From an uncultured Granulosicoccaceae bacterium (GTDB taxonomy: Bacteria; Pseudomonadota; Gammaproteobacteria; Granulosicoccales; Granulosicoccaceae), in contig CALGLE010000012.1 in NCBI GenBank assembly GCA_937930305.1, positions 1 through 64,000 of the forward strand: 64,000 nucleotides of DNA, given 5' to 3'. The translations under genes and the position numbers were made by a program. Positions 1 to 64,000 of this stretch are shown here, in pieces. Below the pieces are notes generated by a model. That model searched no databases. It was not told the origin of the DNA and worked only from the letters and a program-made list of their open reading frames with translations. Within the stretch, counting starts at the first letter, position 1. Every line of letters begins with the position of its first letter.

Positions 1-124
1 TATGTCCGGCGTGCTTGTGGAACAAATCGAATCCATCCGCCTGGGCTACAATAAGTGGTTCAACATTGACCAGATTGAAAGTCAGGATGAGTGGGCGTTG
101 CTAATTGCTAGTAAGCGGTCCTAA
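1..124 (+). CDS. prmA: Ribosomal protein L11 methyltransferase, C-terminal end (gene truncated by window edge)
   Basis: Frame from base 2: MSGVLVEQIESIRLGYNKWFNIDQIESQDEWALLIASKRS*, like the PrmA C-terminus (LSGIL..Q...W..L). Location upstream of DUF3426-dusB-fis fits. Confidence 0.75.
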   Translation, partial: MSGVLVEQIESIRLGYNKWFNIDQIESQDEWALLIASKRS

Positions 125-130
125 CAGTGA

Positions 131-1531
131 ATGGTTTCAACTTCAACTAAACGCAAAGTCGGGACAGCATCGCCGACCACCCGTTGCACGAATTGTCAGA
201 CGGTGTTCGAGTTGCCACCTGAGCTGCTTGAATCGTCTGATACCCGTGTGCGGTGTGGTGAGTGTTTGTGTATTTTTGATGCCCGCGAGGGTCTGCTCAA
301 TGACTCGGACGCGGAAAAATCACAACAAGCTCAAAGTGCTTTGGACTCTGATGAAGATTCGCAGCTTGAATCTGCCATAGCTGGAAATAAGAAACGCACT
401 CGATCTGCCCATTTGAATAAAAGCGCGGCCGATGACAATTCAGCGCTGGACGTGACCTATTCCGATTTTGACCTTTTCTCTGAAGAGGCCGATCTACCCG
501 CACTGGCGTACTTGGATGAAACTCGAGACACCCCAGAATTTGACTTTGATGCGGTAGAGCTTGGAGACGAAGAAACCTTCAGCGATACGCTGTTTGCTCA
601 TGATGTGACGATTAATGCCGATTTGCCGATCCCTGATTCGCAAGCCGCTGATGAGGGTTTAACGGCCGATAGTTTGGCTCGCTTGCAACGCGCTGAAGTG
701 GATTTTGCGGTAGACAAAGCGCCGGAAGAGCCGTTGATCTTCAACTACGTAGACCCACCAGGCGACCCGATCGAGGTTTCCGAGGAGGCGACGGAAACCG
801 AAGCCCCGCTGAGGCACTCATCCACTGAAAGTATGCGAAATAATGCGGCGGAAAAAGCCGAACGTGCAAGATCCAAACACAATCGCCCATCACTTGCTTC
901 ACTGGAAGAAGAATCTTCTTTAGTCGACACTGACGCGGCTTCGTCCGAGCCCAAATTAGACACCGAAGCACCGACCCGGGCTCGCAGTGGTTTATGGGTG
1001 TGGGCTTGTGGGATTTTGTTGTTGCTGGGCGTGTTGGGTGCAACTGTTTTGTATCCGCGTTGGCAGTCACTTGATCAAAGCCCAAACTTTCGACCAGTGA
1101 AGGTTGCGGTGTGTCAATTACTGAAGTGTCGCGTTGATACTCGTGTTGACATCAATCAACTCAAAGTCTTACGCCGGGAAGTGACGGAAGCGCGTGACAG
1201 GGAGGATGCGCTTTTAATTAGTATTGACATACAGAATACGGCTGAGTTTGCTCAACGATATCCTGTGGTCGAAGTTCGTATGACCGATCGTGTCGGTCGA
1301 ACGGTCGCACAACGCGCATTTCGTCCTACAGAATATTTATCTGAATGGCGTCGCGGTGACGCACTTAATGCGGGTGAAACAGTTGACATAAAGCTCGTAG
1401 TAAACGATCCTGGTGCCGCTGCTAGAGACCACATTCTGCAGTTAAGGAAATTACGCTTTGATTGCGAACCGATCAAATCGAACAACGGTCAACAACGATG
1501 GCCCGCGGATTGTGCAGACGTCGTAAAATAG
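131..1531 (+). CDS. Zinc-ribbon and DUF3426 domain membrane protein
   Basis: N-terminal CxxC...CxxC ribbon (TRCTNCQTVFELPPELLESSDTRVRCGECLCIFDA), acidic linker, one TM (LWVWACGILLLLGVLGATVLY), C-terminal DUF3426-like domain. Confidence 0.8.
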   Translation: MVSTSTKRKVGTASPTTRCTNCQTVFELPPELLESSDTRVRCGECLCIFDAREGLLNDSDAEKSQQAQSALDSDEDSQLESAIAGNKKRTRSAHLNKSAADDNSALDVTYSDFDLFSEEADLPALAYLDETRDTPEFDFDAVELGDEETFSDTLFAHDVTINADLPIPDSQAADEGLTADSLARLQRAEVDFAVDKAPEEPLIFNYVDPPGDPIEVSEEATETEAPLRHSSTESMRNNAAEKAERARSKHNRPSLASLEEESSLVDTDAASSEPKLDTEAPTRARSGLWVWACGILLLLGVLGATVLYPRWQSLDQSPNFRPVKVAVCQLLKCRVDTRVDINQLKVLRREVTEARDREDALLISIDIQNTAEFAQRYPVVEVRMTDRVGRTVAQRAFRPTEYLSEWRRGDALNAGETVDIKLVVNDPGAAARDHILQLRKLRFDCEPIKSNNGQQRWPADCADVVK

Positions 1532-1778
1532 AACTTCAGTACGGTGGTAGCACTACCGTTCTGCGGCACAACTCCACTCTCAGCATTCAAAAGATAAGTT
1601 GAACCTCAACTAATACTTTAACTTTAAGGTGCAGGTTGCATGGGTGTGTGTAAAGTTGCGGTGACGCGTGATTGGTATGGTCGCTCTAAATCGGTGCGTT
1701 TTAATTTTGTAGAGCTTTTAATTTTATTTGATTTTGTCTCGTTTTAATTTCATTTAGTAAGGATACTTAATCTAGATT

Positions 1779-2813
1779 ATGGCAATTGCCATGCAAACAA
1801 ATGAAGACGTTCGCTGTTTGTATAAGCGCATTGATATAGGTGCGTATACGCTGCGAAACAATGTATTCCTTGCACCGATGGCAGGAATCACCGACGCACC
1901 CTTTAGAGAAGCGTGTGCGCGTGAACAGGCGGGCTATGCGGCATCGGAGATGATTTCGGCCGACACCACATTGCACGCATCTGATAAGACCAAACACAGA
2001 GTTCTACGCGCGAGTAGTGATTTACCTCATGCTGTTCAAATAGCGGGAAGCTCACCTGAGTACTTGGCAGACGCAGCAGAATTTAATGTGCGCTTAGGTG
2101 CGGACATCATTGACATTAATATGGGTTGTCCTGCAAAGAAAGTGTGTAACAAGGCTGCCGGTTCTGCGTTGTTAGAGAATCCGAAACTAGTAAGAAATAT
2201 ATTGCGTTCTGTTGTGTCGCGAGTCAGCGTACCGGTTACGCTAAAAATAAGAACGGGTGCGAATCCTGATGAACGTAACGGAGTGGAAATTGCAAAAATT
2301 GCCGAGGAAGAAGGCATTTTATGTCTTGCTGTTCATGGCAGAACCCGCAGTGACAAGTTTAAAGGTTACGCGGAATACGACACGATAAAAGCGATAAAAG
2401 AATCAATACAAATTCCTGTAATCGCTAACGGCGACATACAGTGCGCTAACGATGCAGTTAGTGTTTTAACTTATACAAATGCTGACGGTGTGATGATAGG
2501 GCGTGCCGCTCAAGGAAACCCATGGATCTTTAATGAAGTTGTTTCGATTCTTATGGGTGATCAACCTCCGCATCCACCCTGTAACGATGAAATACGTGAT
2601 ACTCTTCTCAAACAGTTGGAGGGAATCTACAAGTTATATGGTGAGTATCGTGGTTTACGAATTGCGAGAAAACACATAGCTTGGTACTGCAAAGGTTTAC
2701 GAAACGCTAGCGCGTTTCGGCAGCGTATAAATTACGTTGAGTCAGCCAAGGAACAAACGTTGATGATTCGGCAATTTTTTGAACACCCCGATCGATTTAC
2801 TACTGCAGCCTGA
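1779..2813 (+). CDS. dusB: tRNA-dihydrouridine synthase B
   Basis: Motifs LAPMAGITDAPFR, DINMGCPAKKVCNKAAGSALL, VHGRTR, ANGDI; directly upstream of fis. Confidence 0.95.
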   Translation: MAIAMQTNEDVRCLYKRIDIGAYTLRNNVFLAPMAGITDAPFREACAREQAGYAASEMISADTTLHASDKTKHRVLRASSDLPHAVQIAGSSPEYLADAAEFNVRLGADIIDINMGCPAKKVCNKAAGSALLENPKLVRNILRSVVSRVSVPVTLKIRTGANPDERNGVEIAKIAEEEGILCLAVHGRTRSDKFKGYAEYDTIKAIKESIQIPVIANGDIQCANDAVSVLTYTNADGVMIGRAAQGNPWIFNEVVSILMGDQPPHPPCNDEIRDTLLKQLEGIYKLYGEYRGLRIARKHIAWYCKGLRNASAFRQRINYVESAKEQTLMIRQFFEHPDRFTTAA

Positions 2814-2825
2814 TACGAAGACAGC

Positions 2826-3227
2826 ATGACTACAGAAACTTACACGCAAAACTCAATCGCAACTCAGTTGGATGCTAATAACACCAGTGAGTTACAAGCA
2901 AATTCTCAGAGCAGTGCACCCACTGCTGCAGAATTGGCTGCACCGCAAAATTTACGAACATCGAATCTCTCTGAAATTAATACAGAGTTAACCGGTCGAT
3001 CTACACCCATCCATCACTGCGTTCGTGAAGAACTGCGTGAGTACATGGATTTACTCAACGGTGAAACACCCTCGGATTTGCACCGTTTGGTCATGCAACA
3101 AGTTGAAACGGCTTTGTTTGGTTTTGTCATGGAAGAGTGCCGTGGTAACCAAAGCAAAGCAGCAGCCTGGTTAGGTATCAGTCGCGGTACCCTGCGCACT
3201 CGCTTGGCAGCGCTTAACCTTCGATAA
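2826..3227 (+). CDS. fis: Fis family DNA-binding protein with extended Q/N/S-rich N-terminus
   Basis: C-terminus LHRLVMQQVETALFGFVMEECRGNQSKAAAWLGISRGTLRTRLAALNLR matches the Fis core; dusB-fis gene pair. Confidence 0.9.
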   Translation: MTTETYTQNSIATQLDANNTSELQANSQSSAPTAAELAAPQNLRTSNLSEINTELTGRSTPIHHCVREELREYMDLLNGETPSDLHRLVMQQVETALFGFVMEECRGNQSKAAAWLGISRGTLRTRLAALNLR

Positions 3228-3444
3228 CACCCCCCAGCCCGCTGTGCCTAGTCTCGATAGGGTGTGGGTGCAGCGCGCTGTTGGTAAGAAATAGTCACCC
3301 CTCGGGTGAATTCGCTGGGGTGCTAGCTTTACTCTAGCTCGGAAGAGTTTGTCTCTTACTCTTTTGCGCAAAGCTGTTCAGACCGCGTGCAAAAAGCGTC
3401 ACTGTTATCATTGACTCACTTCCAGCTTTTTGCGCAAATTTCCC

Positions 3445-5043
3445 ATGAATTCTCCCGCTTCTCAGCGCTGCGCGCTACTCAGCGTGTCCGACAAAACGGG
3501 CATCGTTGAACTCGGCCAAGCACTGGCCGCACAGAACATCGAATTGCTTTCCACCGGGGGCACCGCCTCGCTGCTGGCTGATGCGGGGCTGGACGTCACT
3601 GAAGTGGCTGAGCACACAGGTGCTGCGGAAATGATGGCCGGTCGCGTAAAAACGTTGCACCCCACCGTGCACGGCGGCATATTGGGTCGACGTGGAAAAG
3701 ATGATGCCGTTATGCAAGAGCGCGGCATCGCGCCCATAGACTTTGTCGTTGTGAATCTGTACCCCTTTGCTGCCACCGTCGCGAATCCCGATGTAGTTTT
3801 CGAAGACGCCATTGAAAATATTGATATTGGTGGCCCAGCCATGCTGCGTTCAGCGGCTAAGAATCACACCAGCGTTGCGGTGGTCTGTCATCCCGGTGAC
3901 TACGATCGTGTCATTAAATCCTTCGACACTAGCGAAAAAGAACAAGCGGCGTTGCGGTTTGACCTGGCTGTAAAAGCGTTTGAACACACAGCAAACTACG
4001 ACAGTATGATTGCCGATTGGTTGGGTCGACGTGTGGCAACGGCAGATTCGCCCGAGGTATCTCACCAGGCGCCGCAACCGTTTCCTCGCACATGGAACAA
4101 ACAGTATCAACTGGCACAGACGCTGCGATACGGTGAGAACCCGCATCAATCTGCTGCGTTCTACACAAGCAATTCGTTAGTTGAAGGCACCTTAGCTGCG
4201 GCCCAGTTGCGTCAAGGTAAGCCGATGTCGTATAACAATGTGGTAGATGCCGATGCGGCATTAGGTTGTGTCAGCCAATTTATCGATCCGGCTTGCGTTG
4301 TGGTTAAGCACGCCAATCCCTGTGGCGTGAGTGTGGCAAGCAGTATTGATGAAGCCTATGAAGCGGCCTACAAAACAGATCCTACGTCGGCCTTTGGTGG
4401 CATCATCGCGTTTAATCGGCCATTAACCGTGACGGTTGCACAGGCCATTACGTCACGCCAGTTCGTTGAAGTTATCATCGCGCCCGGTGTGGAGTCAGAC
4501 GCATTATCCGTTTGTTCGAAGTTTCCCAATGTTCGGGTTCTTGATTGTTCGAAGATGCTGGCACCCAATGCAAACGCTGACCTAAAAGTAAAGTCTGTAT
4601 CAGGTGGGTTACTGGTTCAGGATGAGGATACACAAGAAGTGCTGGCGAAGGATCTCACCGTGGTGTCAGCGAAAGCACCGAGTGATGATCAGATTCGTGA
4701 TTTACTGTTTGCATGGCGCGTTGCAAAGTTCGTGAAATCGAACGCCATTGTGTATTGCCGAGACAACGCAACTGTAGGCATTGGGGCAGGGCAAATGAGT
4801 CGGGTGTACTCTGCCCGAATTGCCGGTATCAAAGCCGGTGACGAAGGCTTAGAAGTGCCTGGTTCGGTAATGGCCAGTGATGCGTTTTTCCCGTTTCGTG
4901 ATGGCATTGATAACGCGGCTGAAGTGGGCATTACCGCTGTCATTCAGCCGGGTGGTTCAAAGAATGATCAGCAAGTGATTGATGCTGCGAATGAACACGG
5001 CATGGCGATGGTTTTTACAGGCGTTAGGCATTTCAATCATTAA
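3445..5043 (+). CDS. purH: Bifunctional AICAR formyltransferase/IMP cyclohydrolase
   Basis: [33 protein letters not shown]-type region, [26 protein letters not shown] at 3445 preferred over the TTG at 3430 used in the ORF track. Confidence 0.96.
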
Positions 5044-5059
5044 TTTTTAAAGGGGGGTT

Positions 5060-6136
5060 ATGTGGATGGGCATCCAGTCGGTAAACCTGAAGCGATTCGT
5101 TCCTGAACAAGGGCCTGCGGCTTGGACAGGTAAGGCTATGTCCAGTAACCCTTCGCTTTGGCTTAAGTCACTCACCGCAGACCAGATAAAGGAACTTGAA
5201 GCCGCAGCGCTGCATTTTGCAAACAGCGGTAAAGACGTGGGTGAGTTAAGCGCTAGCGATTTCCCCTTGCCAACGATGCAAGCCCAATTACAACAGCTTC
5301 AACACAGCTTACTGCACGAGCACGGATTTCAAGTATTTAGAGGCTTACCGGTAAGCGAATATTCACAACAAGAAATAGCCACTATTTTTTGTGGTGTGGG
5401 TGCTCATTTGGGCAAGGCGCGTTCGCAAAATGCGCAGGGTCATATTTTAGGGCACGTGAAAGACATCGGTGCTGATGCCGAAGATCACAACACACGCATT
5501 TATCAAACCGCACAAAGGCAGAGTTTTCATACCGACAGCGCCGATGTGGTGGGGTTGCTTTGCATCAACGATGCGAAAGAAGGTGGAGAATCGCTCTTGG
5601 TTAGCGCGGGGACTCTGTACAACACGTTACTAGAGCGTCACCCCGATTTACTGCCCTATTTGTTCGAACCCATTGCTACCGATAGGCGAGGGGAAGTACC
5701 GCCGGGTGAAAAACCTTATATGACCATCCCTGTATTTAATCACCATGAAGGTTTTCTAACGGTTTTTTATCAACGCCAATACATTGAAAGTGCGCAGCGA
5801 TTTGAAGAAGCGCCTCGGTTGACGGCTAAGCACATAGAAGCACTGGATCGCTTGGATGAACTGGCCAATGATCCTGAGCTTCATTTGAGTATGCGGCTAG
5901 AACCTGGGGATATGCAGTTTGTTTATAACCATTCCCAACTGCATGATCGCATGGGTTTCATCGACCACGAGGCGATCGACAAACGCCGCCACATGTTGCG
6001 CTTGTGGCTATCTATGGAAAACGACCGACCCCTGCCTGAGTGTTTCAAACAGCGTTATGGGTCGATCGTTCCGGGAGACCGTGGTGGTATTGTGGTGTCG
6101 GGTACTCAGTTGAATGTGCCGTTGGAGGTTTCGTAA
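5060..6136 (+). CDS. TauD/TfdA-like Fe(II)/2-oxoglutarate-dependent dioxygenase
   Basis: HTDSADVVGLLC (HxD), GESLLVSAGTLYNTLLERHPDL, GDMQFVYNHSQLHDR. Confidence 0.8.
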   Translation: MWMGIQSVNLKRFVPEQGPAAWTGKAMSSNPSLWLKSLTADQIKELEAAALHFANSGKDVGELSASDFPLPTMQAQLQQLQHSLLHEHGFQVFRGLPVSEYSQQEIATIFCGVGAHLGKARSQNAQGHILGHVKDIGADAEDHNTRIYQTAQRQSFHTDSADVVGLLCINDAKEGGESLLVSAGTLYNTLLERHPDLLPYLFEPIATDRRGEVPPGEKPYMTIPVFNHHEGFLTVFYQRQYIESAQRFEEAPRLTAKHIEALDRLDELANDPELHLSMRLEPGDMQFVYNHSQLHDRMGFIDHEAIDKRRHMLRLWLSMENDRPLPECFKQRYGSIVPGDRGGIVVSGTQLNVPLEVS

Positions 6137-6143
6137 ATGCAGC

Positions 6144-6728
6144 TCAGTAAGTTTTCTGTTCTACAGGAATTATTCTTCCTATCGGTGCGCCAGCTAATGC
6201 ACCGTGTTCGCGCAGGGTTTCCGGTGAATCGGCTCGATATACGCAGTAAGTGCCTTCGCTCGTTAGGTACGATCGATCCCACTCGATAATCTCTCCCAGT
6301 TTTGCAATTGCGCTGTTAGAGTTTTGTGAGATTTTCTTTTTCTTGTCTAATCCAAAGAATCCGACCCCAGGAATGGGGCGCTCGATTACAAACACTTGAT
6401 GACCACCTCTAGGGTTTTCGCCCGCCTTCATTCCGCCGCCCAGTTCAGGGCTATTCACAAACAAGACTTCGGAAATTTTTTCAGAATTGATGTTGGCTTC
6501 TTTCAAAAGCTGATTTAGGCTTGATTCGCTGTTTGCTTCAAAAACTGCATACGAGTCTGCGCCCGCCGAAAATGAAAAATGCATTTCTATACCATATTCC
6601 GTGAGTATGTCGTTTGAAACATTCTCAAGGGGCGCTGGCAGCTCCACGAAGAATTGTGTTGCTCCTACAGAGCTTGCAACCATTGACCCTGCAATGAATA
6701 GGAAAGCTCGAAAAATCTTTTGACTCAT
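6144..6728 (-). CDS. Secreted DUF4242 (SCO4226-like) domain protein
   Basis: Signal peptide, then HQVFVIERPIPGVG...IEWDRSYLTSEGTYCVYRADSPETLREH typical of DUF4242. Confidence 0.7.
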   Translation of the reverse strand: MSQKIFRAFLFIAGSMVASSVGATQFFVELPAPLENVSNDILTEYGIEMHFSFSAGADSYAVFEANSESSLNQLLKEANINSEKISEVLFVNSPELGGGMKAGENPRGGHQVFVIERPIPGVGFFGLDKKKKISQNSNSAIAKLGEIIEWDRSYLTSEGTYCVYRADSPETLREHGALAGAPIGRIIPVEQKTY

Positions 6729-6810
6729 TATCTATCTCCAATTTATAGTCCAAGGTATTAAACCGCTGGAATTTCTGTTGTTGATCTTCCTGCAGCGTTG
6801 AAAATACTAA

Positions 6811-8472
6811 GTGAAGGTAAGCGAAAACACCCGAATGCTAGGCGAAAGTGTCCCGAAAACTGCCGAAATACTGACTTTCGGTTCAATAACGTATAACAAA
6901 AGTTCTCGTGAACTAACCAGTGGCGACGGTGTTCAACTCGCGCTACGGCCCCAATCGGCAGAAATTTTGGCGGTTCTGGCTGAAAACGCTGGCGCTTTGG
7001 TCGGCAGAGAATCGCTAGTAGATGCTGTATGGCCAGGTGTTGCCACCACGGATGATTCTTTGGTGCAATGCATTGTGGATATCCGGCGTGTTTTGGGTCG
7101 TGAATCGATCGAAACTTTCCCTAAAAAAGGTTACCGATTAAACGCTGAAATCGCAGTCTTACCGGCTAAGTCGTGGTGGGTTGGAATGTCAACGAACCGT
7201 TGGATCGTGATTGGGGTGGCCGCTGTGTTATTCATATTGGGCGCCTCAAGGTTTACTTCGCCGGTAAATGTGGATGAAGACAATCAGGGCAGCATGAGTT
7301 CGGCGCCTGATAAAACCATAGCTGTACTGCCTTTCGCAAATCTTGGTCAAACAGAAAATTTAACATTTTTCAGTGATGGTCTGGGTGAGGATTTAACCAC
7401 CGATCTCTCGCAAGTTGAGGGACTGACCGTCATTTCATACGCATCCAGTAGTGGATACCAAGGGGTGGAGAGTGGCTTTCGTAACATTTCAGAAGAGTTG
7501 GGCGCGGATTACTTGGTGCGAGGAACCATAAGACAACAGGCCTCTCAGTATCGAATAAACGTGTCGTTAGTTAATCCAGCCGATGGAGTGACCATTTGGT
7601 CTGAACGTTACGATCGGTCCTTCAACTATTCATTTGATGTTCAGGCCCAAATCGCAAAAGAAGTAGTCGATGCGCTGTCTTTGAAATTGGACATGCCAGC
7701 GGTTAAACCTAAGGTCGACCGACACGCATACAAAATGCTTCTCAGGGGAAACGAGCGGCAGCGTCAATCAACGTTGGAAGCTTACGATGATGCTCGTGTT
7801 TACTACAATCGAGCCATAGCGTTCGATGATAAATACGCAAGAGCTCATGCCAGCATCGCGGTCACGTACGGAAGAAGAGCTATGGCGAACGGTGATGGAG
7901 AAAGCCTTCATGAAGATATTGATGAAGGCCTACAATCCGCAGTAAGAGCCATTCAGCTTGACCCTCAATTACCACTGGCGTACTTCTCGGTAGGGTTGCT
8001 GAATCTTGCGCTAGGAGATATTGATAAAGCATTAGCTGCTGCGCGTCACGCCATTGAATTAGATTCTAATTTTGCAGAAGGTTACGCCCTGCTTGCAGAA
8101 ACGGCGTTGTTGGGGGGAGATCTTAATGAGGCTTTGTATTCAATACGGCGAGCCAAGGTACTGCATCCGCACTATCCACCCACCTATACTTGGATTGAAG
8201 GGAGTATTTTGTTCCAGTTAGGTCGCTATGAAGATGCACATGAATTACTGGCTGAGGCAGTAGAGCTTAACTCTCAGTTTCTTCCAGGGTTGATATCGTT
8301 GGCTGCCAATTACGAAAAGCGAGGGAAAATTGAGCAAGCCAATCAACTTATAAACACTTTAGATAAAAACGATAAATATATTAGCTATACGTCAACCTTA
8401 GATTCAATTAGGTTTTTAATTCCCCATCGTAGAACTGCGGTGTTAAATAGCCTTGCTAAAATCTCACACTGA
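6811..8472 (+). CDS. Membrane-anchored winged-helix (CadC-like) regulator with TolB-like and TPR domains
   Basis: OmpR/PhoB-type wHTH (LRPQSAEILAVLAENAGALVGRESLVDAVWPG), TM (WIVIGVAAVLFILGA), KTIAVLPFANLGQTENLTFFSDGLGEDLTTDLS, TPR repeats. Confidence 0.85.
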   Translation: MKVSENTRMLGESVPKTAEILTFGSITYNKSSRELTSGDGVQLALRPQSAEILAVLAENAGALVGRESLVDAVWPGVATTDDSLVQCIVDIRRVLGRESIETFPKKGYRLNAEIAVLPAKSWWVGMSTNRWIVIGVAAVLFILGASRFTSPVNVDEDNQGSMSSAPDKTIAVLPFANLGQTENLTFFSDGLGEDLTTDLSQVEGLTVISYASSSGYQGVESGFRNISEELGADYLVRGTIRQQASQYRINVSLVNPADGVTIWSERYDRSFNYSFDVQAQIAKEVVDALSLKLDMPAVKPKVDRHAYKMLLRGNERQRQSTLEAYDDARVYYNRAIAFDDKYARAHASIAVTYGRRAMANGDGESLHEDIDEGLQSAVRAIQLDPQLPLAYFSVGLLNLALGDIDKALAAARHAIELDSNFAEGYALLAETALLGGDLNEALYSIRRAKVLHPHYPPTYTWIEGSILFQLGRYEDAHELLAEAVELNSQFLPGLISLAANYEKRGKIEQANQLINTLDKNDKYISYTSTLDSIRFLIPHRRTAVLNSLAKISH

Positions 8473-8475
8473 CCT

Positions 8476-9519
8476 CTACATTGGCATCGGATACACGCGC
8501 CGGAGTTCTGCTATTTCACTGAGTTGATCTTCGGTTAAAACTACATCAGCCGCAGACAAGTTATCGTTCAACTGCTCAAGCGTTGTTGCACCGATAATGG
8601 CTGACGTCATGAATGGGCGAGACTGGCAAAAGGCGAGTGCTAATACCGCAGGGCTCATGTCAAAGCTTGCAGCCAGATCTGCGTACGCTTGAGCTATGTT
8701 GGCAACGTTGTCACTGTAGCGACCACCGAGTTCGGGTTGAATGCTTCTACGTGAGCCATCTGGAATTTTATTGTTGTTGTATTTGCCGGTGAGTAAACCG
8801 GTGGCCAGCGGGGAAAAAGCCAACAAGCCAACCGATTCATTGTGTGAGAGTTCTGAAAAATCTACATCAAACAGTCGGCACAGTAAGTTGTATTCATTCT
8901 GCACGGAAACAACGCGTGGTAAGTTTTCTTTCTCAGCAATGCTAAGAAATTTGGCGGTGCCCCAGGTGGTTTCGTTCGACAAACCAATGTGCCGAATTTT
9001 CCCCTCTTTAATTAAATCATCCAAAGTGCGTAGGGTATCCAACACATACTGCTTCATATGTTCGTGGGTTTGTTTACTGGGGTCGTATTCCCACACCTGA
9101 CGAAAATGATATGACTGCCGATTGGGCCAATGCAGTTGGTATACATCGATGTAGTCGGTTTGCAAGCGTTTCAAACTGCCTTCAACCGCTTTACGAATCT
9201 TGTCACCGTTGATGGCGCGCCCACCGTCAATCCACTTAGGGCCTTTGCCTGTCACTTTGGTGGCAATAATCACATCATCGCGTCGACCACTGGCGTGCAC
9301 CCATTCGCCTAGAATTTCTTCGGTACGTCCTTGAGTTTCTGCCGACATGGGTGTGACGGGGTACATCTCGGCGGTGTCGATAAAATTAACCCCGGCAGAG
9401 AGTGCACAGTCGATTTGATCAAAAGCCTCGGCTGCTGTGTTCTGTGTGCCCCAGGTCATGGTGCCAAGACACTGTTGGCTCACAGATAAGTCTGTTCGGC
9501 CTAACGTTCGGTATTGCAT
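8476..9519 (-). CDS. Aldo/keto reductase
   Basis: MQYRTLGRTDLSVSQQCLGTMTWG, FIDTAEMYPVTP, DVYQLHWPNR: Tas-like aldo/keto reductase. Confidence 0.88.
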   Translation of the reverse strand: MQYRTLGRTDLSVSQQCLGTMTWGTQNTAAEAFDQIDCALSAGVNFIDTAEMYPVTPMSAETQGRTEEILGEWVHASGRRDDVIIATKVTGKGPKWIDGGRAINGDKIRKAVEGSLKRLQTDYIDVYQLHWPNRQSYHFRQVWEYDPSKQTHEHMKQYVLDTLRTLDDLIKEGKIRHIGLSNETTWGTAKFLSIAEKENLPRVVSVQNEYNLLCRLFDVDFSELSHNESVGLLAFSPLATGLLTGKYNNNKIPDGSRRSIQPELGGRYSDNVANIAQAYADLAASFDMSPAVLALAFCQSRPFMTSAIIGATTLEQLNDNLSAADVVLTEDQLSEIAELRRVYPMPM

Positions 9520-9556
9520 GATGATTACTCAGTGCTGACGACAAACGACTAAGAAG

Positions 9557-10426
9557 TTAAAACTGGGTAGTGGCTGCCCAATCCCAGTACAAGCTGCGTG
9601 CTTGATTCGCGATGTTCCCTGTGTGGGGAAATTTTGTTTGATCAAAGTGTGTAACGGGGGTGACTTTGGCTAAGTTACCGGTAAGGAATACTTCGTCAGC
9701 GGCGTGGAAGTCATCGGTTGTCAAAACCGTTTCGTGCACAGTAACGCCATCGGATTGCAATAAATCGATGATGCGTGAACGCGTGATGCCCGCTAAGAAA
9801 GTGCCATTGGGTGCCGGTGTGAACACTTCACCGTCGCGCACCATAAAGACATTACTGGTGGCAGATTCTGCTACGTTGCCAAGGGCGTCGGTAACCAGAG
9901 CATTGGAGAATCCCTTAGAGATCGCCTCGCGAATCATGCGCGCGTTGTTGGGGTAGAGGCAAGCCGCTTTCGCATTGACTGTGGCAACCTCTAGTGTGGG
10001 ACGGTGAAACCGGGTGGTGGTAAGACTTGCACTGGCGTTCTCGGCGGGCATTGGAATACCTTGTAAACAGAGCGCGAAATCGGTGCTGGTGGGGTCAGCG
10101 CTGATGAAGCCATCGCCGTAGTCCGTTGACCAATACATAGGACGTATGTACACGGCCGAGTCATCATTAAAATGCTTCAAGCCTTCGCGAACGCATTCAA
10201 TCATGTCGTTCACGCTCAGGGTAGGCTCCATGCCCAGCGCAAGGGCGGATGCGTTCACGCGCGCGCAGTGAGGTTCTAAATCAGGTGCTTTGCCATTGAA
10301 CCAGCGAGCGCCATCAAAGACCAGTGTGCCCAGCCAGGTGCCGTGATCGGCCGAACGCATGATGGGCACACTGCCTGGGTGCCATTGCTCGTTGTGAAAA
10401 GTGTAAATGGAGTTGTGTGTGCTCAT
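9557..10426 (-). CDS. Class IV aminotransferase (branched-chain amino acid aminotransferase-like)
   Basis: GTWLGTLVFDGARWF, YPNNARMIREAISKGFSNALVTDALGNVAESATSNVFMVRDG. Confidence 0.85.
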   Translation of the reverse strand: MSTHNSIYTFHNEQWHPGSVPIMRSADHGTWLGTLVFDGARWFNGKAPDLEPHCARVNASALALGMEPTLSVNDMIECVREGLKHFNDDSAVYIRPMYWSTDYGDGFISADPTSTDFALCLQGIPMPAENASASLTTTRFHRPTLEVATVNAKAACLYPNNARMIREAISKGFSNALVTDALGNVAESATSNVFMVRDGEVFTPAPNGTFLAGITRSRIIDLLQSDGVTVHETVLTTDDFHAADEVFLTGNLAKVTPVTHFDQTKFPHTGNIANQARSLYWDWAATTQF

Positions 10427-10431
10427 ACGCC

Positions 10432-10929
10432 CTAGCGTACCGTGACACGGTCACCTACGGCAATGCCATTTTTTTCAAACCAGCCTCGATTCACTTCCAA
10501 GGCAAATTGAGCGGGTTTCTTGGAGGGAAACAATTGGTTTGGGCCGACGGGCATTTCATGGAACTCGTTGATCACCATGTCTTTGGACAGATAGGCGATA
10601 GTGAGCGGGATGAGGGTGTTGCGCATGGTGAACGTCAGCATCTGTTCATTGGGATAGACGAACAGCATGCCTGCATTGGTCGGCATGGATTCTCGAAAAC
10701 TCAGGCCCATATATCGTTGCGCACTGTGTTGGGCGACTTCTGTGGTCAGTTCAATGCCATTGAAGTCCAATGTGATGGATGGCAAGGTTGGCTGCGCTTT
10801 GGAATCGGCATTAACTGAGGTGGGTAGGGTCAGGCTGCCGACCAGCGATAAACTTAGAACGATTGCCAAAAGCGAAGACAATCGGTTGGGTAGAATTCGA
10901 CGAGTTGCGACGAACCAAAACATTTGCAT
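10432..10929 (-). CDS. DUF192 family protein
   Basis: QRYMGLSFRESMPTNAGMLFVYPNEQMLTFTMRNTLIPLTIAYL...NRGWFEKNGIAVGDRVTV. Confidence 0.85.
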   Translation of the reverse strand: MQMFWFVATRRILPNRLSSLLAIVLSLSLVGSLTLPTSVNADSKAQPTLPSITLDFNGIELTTEVAQHSAQRYMGLSFRESMPTNAGMLFVYPNEQMLTFTMRNTLIPLTIAYLSKDMVINEFHEMPVGPNQLFPSKKPAQFALEVNRGWFEKNGIAVGDRVTVR

Positions 10930-10938
10930 GTGAATAAC

Positions 10939-11766
10939 CTATTGCCTTAGGTGACTGAGCCTTGGGTATACCAGGCGAGTTTTTGGTCTGACCCCTTGCC
11001 ATATAACAAACGCATCAGCGGCTTGTTCAACCAACATGCCGAAGCCATCGACAACTTGGCTGGCACCGTTTGCTCGCGCCCAGGTCATGAAAGGTGTGTC
11101 GGTGTTGCTATACACCATGTCATAGGCTAATGCGTCTTCAGTAAATAAGCCGGAAGGCAAGGTGAGTTGTTCACCACTGAGCCCCGATGACGTTGCGTTG
11201 ATGATTAAGTCGAACGGTTGTTCATCGGCAAGGGTTTCGTATGAGGTGGCCGACAGTGTTCCGTCTTTATCGAATTGCTCTGCCAAATCACGTGCTTTGC
11301 TTAGCGTTCGATTGGCAATCACCATCGCTGCGGGGTGCCTATCCATCAGTGGCCCAAGTACGCCGCGAGAAGCCCCGCCTGCGCCCAGCATTAACACACG
11401 AAGACCGGCCGGGTCGACTCGCATTGTGGTTTTAAGATCGGATAGCAGGCCAGATCCGTCCGTGTTGTACCCCACCAAACTGCCGTCTTTATGCATGAAA
11501 ATAGTATTTAAGGCCCCAGCGCGTCGAGCACACGGTTTGACGCGATCGACCACATCCATGGCCAGTGTTTTAAACGGCATGGTTACATTGCACCCTAAGC
11601 CACCCTGTTGCTTCCATTCATTAACCACTTGGGCAAATGTAGCTTCGGTAGCTTCTGTTCGGGTGTACTGAATTCGGCGCTGCGTTAAGTCTCCAAACAC
11701 ATGATGGATATCAGGAGAGACGCTATGGGCGATCGGTTGGCCGATGACCGTGTATCGATTAATCAC
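10939..11766 (-). CDS. aroE: Shikimate dehydrogenase
   Basis: YTVIGQPIAHSVSPDIHHVF, GCNVTMPFKTLAMD, ALNTIF, GYNTDGSGLL, VLMLGAGGASRGVLGPL. Confidence 0.95.
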   Translation of the reverse strand: MINRYTVIGQPIAHSVSPDIHHVFGDLTQRRIQYTRTEATEATFAQVVNEWKQQGGLGCNVTMPFKTLAMDVVDRVKPCARRAGALNTIFMHKDGSLVGYNTDGSGLLSDLKTTMRVDPAGLRVLMLGAGGASRGVLGPLMDRHPAAMVIANRTLSKARDLAEQFDKDGTLSATSYETLADEQPFDLIINATSSGLSGEQLTLPSGLFTEDALAYDMVYSNTDTPFMTWARANGASQVVDGFGMLVEQAADAFVIWQGVRPKTRLVYPRLSHLRQ

Positions 11767-11788
11767 AGATTGTTTTTAGGGGGTTGTC

Positions 11789-12727
11789 TTATTGGTTAGG
11801 AAATTCAATGTATTCTTTGGGCACACGACGTTGAAGTAAGTAATATTTCACTTCATCGCGGCGACCTTCACGAAGCTTTAAGTCGCTTTCGCGTATGGCG
11901 CCGGCATAGTCCTCCACGATGAGTGTGCCATCGCATTTTTCACGCAGAACAATTAATTCGTCTAGCTCGTTCAAACTGGATCCGCGTATCGCTGTTGAAT
12001 CACGTCGGAAATTAATTCCGATCCAACTGTTCGAGTTGCGTGGAAATACACAGTTACGAGAATCAAAATTCAAGCGAACATCAATGGCTCGAACAGGCTT
12101 TGGTGCGTTTTTCGGTAATACAGCAGTTAATTGTTCCCGCTTCTCGTCAGACATCTCTTCCGTGGCTAGCTGGCGCCGAATCTCATCACTCACCGTGTAA
12201 ACGTATTCGCCATTACCTTCTGTCGGGCCCAGATTTTTAGGTTCTGTATTGCTAGCTTGCTTTGCAGAGTCGTTATTTGCCGAGTTATTATTATTTACGG
12301 AAGGGTTTATACCGCGCCGAGCGGCTTCTGCATCAATTTTTGCTTGGGCCTCGGTGCGTGCTTTGTGTCTTTTCGACGCGTCTTCGTTCAGTTTACCGAA
12401 CAGGGCTTGGGCCTCTTCCTTCGTGAGCGGAGGCAGCTCGGTGTTTTGATCAGAATCTTTTCGCGCATAGGGTGATGTGATCGATGAAGTTAAGGAATTG
12501 TCGTAGCTGGCCGGACGCTGCGAGCGAGCCGCGTTCGCCTTAATTTTGGTTGGGTCGTGACCTTCCGCCATGGCTTTTTCGCGCATGCGCAAATACTCGG
12601 TGCTGTTCACAGATAACCGAGAGGCAAAATCGTCCGAGGCATTCATGCCTGCTCCGACAACGATATACAAACCGATAGCCCCCAACACGGTGGCGACTAT
12701 TACGATGAGAAAGCTGGTGCTGTTCAT
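11789..12727 (-). CDS. Hypothetical membrane-anchored protein with weak OmpA-like C-terminus
   Basis: N-terminal TM (FLIVIVATVLGAIGLYIVVGAG), low-complexity middle, C-terminus LREGRRDEVKYYLLQRRVPKEYIEF. Confidence 0.5.
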   Translation of the reverse strand: MNSTSFLIVIVATVLGAIGLYIVVGAGMNASDDFASRLSVNSTEYLRMREKAMAEGHDPTKIKANAARSQRPASYDNSLTSSITSPYARKDSDQNTELPPLTKEEAQALFGKLNEDASKRHKARTEAQAKIDAEAARRGINPSVNNNNSANNDSAKQASNTEPKNLGPTEGNGEYVYTVSDEIRRQLATEEMSDEKREQLTAVLPKNAPKPVRAIDVRLNFDSRNCVFPRNSNSWIGINFRRDSTAIRGSSLNELDELIVLREKCDGTLIVEDYAGAIRESDLKLREGRRDEVKYYLLQRRVPKEYIEFPNQ

Positions 12728-12782
12728 TCGAGAAAGGTGCTCGTCTTCCGGCTTACGATCGGTGATACCTTAGTGGTATTAG

Positions 12783-13871
<1,089 letters not shown>

Positions 13872-13964
13872 TTCATTCTTCGGTAATGATTCACACGGAA
13901 AAAAAGGGCAAAAAACCCACTCGTTAACTATAGTTAGTCACGTAATTGACATTCCCAATTAGGG

Positions 13965-15239
13965 TTGTTTGTGAATATTCCAGGATTAAAAGTTACGTCT
14001 CGAACCTTAACGGTGATGGCCCTGCCTATGATGGTGCTGGTCGCACCTAGCCTTAGCGCACGTGGCATTTCAGATCAGTGGTATATCGGCATAGGTGGCA
14101 CGGGTTCGTGGCTCCAACCCGATCCCGATGAGCCTGGGAATAATGTGAGTGAAGCCGTGGGTGCTGGCGGCACTTTCATGCTGGGTAAGGATCTTGATTC
14201 GCGAGCCAGCTTGCAATTTCAAGGCGTTTCTCTTGGCGAGGCGACACTCGATGATGGCAATACCGTTGCCTACAACGCAGCCGACGCATCCGTGCTTTAC
14301 CGCTTCTTTGATACCCGAGACAACAATCTGCGTCGCAGCTCAGGCTTTGGTACATCCGGATATGGCCGCTTTGCTTTGGGCTACATGTCGCGAGAATCCG
14401 ACACCGATTTAGAGAAAGGTTCTGAGGTTTATTTTGGTGTGGGCGGCGGGCTTGAAACTTACTTCACACAAAATATTGCTGTGCGAGCCGAAGGATTTTT
14501 CCACGACATCGATTCGGTTTCCGCGTCGGTAAGCTTGGTGTTTCGTATTGGTGGAACTCGTCGTGGCCCAGGCCCACTACCAGGCTCCACCGCAGCACCT
14601 CGCACGCCCAACACGCCGGTAGCACCAACGGTACCGCAAGCACCACCACGACCTGAAGTGCCATCCGCCCGACTGCCGGTGCCGACTCAGCCGGTTTCAC
14701 CCACGGTACCCGCAGAGCCCAGGGTGCCCGAAGTACCCGCCGCAGTACCTACTGTTCCGGTACAGCCCAGCCAGCCCGTGCAGCCGAGTCCAACGCGCAT
14801 TGCGGATCGAGACCGTGATGGCGTGTCAGACAATGAGGATACCTGTCCGCAATCCACGCCGGGGTATCCCGTTAAAGCCAACGGCTGTGCGCTATTTGAT
14901 GGCGTACTCAGTGGCATTAAATTTATTACCGCGTCCGATCAATTGGTGCCTGGTAGCGAAGCTCAGTTGGATTACTTAGTCGACATTTTGGTGAATCAAT
15001 TTCCCTCTGCTCGTATTGAGTTGCACTCGCACACCGACAACGATGGTGATGTTCGCTCGCAAGCGGTGCTTACTCGTGGTCGGTTAAGAACTGTTGGCAC
15101 CTATTTAGTTGATCGGGGTGTGCGTGCGAATCGCTTAGTGTTGCGTTCCTTCGGTGGCTCGCGGCCGTTGTATGACAACGCCACTCAAGAAGGACGTGAT
15201 TCCAATAATCGCATCGAAGTGCTCGAGCGGCCGCAATAA
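13965..15239 (+). CDS. OmpA family outer membrane protein: beta-barrel, proline-rich linker, TSP3-like motif, OmpA domain
   Basis: Barrel-like N-terminus, Pro/Val-rich linker, DRDRDGVSDNEDTCP, IELHSHTDNDGD...SNNRIEVLERPQ. Confidence 0.85.
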   Translation: MFVNIPGLKVTSRTLTVMALPMMVLVAPSLSARGISDQWYIGIGGTGSWLQPDPDEPGNNVSEAVGAGGTFMLGKDLDSRASLQFQGVSLGEATLDDGNTVAYNAADASVLYRFFDTRDNNLRRSSGFGTSGYGRFALGYMSRESDTDLEKGSEVYFGVGGGLETYFTQNIAVRAEGFFHDIDSVSASVSLVFRIGGTRRGPGPLPGSTAAPRTPNTPVAPTVPQAPPRPEVPSARLPVPTQPVSPTVPAEPRVPEVPAAVPTVPVQPSQPVQPSPTRIADRDRDGVSDNEDTCPQSTPGYPVKANGCALFDGVLSGIKFITASDQLVPGSEAQLDYLVDILVNQFPSARIELHSHTDNDGDVRSQAVLTRGRLRTVGTYLVDRGVRANRLVLRSFGGSRPLYDNATQEGRDSNNRIEVLERPQ

Positions 15240-15325
15240 CTTCTGCCGCTCACCATCACCCCAGGCGTTGGCTTACTCAGCGTTGGTTTTGGATTGCATT
15301 TGTTGCCGGGCCCATCGCTTGGGCG

Positions 15326-15700
15326 TTGTTGGTGGTTATAGGCGTGCCGCGCCCAAGTGGGTGGCCCGGTGCAAAACTGTTTTTAATCATTGTATTGGTC
15401 TCGCCCATTCTGGAAGAGATCGTGTTTCGTGGTGGATTGCAGGCTCGGCTGTTTGATCAGCCCCGTTTAGCGCGTTCTTTCGGTGCAAAGTTTGGCGCTG
15501 GTGTGAGCTATGCGAACATCATGACTAGCCTTATTTTTGCCGTATTTCATGCGCTTTCTCAGCCACTTCTATGGGCTGCGGCTGTGTTTATACCCTCGTT
15601 AGTGTTTGGTTGGGCGCGCGATAGAACAGGTTCTGTTTTTCCTGGCATGGTGCTGCACGCATGGTACAACTTAGGGTTTGTTATGCTTTTTGTTCGGTAG
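15326..15700 (+). CDS. CPBP/glutamic-type intramembrane protease, MrtJ-like (JDVT-CTERM system); start uncertain
   Basis: SPILEEIVFRGGLQ, SYANIMTSLIFAVFHALSQPLLWAAAVFIPSLVFGWARDRTGSVFPGMVLHAWYN; compact protein as in MrtJ. Confidence 0.75.
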   Translation: MLVVIGVPRPSGWPGAKLFLIIVLVSPILEEIVFRGGLQARLFDQPRLARSFGAKFGAGVSYANIMTSLIFAVFHALSQPLLWAAAVFIPSLVFGWARDRTGSVFPGMVLHAWYNLGFVMLFVR

Positions 15701-15762
15701 GTGGTTGTTTGGGGATATGTTAAGCCGCCCAAGCGACGACTTAACTGATACCCATCGTATGA

Positions 15763-16188
15763 TTACGCGTTGATGAAACCTCGCAGTTTGGCGAAATGTT
15801 CATCCCAGCCTTTATCTAACGCCATCAGTAAACCCATTGCGGCATCTCCACTGGCTTCTTCAATGCCTTCGTGAACCAGCGTGACGCGTGTGCCTCCTGC
15901 GGCTTCTTCTAAAGACCAATTAACGGTGGTCATGGCGCCTGCCAAGGGTTTTACCGTAAACGTATAAATCAGCGTCGTTGGTTTATTCGCTGTAAGCACA
16001 TCCCCCCAACACATTTTTGAATCACCGTCGTTCGCATCCGCTAACAACGTATAGGGTTTGCCAGCTTCCAAGTTCTCTGCTGCTGGATGAAACCATTGGC
16101 CCAGTTTGTCTTTATCGGTTAGGTATTGCCAAACGGTTTCTCTATCGGCGGCTAAAAAAATAGTTTTGTGGATGGTGGTTGTGCTCAT
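15763..16188 (-). CDS. SRPBCC/AHSA1 domain protein
   Basis: IHKTIFLAADRETVWQYLTDKDKLGQWFHPA...GGTRVTLVHEGIEEASG...DKGWDEHFAKLRGFI. Confidence 0.85.
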   Translation of the reverse strand: MSTTTIHKTIFLAADRETVWQYLTDKDKLGQWFHPAAENLEAGKPYTLLADANDGDSKMCWGDVLTANKPTTLIYTFTVKPLAGAMTTVNWSLEEAAGGTRVTLVHEGIEEASGDAAMGLLMALDKGWDEHFAKLRGFINA

Positions 16189-16541
16189 GTTTTGTTTCCG
16201 TGTGATTTATTTTCTGGGTGAATCTTTGTGTTGCTCTCAATCGTTGTCTTTAAAGATTCCAAAGCGTTGTCCCAGTACTGATCGAAATAGTTAAACCAAT
16301 CCATGGTGCTCTTTATGCCTTGCGGGTTAAGTCGAGTGATACGTTCTTTGCCTCTTGGGGTCACCGTTATTAACTGGCCTTCTTCCAAGATGGTTAAGTG
16401 TTTTCGTACGGCAGTGCGGGTGAGATCGAACTTATCAACGACCTCGGAAATGGTGAGTTCTTCTTGCCGCAGCTGCTTTAAGATTTCTCGGCGTGTTGGG
16501 TCAGCTAAGGCGCGGAAAGAGGGCTGTAGTTGTTGGTTCAT
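16185..16541 (-). CDS. ArsR-family transcriptional regulator
   Basis: MNQQLQPSFRALADPTRREILKQLRQEELTISEVVDKFDLTRTAVRKHLTILEEGQLI; ArsR-AHSA1 pair. Start at 16541 or 16553 rather than 16622. Confidence 0.85.
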   Translation of the reverse strand: MNQQLQPSFRALADPTRREILKQLRQEELTISEVVDKFDLTRTAVRKHLTILEEGQLITVTPRGKERITRLNPQGIKSTMDWFNYFDQYWDNALESLKTTIESNTKIHPENKSHGNKT

Positions 16542-16549
16542 GGGGATAA

Positions 16550-16573
16550 ACATAACACCATATGGTGTTATGT
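16550..16573. promoter_or_regulatory. 24-bp perfect palindrome, probable ArsR operator
   Basis: ACATAACACCATATGGTGTTATGT is self-complementary and lies at the start of the ArsR-type gene. Confidence 0.7.
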
Positions 16574-16781
16574 CAAGTGTTAAAATCGAAAAAAATAGTG
16601 ACTTGAGTTTTAATAACGTCAATTAGGGTTGACGAAAAACGGGACGTCAATTGTGAATGAGGAATTTTGTAAGCGGGAAACTGAAAAAATAGGGATAACC
16701 CCGCTTAAAACGATGGGGTTTATCATCCTTCTGATCGGTGACAGTAAGCTGGATAGTCAGAATTTAGTTGCAGGAAGCGTT

Positions 16782-17762
16782 TCAAGTATCAGAGCTTGAA
16801 TCCAGCCAATCCTTAATCGGCAAGAAGTCTTGATAAAGCCTTGCCTCAGCAGAACCTGGCACCGGTTCATAGCGATATTCCCAATGCACTCTAGGCGGCA
16901 TTGACATCAAAATAGATTCGGTACGGCCACCTGATTGCAATCCAAACAAAGTGCCTCGGTCGAACACCAAATTGAATTCCACATAGCGCCCACGTCGGTA
17001 GCACTGGAAATTTTTCTGACCCTCGCTGAAGGGTTCGTTGCGGCGTCTTGTGGCAATCGGTTCATAAGCCAGATAAAAATGATTGGCTACCGATTTCATT
17101 AAACCAAAGGCGTGGTCAAACCCTTCGCCATTAAAGTCATCAAAAAATAATCCGCCAACGCCTCGCGCTTCATCACGGTGTTTTAAATAAAAATACTCAT
17201 CACACCATTGTTTAAATCGAGGATGCAGATCCTCACCGAAAGGGGTGCAGGCATTTTTAGCGCTTTGATGCCAATGCACACAATCTTCCTCGTAACCGTA
17301 GTAGGGGGTTAAATCAAAGCCACCACCAAACCACCAAACGGGTGCTTCACCCGGTTTTTCTGCATGGAAAAAACGCACGTTGGCGTGGGATGTGGGTACG
17401 TGAGGATTGTTAGGATGCAACACCAACGACACACCCATGGCTTCATAGCTTCGTCCTGCCAGTTCGGGCCGATTCGCAGAGGCCGATGGAGGGAGCTTAT
17501 TGCCTTGTATGTGCGAGAACGCCACGCCAGCTTTTTCAAACAAGGCCCCATCGGTGAGTGTACGCGTGTTGCCGCCACCGCCTTCGGCGCGTTGCCACAC
17601 ATCATCAACAAAGCGAGCGGTGCCATCCAATGTTTCCAATTGGCCGCACAGCTGATCATGAAAAGAGGTTAGGAAGGCCCTAACGGCATGCGGGTCAACA
17701 TCCGTATTCACAGGCAGTTCACCCGGTGTGGATTTTTTCGGATCGGCGTCGGAAGTTGTCAT
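16782..17762 (-). CDS. hemF: Oxygen-dependent coproporphyrinogen III oxidase
   Basis: [79 protein letters not shown]. Confidence 0.97.
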
Positions 17763-17808
17763 GCAGTGGGCGTTTTTATAACAAAGGCTTGGCCCATTAT
17801 TACAGGAC

Positions 17809-18363
17809 TTAACGCAGTTGTTCGCCGGTTGATAGGGAAAATATGGGTGTTGCTGATTTCAGATTACCCAATTCGCCTTCGACCACGCCCGCCAGTGACT
17901 CACCGAAGATGTTCTGTACCTCTACAGGTGTGGTCAAAGCTGGCTGGCCACTTAGGTTAGCGCTGGTTGATATTAATGCGTGCCCGCAGGCGTTGCACAG
18001 TGAGACAACCACAGGATGACTAGAGACACGCACAGCGATCGTATCGCGGCCACCGGTCAGTAAGTTTGGCAGGTCGATTTTTGCTTTAACAATAAAAGTA
18101 ACCGGGCCGGGCCAGGCTGCATTCAAGCGCTCTAATTCGGATGCGTTGGGGGGCTGCATGTAGTTTGTCAGTTGGTCAACTGACGCTGCAATCACGATGA
18201 ACCCCTTGTGTGCGTCGCGTGCTTTAAGCTCCAGCACCGCCTGCACCGCGCTTAAATTTTGTGGGTCGCAGCCTAAACCGTAAACGGCTTCGGTGGGGTA
18301 GGCAACCACTTGGCCGCGGGCGATATGCTGCGCGGCCAAGTGGGGGGAGAGTAACCCGGTCAC
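17809..18363 (-). CDS. tsaC: L-threonylcarbamoyladenylate synthase (Sua5/YrdC family)
   Basis: [40 protein letters not shown]; starts with GTG overlapping the topA stop. Confidence 0.92.
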
Positions 18364-20855
18364 TTTTCTTTGGAAGTGACTACTTTCTTGGCAGTGGCTT
18401 TCTTTTTAGAGGCAGCTTTCTTAGTCGTTGCCTTCTTTTTGGACGCCGCTTTTTTCTTTGACTTCGCCTTCTTCTTAGACGCTGACTTCTTTTTAGCCTT
18501 CTTCTTAGCGCTGGCCTTTTTCTTCGATGCCGCTTTTTTAGCAGTGGCTTTTTTCTTACCACGGCCGCGCTTTTCAGGCGCTTCTGCCAGCATTTTCAAA
18601 CAAGTTGCTATGTCTAAGTCTTTTGCCGTTTCAGCTTGGTCTTTCGGAATGCGAGCGTTTTTGTTGCCGTCAGTAATGTACGGCCCCCAACGCCCATTAA
18701 GAATTTGCACACCTTCTTCTTCAAAGTTTTTGATCAGTCGATTGGCGTCAGCCACCTTCTTTTCTGCCACTAACTCTAATGCCCGTTCCAAGGTGATGGT
18801 GTAGGGGTCATCTTCTTTAATGGACACAAACTTACTGTCGTACTTAACGTAGGGGCCGAAGCGACCGATGCTGGTGGAGATTTTTTCACCTTCTGGTGAT
18901 TCACCTAAGGTGCGCGGTAAATCGAACAACTTAATCGCCTCTTCCAAGGTGATTGTGTTCATGCGTTGACCCGGGCGAAGGCCTGCAAACTTTGGCTTGT
19001 CCTCATCGTCACGGGTGCCGATTTGAACAAACGCCCCATAGCGACCAATACGAACTGAAATAGGCTTGCCCGATTCTTCGTCGGTACCCAGCTCCCTGGC
19101 TTGCACAGCTTCATCGCGCGATACATTCTCTAGCTTATCTTCCACCTGGTCGATGAAAGGCTTCCAGAATTCCCCCAAAATAGGGATCCAATCTTTCTCA
19201 CCGCGCGAGATAGCATCTAACTCATCTTCCAATTGCGCCGTGAAGTCGTAGCTGACGTATTTGTCGAAGTGTTTAGATAAAAAGTTACTGACCACGCGGC
19301 CTGTGTCGGTTGGAAAGAATCGTCGTGATTCAATTTCTACGTATTCACGTGACTGCAATGTGGAGATGATGGAAGCATAAGTCGACGGGCGACCGATGCC
19401 ATACTCTTCTAAGGTTTTCACCAAACTCGCTTCTGAGAAGCGCGGTGGTGGTTCGGTAAAATGTTGCGACAGGATGATATCTTTTAAAGGAATTTTCTCG
19501 CCTTCTTTAATATCGGGCAACATCTTGTCGTCATCATCTTGGGCTTTTTTATCATCAACATCTTCACGATAAACCTTCATAAAGCCAGGAAAACGAACCG
19601 TTGAACCATTAGCGCGGAATTGATTGCCATCACCACAACCTAAATCCACGCCCACCTGATCGATGGTGGCGTAAATCATTTGGCTGGCAACTGTACGTTT
19701 CCAGATTAAGTTGTACAGTTTGTACTGATCGGTATCTAAAAACTTGCGCATTTCATCGGGCGCACGCATCACCGAAGTGGGGCGAACCGCTTCGTGCGCC
19801 TCTTGCGCGTTTTTAGATTTGTTTTTATAGGTGTTGACGTTTTCGGGCAAATAGTCTTTACCAAAGCGTTGCGGGATCAGTTCGCGCAGCTCGTCAATAC
19901 AATCTTGCGACAGTGTGATGGAGTCAGTACGCATGTAGGTAATCAAACCACTCACACCTTCGCCAATATCAATACCTTCATACAATTTTTGCGCAATCCG
20001 CATCGTGCGTTGAGCACCAAAACCCAGCTTTCGACTGGCTTCTTGCTGCAAAGTGGATGTGGTGAAGGGGGCTGTAGGGTTTCGTTTACGTTGTTTCTTT
20101 TCCACTTTTAACGCTGTGAGTTCACCGTTAGCGTGCCCCATGAGCATCGCTTTGGCCTCAGTGGCTTGGTCGCCATTGGTGACGGTGAACTGTTTTACTT
20201 TGTCGTTGTTCAGCAAAGACAAACGCGCAGTAAACGGTTGCGCCTCTTTTTCAAGATCTGCCACGATGTTCCAATATTCTTGTGGCACAAAGGCTTCGAT
20301 TTCATCTTCGCGTTCGCAAATCATGCGAAGTGCTGGGGTTTGTACGCGCCCCGCCGATAAGCCAGCACGAATTTTTCGCCACAACAAAGGCGATAGTTTG
20401 AAACCCACTAAGTGGTCAAGCGCGCGCCGGGTTTGTTGCGCGTTGATGAGATCGGTGCCCAATTCGCGTGGGTTATCGACCGCATCTTGTACTGCCCGTT
20501 TAGTGATTTCGTGGAAAACCACGCGCACCACTTCTTTATCTTTTAGAGCGCCGTCTTCTCGAAGCAGCTCCACCAAGTGCCAGCTGATTGCCTCCCCCTC
20601 GCGATCGGGGTCAGTTGCGAGCATAAGGGTGTCGGCTTTCTTTAAGGCCTTCTTTATCGCATTGACGTGTTTTTCGTTACGTTCAATGACTTGATATTTC
20701 ATAGCGAAGTTATTGTCCGGATCAACCGCGCCGTCTTTTGCGATCAAATCGCGAACGTGGCCGTAGGACGCAAGAACTTTAAAGTCCTTACCGAGGTACT
20801 TCTCTATGGTCTTGCCTTTTGCCGGCGATTCGACAATGACGAGATTTTTGCTCAT
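18360..20855 (-). CDS. topA: DNA topoisomerase I with Lys/Ala-rich C-terminal tail
   Basis: SKNLVIVESPAKGKTIEKYLG, DPDREGEAISWHL, GRVQTPALRMICERE, ITYMRTDS, YGIGRPSTYA; basic tail KKAASKKKASAKKKAKKK. Confidence 0.97.
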   Translation of the reverse strand: MSKNLVIVESPAKGKTIEKYLGKDFKVLASYGHVRDLIAKDGAVDPDNNFAMKYQVIERNEKHVNAIKKALKKADTLMLATDPDREGEAISWHLVELLREDGALKDKEVVRVVFHEITKRAVQDAVDNPRELGTDLINAQQTRRALDHLVGFKLSPLLWRKIRAGLSAGRVQTPALRMICEREDEIEAFVPQEYWNIVADLEKEAQPFTARLSLLNNDKVKQFTVTNGDQATEAKAMLMGHANGELTALKVEKKQRKRNPTAPFTTSTLQQEASRKLGFGAQRTMRIAQKLYEGIDIGEGVSGLITYMRTDSITLSQDCIDELRELIPQRFGKDYLPENVNTYKNKSKNAQEAHEAVRPTSVMRAPDEMRKFLDTDQYKLYNLIWKRTVASQMIYATIDQVGVDLGCGDGNQFRANGSTVRFPGFMKVYREDVDDKKAQDDDDKMLPDIKEGEKIPLKDIILSQHFTEPPPRFSEASLVKTLEEYGIGRPSTYASIISTLQSREYVEIESRRFFPTDTGRVVSNFLSKHFDKYVSYDFTAQLEDELDAISRGEKDWIPILGEFWKPFIDQVEDKLENVSRDEAVQARELGTDEESGKPISVRIGRYGAFVQIGTRDDEDKPKFAGLRPGQRMNTITLEEAIKLFDLPRTLGESPEGEKISTSIGRFGPYVKYDSKFVSIKEDDPYTITLERALELVAEKKVADANRLIKNFEEEGVQILNGRWGPYITDGNKNARIPKDQAETAKDLDIATCLKMLAEAPEKRGRGKKKATAKKAASKKKASAKKKAKKKSASKKKAKSKKKAASKKKATTKKAASKKKATAKKVVTSKEK

Positions 20856-20892
20856 GAGCGAATTGGGTACCTTAAAATTTAGCGTATCGGAC

Positions 20893-22095
20893 CTAGCAAC
20901 GGCTATACCGCCCCGCTAAATCACGTGTGACTCGACCTTGCAACTCCAGCTGTGTCAGCAAGGTGACAAGCTCAGTAGCAGCCATACCGGTATGCTGCAC
21001 TAAGCGCTCCAATGGCGCGGCATCGTACCCCATTGCGTCTAGAAGTGTAGCCACTTGTTTGGAACTGGAGCGATTCGCAGCGACAACATTAAGCTCATCG
21101 ATGACCCTAGAGGGCGTCATGTCGGGGCTTTCCCTGCGAATCTGTGACACGCGATCATTACCGCATTCGCCTAAACATTCAACCACATCCGCAGCCGATG
21201 TAACCAAAACCGCCCCATCACGTATCAATTGATGACAGCCACTGACTCGAGGATTCCGGACCGATCCCGGCACCGCCATGACCTCTCGGCCCTGGGCTGC
21301 CGCGTGTTGAGCCGTTGTGATCGTGCCACTTTTTACCGCAGCCTCCACCACCACCACGCCGCGTGACAAGCCTGCAATCAGTCGGTTTCGGCGTGGGAAA
21401 CGGTACCGTTCCAGCGGCATACCCAGTGGGGTTTCTGTAATTAAGCAACCCCCCTTAGCTAAAATCTCGCCCGCTAGTGCGCGATTGGCTTTGGGATAGC
21501 ATTGTGTCGGATCGGTGGCCATGACCGAAAGGGTAGGGGCGCCCCCGGCCAAGCAGCCTCGATGCGCTTCGGTGTCGATGCCTAGCGCTAGGCCGCTGGT
21601 AATGACCCAGCCAAGTCTGGCCAGTTCGGTGGCCATATTGCTTGCGGTTACTTGTGCATCCATTGACGAGCGTCGAGCACCCACCATAGCGACTTGATCA
21701 GCGCGTAAGAGTGCTGGTTCGCCAATCACATAAAGGGCGGCAGGAGGCTCTTGTAGGTAACTGAGCTGACTGGGCCAAGCGGGGTGATCGGGGGTGATGA
21801 TGAAGCGATTCGCAGCGCCAGCTTGCCAATTCAGGGTTTTTTCAATGGCGGCGTCGACATCGGAGGTGTGCAGTTGGCTGGACAGAGCGCGCCAGGCACC
21901 GGTGGTGGCTTGCACTGCGCCGGCACCTTCAAGCGGTGGGGGCGGTTGCTCGGTGTCGGGGCTTAACCAAGAATTTAGTGAAAGGCTGAGCTGTGTTGGC
22001 GTGCATTCTGAGGTGCACAATAGCTCTCGAATGAGGGCGTTTGGGGTTTGTGGGCAAAGCGCTAGGCGCAGCCACGGGGATGGTGCATCGTCCAT
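20893..22095 (-). CDS. dprA: DNA-processing protein DprA/Smf
   Basis: VAMVGARRSSMDAQ, WVITSGLALGIDTEAHRGCLAGGAPTLSVMATDP, FPRRNRLIAGLSRGVVVVEAAVKSGTITTAQHAAAQGREVMAVPGS. Confidence 0.95.
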   Translation of the reverse strand: MDDAPSPWLRLALCPQTPNALIRELLCTSECTPTQLSLSLNSWLSPDTEQPPPPLEGAGAVQATTGAWRALSSQLHTSDVDAAIEKTLNWQAGAANRFIITPDHPAWPSQLSYLQEPPAALYVIGEPALLRADQVAMVGARRSSMDAQVTASNMATELARLGWVITSGLALGIDTEAHRGCLAGGAPTLSVMATDPTQCYPKANRALAGEILAKGGCLITETPLGMPLERYRFPRRNRLIAGLSRGVVVVEAAVKSGTITTAQHAAAQGREVMAVPGSVRNPRVSGCHQLIRDGAVLVTSAADVVECLGECGNDRVSQIRRESPDMTPSRVIDELNVVAANRSSSKQVATLLDAMGYDAAPLERLVQHTGMAATELVTLLTQLELQGRVTRDLAGRYSRC

Positions 22096-22144
22096 GATGT
22101 TCTCCGCAGAGGTTGTGCCTGCGGAAGAACATCATGTCCGCAGG
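22093..22144 (-). promoter_or_regulatory. Two overlapping, mutually exclusive RNA hairpins in the LysM gene-dprA intergenic region
   Basis: Minus strand: CCTGCGGA-CATGATGTTCTTCCGCAGG-...-CTGCGGAGAACATCATG; the last segment contains the dprA SD (GGAG) and ATG. Confidence 0.65.
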
Positions 22145-22146
22145 GA

Positions 22147-23349
22147 TTAAATGCCGGTTATAAAGTCGTTCTTTTTAACCGTGCTGGTAGATTCCATTAC
22201 CAAGCCATAGCTTACATCATCAAACGTTTGGAACACCATCACGATGCCCATGCGTTGATTGGGCATGCGAATTCGATCATACGCTCGGCGCCCGTGGCGA
22301 TCGATCATCGATTCACCGCGAGACTCGATGGCCAAGACGTCGCCGACTTCGATGCCAACTTTATTGCCTAGGTTGATTACGATTATTTGGTCACGACCCG
22401 ACTGGCTGATGGCATCGACCAAAGAGATAACACGACCTTCGCCGTTTAAGCTAGGCATGCGGGGCGTGTAAGTATGCGTTGCACCGTCATTGGCTGAAGG
22501 CAGCAATACGTCACCTGCGATGGTTTCGCGGCTGTTGTCCGTGATCACCATCGTGGATGGGTCGCCCACATTCAACAGTTTTGCTTCGGCTACGTGAATA
22601 ACTTCATACCCGAGAATCTTGCTAGTTTTTGGGTCACGTAAGGTTTCAGTCTTTCGAAAGATGCCAAATTTCGTTTGGCTATGGTCCACTTTGCCACGCA
22701 CATAAATCTGCTGGCCGAGTGAACTAATCAATCGGTTATCCACGTTACCCACAACATAAGGTGCTGAGCGCAATTGCTTTGACGTCACCACATTCGGACG
22801 AACCAGGAATTGTTGAATCGCGTCAGCGGGAATGGTTGGGATCGCTTCTGCTAACGACTCCATGCGGATCTGAGGTGATACGCGTATTGCGTTGCCACCA
22901 GAACTTAAACCGGCGCCGCCGGATGCAACGGTCCGGCCATCACGGGACAGCGTCAAGCTAGGTCGACCGTTGACGTAACTCATCGAGATCCGGTCACCGG
23001 GGTAAATTAGGTGCGGATTTTGAATTTGCGGGTTGTAGTCCCAAATTTGAGGCCACAACCAAGCGCTATTGAGAAATCGTCCAGAAATATCCCAAAGCGT
23101 ATCGCCTTTAACGACTTCATAGGAACTAGGGGCGTCTGGATTCAGTTCGCCAGCGGGAACAAAGGCGGTAGGGTTGGCGCCCTTATATTCCAGGCTGCCA
23201 CCTTTGCCGAATCGATCTTCAGCCGTGATGGGCTCTTCAACAATAGAAGGACCTGAAGCAATTTTTGTTGATCCGCAGGCTGACACAAGAGCGGTAAGAC
23301 TGGCCGCTATCAGCACCCTTGAGGCTTGGATGAGAACTTGGTTCGCCAT
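22147..23349 (-). CDS. LysM peptidoglycan-binding domain lipoprotein-like protein
   Basis: Signal/lipobox-like LTALVSACGS; LysM YEVVKGDTLWDISGRFLNSAWLWPQIWDYNPQIQNPHLIYPGDRI. Confidence 0.88.
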   Translation of the reverse strand: MANQVLIQASRVLIAASLTALVSACGSTKIASGPSIVEEPITAEDRFGKGGSLEYKGANPTAFVPAGELNPDAPSSYEVVKGDTLWDISGRFLNSAWLWPQIWDYNPQIQNPHLIYPGDRISMSYVNGRPSLTLSRDGRTVASGGAGLSSGGNAIRVSPQIRMESLAEAIPTIPADAIQQFLVRPNVVTSKQLRSAPYVVGNVDNRLISSLGQQIYVRGKVDHSQTKFGIFRKTETLRDPKTSKILGYEVIHVAEAKLLNVGDPSTMVITDNSRETIAGDVLLPSANDGATHTYTPRMPSLNGEGRVISLVDAISQSGRDQIIVINLGNKVGIEVGDVLAIESRGESMIDRHGRRAYDRIRMPNQRMGIVMVFQTFDDVSYGLVMESTSTVKKNDFITGI

Positions 23350-23513
23350 GTTTGGCTATCTCCGTAACTGTTATCAGGGTGGCCAGGACCTCCAGGCGCA
23401 CCCACGTCCAAGGTGCTATGCAAAGGCGATGCCTTTTCGCTCGCTCAGAGCCCACACTGGTAGAATTGAGCGTTAAATTCTTCCTAAACGCCTGATTTAG
23501 AGCTCGCAAGCCC

Positions 23514-24011
23514 GTGTCCATACTTCCCATACTCCTTTATCCCGATACTCAGCTGCGAAAAGTGGCGGAGCCTGTTGCCAACGTGGACGGCCGTATTGAC
23601 GAACTGGTTGGCAACATGCTGGAAACCATGTACGGCGCGCCAGGCATCGGTCTGGCCGCCACACAAGTCAATGTGCATGAACGGGTGGTGGTGATAGATG
23701 TGTCTGAAGACGGCGATACGCCGTTGGTTCTTATTAACCCGGAGTTGGTTGAACACCACGGAGAATCAGAGGCACAGGAAGGTTGTTTAAGCATTCCAGA
23801 GGTCTACGAAACCATCAAACGGCCCGCTGAAGTCCATATCAAGGCCATCGGGCGGGACGGAAATCCCTATGAATTGAACGCGGATGGCTTACTGGCCACC
23901 TGCATTCAGCATGAAATTGACCACCTAGACGGCAAACTCTTTGTTGATTACTTATCGGCTTTAAAGCGCAATCGAATTCGAAAAAAACTGGTTAAGCAGG
24001 CCCGCGAGTAA
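23514..24011 (+). CDS. def: Peptide deformylase
   Basis: [34 protein letters not shown]. Confidence 0.97.
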
Positions 24012-24964
24012 TGGCTGATTGCACGTCCTTGAGGGTTGCGTTTGCTGGGACGCCTGAATTTGCAAGTACCGCTCTTGCGGCGCTGATTGCCTCGCCTCAT
24101 CAGGTCGTGGGTGTTCTGACGCAGCCAGATCGTCCGGCTGGACGAGGTCGAAAACTCACCGCCTCACCTGTCAAAAAATTGGCGATGGAGCGCGGTATTG
24201 CCGTCGATCAACCGCCGTCGCTGAAAACCGCCCAATCCATCGAGACCTTGGCCGCTTGGAAGCCTGATGTGTTGGTGGTGGCCGCCTACGGTATTTTACT
24301 GCCTGCCTCGGTGTTGTCTTTGCCCAGTTTGGGCTGCTTGAACATTCACGGCTCTTTGTTGCCCCGGTGGCGCGGGGCAGCTCCTATCCACCGTGCGGTG
24401 ATGGCAGGAGATCAGGAAACCGGTGTGACCATCATGTTGATGGATGAAGGCTTGGACACCGGTGATATGTTGTCCCATGTTCGTGTGCCCATAACCGCAA
24501 CCGATACCACGCCACAACTGCACGATGTTTTAGCTCAACTTGGGGCGCAGGCTTTGATCGATGTGCTCACCCCTTGGTGCCAAGGCCAGCTGCAGGCGCA
24601 AGCACAACCTGAAGACGGGGTGACTTATGCGAACAAGCTGGACAAAGCAGAAGCGAAGATTGATTTCAATCAACCCGCGCTCATTTGCGATCGCCTCATT
24701 CGTGGCTTGGCCGGTTGGCCCATTGCGGAGTGCGAATTAAATGGTGAACGCATTCGTTTTCACAGTTCTCGTTTATCTTCAACGCTGGTGCCCGATGGTG
24801 TTGCGCCTGGCACCGTGTTATCAACTGAGCAGGGTGTTATCACCATTGCAACCTGCGAGGGTGCTGTGGATATTTTGCGCTTGCAACGTGTTGGGAAAAA
24901 CGCCTTGGATGCGAAGGACTTCGTGAGTGGATTGAATTTAGTGGGTGAGGTGTTTGGTGGTTGA
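24011..24964 (+). CDS. fmt: Methionyl-tRNA formyltransferase
   Basis: LRVAFAGTPEFASTAL, TQPDRPAGRGRKLTASPVK, NIHGSLLPRWRGAAPIHRA. Confidence 0.97.
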   Translation: MADCTSLRVAFAGTPEFASTALAALIASPHQVVGVLTQPDRPAGRGRKLTASPVKKLAMERGIAVDQPPSLKTAQSIETLAAWKPDVLVVAAYGILLPASVLSLPSLGCLNIHGSLLPRWRGAAPIHRAVMAGDQETGVTIMLMDEGLDTGDMLSHVRVPITATDTTPQLHDVLAQLGAQALIDVLTPWCQGQLQAQAQPEDGVTYANKLDKAEAKIDFNQPALICDRLIRGLAGWPIAECELNGERIRFHSSRLSSTLVPDGVAPGTVLSTEQGVITIATCEGAVDILRLQRVGKNALDAKDFVSGLNLVGEVFGG

Positions 24965-26267
24965 TTCTCGTGTGGTAGCCGTGCAAGCCATGCGGGCGGT
25001 GTTTGAAGACGGTAAATCATTCACCACGGTTTTGGTGGATGCTGAACGTCGTGTGCCCAGTGAGGCGCGTCCGCGTTTACGAGCGGTGTGCTTTGAATGG
25101 GCCCGGTGGGCAACCCAGTTAGAAGCGATGGTCGATGTCAAGCTAGACAAGCCATTACGCAGCAAAGACTACGACGTGTATTTGTTGATGCAATTGGGTG
25201 TGCTTGAACTTAACGTGATGAACACGCCGGCGCATACGGCAGTGAATGAATGCGTGAAAGCACTGAAGGGTTTAAAGCGCCCGTGGGCAAAAGGTTTAGT
25301 CAATGCCGTGTTACGTAACTCACAGCGTTCACCCATTGATGTGAGTAAATTAAATCGAGCCGAACGCTATGCGTATCCAGATTGGTGGGTTAAACAGTTA
25401 AAACAAGATTGGCCTGATGAAATTGAAGCGGTGTTAGACGGTGGCAACCGCCGTGCTCCTATGACCCTACGAGTGAATCAGTTAGTAACCAACACTCAAG
25501 ACACCTTGACCTTGTTTGATGAGCAAGGTTTGTCTGCGGATGCGCATGAGTTTGCACCCGATGGCATCACCTTGGCGGAACCACAGTCTGTGCAAACGCT
25601 GCCTGGATTTAAAGAAGGGCATATCAGCGTACAAGATGCCGCGGCGCAGATGATGGTGCCGTTGCTGCGGGCGGCATCGGTAAACCCCGCGCACATGCTG
25701 GATGCGTGTTCTGCGCCCGGTGGCAAAGCCGCGTATTTGATGGAGGCCTTTCCCAATGCGCAGCTAACTGCCCTGGATCACTCGGCCGATCGGCTCACTC
25801 GAGTGAATGAAACTTTGACGCGCTTGTCGCTAGAGGATAGGGTGCAGACTCTAGCGGTTGACGCTGCTGATGTGGCTCAATGGTGGGATGGTGAGGCGTT
25901 TGATTTCGTGTTGCTCGATGCACCGTGCACGGGCAGTGGAGTCATTCGTCGGCATCCGGATATCAAACACACACGGCGTGCAGACGATGTGACTACCTTG
26001 GCGGCACAGCAAGCGCAGCTGTTAGAAGCACTTTGGACCACGGTGACACCGGGTGGTTATCTGCTGTATGCCACCTGTTCCATTTTCAAAAGTGAAAATG
26101 TGCATCAAATAGAACACTTTATCAATGAGCACGACGATGCCAGTGATGCAACACCTGGTTCACAGACCTGGGCACACAAGCAACACGTGGGTTATCAAGT
26201 ACTGCCGGGTGAGCATGATATGGATGGATTTTTTTACGCTCTTGTTCGAAAAGTGAGCCGTGGCTGA
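24945..26267 (+). CDS. rsmB: 16S rRNA (cytosine967-C5)-methyltransferase
   Basis: N-terminal NusB-like domain; LDACSAPGGKAAYLMEA, VLLDAPCTGSGVIRRHPDIK, LLYATCSIF. A GTG at 24957 may be the real start. Confidence 0.95.
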   Translation: MRCLVVDSRVVAVQAMRAVFEDGKSFTTVLVDAERRVPSEARPRLRAVCFEWARWATQLEAMVDVKLDKPLRSKDYDVYLLMQLGVLELNVMNTPAHTAVNECVKALKGLKRPWAKGLVNAVLRNSQRSPIDVSKLNRAERYAYPDWWVKQLKQDWPDEIEAVLDGGNRRAPMTLRVNQLVTNTQDTLTLFDEQGLSADAHEFAPDGITLAEPQSVQTLPGFKEGHISVQDAAAQMMVPLLRAASVNPAHMLDACSAPGGKAAYLMEAFPNAQLTALDHSADRLTRVNETLTRLSLEDRVQTLAVDAADVAQWWDGEAFDFVLLDAPCTGSGVIRRHPDIKHTRRADDVTTLAAQQAQLLEALWTTVTPGGYLLYATCSIFKSENVHQIEHFINEHDDASDATPGSQTWAHKQHVGYQVLPGEHDMDGFFYALVRKVSRG

Positions 26268-26874
26268 ACTTAACCCTAATCGTCGCCTGTTACTCGGAGG
26301 CGTTATTGCGGCCACATTTTCTGCGGTGGTGATACTTGCGGCTGCGGCAGCGATTGACAAGCGTTCTAGCCGATTGGCAGAGCACATACAAATACAACAC
26401 GCGCAGTTACAGCAAGTTGACGATCGTTGGTTATTTGATTATCGGGCCAACATTAACTTACCGGCAGATATTCAACTGGGTCTTGAAAGTGGCGTGCCTC
26501 TGCAGTTCATTGTTTCGTTAACGGTTAAAAGCCCTAAACCGTTGTGGCGTGATGATGTGTTACTGCAGGCCGAGTATCGCTTTCGTTTGGTGTATTACGA
26601 ACTCACACGCCACTACCGCATACAGTCAGTTGAAACGAATCGCAGCACCAATAAACGATCCTTGTTGTCCGCATTAGATGAATTGGGCACAGTCAATCTG
26701 ATGGATGTGACGCCTTGGGTCAGTGATGCGGTTGGTCTGGCTAACGCTAAGCAATCTCGTGTGGCCACGGTCAGTATTGCGCTAGATCAACGTGCTTTGC
26801 CGCTACCTCTGCAGCCGTTGTTTTCATCGGATTGGCGCTTGGCCAGTGAGGAGTTTGTGTGGCCTCTGTCTTAA
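26260..26874 (+). CDS. DUF4390 family protein
   Basis: Position between rsmB and ntrY; YRANINLPADIQLGLESGVPLQFIVSLTV...YRFRLVYYELTRHYRI. Confidence 0.8.
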   Translation: MAELNPNRRLLLGGVIAATFSAVVILAAAAAIDKRSSRLAEHIQIQHAQLQQVDDRWLFDYRANINLPADIQLGLESGVPLQFIVSLTVKSPKPLWRDDVLLQAEYRFRLVYYELTRHYRIQSVETNRSTNKRSLLSALDELGTVNLMDVTPWVSDAVGLANAKQSRVATVSIALDQRALPLPLQPLFSSDWRLASEEFVWPLS

Positions 26875-29084
26875 GCCGTAGATCAATGACCAGTGCTGTT
26901 TGGATGGCGCTGTTGTTTGTGATTTTAATTGCGTCCTTGTATGTGCTGGGCACCATGGCGCTGCGCTTAGATCGCTACAGTCATTATTACGGTTGGTTGT
27001 TGTTAGCGAACGCTTTAGCGTTAACATTCATCGCCACGCTCATTGTTCTGAACGGTTGGCGTTTGGTCAATGAATGGCGTGCGCAGGTTGCCGGGTCGCG
27101 GCTGACGGTTAAGTTTGTCATCTTGTCGGTGATCCTGGCGCTCGTGCCGGTGTTACTGGTTTATGGATTCTCTGTGCGCTTTCTACGTGCGAACATTAAT
27201 AGTTATTTTGATGTTGAAATTGAACAAGCCCTAGATGATGCGCTGGAACTCAGTCGAGAGTCGCTGGGTTTACAAATGCGCACGCTGCAGCGTGAAACCT
27301 TAAACGTGGCAGACCAGCTAGTGGGGGTTAGCGATGGCTTGGCCGTCGTTGAATTGAACACACTCAGTGCCGACAGTGAAGCCTCAGAAATGACGTTGAT
27401 TGGGCCGGATAATCGCATTGTGGCATCCACCGGATTAACCGACAGATTGGCCGTGCAACCTGAACGCCCCGATGATGATTTGTTATCCCGAGCTAGGCGC
27501 GGTATTGGTTATGTGGGCGTTGACCCGGTCGGACAAAACGAACTGTACATTCGCGTGGTAACACCGGTGCTTTCGGATGATCCCACACGTGAGAATTCTG
27601 TGTTGCACGCCTTGTATCCCATCGCATCGCGTTCGGCAGAATTGGCAGAGAGTGTACAAACCAGCTATCAGCAGTATCGATCCTTGGTGTTTTTACGCAG
27701 GCCCATCACCGTCAGTACGATTCTCACCCTGTCCTTAGCCTTATTGTTATCGATGATGATGGCGGTGTGGTTTGCGTTTTATGCAGCCAGGCGAATGATG
27801 GCACCCGTGCATGAACTGGTGGAAGGTACTCGGGCGGTTGCTGAAGGAAATTTGCACACACGAATTTATAAAAAAAGTAAGAACGATGAATTGGGGTATT
27901 TAGTTCATTCCTTCAATTATATGACGCTGCAATTAGAACAGGCGCGTGACAAAACTGAACTCAGTCAAAGGGAGTTAGAAAGTCAACGCGCGTATTTGCA
28001 AGCGGTGCTTGGGCAAATCTCCTCAGGTGTTATAACCCTAGATAAAGATGGCGTGGTTAACACGGTGAATGAAGCGGCTGTGAGTATTTTGGGCGATGAA
28101 CTGAGGGAACTTACCGGTAAGCACATTACCGATGGGGCCACCTCATCAAACTTAACTGGGCAATTCTGCGATCAAATCGTTTCTTCAGAAGCCATTCAAT
28201 TGGCGGGTAGTGGGAGTGAGCATTGGTCTCGAGAAATGGGCGTTATGGCCAGTTCTGGGCGTCGGTTTTTATTTGTTCGAGGCGCTACTCTGGGCAGTAC
28301 CCCCTCAGCAACCTCGGACGCATCCGTGACAGAGAGCACGGGAACAGTTTTGGTCATTGATGACATGACTGGGTTGATAAGCGCTCAGCGTGATGCCGCT
28401 TGGAGTGAAGTCGCGCGGCGTTTGGCGCATGAGATCAAAAACCCACTCACCCCCATCCAACTCTCAGCTGAAAGACTGCGGCGAAAATTTAGCAAAAAGC
28501 TCGATGGCGAAGACACAGAACTACTTACCCGACTCACCGCCACCATAGAAAATCAAGTGGATTCAATGAAATCGATGGTGAACGCATTTGCTGCCTATGC
28601 GTCGACGCCGCAGCTGACGCGGGTTCCGACCAACCCGAATGAGCTTATCCGGGAAGTGATCGAGCTGTACCAGGAAACCAAAGGAATAAGCTTTGAGCTT
28701 GATTTGATGGGCTCTGTGAAGGACTTACCGCTGGATGCGCCCAGATTTCGGCAATTGGTTCATAACCTAATCAAAAACGCTCTAGAGGCTCAAGCAGAGC
28801 AATCCGACCCGCAAGTGCGTATCATCACCCGTGTACATGGTCAGACTACCCATCGGATGCTTGAAATTCGGATTGAAGATCGAGGAGCGGGCTTTGCGCT
28901 GGATTCGCTTGGGCGAGTCTTTGAACCCTACGTCACGTCTAAATCCAAAGGCACAGGGCTGGGGTTAGCCATCGTGAAAAAGATCGTTGAAGAACACGAT
29001 GGCACCATTGAAGCGGCCAACCGAAGTGAGGGTGGCGCGGTTATTAGCATGCGGATCCCATACCCCAGTGGTTTAGGGACTTAA
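26859..29084 (+). CDS. ntrY: NtrY-like membrane sensor histidine kinase (HAMP, PAS, HisKA, HATPase)
   Basis: Multiple TMs, HAMP-like region, RRLAHEIKNPLTPIQLSAERLRRKF, LVHNLIKNALEAQAE, GTGLGLAIVKKIVEEHDG. Confidence 0.9.
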   Translation: MASVLSRRSMTSAVWMALLFVILIASLYVLGTMALRLDRYSHYYGWLLLANALALTFIATLIVLNGWRLVNEWRAQVAGSRLTVKFVILSVILALVPVLLVYGFSVRFLRANINSYFDVEIEQALDDALELSRESLGLQMRTLQRETLNVADQLVGVSDGLAVVELNTLSADSEASEMTLIGPDNRIVASTGLTDRLAVQPERPDDDLLSRARRGIGYVGVDPVGQNELYIRVVTPVLSDDPTRENSVLHALYPIASRSAELAESVQTSYQQYRSLVFLRRPITVSTILTLSLALLLSMMMAVWFAFYAARRMMAPVHELVEGTRAVAEGNLHTRIYKKSKNDELGYLVHSFNYMTLQLEQARDKTELSQRELESQRAYLQAVLGQISSGVITLDKDGVVNTVNEAAVSILGDELRELTGKHITDGATSSNLTGQFCDQIVSSEAIQLAGSGSEHWSREMGVMASSGRRFLFVRGATLGSTPSATSDASVTESTGTVLVIDDMTGLISAQRDAAWSEVARRLAHEIKNPLTPIQLSAERLRRKFSKKLDGEDTELLTRLTATIENQVDSMKSMVNAFAAYASTPQLTRVPTNPNELIREVIELYQETKGISFELDLMGSVKDLPLDAPRFRQLVHNLIKNALEAQAEQSDPQVRIITRVHGQTTHRMLEIRIEDRGAGFALDSLGRVFEPYVTSKSKGTGLGLAIVKKIVEEHDGTIEAANRSEGGAVISMRIPYPSGLGT

Positions 29085-29095
29085 GGAGGCGATGT

Positions 29096-30457
29096 GTGAA
29101 CGGTAACTCCGTGCTCGTCGTTGACGATGAGCCAGATATTCGCAATTTGTTGCAAGAGATCCTTGAAGACGAAGGCTATAACGTCTCAACGGCAGACAAC
29201 GCAGCGGCTGCGCAACATTGCATTTCAGAATCAACACCGGACTTGGTATTACTGGATATTTGGATGCCAGACACCGATGGCGTGACGTTGTTGAAAATGT
29301 GGCAAGGCTCTGGGGAATTAGCCTTTCCGGTCATCATGATATCGGGTCACGGCACGGTAGAAACCGCTGTTGAAGCCACGCGCCACGGAGCGGTGGACTT
29401 CATTGAGAAACCGGTTTCACTGGCCAAACTGCTACTCACGGTAGAAAAAGCTCTAGCCGAGGGTCAGGCAGCCAACAGCGACGCCTCGGGCAGGTCGGTT
29501 GTGAAGCGATTGCCGTTGTTGGCTGGCGACAGCGCCTACATGAAATCCATTCAAGATCAAGTGCATGTGCAGTCTCAACGCTCAGACACCTTACTGTTAA
29601 TTGGTGAGCCCGGCAGTGGGCGGGTGTTGTTTGCGCAGAACGTACACGATGCGAATCAGCAAATTCATGGCCCCTTCATACAGTTGCGCTGCGATACCTT
29701 ATCCACATCGCATTCAGTGCGAGAGCTTTGCGGTGAAGAAACCGACGGCACTATTAGCATGGGTTACTTGGAATCGGCAAACACCGGAACCTTATTCTTA
29801 ACCGATATCGATCATTTGCCATCAGCGGCTCAAGAATGCATTCGAGCCGCCATAGAACAACAAGGTTTCACACGGGTGGGAGGCACTCAACGTGTGCCGT
29901 TTCGCGCACGTGTTATGGCTTCAGCTCGAGCCGATATCCAGCCTGCGGTTAAAGAGGGTCGTTTGGATGCCACCTTAGCGCGCTTGGTATCCAGCGATAC
30001 ACTGAACTTGAAACCCCTGCGGGAACACCCGGAAGATATTCCCACCATGTTGGAAGCGTTCGTTAATTGGCATGTGGAAGAGGAGGGTTTGCCCTACCGA
30101 CATTTCACGGTTGGTGCGCAAAACCGGCTACGTAATTTGGACTGGCCTGGCAATTTGCTGGAACTAAAAAACTTGGTACAGCGCATATTACTCATTGGCG
30201 GACCCGCTGAAATAGATGTGTCTGAAGTTAATCGTGCGCTAGGGGTTGTGCCGGCGGCAGAAACCTCACTGACGTTACGTCACGACTTACCGCTGCGAGA
30301 AGCTCGGGCGGATTTTGAAAGACAGTACTTATTGAAATGCTTGGCGGAAGCCCAAGGCAACATTGGCGACTTGGCCAAGCATGTGGGCATGGAACGCACT
30401 CATTTGTATCGCAAGCTGCGTAATCTCAACATCGACCTAGACAAGGTCCGAGAGTAG
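29096..30457 (+). CDS. ntrX: NtrX-like response regulator: intact receiver, degenerate AAA+ domain, Fis-type HTH
   Basis: SVLVVDDEPDIRNLL...LVLLDIWMPDTDG; GEPGSGRVLFAQ; GNIGDLAKHVGMERTHLYRKLRNL. Confidence 0.88.
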   Translation: MNGNSVLVVDDEPDIRNLLQEILEDEGYNVSTADNAAAAQHCISESTPDLVLLDIWMPDTDGVTLLKMWQGSGELAFPVIMISGHGTVETAVEATRHGAVDFIEKPVSLAKLLLTVEKALAEGQAANSDASGRSVVKRLPLLAGDSAYMKSIQDQVHVQSQRSDTLLLIGEPGSGRVLFAQNVHDANQQIHGPFIQLRCDTLSTSHSVRELCGEETDGTISMGYLESANTGTLFLTDIDHLPSAAQECIRAAIEQQGFTRVGGTQRVPFRARVMASARADIQPAVKEGRLDATLARLVSSDTLNLKPLREHPEDIPTMLEAFVNWHVEEEGLPYRHFTVGAQNRLRNLDWPGNLLELKNLVQRILLIGGPAEIDVSEVNRALGVVPAAETSLTLRHDLPLREARADFERQYLLKCLAEAQGNIGDLAKHVGMERTHLYRKLRNLNIDLDKVRE

Positions 30458-30470
30458 TCGTCTCTTAATC

Positions 30471-31844
30471 ATGAAAATCATTGTTCTAGGGGCGGGTCAG
30501 GTAGGTTCCACTGTGGCGCAAAGTCTTGCGTCAGAGGACAACGACGTAACCGTTGTCGACACCAATGAACAGGTGTTGCGCGATCTAGGTGCACGGCTTG
30601 ATTTAGGGACCGTGTGCGGTGCCGCATCTTATCCCGATGTTCTAAGGCGTGCCGGTGCCGAAGACGCAGACATGATCATCGCTGCCACCGATTCAGATGA
30701 AACCAATATTGTGGCGATGCAAGTGGCGTATTCCTTATTCCACACCCCACAAAAAATTGCACGTGTGCGTTCGGTGGAATACACACGCGAACGTAATTTG
30801 TTCAATAACGATCATATTCCTATCAACGTACTCATCAGCCCCGAACAACTGGTGACGGATCACATACAACGCATCATTGAACACCCCGGTGCTTTACAGG
30901 TCATCGATTTTGCTGACGGCTTGGTGCGGTTGGTGGGCGTATCGGTGCAAGAGGGTGCCCCCATGGCGAATCAGCCGATGGCGCGGCTAACCGGCCTGTT
31001 GGGTGATATCGAAGCCCGAGTTGTGGCCATATACCGAGATGAAGACAGCATCATTGCCGATGGAAACACGGTGGTTGAAGTTGATGATGTGGTGTTTTAT
31101 CTCGGGAACCGTAAACACACCAGCACCATCATGGAACAGTTTCACCACGATGAATTACCGGTGCGCAGTGTCATGATTGCGGGCGCTGGAAATATTGGTT
31201 TTCGCTTGGCTCAAAAACTTGAACGTAACTACAACGTTAAGGTTGTGGAAGCGGATAAAAGTCGGAATGACTTTGCTGCGGGTGAATTATCGTATGCCTT
31301 GGTTTTACAGGGGGATGCGGCCAATCATGATTTGCTAGCAGAAGAAAATGTCAGTGAAACGGATGTTTTTTGCGCGCTGACGAACGATGACGAGGCGAAC
31401 ATTCTTTCGGCCATGCTTGCCAAGCGCATGGGTGCGAGAAAAATCATGTCATTGATCAATCGACCGGCGTATGTGGATTTGGTTGAACGCGATATCATCG
31501 ATGTCGCCATTTCACCTCAACAAATCACCATTGGTGCTTTGTTAACGCACATTCGTCGAGGTGATGTGGTGGCCGTGCATTCATTGCGCAAAGGCCGGGC
31601 CGAAGCATTAGAAGGTGTGGCTCACGGCGATGAAGAAACCTCAAAATTAGTGGGGCGTACCATTGCCGATATCGATTTGCCATCCAGTGCCGCCATTGGT
31701 GCTGTTGTTCGCGGCGAAGAAGTGTTGATTGCGCATCATGATTTAGTGATTGAAGCGGAAGATCATCTCATTGTATTGATAACGAATAAGCAACAAATCC
31801 ACGACGTTGAAGTGTTATTCCAAGTTGGCGTGACCTTTATCTGA
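30471..31844 (+). CDS. trkA: Trk system potassium transporter TrkA
   Basis: MKIIVLGAGQVGSTVAQSLASEDNDVTVVD, two NAD-binding halves (AGAGNIGFRLAQKLE); followed by trkH. Confidence 0.96.
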   Translation: MKIIVLGAGQVGSTVAQSLASEDNDVTVVDTNEQVLRDLGARLDLGTVCGAASYPDVLRRAGAEDADMIIAATDSDETNIVAMQVAYSLFHTPQKIARVRSVEYTRERNLFNNDHIPINVLISPEQLVTDHIQRIIEHPGALQVIDFADGLVRLVGVSVQEGAPMANQPMARLTGLLGDIEARVVAIYRDEDSIIADGNTVVEVDDVVFYLGNRKHTSTIMEQFHHDELPVRSVMIAGAGNIGFRLAQKLERNYNVKVVEADKSRNDFAAGELSYALVLQGDAANHDLLAEENVSETDVFCALTNDDEANILSAMLAKRMGARKIMSLINRPAYVDLVERDIIDVAISPQQITIGALLTHIRRGDVVAVHSLRKGRAEALEGVAHGDEETSKLVGRTIADIDLPSSAAIGAVVRGEEVLIAHHDLVIEAEDHLIVLITNKQQIHDVEVLFQVGVTFI

Positions 31845-31881
31845 TGTGGGTGAATCGCGCCGACTCGGTTAGGGGCTGCGT

Positions 31882-33387
31882 ATGAGCAGCCCAGTGCAAA
31901 GTAAAGTGGTGCTACGCGTGCTGGGCTCGTTGTTGTCGATGTTCAGCATCACCATGTTGCCACCGGTTGTTGTGGGGCTGGTGTATCGGGACGGTGCCAT
32001 CCTGCCGTTTGTGCTTGCGTTTTTTACCACACTCATCACCGGACTCTTGTTGTTGTATCCCGTGAAAGAGGAGAAAGCCTCGCTGAGGCTACGCGATGGG
32101 TTCGTGGTTGTGGTGATGTTCTGGACGGTGTTGTCGGTGTTTGGTGGTTTGCCGTTTTTACTTTCACCCGAATTGGACTTATCGTTTGCCGCCGCCATTT
32201 TTGAATCGGTGTCTGGCTTAACAACGACGGGGGCAACCTTAATCGTTGGCTTGGATGAATTGCCGCATTCGATTTTGTTTTATCGTCAGCAAATGCAATG
32301 GTTGGGTGGGATGGGGATCATCGTACTGGCCATTGCTATATTGCCGATGCTAAACATCGGCGGCATGCAACTGTATCGCGCCGAAACCCCCGGTGTAAAT
32401 AAAGACAAACTCACCCCTCGTATTGCCGGTACCGCAAAAGCCCTTTGGTATATCTATTTGGGTTTAACCACCTGCTGTGCGCTGGCCTATTACTTAGCGG
32501 GCATGAACGCCTTTGATGCTATTGGGCACAGTTTTTCAACCGTTGCAATTGGCGGATTCTCGACTCACGACGCCAGCATTGGGCATTTTGATAGTTCGAA
32601 GATTGAAATGATTGCGGTGCTGTTTATGTTGATATCAGGGGTGAATTTTGCTTTGCACTTTATGGTGTTTCGGGGGCTCTCGAGCCGAAAAAATCGTGGT
32701 GTTCGCACCTGGTCATTAAAGAACCTAGCGTTTAAACAATACCGAAACGATGAAGAGTTTCGTGTGTATCTAGGCCTGTTGATTGTGCTAACCATAATCA
32801 CCAGTACCTATCTGTACACCACAAATACCAGTAAATTATCCGACTCCTTTTTTGATGGATTGTTTCACGTCGTCTCGATAGGAACCACAACCGGCTACAC
32901 ATCAGCAGAATATTTTAATTGGCCAGGTTTCTTGCCCGTTCTATTACTATTCGCCAGTTTTGTTGGTGGTTGTGCGGGTTCAACCGGTGGCGGAATGAAA
33001 GTTATTCGCGTATTACTTTTATTCAAACAAGGCCAACGAGAATTAAAACGCCTGTTGCATCCCAGTGCAAACATCATGGTTAAGGTGGGCACCCGAGCCA
33101 TTCCCAATCAAACCATTGATGTGGTGTGGGGGTTTTTCGCTACTTATTTAGCACTGCTGGCCATTATGTTGTTGCTGCTCATGGCCAATGGATTAGATCA
33201 AGAAACGGCATTCTCTGCCGTGGTTGCGTGCTTAAACAATTTAGGTCCAGGACTCGGGCAGGTGGCGGCTAACTACTCTTCGCTAAGTGACTTTTCTCTG
33301 ACGGTATTAAGCATGGCGATGCTGTTTGGTCGATTAGAAATATTTACTTTGTTGGTGTTGTTTACACCTGCGTTCTGGAAGTCTTAG
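31882..33387 (+). CDS. trkH: TrkH family potassium uptake protein
   Basis: Polytopic; ESVSGLTTTGATL, IGHSFSTVAIGGFSTHDAS, GTTTGYTSAEY, GGCAGSTGGGMKVIR. Confidence 0.95.
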   Translation: MSSPVQSKVVLRVLGSLLSMFSITMLPPVVVGLVYRDGAILPFVLAFFTTLITGLLLLYPVKEEKASLRLRDGFVVVVMFWTVLSVFGGLPFLLSPELDLSFAAAIFESVSGLTTTGATLIVGLDELPHSILFYRQQMQWLGGMGIIVLAIAILPMLNIGGMQLYRAETPGVNKDKLTPRIAGTAKALWYIYLGLTTCCALAYYLAGMNAFDAIGHSFSTVAIGGFSTHDASIGHFDSSKIEMIAVLFMLISGVNFALHFMVFRGLSSRKNRGVRTWSLKNLAFKQYRNDEEFRVYLGLLIVLTIITSTYLYTTNTSKLSDSFFDGLFHVVSIGTTTGYTSAEYFNWPGFLPVLLLFASFVGGCAGSTGGGMKVIRVLLLFKQGQRELKRLLHPSANIMVKVGTRAIPNQTIDVVWGFFATYLALLAIMLLLLMANGLDQETAFSAVVACLNNLGPGLGQVAANYSSLSDFSLTVLSMAMLFGRLEIFTLLVLFTPAFWKS

Positions 33388-33401
33388 GCTCGCCCGTCTT
33401 C

Positions 33402-33962
33402 ATGTCGAATTCAGACGATTCGCCTTTGCCATCCAAACTGGCCACCAAGTGGAACGTTCGGCACCAACATGCTCAGCAGCACAGTAGCGATAATCCTATT
33501 CCTGCCTCCGTACTAAGCGAACAAGTGCATCTACTACCCGCAAATGGGGATGCGTTAGATTTGGCAGCGGGAAGAGGGGGCAACGCCCGATTTTTGCAAG
33601 AGCGCGGATTTAACACGCACGCTTGGGATTTATCCGAAGTTGCCATGGATGAATTGAAGTGCGCGAACCCGGCCATTCAAACCCAAGTGCGTGATGTGAT
33701 AAAAAGCCCTCCGCACAGTGACACGTTTGACGTCATTACGGTAAGCCGTTTTTTGGATCGCTCGCTGTGCCCAAGCATAGAAAAAGCCCTTCGCCCAGGT
33801 GGTGTGTTGTTCTATCAAACGTTCACGCGAGGGTTGTCTAATCCGGACTTTCTATTAAAGCCCAATGAGCTGCTGCGCTTGTTCCCCAATCTTCATGTGC
33901 AGTATTTCAGCGATTCCACCGAAGGCAGCGAAAGCCAGTTGGTGGCCATACGAGTGTCTTAG
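33402..33962 (+). CDS. Class I SAM-dependent methyltransferase
   Basis: ALDLAAGRGGNARFLQERGFNTHAWDLSEVAMDEL, FDVITVSRFLDRSL, LRPGGVLFYQTFT. Confidence 0.8.
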   Translation: MSNSDDSPLPSKLATKWNVRHQHAQQHSSDNPIPASVLSEQVHLLPANGDALDLAAGRGGNARFLQERGFNTHAWDLSEVAMDELKCANPAIQTQVRDVIKSPPHSDTFDVITVSRFLDRSLCPSIEKALRPGGVLFYQTFTRGLSNPDFLLKPNELLRLFPNLHVQYFSDSTEGSESQLVAIRVS

Positions 33963-33970
33963 TTCATACC

Positions 33971-34942
33971 ATGTTTGCATCGAACACAGCCTATGGAAAA
34001 CCACCACTGGGTCCAAATACTTGGTTGACTTGGTTAGCTGCAGGCTTGTTATCTCTGATCAGTTTTCTGCCGTTGTTTATAACTCGGACCATGGCGTCAG
34101 GCTTGTCCACCTTGTACACCCAAAAGTTGGGTCGTAACAGTCGTCACGTCCGAACCGTGCATATAAATTTAAAAGCCTGCTACCCCGAGTTAGATGACGC
34201 AGAGCGAGATGCCTTAGCACACCGTTATTTTACAACCTTAATGTTGACGGTTTTACGCATGCCGCAACAATGGTGGCGAGGTGAAGCGTATTTACGGCGC
34301 AACACGGTTGTCTATGGACTTGAAGCGGTGCGCCAAGCGCGTGAACAAGGTGAGGCCTGCGTGTTCTTAATTTCGCATACCGTTAGTTTGGATGCGGGGA
34401 TGATTAAGCTGTCTTTAGATCTTCCATTAGTCGGATTTTACAAACCCTTTAATAATCCGGTGGTGGATTGGCTAGTGCTTCGTGCACGCTTGCGATTTGG
34501 TGGCAAGCCCTTTGCTCGCGGGCAAGGCTTTCGTCAAATAATTCGCCAGATGAAGCAGCATGAAATTCTGTGTTATTTGTGCGATGAAGATTATGGACCT
34601 GAAGCCTCGGTGTTTGCCCCATTTTTTGGTCATGAAAAGGCGACTTTGAAAATGTTGCCAAAAATCGTGAAACATACCCAGGCAAACGTTTATCCCATGG
34701 CCACCTATTTGAATATCAGCACAGGCCTTTATGAAGTGCACATTCAACCGGCTATTGAGAATTATCCCACCGGTGATGACGTGCGCGATGCGGCTGCTTT
34801 GAACGATGCCATTGTGGCCAGCGTTCGTCAGGACCCCAGTCAGTATCTGTGGAAGTTGCAGCTGTTTAGAAGTTGCCCGCATGGGAAAGACTCACGCTAT
34901 AAGCAAGTAGAACGTGGTGAGTTAGAACCTGAGTCTATGTAA
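33971..34942 (+). CDS. LpxL/HtrB-like lysophospholipid or lipid A acyltransferase
   Basis: FLISHTVSLDAGM (HX4D), VGFYKPFNNPVVDWLVLRARLRFGGKPFARG, YLCDEDYGPEASVFAPFFG. Confidence 0.85.
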   Translation: MFASNTAYGKPPLGPNTWLTWLAAGLLSLISFLPLFITRTMASGLSTLYTQKLGRNSRHVRTVHINLKACYPELDDAERDALAHRYFTTLMLTVLRMPQQWWRGEAYLRRNTVVYGLEAVRQAREQGEACVFLISHTVSLDAGMIKLSLDLPLVGFYKPFNNPVVDWLVLRARLRFGGKPFARGQGFRQIIRQMKQHEILCYLCDEDYGPEASVFAPFFGHEKATLKMLPKIVKHTQANVYPMATYLNISTGLYEVHIQPAIENYPTGDDVRDAAALNDAIVASVRQDPSQYLWKLQLFRSCPHGKDSRYKQVERGELEPESM

Positions 34943-35022
34943 TTTCTTTGTGTGAGCGCAAGGCAAGATATGCTTGATCAGTTGTATAGTTGAGCATGCG
35001 TGAATAGTTGAAGTGAGCGCGA

Positions 35023-35499
35023 GTGTGTAACGTAAGGATATCCATGAGAAATGTATTAATAAATACGGGTTTGATTTTGTTACTCATCGGTTCTAGCCCG
35101 GCCTCTGCGAATGGGCTTAAACACCGGCTAGGCGTTGGAATTCAGTACGGTGGCATCGTCGGCTATCAAAGTTCTATCAATTCAGGGCGAAATAATTTTC
35201 GGGTCAGTGTGGGCTTGTCAGGCTTAACTCTGGGCTATGAGCGGCATGTTGGTTCTCGTATGTCTTTAGGTCTACAAACGTTCGCCAATCAGTCGCTCAC
35301 CGGTTACGGTGTCAACGTGAATTACCATTGGAATGCGCAAACTGAACCGGGATGGGTGTTTGGCCTTGATGTTTATCAAGCGTACAACTCTGCAGAAATC
35401 GCGATTGATGCGTATTTTGATTTATTGTTTGATGATGCCATTGATTTTGATGCAGAGCTTAAGTCGGGTGCGTTCGCATCTGTTGGTTACCAGTTCTAG
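35023..35499 (+). CDS. Hypothetical exported, outer-membrane-like small protein
   Basis: Signal peptide; alternating pattern and terminal aromatic residue (VGYQF). Confidence 0.5.
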   Translation: MCNVRISMRNVLINTGLILLLIGSSPASANGLKHRLGVGIQYGGIVGYQSSINSGRNNFRVSVGLSGLTLGYERHVGSRMSLGLQTFANQSLTGYGVNVNYHWNAQTEPGWVFGLDVYQAYNSAEIAIDAYFDLLFDDAIDFDAELKSGAFASVGYQF

Positions 35500-35527
35500 T
35501 TACTAGTCATAGTAGGGGCGGTTTGTC

Positions 35528-36259
35528 ATGACTTACATCGTCACGGGTGCGTCTTCGGGAATCGGTCATGCTGTGGCTTCGTCCTTACTGCTTCAGGGTC
35601 AATCAGTGGTTGCCGTTGCGCGTGATGAAGCCCGACTGAACACGCTAGTGCAGCATGCTTCTGAAAATTTAAAGATCGTGGTAGCTGATCTGTCAACTGA
35701 CCAAGGGTTGGAATCCCTCATTCAATCGGTGAGTTCGATTAAACAATTGGCTGGAATCGTTCACGCAGCCGGTTCACACATTGATCTTGAAGCCTATTCG
35801 CAAATTAATGCGGAAAAAATGTGTGTTGACTTTTTTGTCCATGTGACCACACCCATAAGCATTAACAATCGATTAGTTAATAAATTTGTGGGCGCTAGCA
35901 TTCTGTTTATTGATTCTTACTCTGCCAGTAATCTGCGAGTGGGTTGGAGCGGTTACTCCATTATTAAATCAGCGGCTCAAATGGCAGCTCGGGCTGCAGC
36001 GGCCGAGCTAAAGCAATCCCGTGTTATTCGTGTTTTTCCTGGAGCGGTGCGCACCCCATTGGTTGAAACCGTGCTCTCATCCAAGCAAACCACGCCGGTG
36101 GTAGAGCTGTTCAAACAAATAGAGGCGGACGGGAACGTCAATGAGGCAAGTGAGGTGGGCCAATTTATCGCGAACATTTTAATCCATGCCACATCCAAGC
36201 AGTTGCTTGAACGTGAGTTATGGGATTTTAATAACGTAACGGATCAAATTTTTGATTGA
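35528..36259 (+). CDS. SDR family NAD(P)-dependent oxidoreductase
   Basis: VTGASSGIGHAVASSL, GIVHAAGSH, YSIIKSAAQM (YxxxK). Confidence 0.85.
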   Translation: MTYIVTGASSGIGHAVASSLLLQGQSVVAVARDEARLNTLVQHASENLKIVVADLSTDQGLESLIQSVSSIKQLAGIVHAAGSHIDLEAYSQINAEKMCVDFFVHVTTPISINNRLVNKFVGASILFIDSYSASNLRVGWSGYSIIKSAAQMAARAAAAELKQSRVIRVFPGAVRTPLVETVLSSKQTTPVVELFKQIEADGNVNEASEVGQFIANILIHATSKQLLERELWDFNNVTDQIFD

Positions 36260-36273
36260 AGTGAGTACAGTCT

Positions 36274-36465
36274 ATGGCAACACTTAAAAAAATAAGCCCG
36301 ATTGTTCCTGTGTCGAATCTTTCGCAATCGATTGCGTTTTTCGTTGATGCCTTAGGGTTTGAAGTTCGCGCACCCTTTGATACCGACTATGGGCAACGAG
36401 AGTTTCATGTCATTGACCCGGATGTGTTGCTGTTGTCTTTTGGCGAGCCCAAAAACACTCAGTAG
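36274..36465 (+). pseudogene. VOC/glyoxalase-like protein with apparent internal deletion
   Basis: 63 aa ORF joining a VOC N-terminus (ISPIVPVSNLSQSIAFFVDALGFEVR) to a VOC C-terminus (YGQREFHVIDPDVLLLSFGEP) without the middle of the fold. Confidence 0.6.
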
Positions 36466-36525
36466 GTTGTTGAAGAGCATCATAACCTATTGAATTATAA
36501 TTAAAAATAAAATATATTGAGGGCA

Positions 36526-36552
36526 TGTCGATTTGCGCCTGGGTTATTCGTC
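36526..36552 (+). promoter_or_regulatory. Candidate ECF42-type promoter: TGTCGA-N17-CGTC
   Basis: TGTCGA at 36526-36531 and CGTC at 36549-36552, upstream of the DGPF-ECF42 pair. Confidence 0.5.
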
Positions 36553-36621
36553 TTTACAGTACAAGCAGAAAAAACTTCTGTTTTGATTGTTGAACAACTC
36601 AAATAACTTTGGAGAAATACC

Positions 36622-36975
36622 ATGCAATACATTTGTCTCATTTATTCATCAGATGCCGCCGATCCACAGCCAGGTACTGCTGAATTTCCGCCGTTTATTC
36701 AAGCCTATCAAGACTTTACCAAAGAGGTGTCTGAGAACGGAATGTTGGTTCACGCTGATGCACTGCAGCCGGTTTCCACGGCAACCACCATTACATTAGA
36801 AAATGGCAAATTGGAGGTTACCGATGGTCCGTTTGCTGAAACAAAGGAAACGCTTGGTGGCTATTACTTGCTCGAATGTGAATCATTAGATGCCGCCATT
36901 GAGCAATGCGCGAAAATTCCCACCGCGCAACACGGACGCATTGAAATTCGACCTGTCGTCGTGTGGGATGACTAA
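36622..36975 (+). CDS. YciI/DGPF domain protein
   Basis: LIYSSDAADPQPG...EVTDGPFAETKETLGGYYLLECESLDAAIEQCAKIPTAQHGRIEIRPV (DGPF motif). Confidence 0.9.
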   Translation: MQYICLIYSSDAADPQPGTAEFPPFIQAYQDFTKEVSENGMLVHADALQPVSTATTITLENGKLEVTDGPFAETKETLGGYYLLECESLDAAIEQCAKIPTAQHGRIEIRPVVVWDD

Positions 36976-36984
36976 TTCCATTCA

Positions 36985-38253
36985 ATGAATAGCCATCAAT
37001 CGCCCGCCAGTTCACTTGAACAAACGCTTGCACAAGTGGTTCGAGAGGACTGGGGGCGAATGCTTGCAGCCTTAGTTGCCTCAATTCATGATTGGCAGCT
37101 TGCGGAAGATGTTCTGCAAGACTCTGTGGCAAAAGCGCTGGTCGTTTGGAAGAAAGACGGTATTCCTGATTCGCCGATGGCCTGGCTAATTACCTCAGCC
37201 CGGCGCCGAGCCATTGATCACTTTAGACGTCATAAGCGCTTCAACGAGCTGGAGCCAGAACTCATTCGTTTTATAGAACTGCATGACACTCAATCGGATA
37301 TGGATTTAGACGCGATCATTCCAGATAAACGACTTGAACTTATTTTTACGTGCTGTCACCCAGCACTTGAGCGAAAAACCCAAGTTGCTCTGACGTTACA
37401 TACCTTAGGTGGGTTAACCACACCAGAAATTGCAGCTGCGTTTTTAGATAAACCCACAGCCATGGCGCAGCGCTTAGTACGGGCTAAGAAAAAAATATTA
37501 GCGGCAAACATACCGTTTGAAATTCCGCCAGCTCACAAGCTGCAAGAACGGGTATCGGCCGTGCTTTCCGTTCTGTATCTCATCTTCAATGAAGGGTATG
37601 TGGCATCAAAAGGGGAGGCATTAACTCGCGGTGATTTAAGCGACGAATCCATTCGACTCACCCGAATAGTTTGGCAGCTACTACCTGAGGAGTGCGAAGT
37701 TGCAGGCTTACTGGCGTTAATGCTGCTGCACGATTCACGGCGTGATTGCCGCATAGATGAGCATGGGCAGATGATTTCACTGGAACATCAAAAACGCAGT
37801 GATTGGGATCAAACTAAGATAAAAGAGGGCGTTGATTTAGTTAAGCTTACCTTAGCGAAACAACGAGTCGGCAGTTATCAAGTACAAGCGGCAATCAGCG
37901 CTGTACATGCAGAATCAGCCTCTTGGCAGGCAACCGATTGGACGCAAATCCATGCCTTGTATGACGTGCTGCATAAGCTTCAGCCATCAGGCGTTGTGCG
38001 CGTGAACCAAGCGGTGGCCATGAGCTATGCGGTGTCTATTGAAGCTGCTTTGACCCTATTGAACGAAGTGGCGCAAGACCGGAGCATGCAAACCTATCAA
38101 CCCCTCTACGCAGCCCGTGCGGATATGCACCATCGATTGGGGAACGATTTGCAGGCCACACAGGATTTGCAAAAGGCCATTGAATACAGTGATAACGCGA
38201 CGCATAAGCAATTTCTAGAACGTCGATTGATGGGAATTTCCTCCATCCAATGA
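36985..38253 (+). CDS. ECF42-type RNA polymerase sigma factor with C-terminal extension (DUF6596/TPR-like)
   Basis: [88 protein letters not shown]. Confidence 0.9.
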
Positions 38254-38704
38254 GAACACTTAAGCAGCTACATAATACGTTGCCGCAAACCGGTTCTATG
38301 GAAGAAATATTAGACCCTGGTGGCTACAACGCGGTTAGAGGTCATGGTGGGCTAAGCGCTCGCGTCTTAACAAATGGTGAAAAATCCCTAGGTGACTCGG
38401 TTCGGCAGAATGAGTGTTTAGGTTTTGGGCCATCTTAAGATGGGCTATTGGGACCATCTTAGGTTAGAGACATACTTGCTGTTTTCCGTAAAAAGCGGAC
38501 GAAAAAAGGTTTGGCTGGTAGTCGGCTGTGGCCGGCGCCGTTCAGCGACCAAATTATGCAAATCTGTATGTCCGCTCAACAATATTCTAGCTGAGGAAAC
38601 AGTGAATAGTATCGGTTTGGCGTTGGACTTACGATGATCCTGGATGTATGTTCTACAGATTGATAAAGAGGGTGGGTACAATGACGAACGCGCCAAGCCC
38701 TTCG

Positions 38705-38725
38705 TGCGTTGTAGACGCATTTTTT
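38705..38725 (+). terminator. Weak rho-independent-terminator-like hairpin upstream of the PNPOx-family gene
   Basis: TGCGT-TGTAG-ACGCA followed by TTTTTT. Confidence 0.4.
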
Positions 38726-38741
38726 ATGAATTAGGAAGTTT

Positions 38742-39356
38742 ATGTCTAAAGACCGAATCGAAAGTTTAGAAGCACTATTGGCTTTGTACCCTGAGCCATT
38801 GGCAACTAGCGTGTCTAAAGAGCTATCAACGTTGAACGAGCTCTATTGTAAGATGATCAAAGCCGCTCCGTTTTTCACCATAGCCAGCATAGGCCCAGAT
38901 GGTATGGATTGCTCGCCACGAGGGGATACTCCCGGTTTTGTAGAAATTCTTAATGATAAGACCATAATCATTCCCGATCGCAGGGGCAACAACCGGCTGG
39001 ATACGCTTAGAAATATTGTGGTTGATCCACGAGTGGCACTTTTATTTTTAATACCGGGTAAGGGTGAAACTTTGCGCTTAAATGGAAGCGCGTATTTGTC
39101 GAAGGACAAAGCACTACTTAATCGGTTTAAGGTGAACGGCAATGTGCCAATTAGCGCGATAGTGGTGGAAATTGAGCGGGTTTATTTTCAGTGTGCTCGC
39201 GCATTAAAACGTTCTGGGTTATGGGATGCATCAAAACATGTTGACCCAAGCGGATTGCCAAGTGCTGGTGAAATGATTAAATCAGCGATTAAAGATTTCG
39301 ATGACGAAGCTTACGATGAAGGCCTACAAGATAGGCAGTTGCGCACTTTGTATTGA
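38742..39356 (+). CDS. Pyridoxamine 5'-phosphate oxidase family (FMN-binding split-barrel) protein
   Basis: FFTIASIGPDGMDCSPRGDTPGFVEILNDKTIIIPDRRGNNRLDTLRNIV; C-terminal W-x-S/A-K region. Confidence 0.85.
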   Translation: MSKDRIESLEALLALYPEPLATSVSKELSTLNELYCKMIKAAPFFTIASIGPDGMDCSPRGDTPGFVEILNDKTIIIPDRRGNNRLDTLRNIVVDPRVALLFLIPGKGETLRLNGSAYLSKDKALLNRFKVNGNVPISAIVVEIERVYFQCARALKRSGLWDASKHVDPSGLPSAGEMIKSAIKDFDDEAYDEGLQDRQLRTLY

Positions 39357-39371
39357 CGATAATACTTAGAA

Positions 39372-40256
39372 TTAGCTCGGCTTCTGCGATTGCCGCAAGA
39401 ACTTACGAAAGCCGCTAACTCGAGAATCATCCTTATAACGCCCTTTGGCCACATGACGAATACGCAGCAGGTTGTCGATCGGCACGGGTACGCCTTCATG
39501 GCCCAACAGATTTCTAAACACCGTGTCTTCGTAGGTTTTTCGCCAGCGAGTATCGGGTTGTTGATATAACTTCAAGTTACCGCAGTACCCCATACGTCGT
39601 GCCACATCCCCATGCACAATTTGAAAAGCGCCTTTCGCTTTGGTGATGGGGTTGGGGTGGAACATCGCAGGATCAATGGTTACCGGGCGGGGTTTGTTTA
39701 AACTCTGCGTCACCCATTCATGATCAGGTGGTAGCAGCTCGGTTATTTTTTCCCCATCGGGGAACAGTAACCCGACGCGTTGAGTTTTTAAGTGCGCTGC
39801 CAAACTGTCTAAACAGTTTTCGTTAAACATCAAATCACAATCGGCGAACCACACCCAATCGGCTTCTGTGGCCAAGGCCGCACGGTGTCGGCCGATGGCA
39901 CGTCTGAACAGTTCGGCTTTGGGAATAGCGATGGATCGCCAGATGACATTCGGTACCTTGCGTGCGGCGAAGTCTGCTGCTAAGTCGGCCGTTTCGGTAT
40001 CGCTGTCGGCGTGGAATAGGGTGTGGGTGAGTGTTAGGTTTTTTGGGGGATAGTTTACCAATGAACTGAATTGGTAAATCGCTAAATGAGCGTATTGCCA
40101 GCAGTGGCTAACAATTTCTAGGTGGGGAGTGCCGGTAGGCTGAGTTAATTCATCTGTGGCCGGTGGCTTGGGCGCGTACCAATGCGCAGGTATCACGTTA
40201 CCAACCAGTTTGGTGTAGTACTGATTACTTAACCACAAGAAAAGATCAGATCGCAA
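39372..40256 (-). CDS. Glycosyltransferase-like protein
   Basis: ADWVWFADCDLMFNENCLDSLAAHL (DxD-type motif) and GT-A-like layout. Confidence 0.55.
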   Translation of the reverse strand: MRSDLFLWLSNQYYTKLVGNVIPAHWYAPKPPATDELTQPTGTPHLEIVSHCWQYAHLAIYQFSSLVNYPPKNLTLTHTLFHADSDTETADLAADFAARKVPNVIWRSIAIPKAELFRRAIGRHRAALATEADWVWFADCDLMFNENCLDSLAAHLKTQRVGLLFPDGEKITELLPPDHEWVTQSLNKPRPVTIDPAMFHPNPITKAKGAFQIVHGDVARRMGYCGNLKLYQQPDTRWRKTYEDTVFRNLLGHEGVPVPIDNLLRIRHVAKGRYKDDSRVSGFRKFLRQSQKPS

Positions 40257-40260
40257 GGGA

Positions 40261-41328
40261 TTAAGATCTCAATTGCTCAAAAATCATTAAGTGATCAAGC
40301 TTTAAACGCACGCCAAACTGTTCACCCACGGCATGGTTATGATGTGAGGGGGCTAAACATAACAGCCGTGTGCTGCCCGGCATACGCAAGGTGTATAAAT
40401 GGTCGGCACCTCGAAAATCTTTTGCGATTACGGTGGCGCGAGTTGGGCTGGTGTCGTCGTGCAAGATGTCATCAGGTCGTACCAGTAGTTCAATTTGCGT
40501 ACCCACTTCAAAACGGTTAGACAATTCCCCTTCGATGATGCCCAGCTCGGTTTGAATACGATTGTTCTCTAAGGTGTTGCCGCACACAAACACGCCCTCG
40601 CCAATAAAGTCGGCGACGAAGCGGTCTTGTGGCTTGTGGTAAAGATCATAGGCGTTGTCCCACTGACACAAACCGCCGTCTTTAATCACGCCGATGTGGT
40701 CTGCAATGGCAAAGGCTTCATATTGATCGTGTGTCACCAACATAGCGGTAATGCCATCGTGCTTAAGAATTTCTCGCACCTCATGCGCTAACTGCACACG
40801 GCGCTCAGTGTCTTGGCTGCTGAAGGGTTCGTCCAATAACAACACCGGGGGGCGAGGCGCCATCGCTCGTATCAAAGCCACCCGTTGTTGCTGGCCACCT
40901 GAGAGCTGATGGGGGTAGCTGTTGGCATAACTTTGTAAGCCGACCAGCTCCAACAGTTCATCGACTCGTTGGGATACAACAGATTTTTTTGTTCCACGCA
41001 TGCCAAAGGCCACATTACGACGCACATTCATGTGTGGAAATAGGGCGAGGTCTTGGAACACCATGCCAATACGGCGGTGTTCGGGGCTGGTTTGCTGCTT
41101 TTCTGTGGCCATCGTTTCGCCCGCGATGTGAATCGAGCCAGCACTGGGTGCTTGAAAGCCAGCAATGGTTCGCAGTAGAGTGGTTTTGCCACAGCCGCTA
41201 GGGCCCAACAAACAGCCAATTTCACCTTCGGCTAAGGCAAAAGAGACATCACTAACCACGGGTACGCCACCCAGGGTCACGCTAATCTGGTTGAGTTCGA
41301 GTTGAGAATTTGAAGCGTTATCGGCCAT
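40261..41328 (-). CDS. ABC transporter ATP-binding protein (FbpC/PotA-like) with TOBE-like C-terminus
   Basis: [53 protein letters not shown]. Start at MADN (41328) preferred. Confidence 0.9.
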
Positions 41329-41383
41329 GGGTGAATGATAGCGGATCGGTGCGTGTTCTCGGTGGCTCACTACACTTCACATT

Positions 41384-44194
41384 ATGGTTGACATCACAGA
41401 CAAGCAATCTCAAATCGCCGAATCGCACTGGCAGCGCCTGTTCGGGCTCAGCCCATACTGTCTTTGGGTGTCAGAGCGCTTTGGGCGCGAGCCTGTCGCC
41501 CCCATCTGTGCCGATGCCCAGACGTTACAAGACACCCTGAATCAGCTTTGGGAGTCAGCCCAGAAGCAGGGCAATGCTTCAGGGGCTGCGTCAGCGTCGC
41601 TTGGCGTATCGGATGCGGATCGATTGAACGCCCAGCAACAGCTTATTCGTCGATTTCGTCACACCCAGATGCTGCACATTTTGGAAGCCGATCTCGAACA
41701 GCGGGTGGCACTGACTCAAACCCTGCAAAGCTTATCGGCGCTGGCAAAAGCTTGCCTTCAAGCCGCGGTTGCCTGGTCTGAGACGGCCTTGCAGGATCGA
41801 TACGGTCAGGCTCACGATAGGGACGGGTTACCGGTGCATTTGTTGGTCATCGGCATGGGGAAATTGGGCGGCCAAGAACTGAATGTGTCTTCTGATATCG
41901 ATCTGATATTCGCGTTTCGCCAAAACGGAGAAACCACCGGCCCCAAAGTGATCGAAACCGCTGAGTGGTGTCGTCGGGTTGCGCAGCGCACCACCCAAGT
42001 GTTGCACGCCAACACCGAAGATGGCATTTGTTACCGCGTGGACACGCGTTTGCGTCCCTTTGGTGACAGTGGCCCCTTAGTAATGTCGTTTGATGGCATG
42101 GAGCATTATTACCTCACGCAGGCGAGAAACTGGGAACGCTATGCCATGGTGAAAGCTGCGGTTATGGCAGGTACGAGTGAGGATGCAGCCGGATGGCAGG
42201 AGCTGATAAAACCCTTTGTGTTTCGGCGCTATTTAGATTATTCCACCATTGAATCGTTGGCCGAACTCAAACAAAAAATCAACACCAACTTACAAAGCAA
42301 AGAAGCCAACCGTGCGTCGAGTACTTGGAATGTAAAACTGGGCCACGGCGGCATTCGTGAAATTGAATTTATCGTGCAATCGTTTCAGTTAGTGCGCGGC
42401 GGGCGTGAGCCAGAATTACAGGGCCAAGAACTGTTGCCTACTTTAGGTGCGTTGGCGAAAAATTCGTTAATCAGTAAGCAAGATGAAACAGCGCTGTATG
42501 AAGCGTACGTTTTTTTACGCCGGACTGAGAACGCCCTGCAATCGTTTCGTGATCAACAAGTGCACACCTTGCCAAAGAGCGAAGAAGATCAAACGCGATT
42601 GGTTGATTGGATGGGCTATGCCGATTGGGCGTCATTCGATACCGATTTACAGGCACATCGAAAAGAGGTGATTGCGCGTTTTGACGATGTATTTCGAATC
42701 GATGATGACGAAGCCGCTGCAGTAAACGATCTCAGTGATCAGTTGGCATCGCACAAAATTCCTGTTAACGATGCGCTACAAGCCTCGTTGACGGAAGTAA
42801 CGGCTGGGACTTTGTATCAGCGTTTAACAGCGAACGCTCAGCGCCGCATCGATCGCATCATTCCCACAATGATTGCCTTGTGCGCTGAAGAGGATGCACC
42901 GGACGAAAGTTTGTCGCGCTGTCTTTCCTTGGTGCGGGTGGTGGCTGGGCGCAGTGGTTATTTACAAGTGCTGATTGAACAGCCTGCGGCGTTACAGCGC
43001 TTGGTGCACGTATTGTCACGCAGCCGATGGATAACCGATTTCATTACCAAGCACCCCATCGTCATTGATGAGTTATTGGTGCATTCCTCGGTGGAGGATT
43101 TCCCCAGCCGGCAGCAATTGTGGGAGCGAGCCAAGAAAGAGTGTGCTCGTGTGGCGGATGATGACCTAGATGTACAAATGGATGCCATGCGTCAATTTCA
43201 AAAAGCTCATGAATGTCGAGTGGCGGTGGCGGAATTAACCGATGACTTACCACTGATGCGAGTCAGTGACCAGTTAACTTGGTTGGCCGAAAGTGTGCTG
43301 GGTGCGGTGATGCTCTTAGTGGAAGCTGCGTTGTCCAAAGTACATGGCTGTCCGCATTTTGATGATGAAGGCATAACGCACGCGGCCTCGGTTGGGGTGG
43401 TGGCTTATGGCAAGCTGGGCGGGTTGGAACTGGCCCATGGTTCAGATTTGGACGTGGTGTTTGTGCACAACAGTCGTGGGCAATCGCAAATGACCGACGG
43501 TGAACGGCCCATTCCTAATACACAATACTACGCGCGTCTGGCGCAACGTGTGGTGAGCTTCATGACCACCTTGACACCTGCGGGCACCTTGTACGAAATG
43601 GATCTTAGACTGCGGCCCAACGGCAGTTCGGGTGTCTTGGTCACTGGCATCGAAGCGTTTGAGCGTTACCAGCTCGATTCTGCGTGGACTTGGGAGCATC
43701 AGGCTTTGTCACGCGCTCGAATGGTCTATGGCCCCGATTCTTTGGTGGATCAATTCGAGCAGGTTAGAAAAAGCGTGCTTGGGCAAGAACGGAACTTGCC
43801 CGAGTTGCAAGCGGAAGTTCGGGATATGCGCCAGCGTATGCGCAAACACTTGGGCTCGGAAGTATTGAGTGAAGAGATCGATTTAAAGCAAGATGCAGGT
43901 GGGCTGGCCGATGTTGAGTTCATCGTCCAATATTTGGTGTTGGCACACGCAGCCAAACACCCTGAATTGATTGAATTCACGGATAATATCCGTCTGTTAG
44001 AGGCTGCAACCCAGGTCCAAGTATTGGATGAGCGTTCGGGGGCACAGCTTAAAGAGCATTATGTCGCTTACCGAACCCTGGTTCATCGTCAGGCATTGCA
44101 GGGGCAAGGTAAGCGTTTGATTGAAGATGCTGAGCTTGCTCAGCGCCGTCAGGATGTGCAGGCCATTTGGCAGCATGTGTTGGACATAGACTAA
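41384..44194 (+). CDS. glnE: Bifunctional [glutamine synthetase] adenylyltransferase/deadenylase
   Basis: Two nucleotidyltransferase halves: GMGKLGGQELNVSSDIDLIF and AYGKLGGLELAHGSDLDVVF; RLRPFGDSGPLVMSF, LRLRPNGSSGVLV. Confidence 0.96.
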   Translation: MVDITDKQSQIAESHWQRLFGLSPYCLWVSERFGREPVAPICADAQTLQDTLNQLWESAQKQGNASGAASASLGVSDADRLNAQQQLIRRFRHTQMLHILEADLEQRVALTQTLQSLSALAKACLQAAVAWSETALQDRYGQAHDRDGLPVHLLVIGMGKLGGQELNVSSDIDLIFAFRQNGETTGPKVIETAEWCRRVAQRTTQVLHANTEDGICYRVDTRLRPFGDSGPLVMSFDGMEHYYLTQARNWERYAMVKAAVMAGTSEDAAGWQELIKPFVFRRYLDYSTIESLAELKQKINTNLQSKEANRASSTWNVKLGHGGIREIEFIVQSFQLVRGGREPELQGQELLPTLGALAKNSLISKQDETALYEAYVFLRRTENALQSFRDQQVHTLPKSEEDQTRLVDWMGYADWASFDTDLQAHRKEVIARFDDVFRIDDDEAAAVNDLSDQLASHKIPVNDALQASLTEVTAGTLYQRLTANAQRRIDRIIPTMIALCAEEDAPDESLSRCLSLVRVVAGRSGYLQVLIEQPAALQRLVHVLSRSRWITDFITKHPIVIDELLVHSSVEDFPSRQQLWERAKKECARVADDDLDVQMDAMRQFQKAHECRVAVAELTDDLPLMRVSDQLTWLAESVLGAVMLLVEAALSKVHGCPHFDDEGITHAASVGVVAYGKLGGLELAHGSDLDVVFVHNSRGQSQMTDGERPIPNTQYYARLAQRVVSFMTTLTPAGTLYEMDLRLRPNGSSGVLVTGIEAFERYQLDSAWTWEHQALSRARMVYGPDSLVDQFEQVRKSVLGQERNLPELQAEVRDMRQRMRKHLGSEVLSEEIDLKQDAGGLADVEFIVQYLVLAHAAKHPELIEFTDNIRLLEAATQVQVLDERSGAQLKEHYVAYRTLVHRQALQGQGKRLIEDAELAQRRQDVQAIWQHVLDID

Positions 44195-44211
44195 AAAACG
44201 AATCATTCATC

Positions 44212-44418
44212 ATGAAACAATCTGAATCTGAAGCCGTTGTCTTGGTAACGCGTGATCAACTCCCCATGCATTGCCCGCCGCCCGATTCATCCCTGTGGGA
44301 CAGCCATCCACGTGTGTATATTCCACTGGAGGATTCTAGCGAAGCCAGCTGTTCTTATTGCGGTACCCGATTTAAGCTCGTGGACGACGATTCACCCGAC
44401 GCAGGCTCGAACACCTAG
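44212..44418 (+). CDS. Small zf-CHCC type zinc-finger protein
   Basis: MHCPPPDSSLWDSHPRVYIPLEDSSEASCSYCGTRFKLVD: C...H...CxxC pattern. Confidence 0.7.
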   Translation: MKQSESEAVVLVTRDQLPMHCPPPDSSLWDSHPRVYIPLEDSSEASCSYCGTRFKLVDDDSPDAGSNT

Positions 44419-44447
44419 TCGAGTGGGTTAGGGATTCGAACAGTTCG

Positions 44448-45215
44448 ATGTTATTAGGACAAAACAACATCATCTCGATCGGTGATACCCAATCCGATCG
44501 CTACTGGCAGCATTTGAAGGACGTGCAGCCCAGTTTTGATAGCCATTACTTCAGTAATCAATGGTTGGAAAGCGCATCGGCCGTGATTGGCTCGGCAGCA
44601 GCTGGGCGTGGCAATACCCAAATCCTATCTTTGGAAGGGCAAGAACTGGTATTGCGGCATTACCGGCGGGGTGGGTACATCAGTAAAGTATCTGAAGATC
44701 GCTATTTATGGACGGGGCTCGATTCGGCCCGACCTTTTCACGAACTCGCCATTTTGGCGCATTTGTTTGAACTGAAATTGCCCGTGCCTCGCCCCTATGC
44801 GGCAGAAGTGGTACGAAATGGCGCTAGCTACAGCGGCAGCTTACTCACCTACCGCTTGCCGGGTTTAACCCTGGCTGAAGCGTTTGTGCAAAACAAAATG
44901 ACCCCCGATCTATGGCATCGAATTGGAGCATCCGTGCGACTGTTTCACAAACAAGGTATTTGCCACGCCGACCTAAACGCACACAACATTTTGATTCGAA
45001 CCGAATTGCCCACCATCGATGAAACGACGGTGGCTATTTTAGATTTTGACCGAGCCGCCATTAAAGATCCTGCTCAGAACGATTGGCAGCACAAGGTGCT
45101 CACCCGTTTGCAACGCTCGTTATTAAAAATTGCAGCGAAGCATAAATTGGGGTTACTGGAAATCGAGTGGCAAACCGTTCTAGACGGTGCGCACGATAAG
45201 GCCAGAGTGGTATAA
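44448..45215 (+). CDS. kdkA: 3-deoxy-D-manno-octulosonic acid kinase
   Basis: LVLRHYRRGGYISKVSEDRYLWTGLDSARPFHE, GICHADLNAHNILI, ILDFDRAAI. Confidence 0.9.
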   Translation: MLLGQNNIISIGDTQSDRYWQHLKDVQPSFDSHYFSNQWLESASAVIGSAAAGRGNTQILSLEGQELVLRHYRRGGYISKVSEDRYLWTGLDSARPFHELAILAHLFELKLPVPRPYAAEVVRNGASYSGSLLTYRLPGLTLAEAFVQNKMTPDLWHRIGASVRLFHKQGICHADLNAHNILIRTELPTIDETTVAILDFDRAAIKDPAQNDWQHKVLTRLQRSLLKIAAKHKLGLLEIEWQTVLDGAHDKARVV

Positions 45216-45263
45216 GCGGTTAAGGCTCTTCATCGGTTTTGCGTTGTGAAGGTAATGGATCTT

Positions 45264-46658
45264 TCAATGAACGCCAGAGATCGACGTGGCCCGTTTTAAC
45301 CACTGCGAATACAGTGCCACACAACCCACGGGTTCTTGTGCTTGGCTTTGCGGCGGATTGTCTCTGAGACTAAGCAGGACACTTACCGTCTCGGACGCAT
45401 GGGCTGTGATGGTGATGCAGCCACGTTCTTGCAGCCACTCCACGGCCTCTCGAAAATTTTCGGTGTGCGGCCCCGTTACCACAGGCACACCATGAAAGTA
45501 GGGCTCTAGGACATTATGGCCGCCGCGTTCTATTAAAGAGCCGCCCACAAAGGCCGCCCCCGCACCGCTGTACCAGTCATGCAGTTCTCCCAAGGTATCC
45601 GCCACATACAGTCGATGGGTTTCGTTAGGAACACCACCGAGGCTGCGACGTTCTGGTAACGCATTTGGAAAACGCTCAGCTAAGGTTTTATGCAAGGCTT
45701 CAGCGCGTTCAATATGGCGTGGGACCAGCACCAATAAACCCTCATTAACCTGTTGCATCCAATCGTTTGCAAGCTGCTCTTCTTCTGGCGGGTGGGTGGA
45801 GGCAGCAACCACATAAGCCGGTTGAGCATCACTTTGCCCGATAGGCACCGTGCAACGCTGTGGCCGGTTATCAGCGAACTTCAAATCCCCCACCACAGTG
45901 ATCAATGAGGCATTCGCACCGAGTTTTTTATAACTGTCTGCGTCAGCCGCACTGCGTGCCAGCACACGTACCGAGTGCAAAGCCGCTTGGTAGGCAGGGG
46001 CTAAGGTGCTAGCTAAACGGTGATTCGGTTCAACGGTGTTTAATGTTTTCTCAGTGGCGCGCGCGTTCACCAGGGTGACCGGTATTTGTTGGCGGTGAAG
46101 TGTGGTGTAGAGGTTGGGCCAAATCTCTGTTTCAACCATCACCACGTGTTGAGGCAATGTTCTGGAAATAAACCGGGATGTGATGTTTTTTGTGTCGATG
46201 GGTGCGTAGGCGTGCTGCACACAATGGCCCAATTCGGACTCATCTAAACGTTGCTGCAGCACTTGAAAGCCTGTCGTGGTATTGGTGGTGACCAACCATT
46301 GCGCGTTCGGTGCTTCGCTTAATCGTTCTTGAATGACCGATTGCAATAAAGGCCAAACGGTTTGAATTTCTCCCACTGAAGCGGCGTGCCACCAATCAAA
46401 GGATGACTGCGATAGTTGTTGTTTCTGTTTCTGTTTCTGTTTCTGTTTCTGTTTCTGTTTCTGTTGCGTTTGCTGTTGCGAGTTTTTTTTCAGCGCATGC
46501 CGCTTAGATACAAAGCCTAAGCGCTCTCCGAAAAACCGCTTATCGCGTTCGCTGAAAGACTTCCAAGCGGCATGACAAACAAACAGTATCGATGCAAGAC
46601 GTATCAACGTTTGGTAACGCCAACCGGGTTTTACGTTGGATGCTGAATTCGCTGACAT
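45264..46658 (-). CDS. waaA: 3-deoxy-D-manno-octulosonic acid transferase
   Basis: GERLGF, WWHAASVGEIQTVWPLL, YAPIDTKNITSRF, VMVETEIWPNL, FVGGSLIERGGHNVLEP. Confidence 0.93.
   Translation of the reverse strand: MSANSASNVKPGWRYQTLIRLASILFVCHAAWKSFSERDKRFFGERLGFVSKRHALKKNSQQQTQQKQKQKQKQKQKQKQQLSQSSFDWWHAASVGEIQTVWPLLQSVIQERLSEAPNAQWLVTTNTTTGFQVLQQRLDESELGHCVQHAYAPIDTKNITSRFISRTLPQHVVMVETEIWPNLYTTLHRQQIPVTLVNARATEKTLNTVEPNHRLASTLAPAYQAALHSVRVLARSAADADSYKKLGANASLITVVGDLKFADNRPQRCTVPIGQSDAQPAYVVAASTHPPEEEQLANDWMQQVNEGLLVLVPRHIERAEALHKTLAERFPNALPERRSLGGVPNETHRLYVADTLGELHDWYSGAGAAFVGGSLIERGGHNVLEPYFHGVPVVTGPHTENFREAVEWLQERGCITITAHASETVSVLLSLRDNPPQSQAQEPVGCVALYSQWLKRATSISGVH
46421..46462 (+). repeat. 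Hexanucleotide tandem repeat (GTTTCT)x7 inside waaA
   Basis: Seven exact GTTTCT units read directly; minus strand encodes the (Q/K) alternating tract. Confidence 0.97.
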
Positions 46659-47605
46659 TACACGTAGGGGTTCGTGGCCCCTGGCGGGGGTTTAAAGCGT
46701 TTGTGTAACCATAAGTATTGCTCAGGAAAGCGCGATACTTGTTCTTCGAATAAATCATTGATTGCTTGTGTACTGCTTAGCTCATCCGTTAAATCTAATT
46801 GCAGCGGTGCAAAAAAAGTGATGCAATAACTGGCGCCGTTATCATGACGCGTGGGAATCATCGGAATGATGGTGGCTTTGGTCATATGGGCAATGCGCGC
46901 GGTGCCGTTTGAGGTCAGTACGGGTTGCTTAAAGTACTGTGTGGCAATACCACCTTGTGATTGGCTGACGCACTGATCAGGTGAGTACCACACGGTATGG
47001 CCCTTTTTTAAATGGCGAATCATGTCGCGAATGTTTTTATTATCAATCATCGGTTGAATCCGGCGTTTGCGCTGCGACACCAACCATTCGGCCACCATGG
47101 GATTTTTGGGTGGGTCATAGACGGCGGCAATTGGCCAGCGTGGCCCCACGTAGCCACCGGCAATCTCTAAGGTAGAGAAGTGGGCTTGCAAAAAAATTAC
47201 GCCGTTGTCCGAGTTCAATGCCGAGTTTAAGTGTTCAACGCCTGCAACGCTAAATCGTTCATCCACAGCGTCCATGCCACGAAACCATAACCAGGCGGTT
47301 TCTACGATGGTCATGCCGACATGGGCATAAACGGCTTTTACTCGCGTCGCTTGTTGTGCATCGCTGAGCTCGGGGAAGGCTAAAGCGATGTTGACTTGGG
47401 TGGCGCGACGTCGTTTGGGGATCAAAAAATACGCTAACGCGCCAAGCTTTCTGCCTATCGACATGGCAGCATCAAAAGGGAGTCGGGTTAGCAGCCAAAG
47501 TAGGCCGAGTACCAGCCAGATTGGCCAGTACTTAGGGTGGCGATAGGCGCTTGCGTTAAACGCTAATTCGCCTATCGCATTGGCGTTACTGGGGTGGTTT
47601 TTCAA
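46658..47605 (-). CDS. Lipid A biosynthesis acyltransferase (LpxL/LpxM-like)
   Basis: IFLQAHFSTLEIAGGYVG (HX4E), AVYDPPKNPMVAEWLVSQRKRR, YSPDQCVS. Confidence 0.9.
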   Translation of the reverse strand: MKNHPSNANAIGELAFNASAYRHPKYWPIWLVLGLLWLLTRLPFDAAMSIGRKLGALAYFLIPKRRRATQVNIALAFPELSDAQQATRVKAVYAHVGMTIVETAWLWFRGMDAVDERFSVAGVEHLNSALNSDNGVIFLQAHFSTLEIAGGYVGPRWPIAAVYDPPKNPMVAEWLVSQRKRRIQPMIDNKNIRDMIRHLKKGHTVWYSPDQCVSQSQGGIATQYFKQPVLTSNGTARIAHMTKATIIPMIPTRHDNGASYCITFFAPLQLDLTDELSSTQAINDLFEEQVSRFPEQYLWLHKRFKPPPGATNPYV

Positions 47606-48935
47606 GCAGTGCGTTAACCGCCATCAAATCTTGCTCACCCAGTGTTCCGGCGGCAGACTTCAGGCTTAGCGTATTCAGTACGTAATCATAACGTGCATTC
47701 ACATAGTCTGAACGCGCGCTGAAGGTGTCTCTTAAAGCACGCAGCACATCCACCGAAGTTCGGGTACCGGCACGAAAGCCTGCATCGGTGGCTTCGGCTG
47801 ATTTTTGTGTGGAATCGAGCGCTTGTCGTAAGGCTCGCACGCGGCTGATGTTGGTTAGCACGCCTCGATAGGCATCGCTGGTGCGTTGCACAACGGCTAA
47901 TTCTTGCACTCGTAGTTGAGATTCAGCCGCGGTGACTTCCGCTTTTGCGCGGGCAACCTGGGCTTTGATGCGCCCTCCGGTGTACAACGGCATGCGAACT
48001 TCCAAACGCAACTCGCCTGCGTCGACATCACGTCGACCGGTTTGCTCGGTGGTGCTGGATGAACCAATGGCGAGGATGTCCACAGTGGGGTAGCTCGCCC
48101 CTCGTTCAGCTTTCACTCGAACACCTGCGCTTTGCAGTTGCAATCGAGTGGTGGCTAGATCTAAGTTTTGATCTTTCGCTAAATTCACCCATTCATCAAT
48201 GTTGGCAGGCTCTGGGGAAACCAACGGAATGTCATCTTTTAATGGATCTAAGGTATCGGCACGGGAACCGCTGAGTAATCGCAGCGCCTCTAGTGCAGTG
48301 GACAAGCCGTTTTGGGAAGCCACCTCTTGCGCAATGGCTAGATCATATTGGGCTTGCGCTTCACGCACATCAATAACGGTGGCCAAGCCCACATCAAAGC
48401 GTTTCTCGGCTTGTTCTTTTTGTCGTCCAATCGCTTGCAGTTCAGCCTGGCTGAACGCAACGTTCGCTTCAGATCTGAGCACTTCAAAATAGGCTTCAGC
48501 AACACGCACGATTAAAGTTTGGCGTGCGCTCTCCAAGTTGGCATCGGCTTGCAACACCGCAAATTCTGCTTGATCGAGCAGGGCTGCATTGCTGCGATGG
48601 TATATCGATTGGCTGAGCGATAAGGTTAAGCGGGTTGAAGGGAAAGTCTCGCTTAAATCATCATTAATATCGTTCAGGCTAGCGTCAAAACCCAAATTCA
48701 CTTGGGGTCGAAACGCGGAACGAGCTAATGGGACTTGCTGGGTGGCCGCCTGGTGAGTCGCAATGGCGGCCTGAATGGTGGGGTCATACTCAGTAGCCAA
48801 TTGATAGATGTCACTGAGATCAGTGGCATTCGCGGTACACGATGCCGCCATCAAAACAGCAGCTGCACACAGCCTTGAGCGAGCTGCAAATTGAGCTAGG
48901 GTTCGTCCTGAGGGTCGTGCCAATCGATTTGTCAT
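47586..48935 (-). CDS. tolC: TolC family outer membrane protein
   Basis: DLSDIYQLATEYDPTIQAA, repeated coiled-coil halves, GFRAGTRTSVDVLRALRDTFSARSDYVNARYDYVLNTLSLKSAAGTL. Confidence 0.93.
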   Translation of the reverse strand: MTNRLARPSGRTLAQFAARSRLCAAAVLMAASCTANATDLSDIYQLATEYDPTIQAAIATHQAATQQVPLARSAFRPQVNLGFDASLNDINDDLSETFPSTRLTLSLSQSIYHRSNAALLDQAEFAVLQADANLESARQTLIVRVAEAYFEVLRSEANVAFSQAELQAIGRQKEQAEKRFDVGLATVIDVREAQAQYDLAIAQEVASQNGLSTALEALRLLSGSRADTLDPLKDDIPLVSPEPANIDEWVNLAKDQNLDLATTRLQLQSAGVRVKAERGASYPTVDILAIGSSSTTEQTGRRDVDAGELRLEVRMPLYTGGRIKAQVARAKAEVTAAESQLRVQELAVVQRTSDAYRGVLTNISRVRALRQALDSTQKSAEATDAGFRAGTRTSVDVLRALRDTFSARSDYVNARYDYVLNTLSLKSAAGTLGEQDLMAVNALLEKPPQ

Positions 48936-48945
48936 AGACTCTTAT

Positions 48946-49611
48946 TTAGAACACAAATGTCTGTTCTGATACTGAAAAATTGATCAATGGATCAACTTGG
49001 GTCTCAAATAGACTGTCAGTGATCCACTCGGATTCAGACAACCGTGTTAACTGGATGGCTTCCATGGTCGGTTGGCTGTTGTCACCTAGAACTGCAAACA
49101 ATCGGCCACCAATGGCCATTTTTTGCCGGTAGTATTCCGGAACGTCGGCCACCGCGCCACCGAAAGCAATGGCGTCGTAGGCATCTCTAGCATCCCAGTT
49201 ATCGGCGGCATCTTGCACCATCAGTGACACATTGGTGACGCCTAATGCATCGATATGGCCTTTCGCCTTGGCATGCAACTCGGGATGAATTTCAATGCTG
49301 TCGCAGTGTCGCGATAATCGGGCTAAACAGGCGGTGAGGTAACCAGAGCCGGTGCCAATCTCCAACACCGAATCGGTGGGTTTTAGCGCCAGTGTCTGTA
49401 GCAAACGCCCATCCACTGTTGGCTTTAGTAAAGTTTGCCCGAAGCCAATCGGCAATTGGTAATCACTGTAGGCCAGGCCACGATGTTCTTCCGCTACAAA
49501 TTGGTCCCGAGGCACCTCGGCCAACACATCTAAAACACGTTGATCCAGCACGTCCCAAGGGCGGACCTGCTGTTCGATCATGTTCTCACGAGCTTTCTGT
49601 AGAGGGTTCAT
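48946..49611 (-). CDS. pcm: Protein-L-isoaspartate O-methyltransferase
   Basis: MIEQQVRPWDVLDQRVLDVLAEVPRDQFV, VLEIGTGSGYLTACLARL, AIAFGGAVADVPE. MNPL start preferred. Confidence 0.9.
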   Translation of the reverse strand: MNPLQKARENMIEQQVRPWDVLDQRVLDVLAEVPRDQFVAEEHRGLAYSDYQLPIGFGQTLLKPTVDGRLLQTLALKPTDSVLEIGTGSGYLTACLARLSRHCDSIEIHPELHAKAKGHIDALGVTNVSLMVQDAADNWDARDAYDAIAFGGAVADVPEYYRQKMAIGGRLFAVLGDNSQPTMEAIQLTRLSESEWITDSLFETQVDPLINFSVSEQTFVF

Positions 49612-49754
49612 AGTGTTTGGTTTTCGGTCAATAGTTCGCGGTCGATACGGCAGGGGAAAACCTGTCGAATGAGCATTATAAGAGAAGTTGTTCAGCCCAG
49701 TACTCAAGTGTTATGGAAAGAAACTTGTTAGCGGGCTGAATTGAGATCGGTGGG

Positions 49755-51218
49755 TCAGCTGCTGCTGCTCTCCGATCCACCCGAATTGGCCGCGTCAGAT
49801 TTTGGGCGCCGGCGCCGTCTGCTGCGCTTTTTAGCGGTGCCTTCACCAGAGCTTTCAGGATTCTTGCCGGATTCACCCGATTGGCCCGATGACGCATTCT
49901 GCCCGCCAGATCCGTTGGCTGGGCCACGGCGCGAACGGTTGGACTGGTCACCTCCAGAACGCCCGCCATGGCGGCCACCGCCGCGATGGCCACCGCGTTT
50001 TTTGGACTGTACACGGTCACTACGATCCCCCCATACTGGCTTTTTGGGTTCAATCAGCATTTCATCGGTAATGGGCTCTGTGGGGATGGTTTGGCTGATG
50101 TACTCCTGAATTTCAGGTAGAGAAAAGGCGTATTCCTCACAAACAAAACTCACCGCCTCGCCTTGTGTGCCTGCTCGCGCGGTTCGGCCAATGCGGTGTA
50201 CGTAATCTTCAGCTTGCTGAGGCAAATCGTAGTTAAATACATGTGTGACATCATCAATATGCAACCCACGGGCGGCCACATCAGTGGCGATGAGCACGTT
50301 CAATTGCCCGCCGGTGAAGTCGGCCAAAATCTTTTGTCGCTTCTTCTGACGCACATCCCCTGACAAGGTGCCGCACGCTATGTCATTACCGGTTAAGTAC
50401 GCGGCCACTTTTTCCGCCACGCGTTTGGTGTTAACAAACACAATCGCGCGATCGGGTTTCATGCTTTGCACCAATCCCAACAGCAACGGAATTTTTTCGT
50501 CAGAAGCCGGGTGGTATAACGCTTGGCGCACCCCATCGGCCGTAACGTTTCGCGTTTCTGTTTTGATCGCCAGCGGATTATCCATGTGCTCGTAGGCGAG
50601 CTCCATGACGCGGTGCGATAAGGTGGCTGAGAACAACATACTGGTGCGCTCTTCCGGTTCAGGCATGCGGCGCAATAAATAACGAATATCAGCAATAAAG
50701 CCAAGGTCAAACATGCGATCGGCTTCGTCTAACACACAGATTTCTAGGCGTTTTAAGTTAAATACCTTCTGTTTAAAGTAATCAATCAGTCGCCCTGGTG
50801 TGCCGATGACAACATCCACACCATCGGCCAATTCTTTACGTTGCTTATCGTAGTCAACCCCGCCGTAGGCGACCATGGACGTGAGCCCTGTGTACTTGCC
50901 TAAGTCGTCGGCATCTTTCTTAATTTGGATGGCCAGTTCTCGGGTGGGGGCCAGCACCAACATACGGGGTTGATTCTTTTCCCGCTCGCCACCATCGTTT
51001 TCTAGTAACTTGGCAAAACTGCCCAGTAGGAACGCAGCGGTTTTCCCGGTACCCGTTTGCGCCTGAGCTGCGATGTCATTGCCCTGGGCTATGGCCGGTA
51101 AGGCCAGGCCCTGAATTTCAGTACAACGGTCGAATCCGAGTTCATCAATGGCCCGCAGAAGTGGTTCTGGTAAGGACAATTGGCTGAACGCCGGTGTGAC
51201 GTCAGAATCTGTAGTCAT
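49755..51218 (-). CDS. rhlB: DEAD-box RNA helicase RhlB with basic/Gly-rich tail
   Basis: AQAQTGTGKTAAFL, VLAPTRELAIQI, VLDEADRMFDLGFIADIRYLLRRMP, YVHRIGRTARAG; divergent from trxA-rho. Confidence 0.92.
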   Translation of the reverse strand: MTTDSDVTPAFSQLSLPEPLLRAIDELGFDRCTEIQGLALPAIAQGNDIAAQAQTGTGKTAAFLLGSFAKLLENDGGEREKNQPRMLVLAPTRELAIQIKKDADDLGKYTGLTSMVAYGGVDYDKQRKELADGVDVVIGTPGRLIDYFKQKVFNLKRLEICVLDEADRMFDLGFIADIRYLLRRMPEPEERTSMLFSATLSHRVMELAYEHMDNPLAIKTETRNVTADGVRQALYHPASDEKIPLLLGLVQSMKPDRAIVFVNTKRVAEKVAAYLTGNDIACGTLSGDVRQKKRQKILADFTGGQLNVLIATDVAARGLHIDDVTHVFNYDLPQQAEDYVHRIGRTARAGTQGEAVSFVCEEYAFSLPEIQEYISQTIPTEPITDEMLIEPKKPVWGDRSDRVQSKKRGGHRGGGRHGGRSGGDQSNRSRRGPANGSGGQNASSGQSGESGKNPESSGEGTAKKRSRRRRRPKSDAANSGGSESSSS

Positions 51219-51326
51219 GAGTTTGTTACATTTATAGTTTGACACTCGGTGATGTCGGGACCCTCACCGAGTAACATGCGTATCGATCAACGAACACGCT
51301 TTGGCACTGAGGAGGTGCATTTAATT

Positions 51327-51653
51327 ATGAGTGACCATATTACCGCGATTACAGACGCTAGCTTCGATTCTGAGGTTTTACAGTCAGATGAGCCTGTATT
51401 AGTGGACTATTGGGCCGAGACCTGCAGCCCCTGTAAAGCCATAGGTACCGTATTGGAAGAGCTCGCGCCGGAATATCAAGGACGCGTGAAAATTGTGAAA
51501 GTAGATATCGCCAGCAACCCGAATTCTGCGGCGCGCTATGGGGTTCGAGCACTACCGACCCTGATGGTGTTCAAAAATGGTGCGGTAGAAAAGACTTCCC
51601 AGGGTGCCTTATCCCGCGCTCAATTAACGGAAATGCTGGACCAAGCCATATAA
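51327..51653 (+). CDS. trxA: Thioredoxin with atypical TCSPC active site
   Basis: DEPVLVDYWAETCSPCKAIGTVLEELAPEYQGRVKIVKVDIASNPNSAARYGVRALPTLMVFKNG; upstream of rho. Confidence 0.93.
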   Translation: MSDHITAITDASFDSEVLQSDEPVLVDYWAETCSPCKAIGTVLEELAPEYQGRVKIVKVDIASNPNSAARYGVRALPTLMVFKNGAVEKTSQGALSRAQLTEMLDQAI

Positions 51654-51833
51654 CTTGGCCAGCCTTTCTTTTCGCAGTTCAAACGTTCGCTTTCTCCTAG
51701 TCGTCTCAATTTGTCGGCCGGTTAGGGGAGGGCGAATGGTGAGTCAAGAAGCGCTCTCACGAGGTTAATCCGACCAAATCCTGGGTTTACGTGAGGCATT
51801 TCGCACAAAATTCGACCAAACAGCGGTTAAAAC

Positions 51834-51865
51834 GGTGTTCTACCGCACGGAGGTAGACGCCTTTT
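51834..51865 (+). terminator. Terminator/attenuator-like hairpin between trxA and rho
   Basis: GGTGTTCTACC-GCACGGA-GGTAGACGCC followed by TTTT; one bulge and one G-U pair. Confidence 0.5.
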
Positions 51866-52021
51866 GCAGAAGCGTGCTAACGTACACGTTGGTTGTATAA
51901 CGCAGTGTCGGCACAAGACCGGGCTGTTAATCGATCTAATCCCCACCAAAAAATAAATCACACAAAGCCATTAGCCACGCGTCCGCGTGCACGCACAGCG
52001 CATTCGCGCCGAGTACTACCC

Positions 52022-53284
52022 ATGTCAATGAACCTCACCGATCTTAAAAAAATGAACCCCACTGAGCTGATCGATCTTGCTCAGTCCATTGGTATCGACA
52101 ACATTGCTCGCCAACGCAAGCAAGACATGATCTTCGCGATCTTGAAACAGCACTCGCGCAAAGGTGAAGACATCTTCGGCGGCGGTGTTGTTGAAATTTT
52201 GCAAGATGGTTTCGGTTTCTTGCGTTCATCCGACAGCTCCTACTTAGCTGGCCCGGATGACATCTACGTGTCTCCCAGCCAAATCCGTCGTTTCTCGTTA
52301 AGAACCGGTGACACGGTAGAGGGCAAAATTCGGCCGCCCAAAGAAGGGGAGCGGTACTTTGCTTTATTGAAAGTGGATGAAATTAATTTTGGTCCACCCG
52401 AGCAAGCCAAAAACAAGGTGTTGTTCGAAAACTTAACGCCGTTGCATTGTAACGAGCGTATGAATATGGAAATCGGTAATGGCAGTACCGAAGACATTAC
52501 CGCGCGAATTATTGATATTGCAGCGCCCATTGGTAAGGGCCAACGCGGGTTACTGGTATCGCCACCAAAAGCCGGTAAAACCTTAATGCTGCAGAACGTG
52601 GCGCAAAGTATTGCCGCGAACCATCCTGAATGTCACCTAATTGTGTTGCTGATTGATGAGCGACCCGAAGAGGTGACCGAAATGCAGCGCATGGTTAAGG
52701 GTGAAGTGATTTCCAGTACCTTTGATGAACCTGCCAGCCGTCACGTGCAAGTGGCTGAGATGGTGATCGAAAAAGCCAAGCGTTTGGTTGAACACAAAAA
52801 AGATGTGGTGATACTGCTTGATTCCATAACGCGTTTAGCGCGCGCATACAACACCGTGGTTCCTTCATCGGGCAAAGTACTCACCGGGGGTGTGGATGCG
52901 AATGCACTGCATCGTCCAAAAAGATTCTTTGGAGCCGCTCGTAACATCGAAGAAGGGGGCAGCTTAACTATTGTTGCTACAGCCCTTATCGATACCGGTT
53001 CGAAGATGGACGAAGTTATCTACGAAGAATTCAAAGGCACCGGTAACATGGAACTGCACTTGGATCGTCGTATTGCCGAGAAGCGCGTATTCCCTGCCAT
53101 CAACATCAACCGTTCCGGCACACGTCGTGAAGAATTGATGATGGATCAGGAAGAGCTGCAAAAGGTTTGGATTTTGCGTAAGTTCATTCACGCCATGGAT
53201 GAAATTGAGGCGATGGAATTCTTACTCGGTCGCTTACAACAAACAAAGACCAACAATGAGTTCTTTGATGCGATGAAGCGTTAA
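52022..53284 (+). CDS. rho: Transcription termination factor Rho
   Basis: [105 protein letters not shown]. Confidence 0.97.
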
Positions 53285-53324
53285 ATCGCCGTTTGAAAAG
53301 CGCTGAGAATTTTAATTATTTGAG

Positions 53325-54914
53325 ATGATTCAAAACCCCATACTAAAAGGGTTTAATCCGGACCCCTCGTTCTGTCGAGTGGGTGATGACTACTACATCG
53401 CCACCTCGACGTTCCAGTGGTATCCGGGTGTGCAAATACATCATTCGCGCGATTTAGCGAACTGGCAATTGGTGTCTCGTCCGTTGAATCGCGCTACACA
53501 GCTCGATATGCGTGGCAACCCGGATGATTGCGGCATATGGGCGCCGTGTTTAAGCTACGCCGACGGAAAATTTTGGTTGGTTTATACCGATGTAAAACGC
53601 CACGCGGGTGATTTTAAAGACGCCCACAACTACATTGTTACGTCCGAGACCATCGACGGCGAATGGTCTGATCCAACCTATGTGAATTCCAGCGGCTTTG
53701 ACCCATCGTTATTTCATGATGAGGATGGTCGTAAGTATTTTATGAATATGCGTTGGAATCATCGCGGCATTGGCAGCGGTTGTAATTCAACGCACGATGC
53801 ATTCGACGGAATTCTTCTACAGGAATGGTCACCCACCGAAGGCTTGATTGGGCCTTGTAAAAACATTTACGCCGGAACCGATCGTGGCTTAACCGAAGCG
53901 CCGCATATGTTTAAACGCGCCGGTTACTACTACTTGACCACGGCAGAAGGTGGCACCGAGTACGATCATGCCGTGAGTCTGGCGCGCTCAACCGATCTTT
54001 GGGGGCCGTATGAAGACCATCCTGAGAAGCATGTGATGAGCGCGCGCGATACGCCCGAACATCCCTTACAACGAGTCGGGCATGGTCAATATGTGGAAGC
54101 CGCCGATGGCACCGCCTGGCATACGTTTTTAATGGGCAGGCCCATAACAGGCATTGGAACACGCAACTGCCCCATGGGGCGAGAAACGGGTATTGCCCAA
54201 TGCGTGTGGAAAGACGATTGGTTGTACTTAAAAGACGGTGGCCTGTTACCGCCCAGCCGTTTGCCCGGCGCACAACCACAGCCAAGAACCGATGAAGTGC
54301 ACGAACACTTCTCCGAGCTGCCTAGTTCGTTTCAATGGTTGCGCACACCGTACCCCGAGCGTTTGTTTCGAATCGATGACGGTGCATTGGTGTTAATAGG
54401 ACGTGAAGGCTTAGGCAGTTGGTTCGAGCAATCGTTAGTGGCCAGGCGACAAGAAGACTTTAACTACAACGCAGCCACCCGCCTAGAGTTTTCTCCCACC
54501 ACCTATCAACAAGCTGCCGGTTTAACCACTTACTACGATCGGCACCGTTTTCATGCAGCTCTTATTACGGTTGAGAATGGCGTTCGTGTGGCCACACTGA
54601 TGTCGTGTAACTCGCAATGGCCGGAAGGGCAGTTGTCTTATCCCTTAGAGAAGCCTGTGGTTTTACCGGATGGGCCCATTCACTTCTCAGTTGAAGTTCG
54701 TGCAGCCTCCCAACAATTTTTCTGGGCAACACCGGGTGAAACGCCGCAATCTTTAGGGCCATCATTGGATGCGTCAATTATTTCTGATGAAGGTGGGCAA
54801 GGGCTGGAACATTCCTCGTTTACTGGTGCGTTTGTGGGGTTAGTCGCTTTTGATGTCACGGCCAGTGCCTGCGAAGCAAAATTTACGCAATTTACTTATG
54901 CAGCGGTTGAGTAG
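53325..54914 (+). CDS. Glycoside hydrolase family 43 protein (beta-xylosidase-like)
   Basis: NPILKGFNPDPSFCRVGDDYYIATSTFQWYPGVQIHHSRDLANWQLV, GIWAPCLSYADGKFWLVYTDV, TEAPHMFKRAGYYYLTTAEGGT. Confidence 0.92.
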   Translation: MIQNPILKGFNPDPSFCRVGDDYYIATSTFQWYPGVQIHHSRDLANWQLVSRPLNRATQLDMRGNPDDCGIWAPCLSYADGKFWLVYTDVKRHAGDFKDAHNYIVTSETIDGEWSDPTYVNSSGFDPSLFHDEDGRKYFMNMRWNHRGIGSGCNSTHDAFDGILLQEWSPTEGLIGPCKNIYAGTDRGLTEAPHMFKRAGYYYLTTAEGGTEYDHAVSLARSTDLWGPYEDHPEKHVMSARDTPEHPLQRVGHGQYVEAADGTAWHTFLMGRPITGIGTRNCPMGRETGIAQCVWKDDWLYLKDGGLLPPSRLPGAQPQPRTDEVHEHFSELPSSFQWLRTPYPERLFRIDDGALVLIGREGLGSWFEQSLVARRQEDFNYNAATRLEFSPTTYQQAAGLTTYYDRHRFHAALITVENGVRVATLMSCNSQWPEGQLSYPLEKPVVLPDGPIHFSVEVRAASQQFFWATPGETPQSLGPSLDASIISDEGGQGLEHSSFTGAFVGLVAFDVTASACEAKFTQFTYAAVE

Positions 54915-54929
54915 CCGTTAAGTTAGCTC

Positions 54930-55784
54930 ATGGCGGAAAGTGCAACACGACTATATGCACTGTTAGCGCGCAACCATTCTAATGGTGTTGTTTTTCGTCG
55001 TGGCCCAAGTAAACTCGTTCAACTACTTCAGTGGGACCTAGCCAACGATACGCTTACACCCGGTCAGTGGTTTAAAGGACGCGTTTATGAGCGCCTGTGT
55101 GATTTATCACCCGACGGAAAATACTTACTCTATTTCGCGGCAAATTTTAAACCTCCGTATGGCACTTGGTCAGCGATCAGTAAGCCGCCTTATTTTTCAG
55201 CCCTGGCGCTGTGGCCCAAAGGTGACACCTGGGGCGGTGGTGGTCTGTTCGACGCAGACAGCAACGGCATTACGCTGAACCACAGTCCTTCAGAGATGGC
55301 TATGGCCGATGGGTTTAAGCTACCACCGAATTTTCGTGTGCGAAAGCAAGCCGAGTTCTCCGGCTGGGGAACCGGTGAGTTGGTGTTATCGCATCGGCTT
55401 GTGCGAGACGGTTGGATACCTCACTCAGAAGGCGTTAGAAAACAGAATAAATTTGGATCAAAGCTAAGGATTGAATATACCGAGCCGCAGATCTGGATAA
55501 AGGCTGCGTTAAATGGTAAAGCCAAAATAGCGATGGAAACACACGGTATGTATGAGCGCCGAGGCGCGATGTACGTACATGAATTGAAGTATGAAAATGA
55601 ACAGGAGCAAATCGATTTTGGCCGATGTGATTGGGCAGATATAACGAAGGAAGGGGTTGTTTATTTTTCTACAGACGGTGTTCTTAAGAAAAAGCGACCT
55701 GGTCGGGAGGTGGAGATTATTGCTGATTTAACGGAAAATTCGTTCGAAGAGGTGGTTCCGACTGAACAGGCGCTTGAGTGGTGA
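54930..55784 (+). CDS. Hypothetical protein downstream of GH43
   Basis: Long ORF with plausible codon usage; DLSPDGKYLLYFA suggests beta-propeller-like repeats. Confidence 0.5.
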   Translation: MAESATRLYALLARNHSNGVVFRRGPSKLVQLLQWDLANDTLTPGQWFKGRVYERLCDLSPDGKYLLYFAANFKPPYGTWSAISKPPYFSALALWPKGDTWGGGGLFDADSNGITLNHSPSEMAMADGFKLPPNFRVRKQAEFSGWGTGELVLSHRLVRDGWIPHSEGVRKQNKFGSKLRIEYTEPQIWIKAALNGKAKIAMETHGMYERRGAMYVHELKYENEQEQIDFGRCDWADITKEGVVYFSTDGVLKKKRPGREVEIIADLTENSFEEVVPTEQALEW

Positions 55785-55989
55785 TATTGGATTTTTAACT
55801 ATTGCTACTTTGCGTGACAGGCAGTGCATGAGATTTTCTGAATTTAAAGTTCTGCTAAGCGGTATCAAGACTTTGATTGTGTTGCATCGATCCCGTATCA
55901 TTTTTTCAAATTATCTCATTTTCAGGCTCGGTCAAGTCACAAAATCGGCATAGTTATGCGGTTGTCTTATTGACCTTGCTTTCGAAAAA

Positions 55990-56193
55990 GTGAACTATTT
56001 GTATCTTAATGTGTTCACTCTCCAAAAACACGTAAGATTTTTAGTGAAACTACTTGACTATATTATAGCGTGCTGTTCGCTCTTGTTAGTTGGTTGCAGT
56101 AGCTCTAGCAATCCATCCGAAGGTGGTGGGACAACAAGCGAAATTGCGAATGATGGAAGCGAGACAACTTATGGATACAAAACCATCACCTGA
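55990..56193 (+). CDS. Short lipoprotein-like ORF, possible remnant
   Basis: LDYIIACCSLLLVGCSSSSNPSE contains a lipobox; very short. Confidence 0.35.
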   Translation: MNYLYLNVFTLQKHVRFLVKLLDYIIACCSLLLVGCSSSSNPSEGGGTTSEIANDGSETTYGYKTIT

Positions 56194-56253
56194 TGAGTCA
56201 ATGAAGAATAGGACTCAACCAGAACAGATCAAATAATAAGGAAGGATAGATTT

Positions 56254-56751
56254 ATGAAAATAAAGCTAACAATAGTATTGATAACTGTAACCATGTTGGT
56301 AGCTTGTGGAGGTAGCAGTAGTAAAACTAACGATAGCGGCAATACGGAAAATGTTGTCCTTGATACGCCCAACCCTTTCTCCGATATTTCCGGAGTTTGG
56401 AACTCAAGCATAGTTGAAAACTTAAACGAAACTGGACAGCCGACTTTGGATGAGATCTACACAGTGTTTCGGTCTGATGGTTCGTTTGTTGTCTATGACT
56501 ATGAAAACGACGCTTTCGGTTCGTTTTTAAACTGCTATACACAGTCCTCGGTACAGCAATTTGACCATTTGGGAGACAACAAATTCAGCTTTACTGACCC
56601 AGAAAACGGCGGAGCCGTAAGTTCTTTTACGTTAATTGATATGAACAATATAAGCCTTAGTAACGTTGATGGAGTGCAAAATTGGAGACGAGAAGGGGCT
56701 CTTGTAGAAAACAATTTATCACCGATTTGCAATAGATCACTTACCCGTTAA
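56254..56751 (+). CDS. Hypothetical lipoprotein
   Basis: MKIKLTIVLITVTMLVACGGSSS: signal peptide and lipobox. Confidence 0.6.
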   Translation: MKIKLTIVLITVTMLVACGGSSSKTNDSGNTENVVLDTPNPFSDISGVWNSSIVENLNETGQPTLDEIYTVFRSDGSFVVYDYENDAFGSFLNCYTQSSVQQFDHLGDNKFSFTDPENGGAVSSFTLIDMNNISLSNVDGVQNWRREGALVENNLSPICNRSLTR

Positions 56752-57041
56752 AGCGCTATTGCATAAGTGAAATATAAGCGGTTCGGTTAATTATTAACCG
56801 TCTGGTGTCTTGCCGCACTGAGATTAGAGATGACAGTCCTTTTGAACCTACTTGGGTGGTTCGATGGCGGCGTCTTGCGAGATAGTTGTCCCCTATGGGT
56901 GAACAAGTTACTGGAATCCGTTCACTTTTTCGAAGCTAAGAATCCCATACTGTGAAAATTCGTGGAAAATACGGCTAGTGCCGAAATGGGGACTCTTTCT
57001 GCCAAAGTTTGACCTGGGTTCGCCAAGCATGCGAATGTCCG

Positions 57042-57503
57042 CTAACTCCCACGCAACCGCTGTTGCACAACAACCATCAATACCCCAACCAACAAACCCC
57101 AAAACGCCCCTGATATTCCCAATATGCTGATGCCGGAGGCTGCGAATAAAAAAGTAACAGCCGCTGCTGGCCGCGCAGCTTCTTCACTGGCCATCATTGC
57201 GGCAACGATGGCCGAAAGGTTCACAGTATGTGCGCCCAAGGGGGCACCGAGTAAACTGAATAAGCCGGTGGTGCTAATTAATGGTGCAGCGGGTGTTTCA
57301 TAATGATTGGCACTCAGCACAGCCAAGCCTGGAATGTTTTGTGAAGCCATGGTGACAACGAGCAGTGGAACAGCGATGCCGATGATGCTTTCAAGGCTGA
57401 ATGTAGGCTTTGTTAACACCAGTTGTGGTGTGACGTTAACTGTCAGCTGCGACACCCAATCGCTTGAAAAATCAACGCCAAGCAACCCCCACTGGCATAT
57501 CAT
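57042..57503 (-). pseudogene. BenE-type benzoate/H+ symporter remnant
   Basis: LLVVTMASQNIPGLAVLSANHYETPAAPLISTTGLFSLLGAPLGAHTVNLSAIVAAMMASEEAA joined to VTFLFAASGISILGISGAFWGLLVGVL; N-terminus and a middle segment missing. Confidence 0.7.
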
Positions 57504-57654
57504 GAAGTAGGGGGATGAAGTGTATTCAGGTGCTGAAACGGATATCTTATCATTGTGGGTTTGGGTAAGATGATTGAGCGATCTTATTGGCGTTACTCAT
57601 GTTGACTTCCTATTGTTCCCCAGCAGTGCCATTTGGTCGCTCAAAAGAATTCGT

Positions 57655-58551
57655 GTGAGCAAACCAAAGCCCGTGGTTAACACCACAAACAACACACTGG
57701 CCATCACTTGGGCGCTTATTGCGACAGCCTTGTTTGCCATTGCTGCGGTCATGGCCAAGGTGGGCGTTAAGCAATACCCCTTGCTTCAAATTCTATTTTT
57801 CAGGCAACTGGTTGTGTTGTTATCTGTTTTACCGGTTATTGCTTCCTCATTTCCAAGAAGTTTAGAAACAGCCCATCCGAAGATTCATGTGGTGCGCCTA
57901 GTGGGGTCTTTTATTGCGCTATCGTGCGGCATTTGGGCGGTGTCTGTACTGCCATTAACCACCGCAATTACGTTGGGATTTACATCGGTGTTTTTTATCG
58001 CCTTACTGGCGATGGTTTTTTTGAAAGAGGCCGTGAGTGTGAATCGTTTCGCCGCCATCCTCGTTGGGTTTATAGGGGTTGTGGTGGTTATGCGTCCAGG
58101 TGCTGATGATTTTGCAAGCTTCTATGCCTTCATTCCTATACTGGGTGCGCTTGGCGCTGCGGTGGCCATTGTGTCCGTAAGAAAATTATCCCAACAAGAA
58201 TCCACGGCAACCCTGTTGGCTTATCAAGCTGTATTTGTGGGTGTGCTAGCGGGTATACCTTTGTTGTGGTTATGGAAGGCACCCGATGTGTTTGGTGTTT
58301 TCTTTCTATTAGCCATGGGGGCAGCCGCCGCAGGTGGGCAATGGTTTGGTGTTAAGGCGTTGCGGTTGGGGGAGGCCAGCTTGGTAGGCAATATTCAATA
58401 TGTGCAACTGATTTATGCGGCCCTATTCGGTTTCGTGATTTTTGGCGAAGTGCCCACTTTGCACACATTAATCGGTGGCGCCATTATTATTGGTTCCTCA
58501 GTGTATTTGTTGCATCGCGAATCCTTGGCAAAGTCCATTAAACCTGTATAG
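57655..58551 (+). CDS. DMT family (EamA) transporter
   Basis: About ten TM helices, duplicated EamA architecture; GTG start at 57655 preferred. Confidence 0.85.
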   Translation: MSKPKPVVNTTNNTLAITWALIATALFAIAAVMAKVGVKQYPLLQILFFRQLVVLLSVLPVIASSFPRSLETAHPKIHVVRLVGSFIALSCGIWAVSVLPLTTAITLGFTSVFFIALLAMVFLKEAVSVNRFAAILVGFIGVVVVMRPGADDFASFYAFIPILGALGAAVAIVSVRKLSQQESTATLLAYQAVFVGVLAGIPLLWLWKAPDVFGVFFLLAMGAAAAGGQWFGVKALRLGEASLVGNIQYVQLIYAALFGFVIFGEVPTLHTLIGGAIIIGSSVYLLHRESLAKSIKPV

Positions 58552-58561
58552 GAAAAACCCT

Positions 58562-59413
58562 TTGAATATCGGCGTGATCGGATGTGGAAGCATGGGGGGC
58601 GGCATGGCACGGCAGTTGTTAGCGGCCGGTTATTCGTTGTGTTGTTTTGATCCTCGGGCTGAGGTTCTGCACGAACTCAGTGAGGCTGGTGCAGAACCTG
58701 CTGCGTCAGCAAACGAAGTGGCGAATGCTGCCCAAGTCATTATCCTATCGTTGCCAAAAGCGGTTTTTGTCGAAGCGGTTATGTCCGATATCGCGGCAGA
58801 CATTCAACCCGGCAGTATCGTATTAGATACCTCCACATCAGAACCTGCTACCTCTCAACGCATGGCAGCTTTGGGTGAGCAACGCGGATTCACTTTCGTG
58901 GATGGACCGGTCAGTGGCGGGCCGGCAGCGGCAAACGCTGGCACCATGACCATGCTACTCGGTGGCGATCGTGTCGCTATTGACACGATGAAGCCTGTGT
59001 TGGATGTGCTTACCGCCAAAACCGTGTTTGTGGGTGGATCGGGCGCAGGGCATGCGGCAAAGATTGCAAACAATATGCTGTGTGCCGCCAATTTGGTTCT
59101 GGTCGCAGAAGCGGTTCGTTTGGGTGAATCCTGCGGCGTTCAAGCGCAGGATTTACTGGAAGGGGTGAATGCAGGTTCTGGGCGCAGTGGGGTGAGTGAA
59201 GTGAACTTTCCTAAATGGGTGTTGAATGGCGCATTTGATTCCGGCTTCACCATGGAGCTTATGCGAAAAGATGTGGGCCTTGCTATAAAATTAGCGCAAG
59301 AATCGGGTGTTGAGTTAGCTGGATTTAAACCTATAGCAGATGTGTGGTTAACGGATTCTGAACATGTGCCAAACAGCGCTGACTTCAACGAAATCGTAAA
59401 ACCCAAACCTTAA
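58562..59413 (+). CDS. NAD(P)-dependent 3-hydroxyisobutyrate dehydrogenase-family beta-hydroxyacid dehydrogenase
   Basis: NIGVIGCGSMGGGMARQLLAAGYSL, FVDGPVSGGPAAANAGTMTMLLGG, GSGAGHAAKIANNML. TTG start after the DMT gene preferred. Confidence 0.9.
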   Translation: MNIGVIGCGSMGGGMARQLLAAGYSLCCFDPRAEVLHELSEAGAEPAASANEVANAAQVIILSLPKAVFVEAVMSDIAADIQPGSIVLDTSTSEPATSQRMAALGEQRGFTFVDGPVSGGPAAANAGTMTMLLGGDRVAIDTMKPVLDVLTAKTVFVGGSGAGHAAKIANNMLCAANLVLVAEAVRLGESCGVQAQDLLEGVNAGSGRSGVSEVNFPKWVLNGAFDSGFTMELMRKDVGLAIKLAQESGVELAGFKPIADVWLTDSEHVPNSADFNEIVKPKP

Positions 59414-59445
59414 AAATATCTAACAATAAAGTCCAATAGAAGGCC

Positions 59446-60960
59446 ATGGTTATGTCAGATCGTCAGAAGCGTTTGCAACACGCTATGGGTGCTGTGGGCT
59501 TGGGGGATTCACCGCAGAGCCTGGTTAACGGAAGTTTCGTGAATGGTGATGGTGATGTCATCACGTTGGTTGATCCCTACACAGAAGATACATTGTGCAC
59601 CTATCGTGATGCCGGCGCGTCTGTCTCTGGGCGTGCGTGTGATGCATCCCTCGCTGTGCAACCTCAATGGGCCAAAGCGTTCTCTGCCGCTGCTCGCGGG
59701 CAAGTGTTACAAGATATCTCACGAGCGGTGCTGGCACACGCCGAACCTTTATCAGTAATAGAAGCCATCGTTGCCGGTAAACCGATACGCGATTGTCGAA
59801 TTGAAGTGGCCAAAGTGGCGGAAATGTTCGCCTACTACGCGGGTTGGGCAGACAAGCTGCACGGCGAAGTCATTCCGGTTCCTTCGGGTCATTTAAACTA
59901 CACCTTGCGAGAACCCTTGGGTGTGGTGTTTCAAATCACACCGTGGAACGCACCCATTTTTACCGGCGGTTGGCAAATTGCACCTGCGATCGCTACTGGT
60001 AATGGGGTGGTGATTAAGCCCAGTGAATTGACCCCTATAACAACGGTTGCGTTAGTCGCATTGGCGGAAGCGCACGGTTTGCCCAAAGGCTTAGTAAATG
60101 TGCTGTGTGGTCTTGGCCCTACCGCTGGGCAAGCGGCCATTGAGCATCCCGCAGTGCGCAAAGTGATTTTTGTGGGTTCGCCGGAAACCGGTCGACGCGT
60201 GGCCACGGCCGCCGCAGCCAACTTAAAACCTTCCGTGCTTGAACTCGGTGGCAAGTCGGCCAATATTGTATTTGAAGATGCGAATTTAGAACACGCATGC
60301 TTAGGTGCACAGGCCGCCATATTTTCAGGAGCAGGCCAGAGTTGTGTGGCTGGTTCTCGGTTGCTGGTTCAACGCTCTGTACACAGCGATATGGTTGCCA
60401 TGTTGTCGGAAGGCATGAACAAAATACAACTGGGCGATCCGTTGGGCGAAGCCACAGAGGTTGGTCCGATCAGTAATGCACGTCAGTTTAAGCATGTGCA
60501 AGGCATGATTCAGACAGCCAAGAGTGAAGGTGCGACGGTTCTTACTCGCAGTGGGGCGAACGACAGCGGTTATTTCGTACCACCGACAGTGTTGAATGAA
60601 GTGTCCAATACATCCACGGCCGCACAAACTGAAATATTTGGCCCCGTGGTAGCCGCCATACCGTTTGACGATGAAGCGGAAGCGATACATCTAGCGAACG
60701 AGTCAAACTTTGGCTTGGCAGGCGCTGTATGGACTGCAGATGTTGGGCGTGCTCACCGGTTGGCAGAAGCGGTTAGGGCAGGCACCTTTTGGATAAACAG
60801 TTATAAAGCCATTCATGTGTCGTCCCCGTTTGGTGGTTCGTTGAATTCAGGCTTTGGGCGATCCAGCGGGCGTGATGCCTTAATGGAATACACGTCAGCA
60901 AAAAGTGTCTGGCTAGACAGTGCGCCCACGCCAATGATTGCTTTTGGCTACGTACCCTAA
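59446..60960 (+). CDS. Aldehyde dehydrogenase family protein
   Basis: PLGVVFQITPWNAPIFTGGWQIAPAIATGNGVVIKPSELTP, LELGGKSANIVFEDA, GQSCVAGSRLLV, EIFGPVVA. Confidence 0.93.
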   Translation: MVMSDRQKRLQHAMGAVGLGDSPQSLVNGSFVNGDGDVITLVDPYTEDTLCTYRDAGASVSGRACDASLAVQPQWAKAFSAAARGQVLQDISRAVLAHAEPLSVIEAIVAGKPIRDCRIEVAKVAEMFAYYAGWADKLHGEVIPVPSGHLNYTLREPLGVVFQITPWNAPIFTGGWQIAPAIATGNGVVIKPSELTPITTVALVALAEAHGLPKGLVNVLCGLGPTAGQAAIEHPAVRKVIFVGSPETGRRVATAAAANLKPSVLELGGKSANIVFEDANLEHACLGAQAAIFSGAGQSCVAGSRLLVQRSVHSDMVAMLSEGMNKIQLGDPLGEATEVGPISNARQFKHVQGMIQTAKSEGATVLTRSGANDSGYFVPPTVLNEVSNTSTAAQTEIFGPVVAAIPFDDEAEAIHLANESNFGLAGAVWTADVGRAHRLAEAVRAGTFWINSYKAIHVSSPFGGSLNSGFGRSSGRDALMEYTSAKSVWLDSAPTPMIAFGYVP

Positions 60961-60974
60961 GGGGAGACCCTATT

Positions 60975-61850
60975 TTGAATGCCTCATTCGGTATTGACCA
61001 TCCACTGCTGGCAACCCACGACATTCATACCCTGCGTGAATATCTTATCGCGCTTGGTTTTAACATGACCGCTGTTGGCAAACACCCGTGGGGTACCAGC
61101 ACCAGTCTTGCCATGTTTGACGGTTGTTTGTTAGAAATTATGGGCCTGTATGACAGCACATTGATTGATGAAGTACCCGCGGGCGAATTTCGATTTGGGC
61201 GGCATGTGTTTGAACACCTGCAGCTGCGCGAAGGCATCGCTTTGACCGCATTGCACAGTTTGAACTCAGAACAAGATGCCGAACACGCAGAAGACCAAGG
61301 CTTTCACATAGCTGGTCAACTTGAATTTGGTCGAGACGTGACTTTACCGGATGGGTCCACCGGTCGAACAAAAACCACACTGGCCTTGATGCCCGATAAA
61401 ACCTTCCCGCGATTGTCGTTCTTTTTATGCCAACAACATCGGCCCGAATTAATTTACGTACCGCAATGGTTGAAGCACCCCAACACAGTTCACGGAATTT
61501 GTGGAGTGAATGCGGTTGCGAAGGCTGTGCATCATGAGCAATTGCAACAGCGTTTTTCAAAGCTCTATGGAACCCATCAACTATTAGATGGAGGTTTCCA
61601 ATTTCAAACGGCCAATGGGGTGCTGAGGTTTTTTGAACCGGATGCGTTCGCAAGCACGGTTGGCGCTGTACCTGAAAAGATACTCCATGAAGCGCTACCG
61701 TGTATAGCTGGAATGGATTTTTTAACAGAAGATGTTGGGGAGTTTAGAAAATACCTTGAAACATCAGGAATGGCTTATCGGGAGCTTGCAGCAGGGTTTG
61801 CGTTAACAAATCCGGAAGTCACCGCTAACACCGTTTTTAGGTTCTTTTAA
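60975..61850 (+). CDS. VOC/glyoxalase-like domain protein
   Basis: FGIDHPLLATHDIHTLREYLIALGFNMTAVGKHPWGTSTSLAMFDGCLLEIMG: glyoxalase-like domain. Confidence 0.8.
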   Translation: MNASFGIDHPLLATHDIHTLREYLIALGFNMTAVGKHPWGTSTSLAMFDGCLLEIMGLYDSTLIDEVPAGEFRFGRHVFEHLQLREGIALTALHSLNSEQDAEHAEDQGFHIAGQLEFGRDVTLPDGSTGRTKTTLALMPDKTFPRLSFFLCQQHRPELIYVPQWLKHPNTVHGICGVNAVAKAVHHEQLQQRFSKLYGTHQLLDGGFQFQTANGVLRFFEPDAFASTVGAVPEKILHEALPCIAGMDFLTEDVGEFRKYLETSGMAYRELAAGFALTNPEVTANTVFRFF

Positions 61851-62162
61851 ATAAGACCCGCTTTGGACAATACAAAGCAAGCTAAACCTGGTGGTGATCA
61901 TGGATTTAAGCCTTGGAATGTGTTCACGTATACGTTGAGAGCTGAATGCCACACACCATGAACAAAGTTTCTAGAGCTGATTTCTAGGCGATTTTCAAAC
62001 AATATTTTCTAGAGCAACGATTAAGTTCCTGGTTAAATGTGCACGAATCCACATAAGTGAAACACCGCGTGAGTTTCTGAATGCAAATCACTGCAAATCG
62101 ATATTTCTAAAAAAAGACGAAGGCTATACTCGCCCAAGTTTTTTTGATGGAGTGTCAGTTCT

Positions 62163-64000
62163 GTGTTTTTATCCGAACGTATTTCAGCTGTCTTTCAGAC
62201 AGCTCCGAATGTTCACCATTGCTCAAAGGGCTTGGTGAAAATATTTGCACTTGGGATGGTCGCGTTATCCAGCCAATTCGCCCAAGCCGCAACCTTTAAT
62301 GTGTCGAATGAAGCTGAGCTGCGCAGTGCGCTGCTGGCAGCTGAATCTAATAATGAAAACGATACGATCGATTTAGGCGGCAATCTCATCACGCTAACCC
62401 AGGACCCTGTTTCCGGCGAAGGCGGTCAGTTGATTGTTGGGCCTGATGCCACCTCAAACGGTGTAAATGCATTAACTATTCAAAATGGAACTATTGAACG
62501 TGCAGCTAACAGTCCATCATTTCGCTTACTGTCGATAGTCAGAGGGCCTACTGCTGATACTGCCTCAAGCACTGTTTTTCTTGAAAATTTAGCCTTACGA
62601 AACGGCGAAGCAGATCTTAATGATACGGCAACTGTCAATGTTGAGCCGAGCGTGTCTATAGCGGCCATCGGTGGAGGCGCGGTTTACAGTAGCCGTACGC
62701 TATTGATACGTAACGTGACTTTTGAAAATAATACAGTCCTTGGCAATGGTCGCGGTGGTGCCGTGTACTCCTTGATTCAAGCTGATGTCAGCGGATCAAT
62801 ATTCCGGAATAATCAGGTACTCCCGTTGCCGAACGGACAAGGTAATGGTGGGGCGCTTTATGTTGCGAACGATTCAGTGGTCAATGACAGCGGCTTCTAC
62901 GAAAACGGTGCCACGAATGGCGGGGCGATATACGCAGCGCTGGGGTCAACACAAGCTATTTATCGAACTACATTCGAGGGCAACACTGCGACTGCTATTG
63001 GTGGTGCAGTTTGGTCGCGAACACGGCCTGAGGACAATTCCTTCGCGTCTGCCGAGATAGAAACATCGACGTTTGTGAACAACAGCGCTGGCACCGGTGG
63101 TGGTGCTATCTACTTCCAAACCCCCAGTGCTGTATCCATACTGAGCTCAACTATTTCGAACAATACTGCAGGTGGAGTGAATGGTGGCGGCTTGCGTTAC
63201 TTTCCTACTCAAGATGGCAGTGCTGTGAGCATTGTGAATACCATACTCAGTGAAAATGGTGGTGGTAACTGCAGTAATTCTAGCGGGGTTGGATTCTCAG
63301 GTGTTGCCAGTGGAAACATCACAACGGATGGTACCTGTGGCACGGATGGTTTCACTTTAGTGACAGACGCTAGTTCCATTTTTTCTGATGGTTTATCGAA
63401 TAATGGTTCGGATGACCTTCTTGATATTTCCGTATTAACTTTACCCATTGGTGAATTTAGTCCCGCTAGGGACGCGGCAGATCAATCTGCTTGCCTTTTT
63501 TCCGATCAGCGTCGGTTTAGTTCTCGAACAGATGATGGTGCCTGTGATATTGGTGCATTTGAACTCTACCCGCGAGATCTTGATACGGATCAAGACGGAG
63601 TTAATAATGAGTTAGATAATTGCCCCATGGATCCCAATCCAAATCAAGAAGACATGGATGGTGATGAGATTGGCGATGCCTGCGATTCGGTTGATAACTC
63701 GGATGATGACGGTGACGGCGTTCAGAACTTCGAAGACAACTGCCCGTTTGTTGCTAATCCTGGTCAAAGTGATGTGGACGGAAACAATATCGGTGATGCT
63801 TGTGACGATGCGGATGATGATGGTGTTTTGCAGCTGGACGACAACTGCCCCATTGATTTCAACCCCGGTCAGGTAGATTTTAATCTTGATGGTTTAGGCG
63901 ATGTTTGTAGTGATGTGGATGGGGATGAGCGCAATGATAGTTTGGACAATTGCCCAGTAGATCCGAACCCTAATCAAGAAAATAACGATGGTGATCTGTT
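62163..64000 (+). CDS. Secreted surface protein, right-handed beta-helix (choice-of-anchor Q-like) followed by thrombospondin type 3 Ca-binding repeats; truncated by window edge
   Basis: Frame stays open from a GTG at 62163 to the window end (absent from the ORF track, which requires a stop). Signal peptide, repeated GGAVYS...NNT..GNGGALY units, then DxDxDGVxNxxDNCPxxxNPxQxDxDGDxIGDACD repeats. Confidence 0.85.
   Translation, partial: MFLSERISAVFQTAPNVHHCSKGLVKIFALGMVALSSQFAQAATFNVSNEAELRSALLAAESNNENDTIDLGGNLITLTQDPVSGEGGQLIVGPDATSNGVNALTIQNGTIERAANSPSFRLLSIVRGPTADTASSTVFLENLALRNGEADLNDTATVNVEPSVSIAAIGGGAVYSSRTLLIRNVTFENNTVLGNGRGGAVYSLIQADVSGSIFRNNQVLPLPNGQGNGGALYVANDSVVNDSGFYENGATNGGAIYAALGSTQAIYRTTFEGNTATAIGGAVWSRTRPEDNSFASAEIETSTFVNNSAGTGGGAIYFQTPSAVSILSSTISNNTAGGVNGGGLRYFPTQDGSAVSIVNTILSENGGGNCSNSSGVGFSGVASGNITTDGTCGTDGFTLVTDASSIFSDGLSNNGSDDLLDISVLTLPIGEFSPARDAADQSACLFSDQRRFSSRTDDGACDIGAFELYPRDLDTDQDGVNNELDNCPMDPNPNQEDMDGDEIGDACDSVDNSDDDGDGVQNFEDNCPFVANPGQSDVDGNNIGDACDDADDDGVLQLDDNCPIDFNPGQVDFNLDGLGDVCSDVDGDERNDSLDNCPVDPNPNQENNDGDL

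Follow-up and report, generated by a model that had tools for sequence, protein, structure and literature searches.

An intact mrtJ protease gene without a conventional start codon, and its candidate ATA start overlapping the stop codon of an ompA-like gene

The window analysed here, a stretch of 64,000 nucleotides from an uncultured Granulosicoccaceae bacterium, carries on its forward strand an ompA-like gene whose 3' end runs into a gene for a glutamic intramembrane protease (Table 1). The protease frame (15209-15700, + strand) is open between an in-frame stop at 15206-15208 and a TAG at 15698-15700, and its product is MrtJ, with 101.3 bits against the NCBIfam profile NF033192 (curated cut-off 75) and 66.8 bits against PF02517, the Pfam family of the CPBP/Rce1-like fold (gathering cut-off 22.4). 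A genome search returned it as the sole strong match to MrtJ, and three proteins of the same genome, on contigs C23, C16 and C32, score above the JDVT-CTERM cut-off, so this MrtJ is no orphan and probably has substrates. By family, motifs and genome substrates it is a JDVT-CTERM protease, its cleavage activity being predicted. Like the known MrtJ/JDVT-CTERM pair (NF033192/NF033191), the set passes both curated cut-offs, carries the same catalytic motifs and comes with three substrates in the genome; unlike it, the window mrtJ lies behind an ompA-like gene, has its substrates on other contigs and is without a conventional start. The neighbourhood described so far for mrtJ is beside a single substrate gene, and sporadic (PMC11980579), whereas in the window its neighbours are the ompA-like gene and a convergent gene, with no substrate gene adjoining. 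A Foldseek search of the PDB with a MrtJ model, itself built from 8 sequences only, gave no significant match to any structure.

Table 1. Features of the ompA-like/mrtJ locus (window positions)
Feature	Coordinates	Strand	Remarks
ompA-like gene (barrel, TSP3-like hinge, OmpA domain)	13965..15239	+	PF00691 44 bits; stop TAA 15237-15239
4-nt ATAA overlap: proposed start ATA 15236-15238 / ompA-like stop TAA 15237-15239	15236..15239	+	sole table-11 start ahead of helix 1
mrtJ, glutamic intramembrane protease	15236..15700	+	154 aa if the ATA is the start; NF033192 101.3 bits
First transmembrane helix (model residues 16-34)	15281..15337	+	AlphaFold2 pLDDT about 90; D..FW.AL.AGP..W conserved
EExxxR motif, catalytic Glu pair (EEIVFR)	15413..15430	+	invariant in mrtJ alignment
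FxxxH motif	15536..15550	+	F101 (15536) and H105 (15548) invariant in alignment
HxxxN motif (HAWYN)	15656..15670	+	H141 (15656) and N145 (15668) invariant in alignment

As for the upstream gene, its first listed start is a TTG (window 13965-14020), and the true start would lie ahead of a signal peptide. A second ompA-like gene is found elsewhere in the genome, on contig C32, where it follows a JDVT-CTERM gene with an overlap of 1 nt (L033:329-3090) and encodes a protein 30% identical to the ompA-like protein of the window; both proteins match the TraB profile far below its cut-off. The combination on C32, a CTERM protein plus a partner with an OmpA domain, resembles myxobacterial TraA/TraB, whose ORFs overlap (PMC11980579).

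The protease frame contains no in-frame ATG, GTG or TTG before the TTG at 15326, and the region RWFWIAFVAGPIAWALL of the window aligns with the conserved first helix of MrtJ relatives. For comparison we drew on about 98 mrtJ loci, taken from the genus, the family and the class to which the window belongs (a few entries represent one contig twice). Across 253 genus pairs the helix 1 segment, taken as the 17 codons before TTG 15326, gives a median pN of 0.38 and pS of 0.81, against 0.36 and 0.78 for the core, and third-position changes are in excess; constraint is far weaker in the tail that precedes helix 1 (pN 0.63 in genus pairs). Between the window and its closest relative, pN and pS come to 0.17 and 0.55 in helix 1 and to 0.23 and 0.65 in the core; the frame is free of internal stops and the motifs are intact. 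Residue conservation extends upstream as far as Trp 15269, and the roughly 10 codons just 3' of an ATA at 15236 are not conserved relative to the closest relative, so selection supports coding only from about 15269 onwards. An AlphaFold2 model of MrtJ (mean pLDDT 82; 8 input sequences) has residues 16-34, counted from that ATA, as a confident helix, and TTG 15326 is residue 31 on the same count. Since helix 1 is conserved and under purifying selection like that of the core, translation must begin upstream of TTG 15326, and conservation places the start of mrtJ upstream of about 15269.

A shortened protein that starts within helix 1, at TTG 15326 or at ATT 15293, would have in its favour that TTG is a normal start codon and that the catalytic motifs lie downstream of TTG 15326. 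However, the codons before the two sites (W, QRWFW) are conserved with a third-position bias, and both sites would lose the basic residues that relatives keep (83 of 98 have two or more K/R among the 15 residues preceding the anchor), so we regard such a start as quite improbable. For TTG 15326..15328 (+), the first conventional in-frame start, the 17 preceding codons evolve like the core and its use would cost 30 residues, deleting most of the helix that the model predicts with confidence. ATT 15293..15295 (+) sits inside helix 1, two codons past the conserved Phe 15287 and after the conserved W, QRWFW. That mrtJ has lost its start and is decaying, as the absence of a conventional start might suggest, is a reading we consider highly improbable in view of the core pN and pS to the nearest relative, the unbroken frame and the full set of motifs, and of its being the only MrtJ match in a genome with three JDVT-CTERM proteins. 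The gene is real and intact, and it is without a conventional start codon.

In these respects the preliminary description of the locus, which had been drawn up from the letters and their open reading frames, was right: it had recognised an MrtJ-like protease with EExxxR, FxxxH and HxxYN motifs, had pointed out that ATG, GTG and TTG are missing between the stop at 15206 and TTG 15326, had taken the segment before that TTG for the first transmembrane helix and had seen that the frame overlaps the 3' end of the ompA-like gene. Its suggestion that TTG 15326 might be used with a shortened helix does not survive, given the 30 residues lost and the conservation of the codons ahead.

At stop-to-stop level the mrtJ frame overlaps the ompA-like gene by 31 nt and is offset by -1, and the C-terminus of the ompA-like protein (NNRIEVLERPQ) agrees with that of relatives. 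Of the 26 open codons before the conserved Phe 15287, only the ATA at 15236 is one of the seven start codons of table 11. It shares two bases with the ompA-like stop, so that, if ATA counts as a start, an overlapping stop and start are present on one strand as ATAA; ATG, GTG and TTG are absent from this overlap. The Shine-Dalgarno match before ATA 15236 is weak (-2.6 kcal/mol), and if the ATA is used translational coupling must carry it. We lean, with some reserve, towards reinitiation at ATA 15236 after the ompA-like stop and a low output of MrtJ. Ribosomes would end the ompA-like protein at TAA 15237-15239, step back one base into the -1 frame and restart on the overlapping ATA at 15236-15238, which would give a low yield of a 154-residue protease beginning fMet-TSAAHHHPRRWLTQRWFWIAF. 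Translation of mrtJ would then depend on the ompA-like gene. We infer each part of this, namely use of the ATA, reinitiation in preference to independent binding of 30S subunits, and an MrtJ output that is low and linked to the ompA-like gene. A non-canonical start and reinitiation had both been among the options of the preliminary description, and together they fit best, at ATA 15236, a codon absent from its list of candidates; ATT 15293, which it had offered as an example, falls inside helix 1.

At 22 of 24 loci of the genus, the gene ahead of mrtJ is this same ompA-like gene, and the frame relation of the two genes is -1 in seven, 0 in one and +1 in fourteen. This variability argues against a conserved frameshift fusion. 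The preliminary description had considered -1 slippage from the OmpA gene, and the two frames in the window do overlap with the required -1 offset. Yet the 31-nt overlap holds no slippery heptamer, and a product in which a periplasmic or outer-membrane OmpA-like part is joined to a protease of the inner membrane would have an odd topology, so that together with the shifting frame relation an OmpA-MrtJ fusion protein seems to us hardly probable.

In the comparison of N-termini and of the ompA-mrtJ junction with relatives, which had been put forward at the outset, helix 1 is kept upstream of the position of TTG 15326 and weak starts recur. In the -1 group the codon lying over the ompA-like stop is ATA in the window and in L002, CTG in L010 and L018, TTG in L014 and L026, and GTA in L025, with overlaps that read ATAG in L002, CTGA in L010 and L018 and TTGA in L014 and L026; L025 has an ATG further on. 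In the closest relative (ATAG, as for L002) an ATA likewise overlaps the stop, and stop and helix are 38 nt apart just as in the window; a further TTG 18 nt downstream is a possible alternative start there. Neither L010 nor L018 has a usable ATG, GTG or TTG before helix 1 (the one TTG of L010 is directly next to the conserved Phe). Their tails share LNxxADELHH right after the CTG, and the codons for A, L, H and H within it differ silently; over the whole tail, 13 codon changes are replacements and 5 are silent, so only the first part is conserved. In the +1 group the candidate start is usually a TTG within the last ompA codons. Such an in-frame TTG is present in 13 of 14 members, whereas the other ompA genes have it in 5 of 11 cases (p = 0.02, uncorrected for phylogeny); the evidence for its retention is only moderate, since a codon-pair version of the test (15/28 against 6/20, p = 0.14) is not significant.

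These relatives also bear on the main rival to the ATA, a consensus base error at the junction or in the N-terminal tail that would hide a conventional start in the true genome. The assembly is a draft in 55 contigs, a single substitution of TAA by TGA in the stop would yield ATGA, and three relatives (L028, L106, L132) with no table-11 start of any kind hint at errors or decay. On the other side, the closest relative, a separate genome, repeats both the overlapping ATA and the 38-nt distance, which also suggests that there is no indel at the junction; L010 and L018 likewise lack a usable ATG, GTG or TTG, so such an absence is not unique to the window assembly; and neither the ompA-like C-terminus nor MrtJ is disrupted. 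On balance, we judge a base error to be unlikely.

Outside the genus, overlaps of the form NTGA recur with TTG, GTG or CTG, and ATGA is seen once (L113). Weak starts are also found at overlaps with an upstream gene that resembles a JDVT-CTERM substrate gene (TTGA in L080 and L085, CTGA in L082). An ATG is present at 19 of 48 tight loci and at 32 of 50 others, a modest difference (p = 0.026, uncorrected for phylogeny). Within the 45 codons that precede the anchor, seven of the 98 loci are devoid of ATG, GTG and TTG. Among these seven, L084 is a longer fusion whose frame has an ATG farther upstream; L028, L106 and L132 are without any table-11 start before helix 1, for which error, decay or some other cause may account. 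The tail of L028 has a nonsense codon relative to L071. Genes with an OmpA domain also precede mrtJ in genera and families elsewhere in the class (L068, L069, L076, L081, L089, L102, L105, L106, L111, L115, L121, L122, L125), so the ompA-mrtJ neighbourhood is wider than the genus.

How well the proposed ATA start is precedented may be judged from other genes. In Escherichia coli, infC has an AUU start, and the infC of the present genome has an apparent ATT start behind GGAGG with no ATG, GTG or TTG ahead (L135:1489-1491), which suggests that this genome tolerates starts not ending in G. In Staphylococcus aureus, infC and ccpN start at AUA, ccpN with some 10-30% of the output from AUG, and these AUA starts carry strong extended Shine-Dalgarno motifs (PMC13009471). 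For Streptomyces sigR, GTC is a reported start (PMC5472188). Reinitiation at the ATA would resemble these throttled non-AUG starts (infC AUU/AUA, ccpN AUA and sigR GTC) in that a weak start lowers the output of a single gene. The difference is that a strong extended Shine-Dalgarno motif compensates in the S. aureus AUA genes, whereas mrtJ in the window has a weak match and an overlapping upstream stop.

The sigR case also lends something to a start outside table 11, for instance AGG 15263 or a codon of the His-rich tail, or to some unrecognised recoding; so do the fact that selection marks coding only from about 15269 and the existence of relatives that lack all seven table-11 starts. But no such site has a Shine-Dalgarno-like element or a conserved codon, and the ATA is both better placed and better precedented, which leaves us giving this alternative little credence.

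Termination-reinitiation at 4-nt stop/start overlaps has been tested and is established, and lists of the possible overlaps assume that every start codon ends in G (PMC6728339, PMC10666635). The ATAA of the window is like the ATGA type in that the start codon and the stop codon have bases in common and the second gene is read in the -1 frame (PMC6728339, PMC10666635). It differs in that its TAA stop makes the start an ATA, whereas the canonical form needs TGA and a start ending in G; mrtJ relatives, too, depart from the ATGA type in having mostly TTG or CTG in place of ATG. Judged from the sequences compared, weak starts at gene overlaps, mostly TTG, suggest a wider tendency of the mrtJ family. 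A bolder extension, which we put forward tentatively and with more doubt than belief, would see MrtJ across the genus, and sporadically in other gammaproteobacteria, as a protease deliberately held at a low level by starts that are weak or non-AUG (TTG, CTG, ATA) and lie at or inside the 3' end of a coupled OmpA-like or substrate gene, with the ATAA of the window at the extreme.

In practical terms, gene finders limited to ATG, GTG and TTG would miss or truncate MrtJ in the window and in at least two relatives (the CTG cases). ATAA is a 4-nt overlap with a TAA stop, a combination disallowed for canonical start codons, and if it works, 4-nt termination-reinitiation is not confined to TGA stops and G-ending starts. 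It would then also point to coupling with a partner or substrate gene as what sets the amount of a sorting protease.
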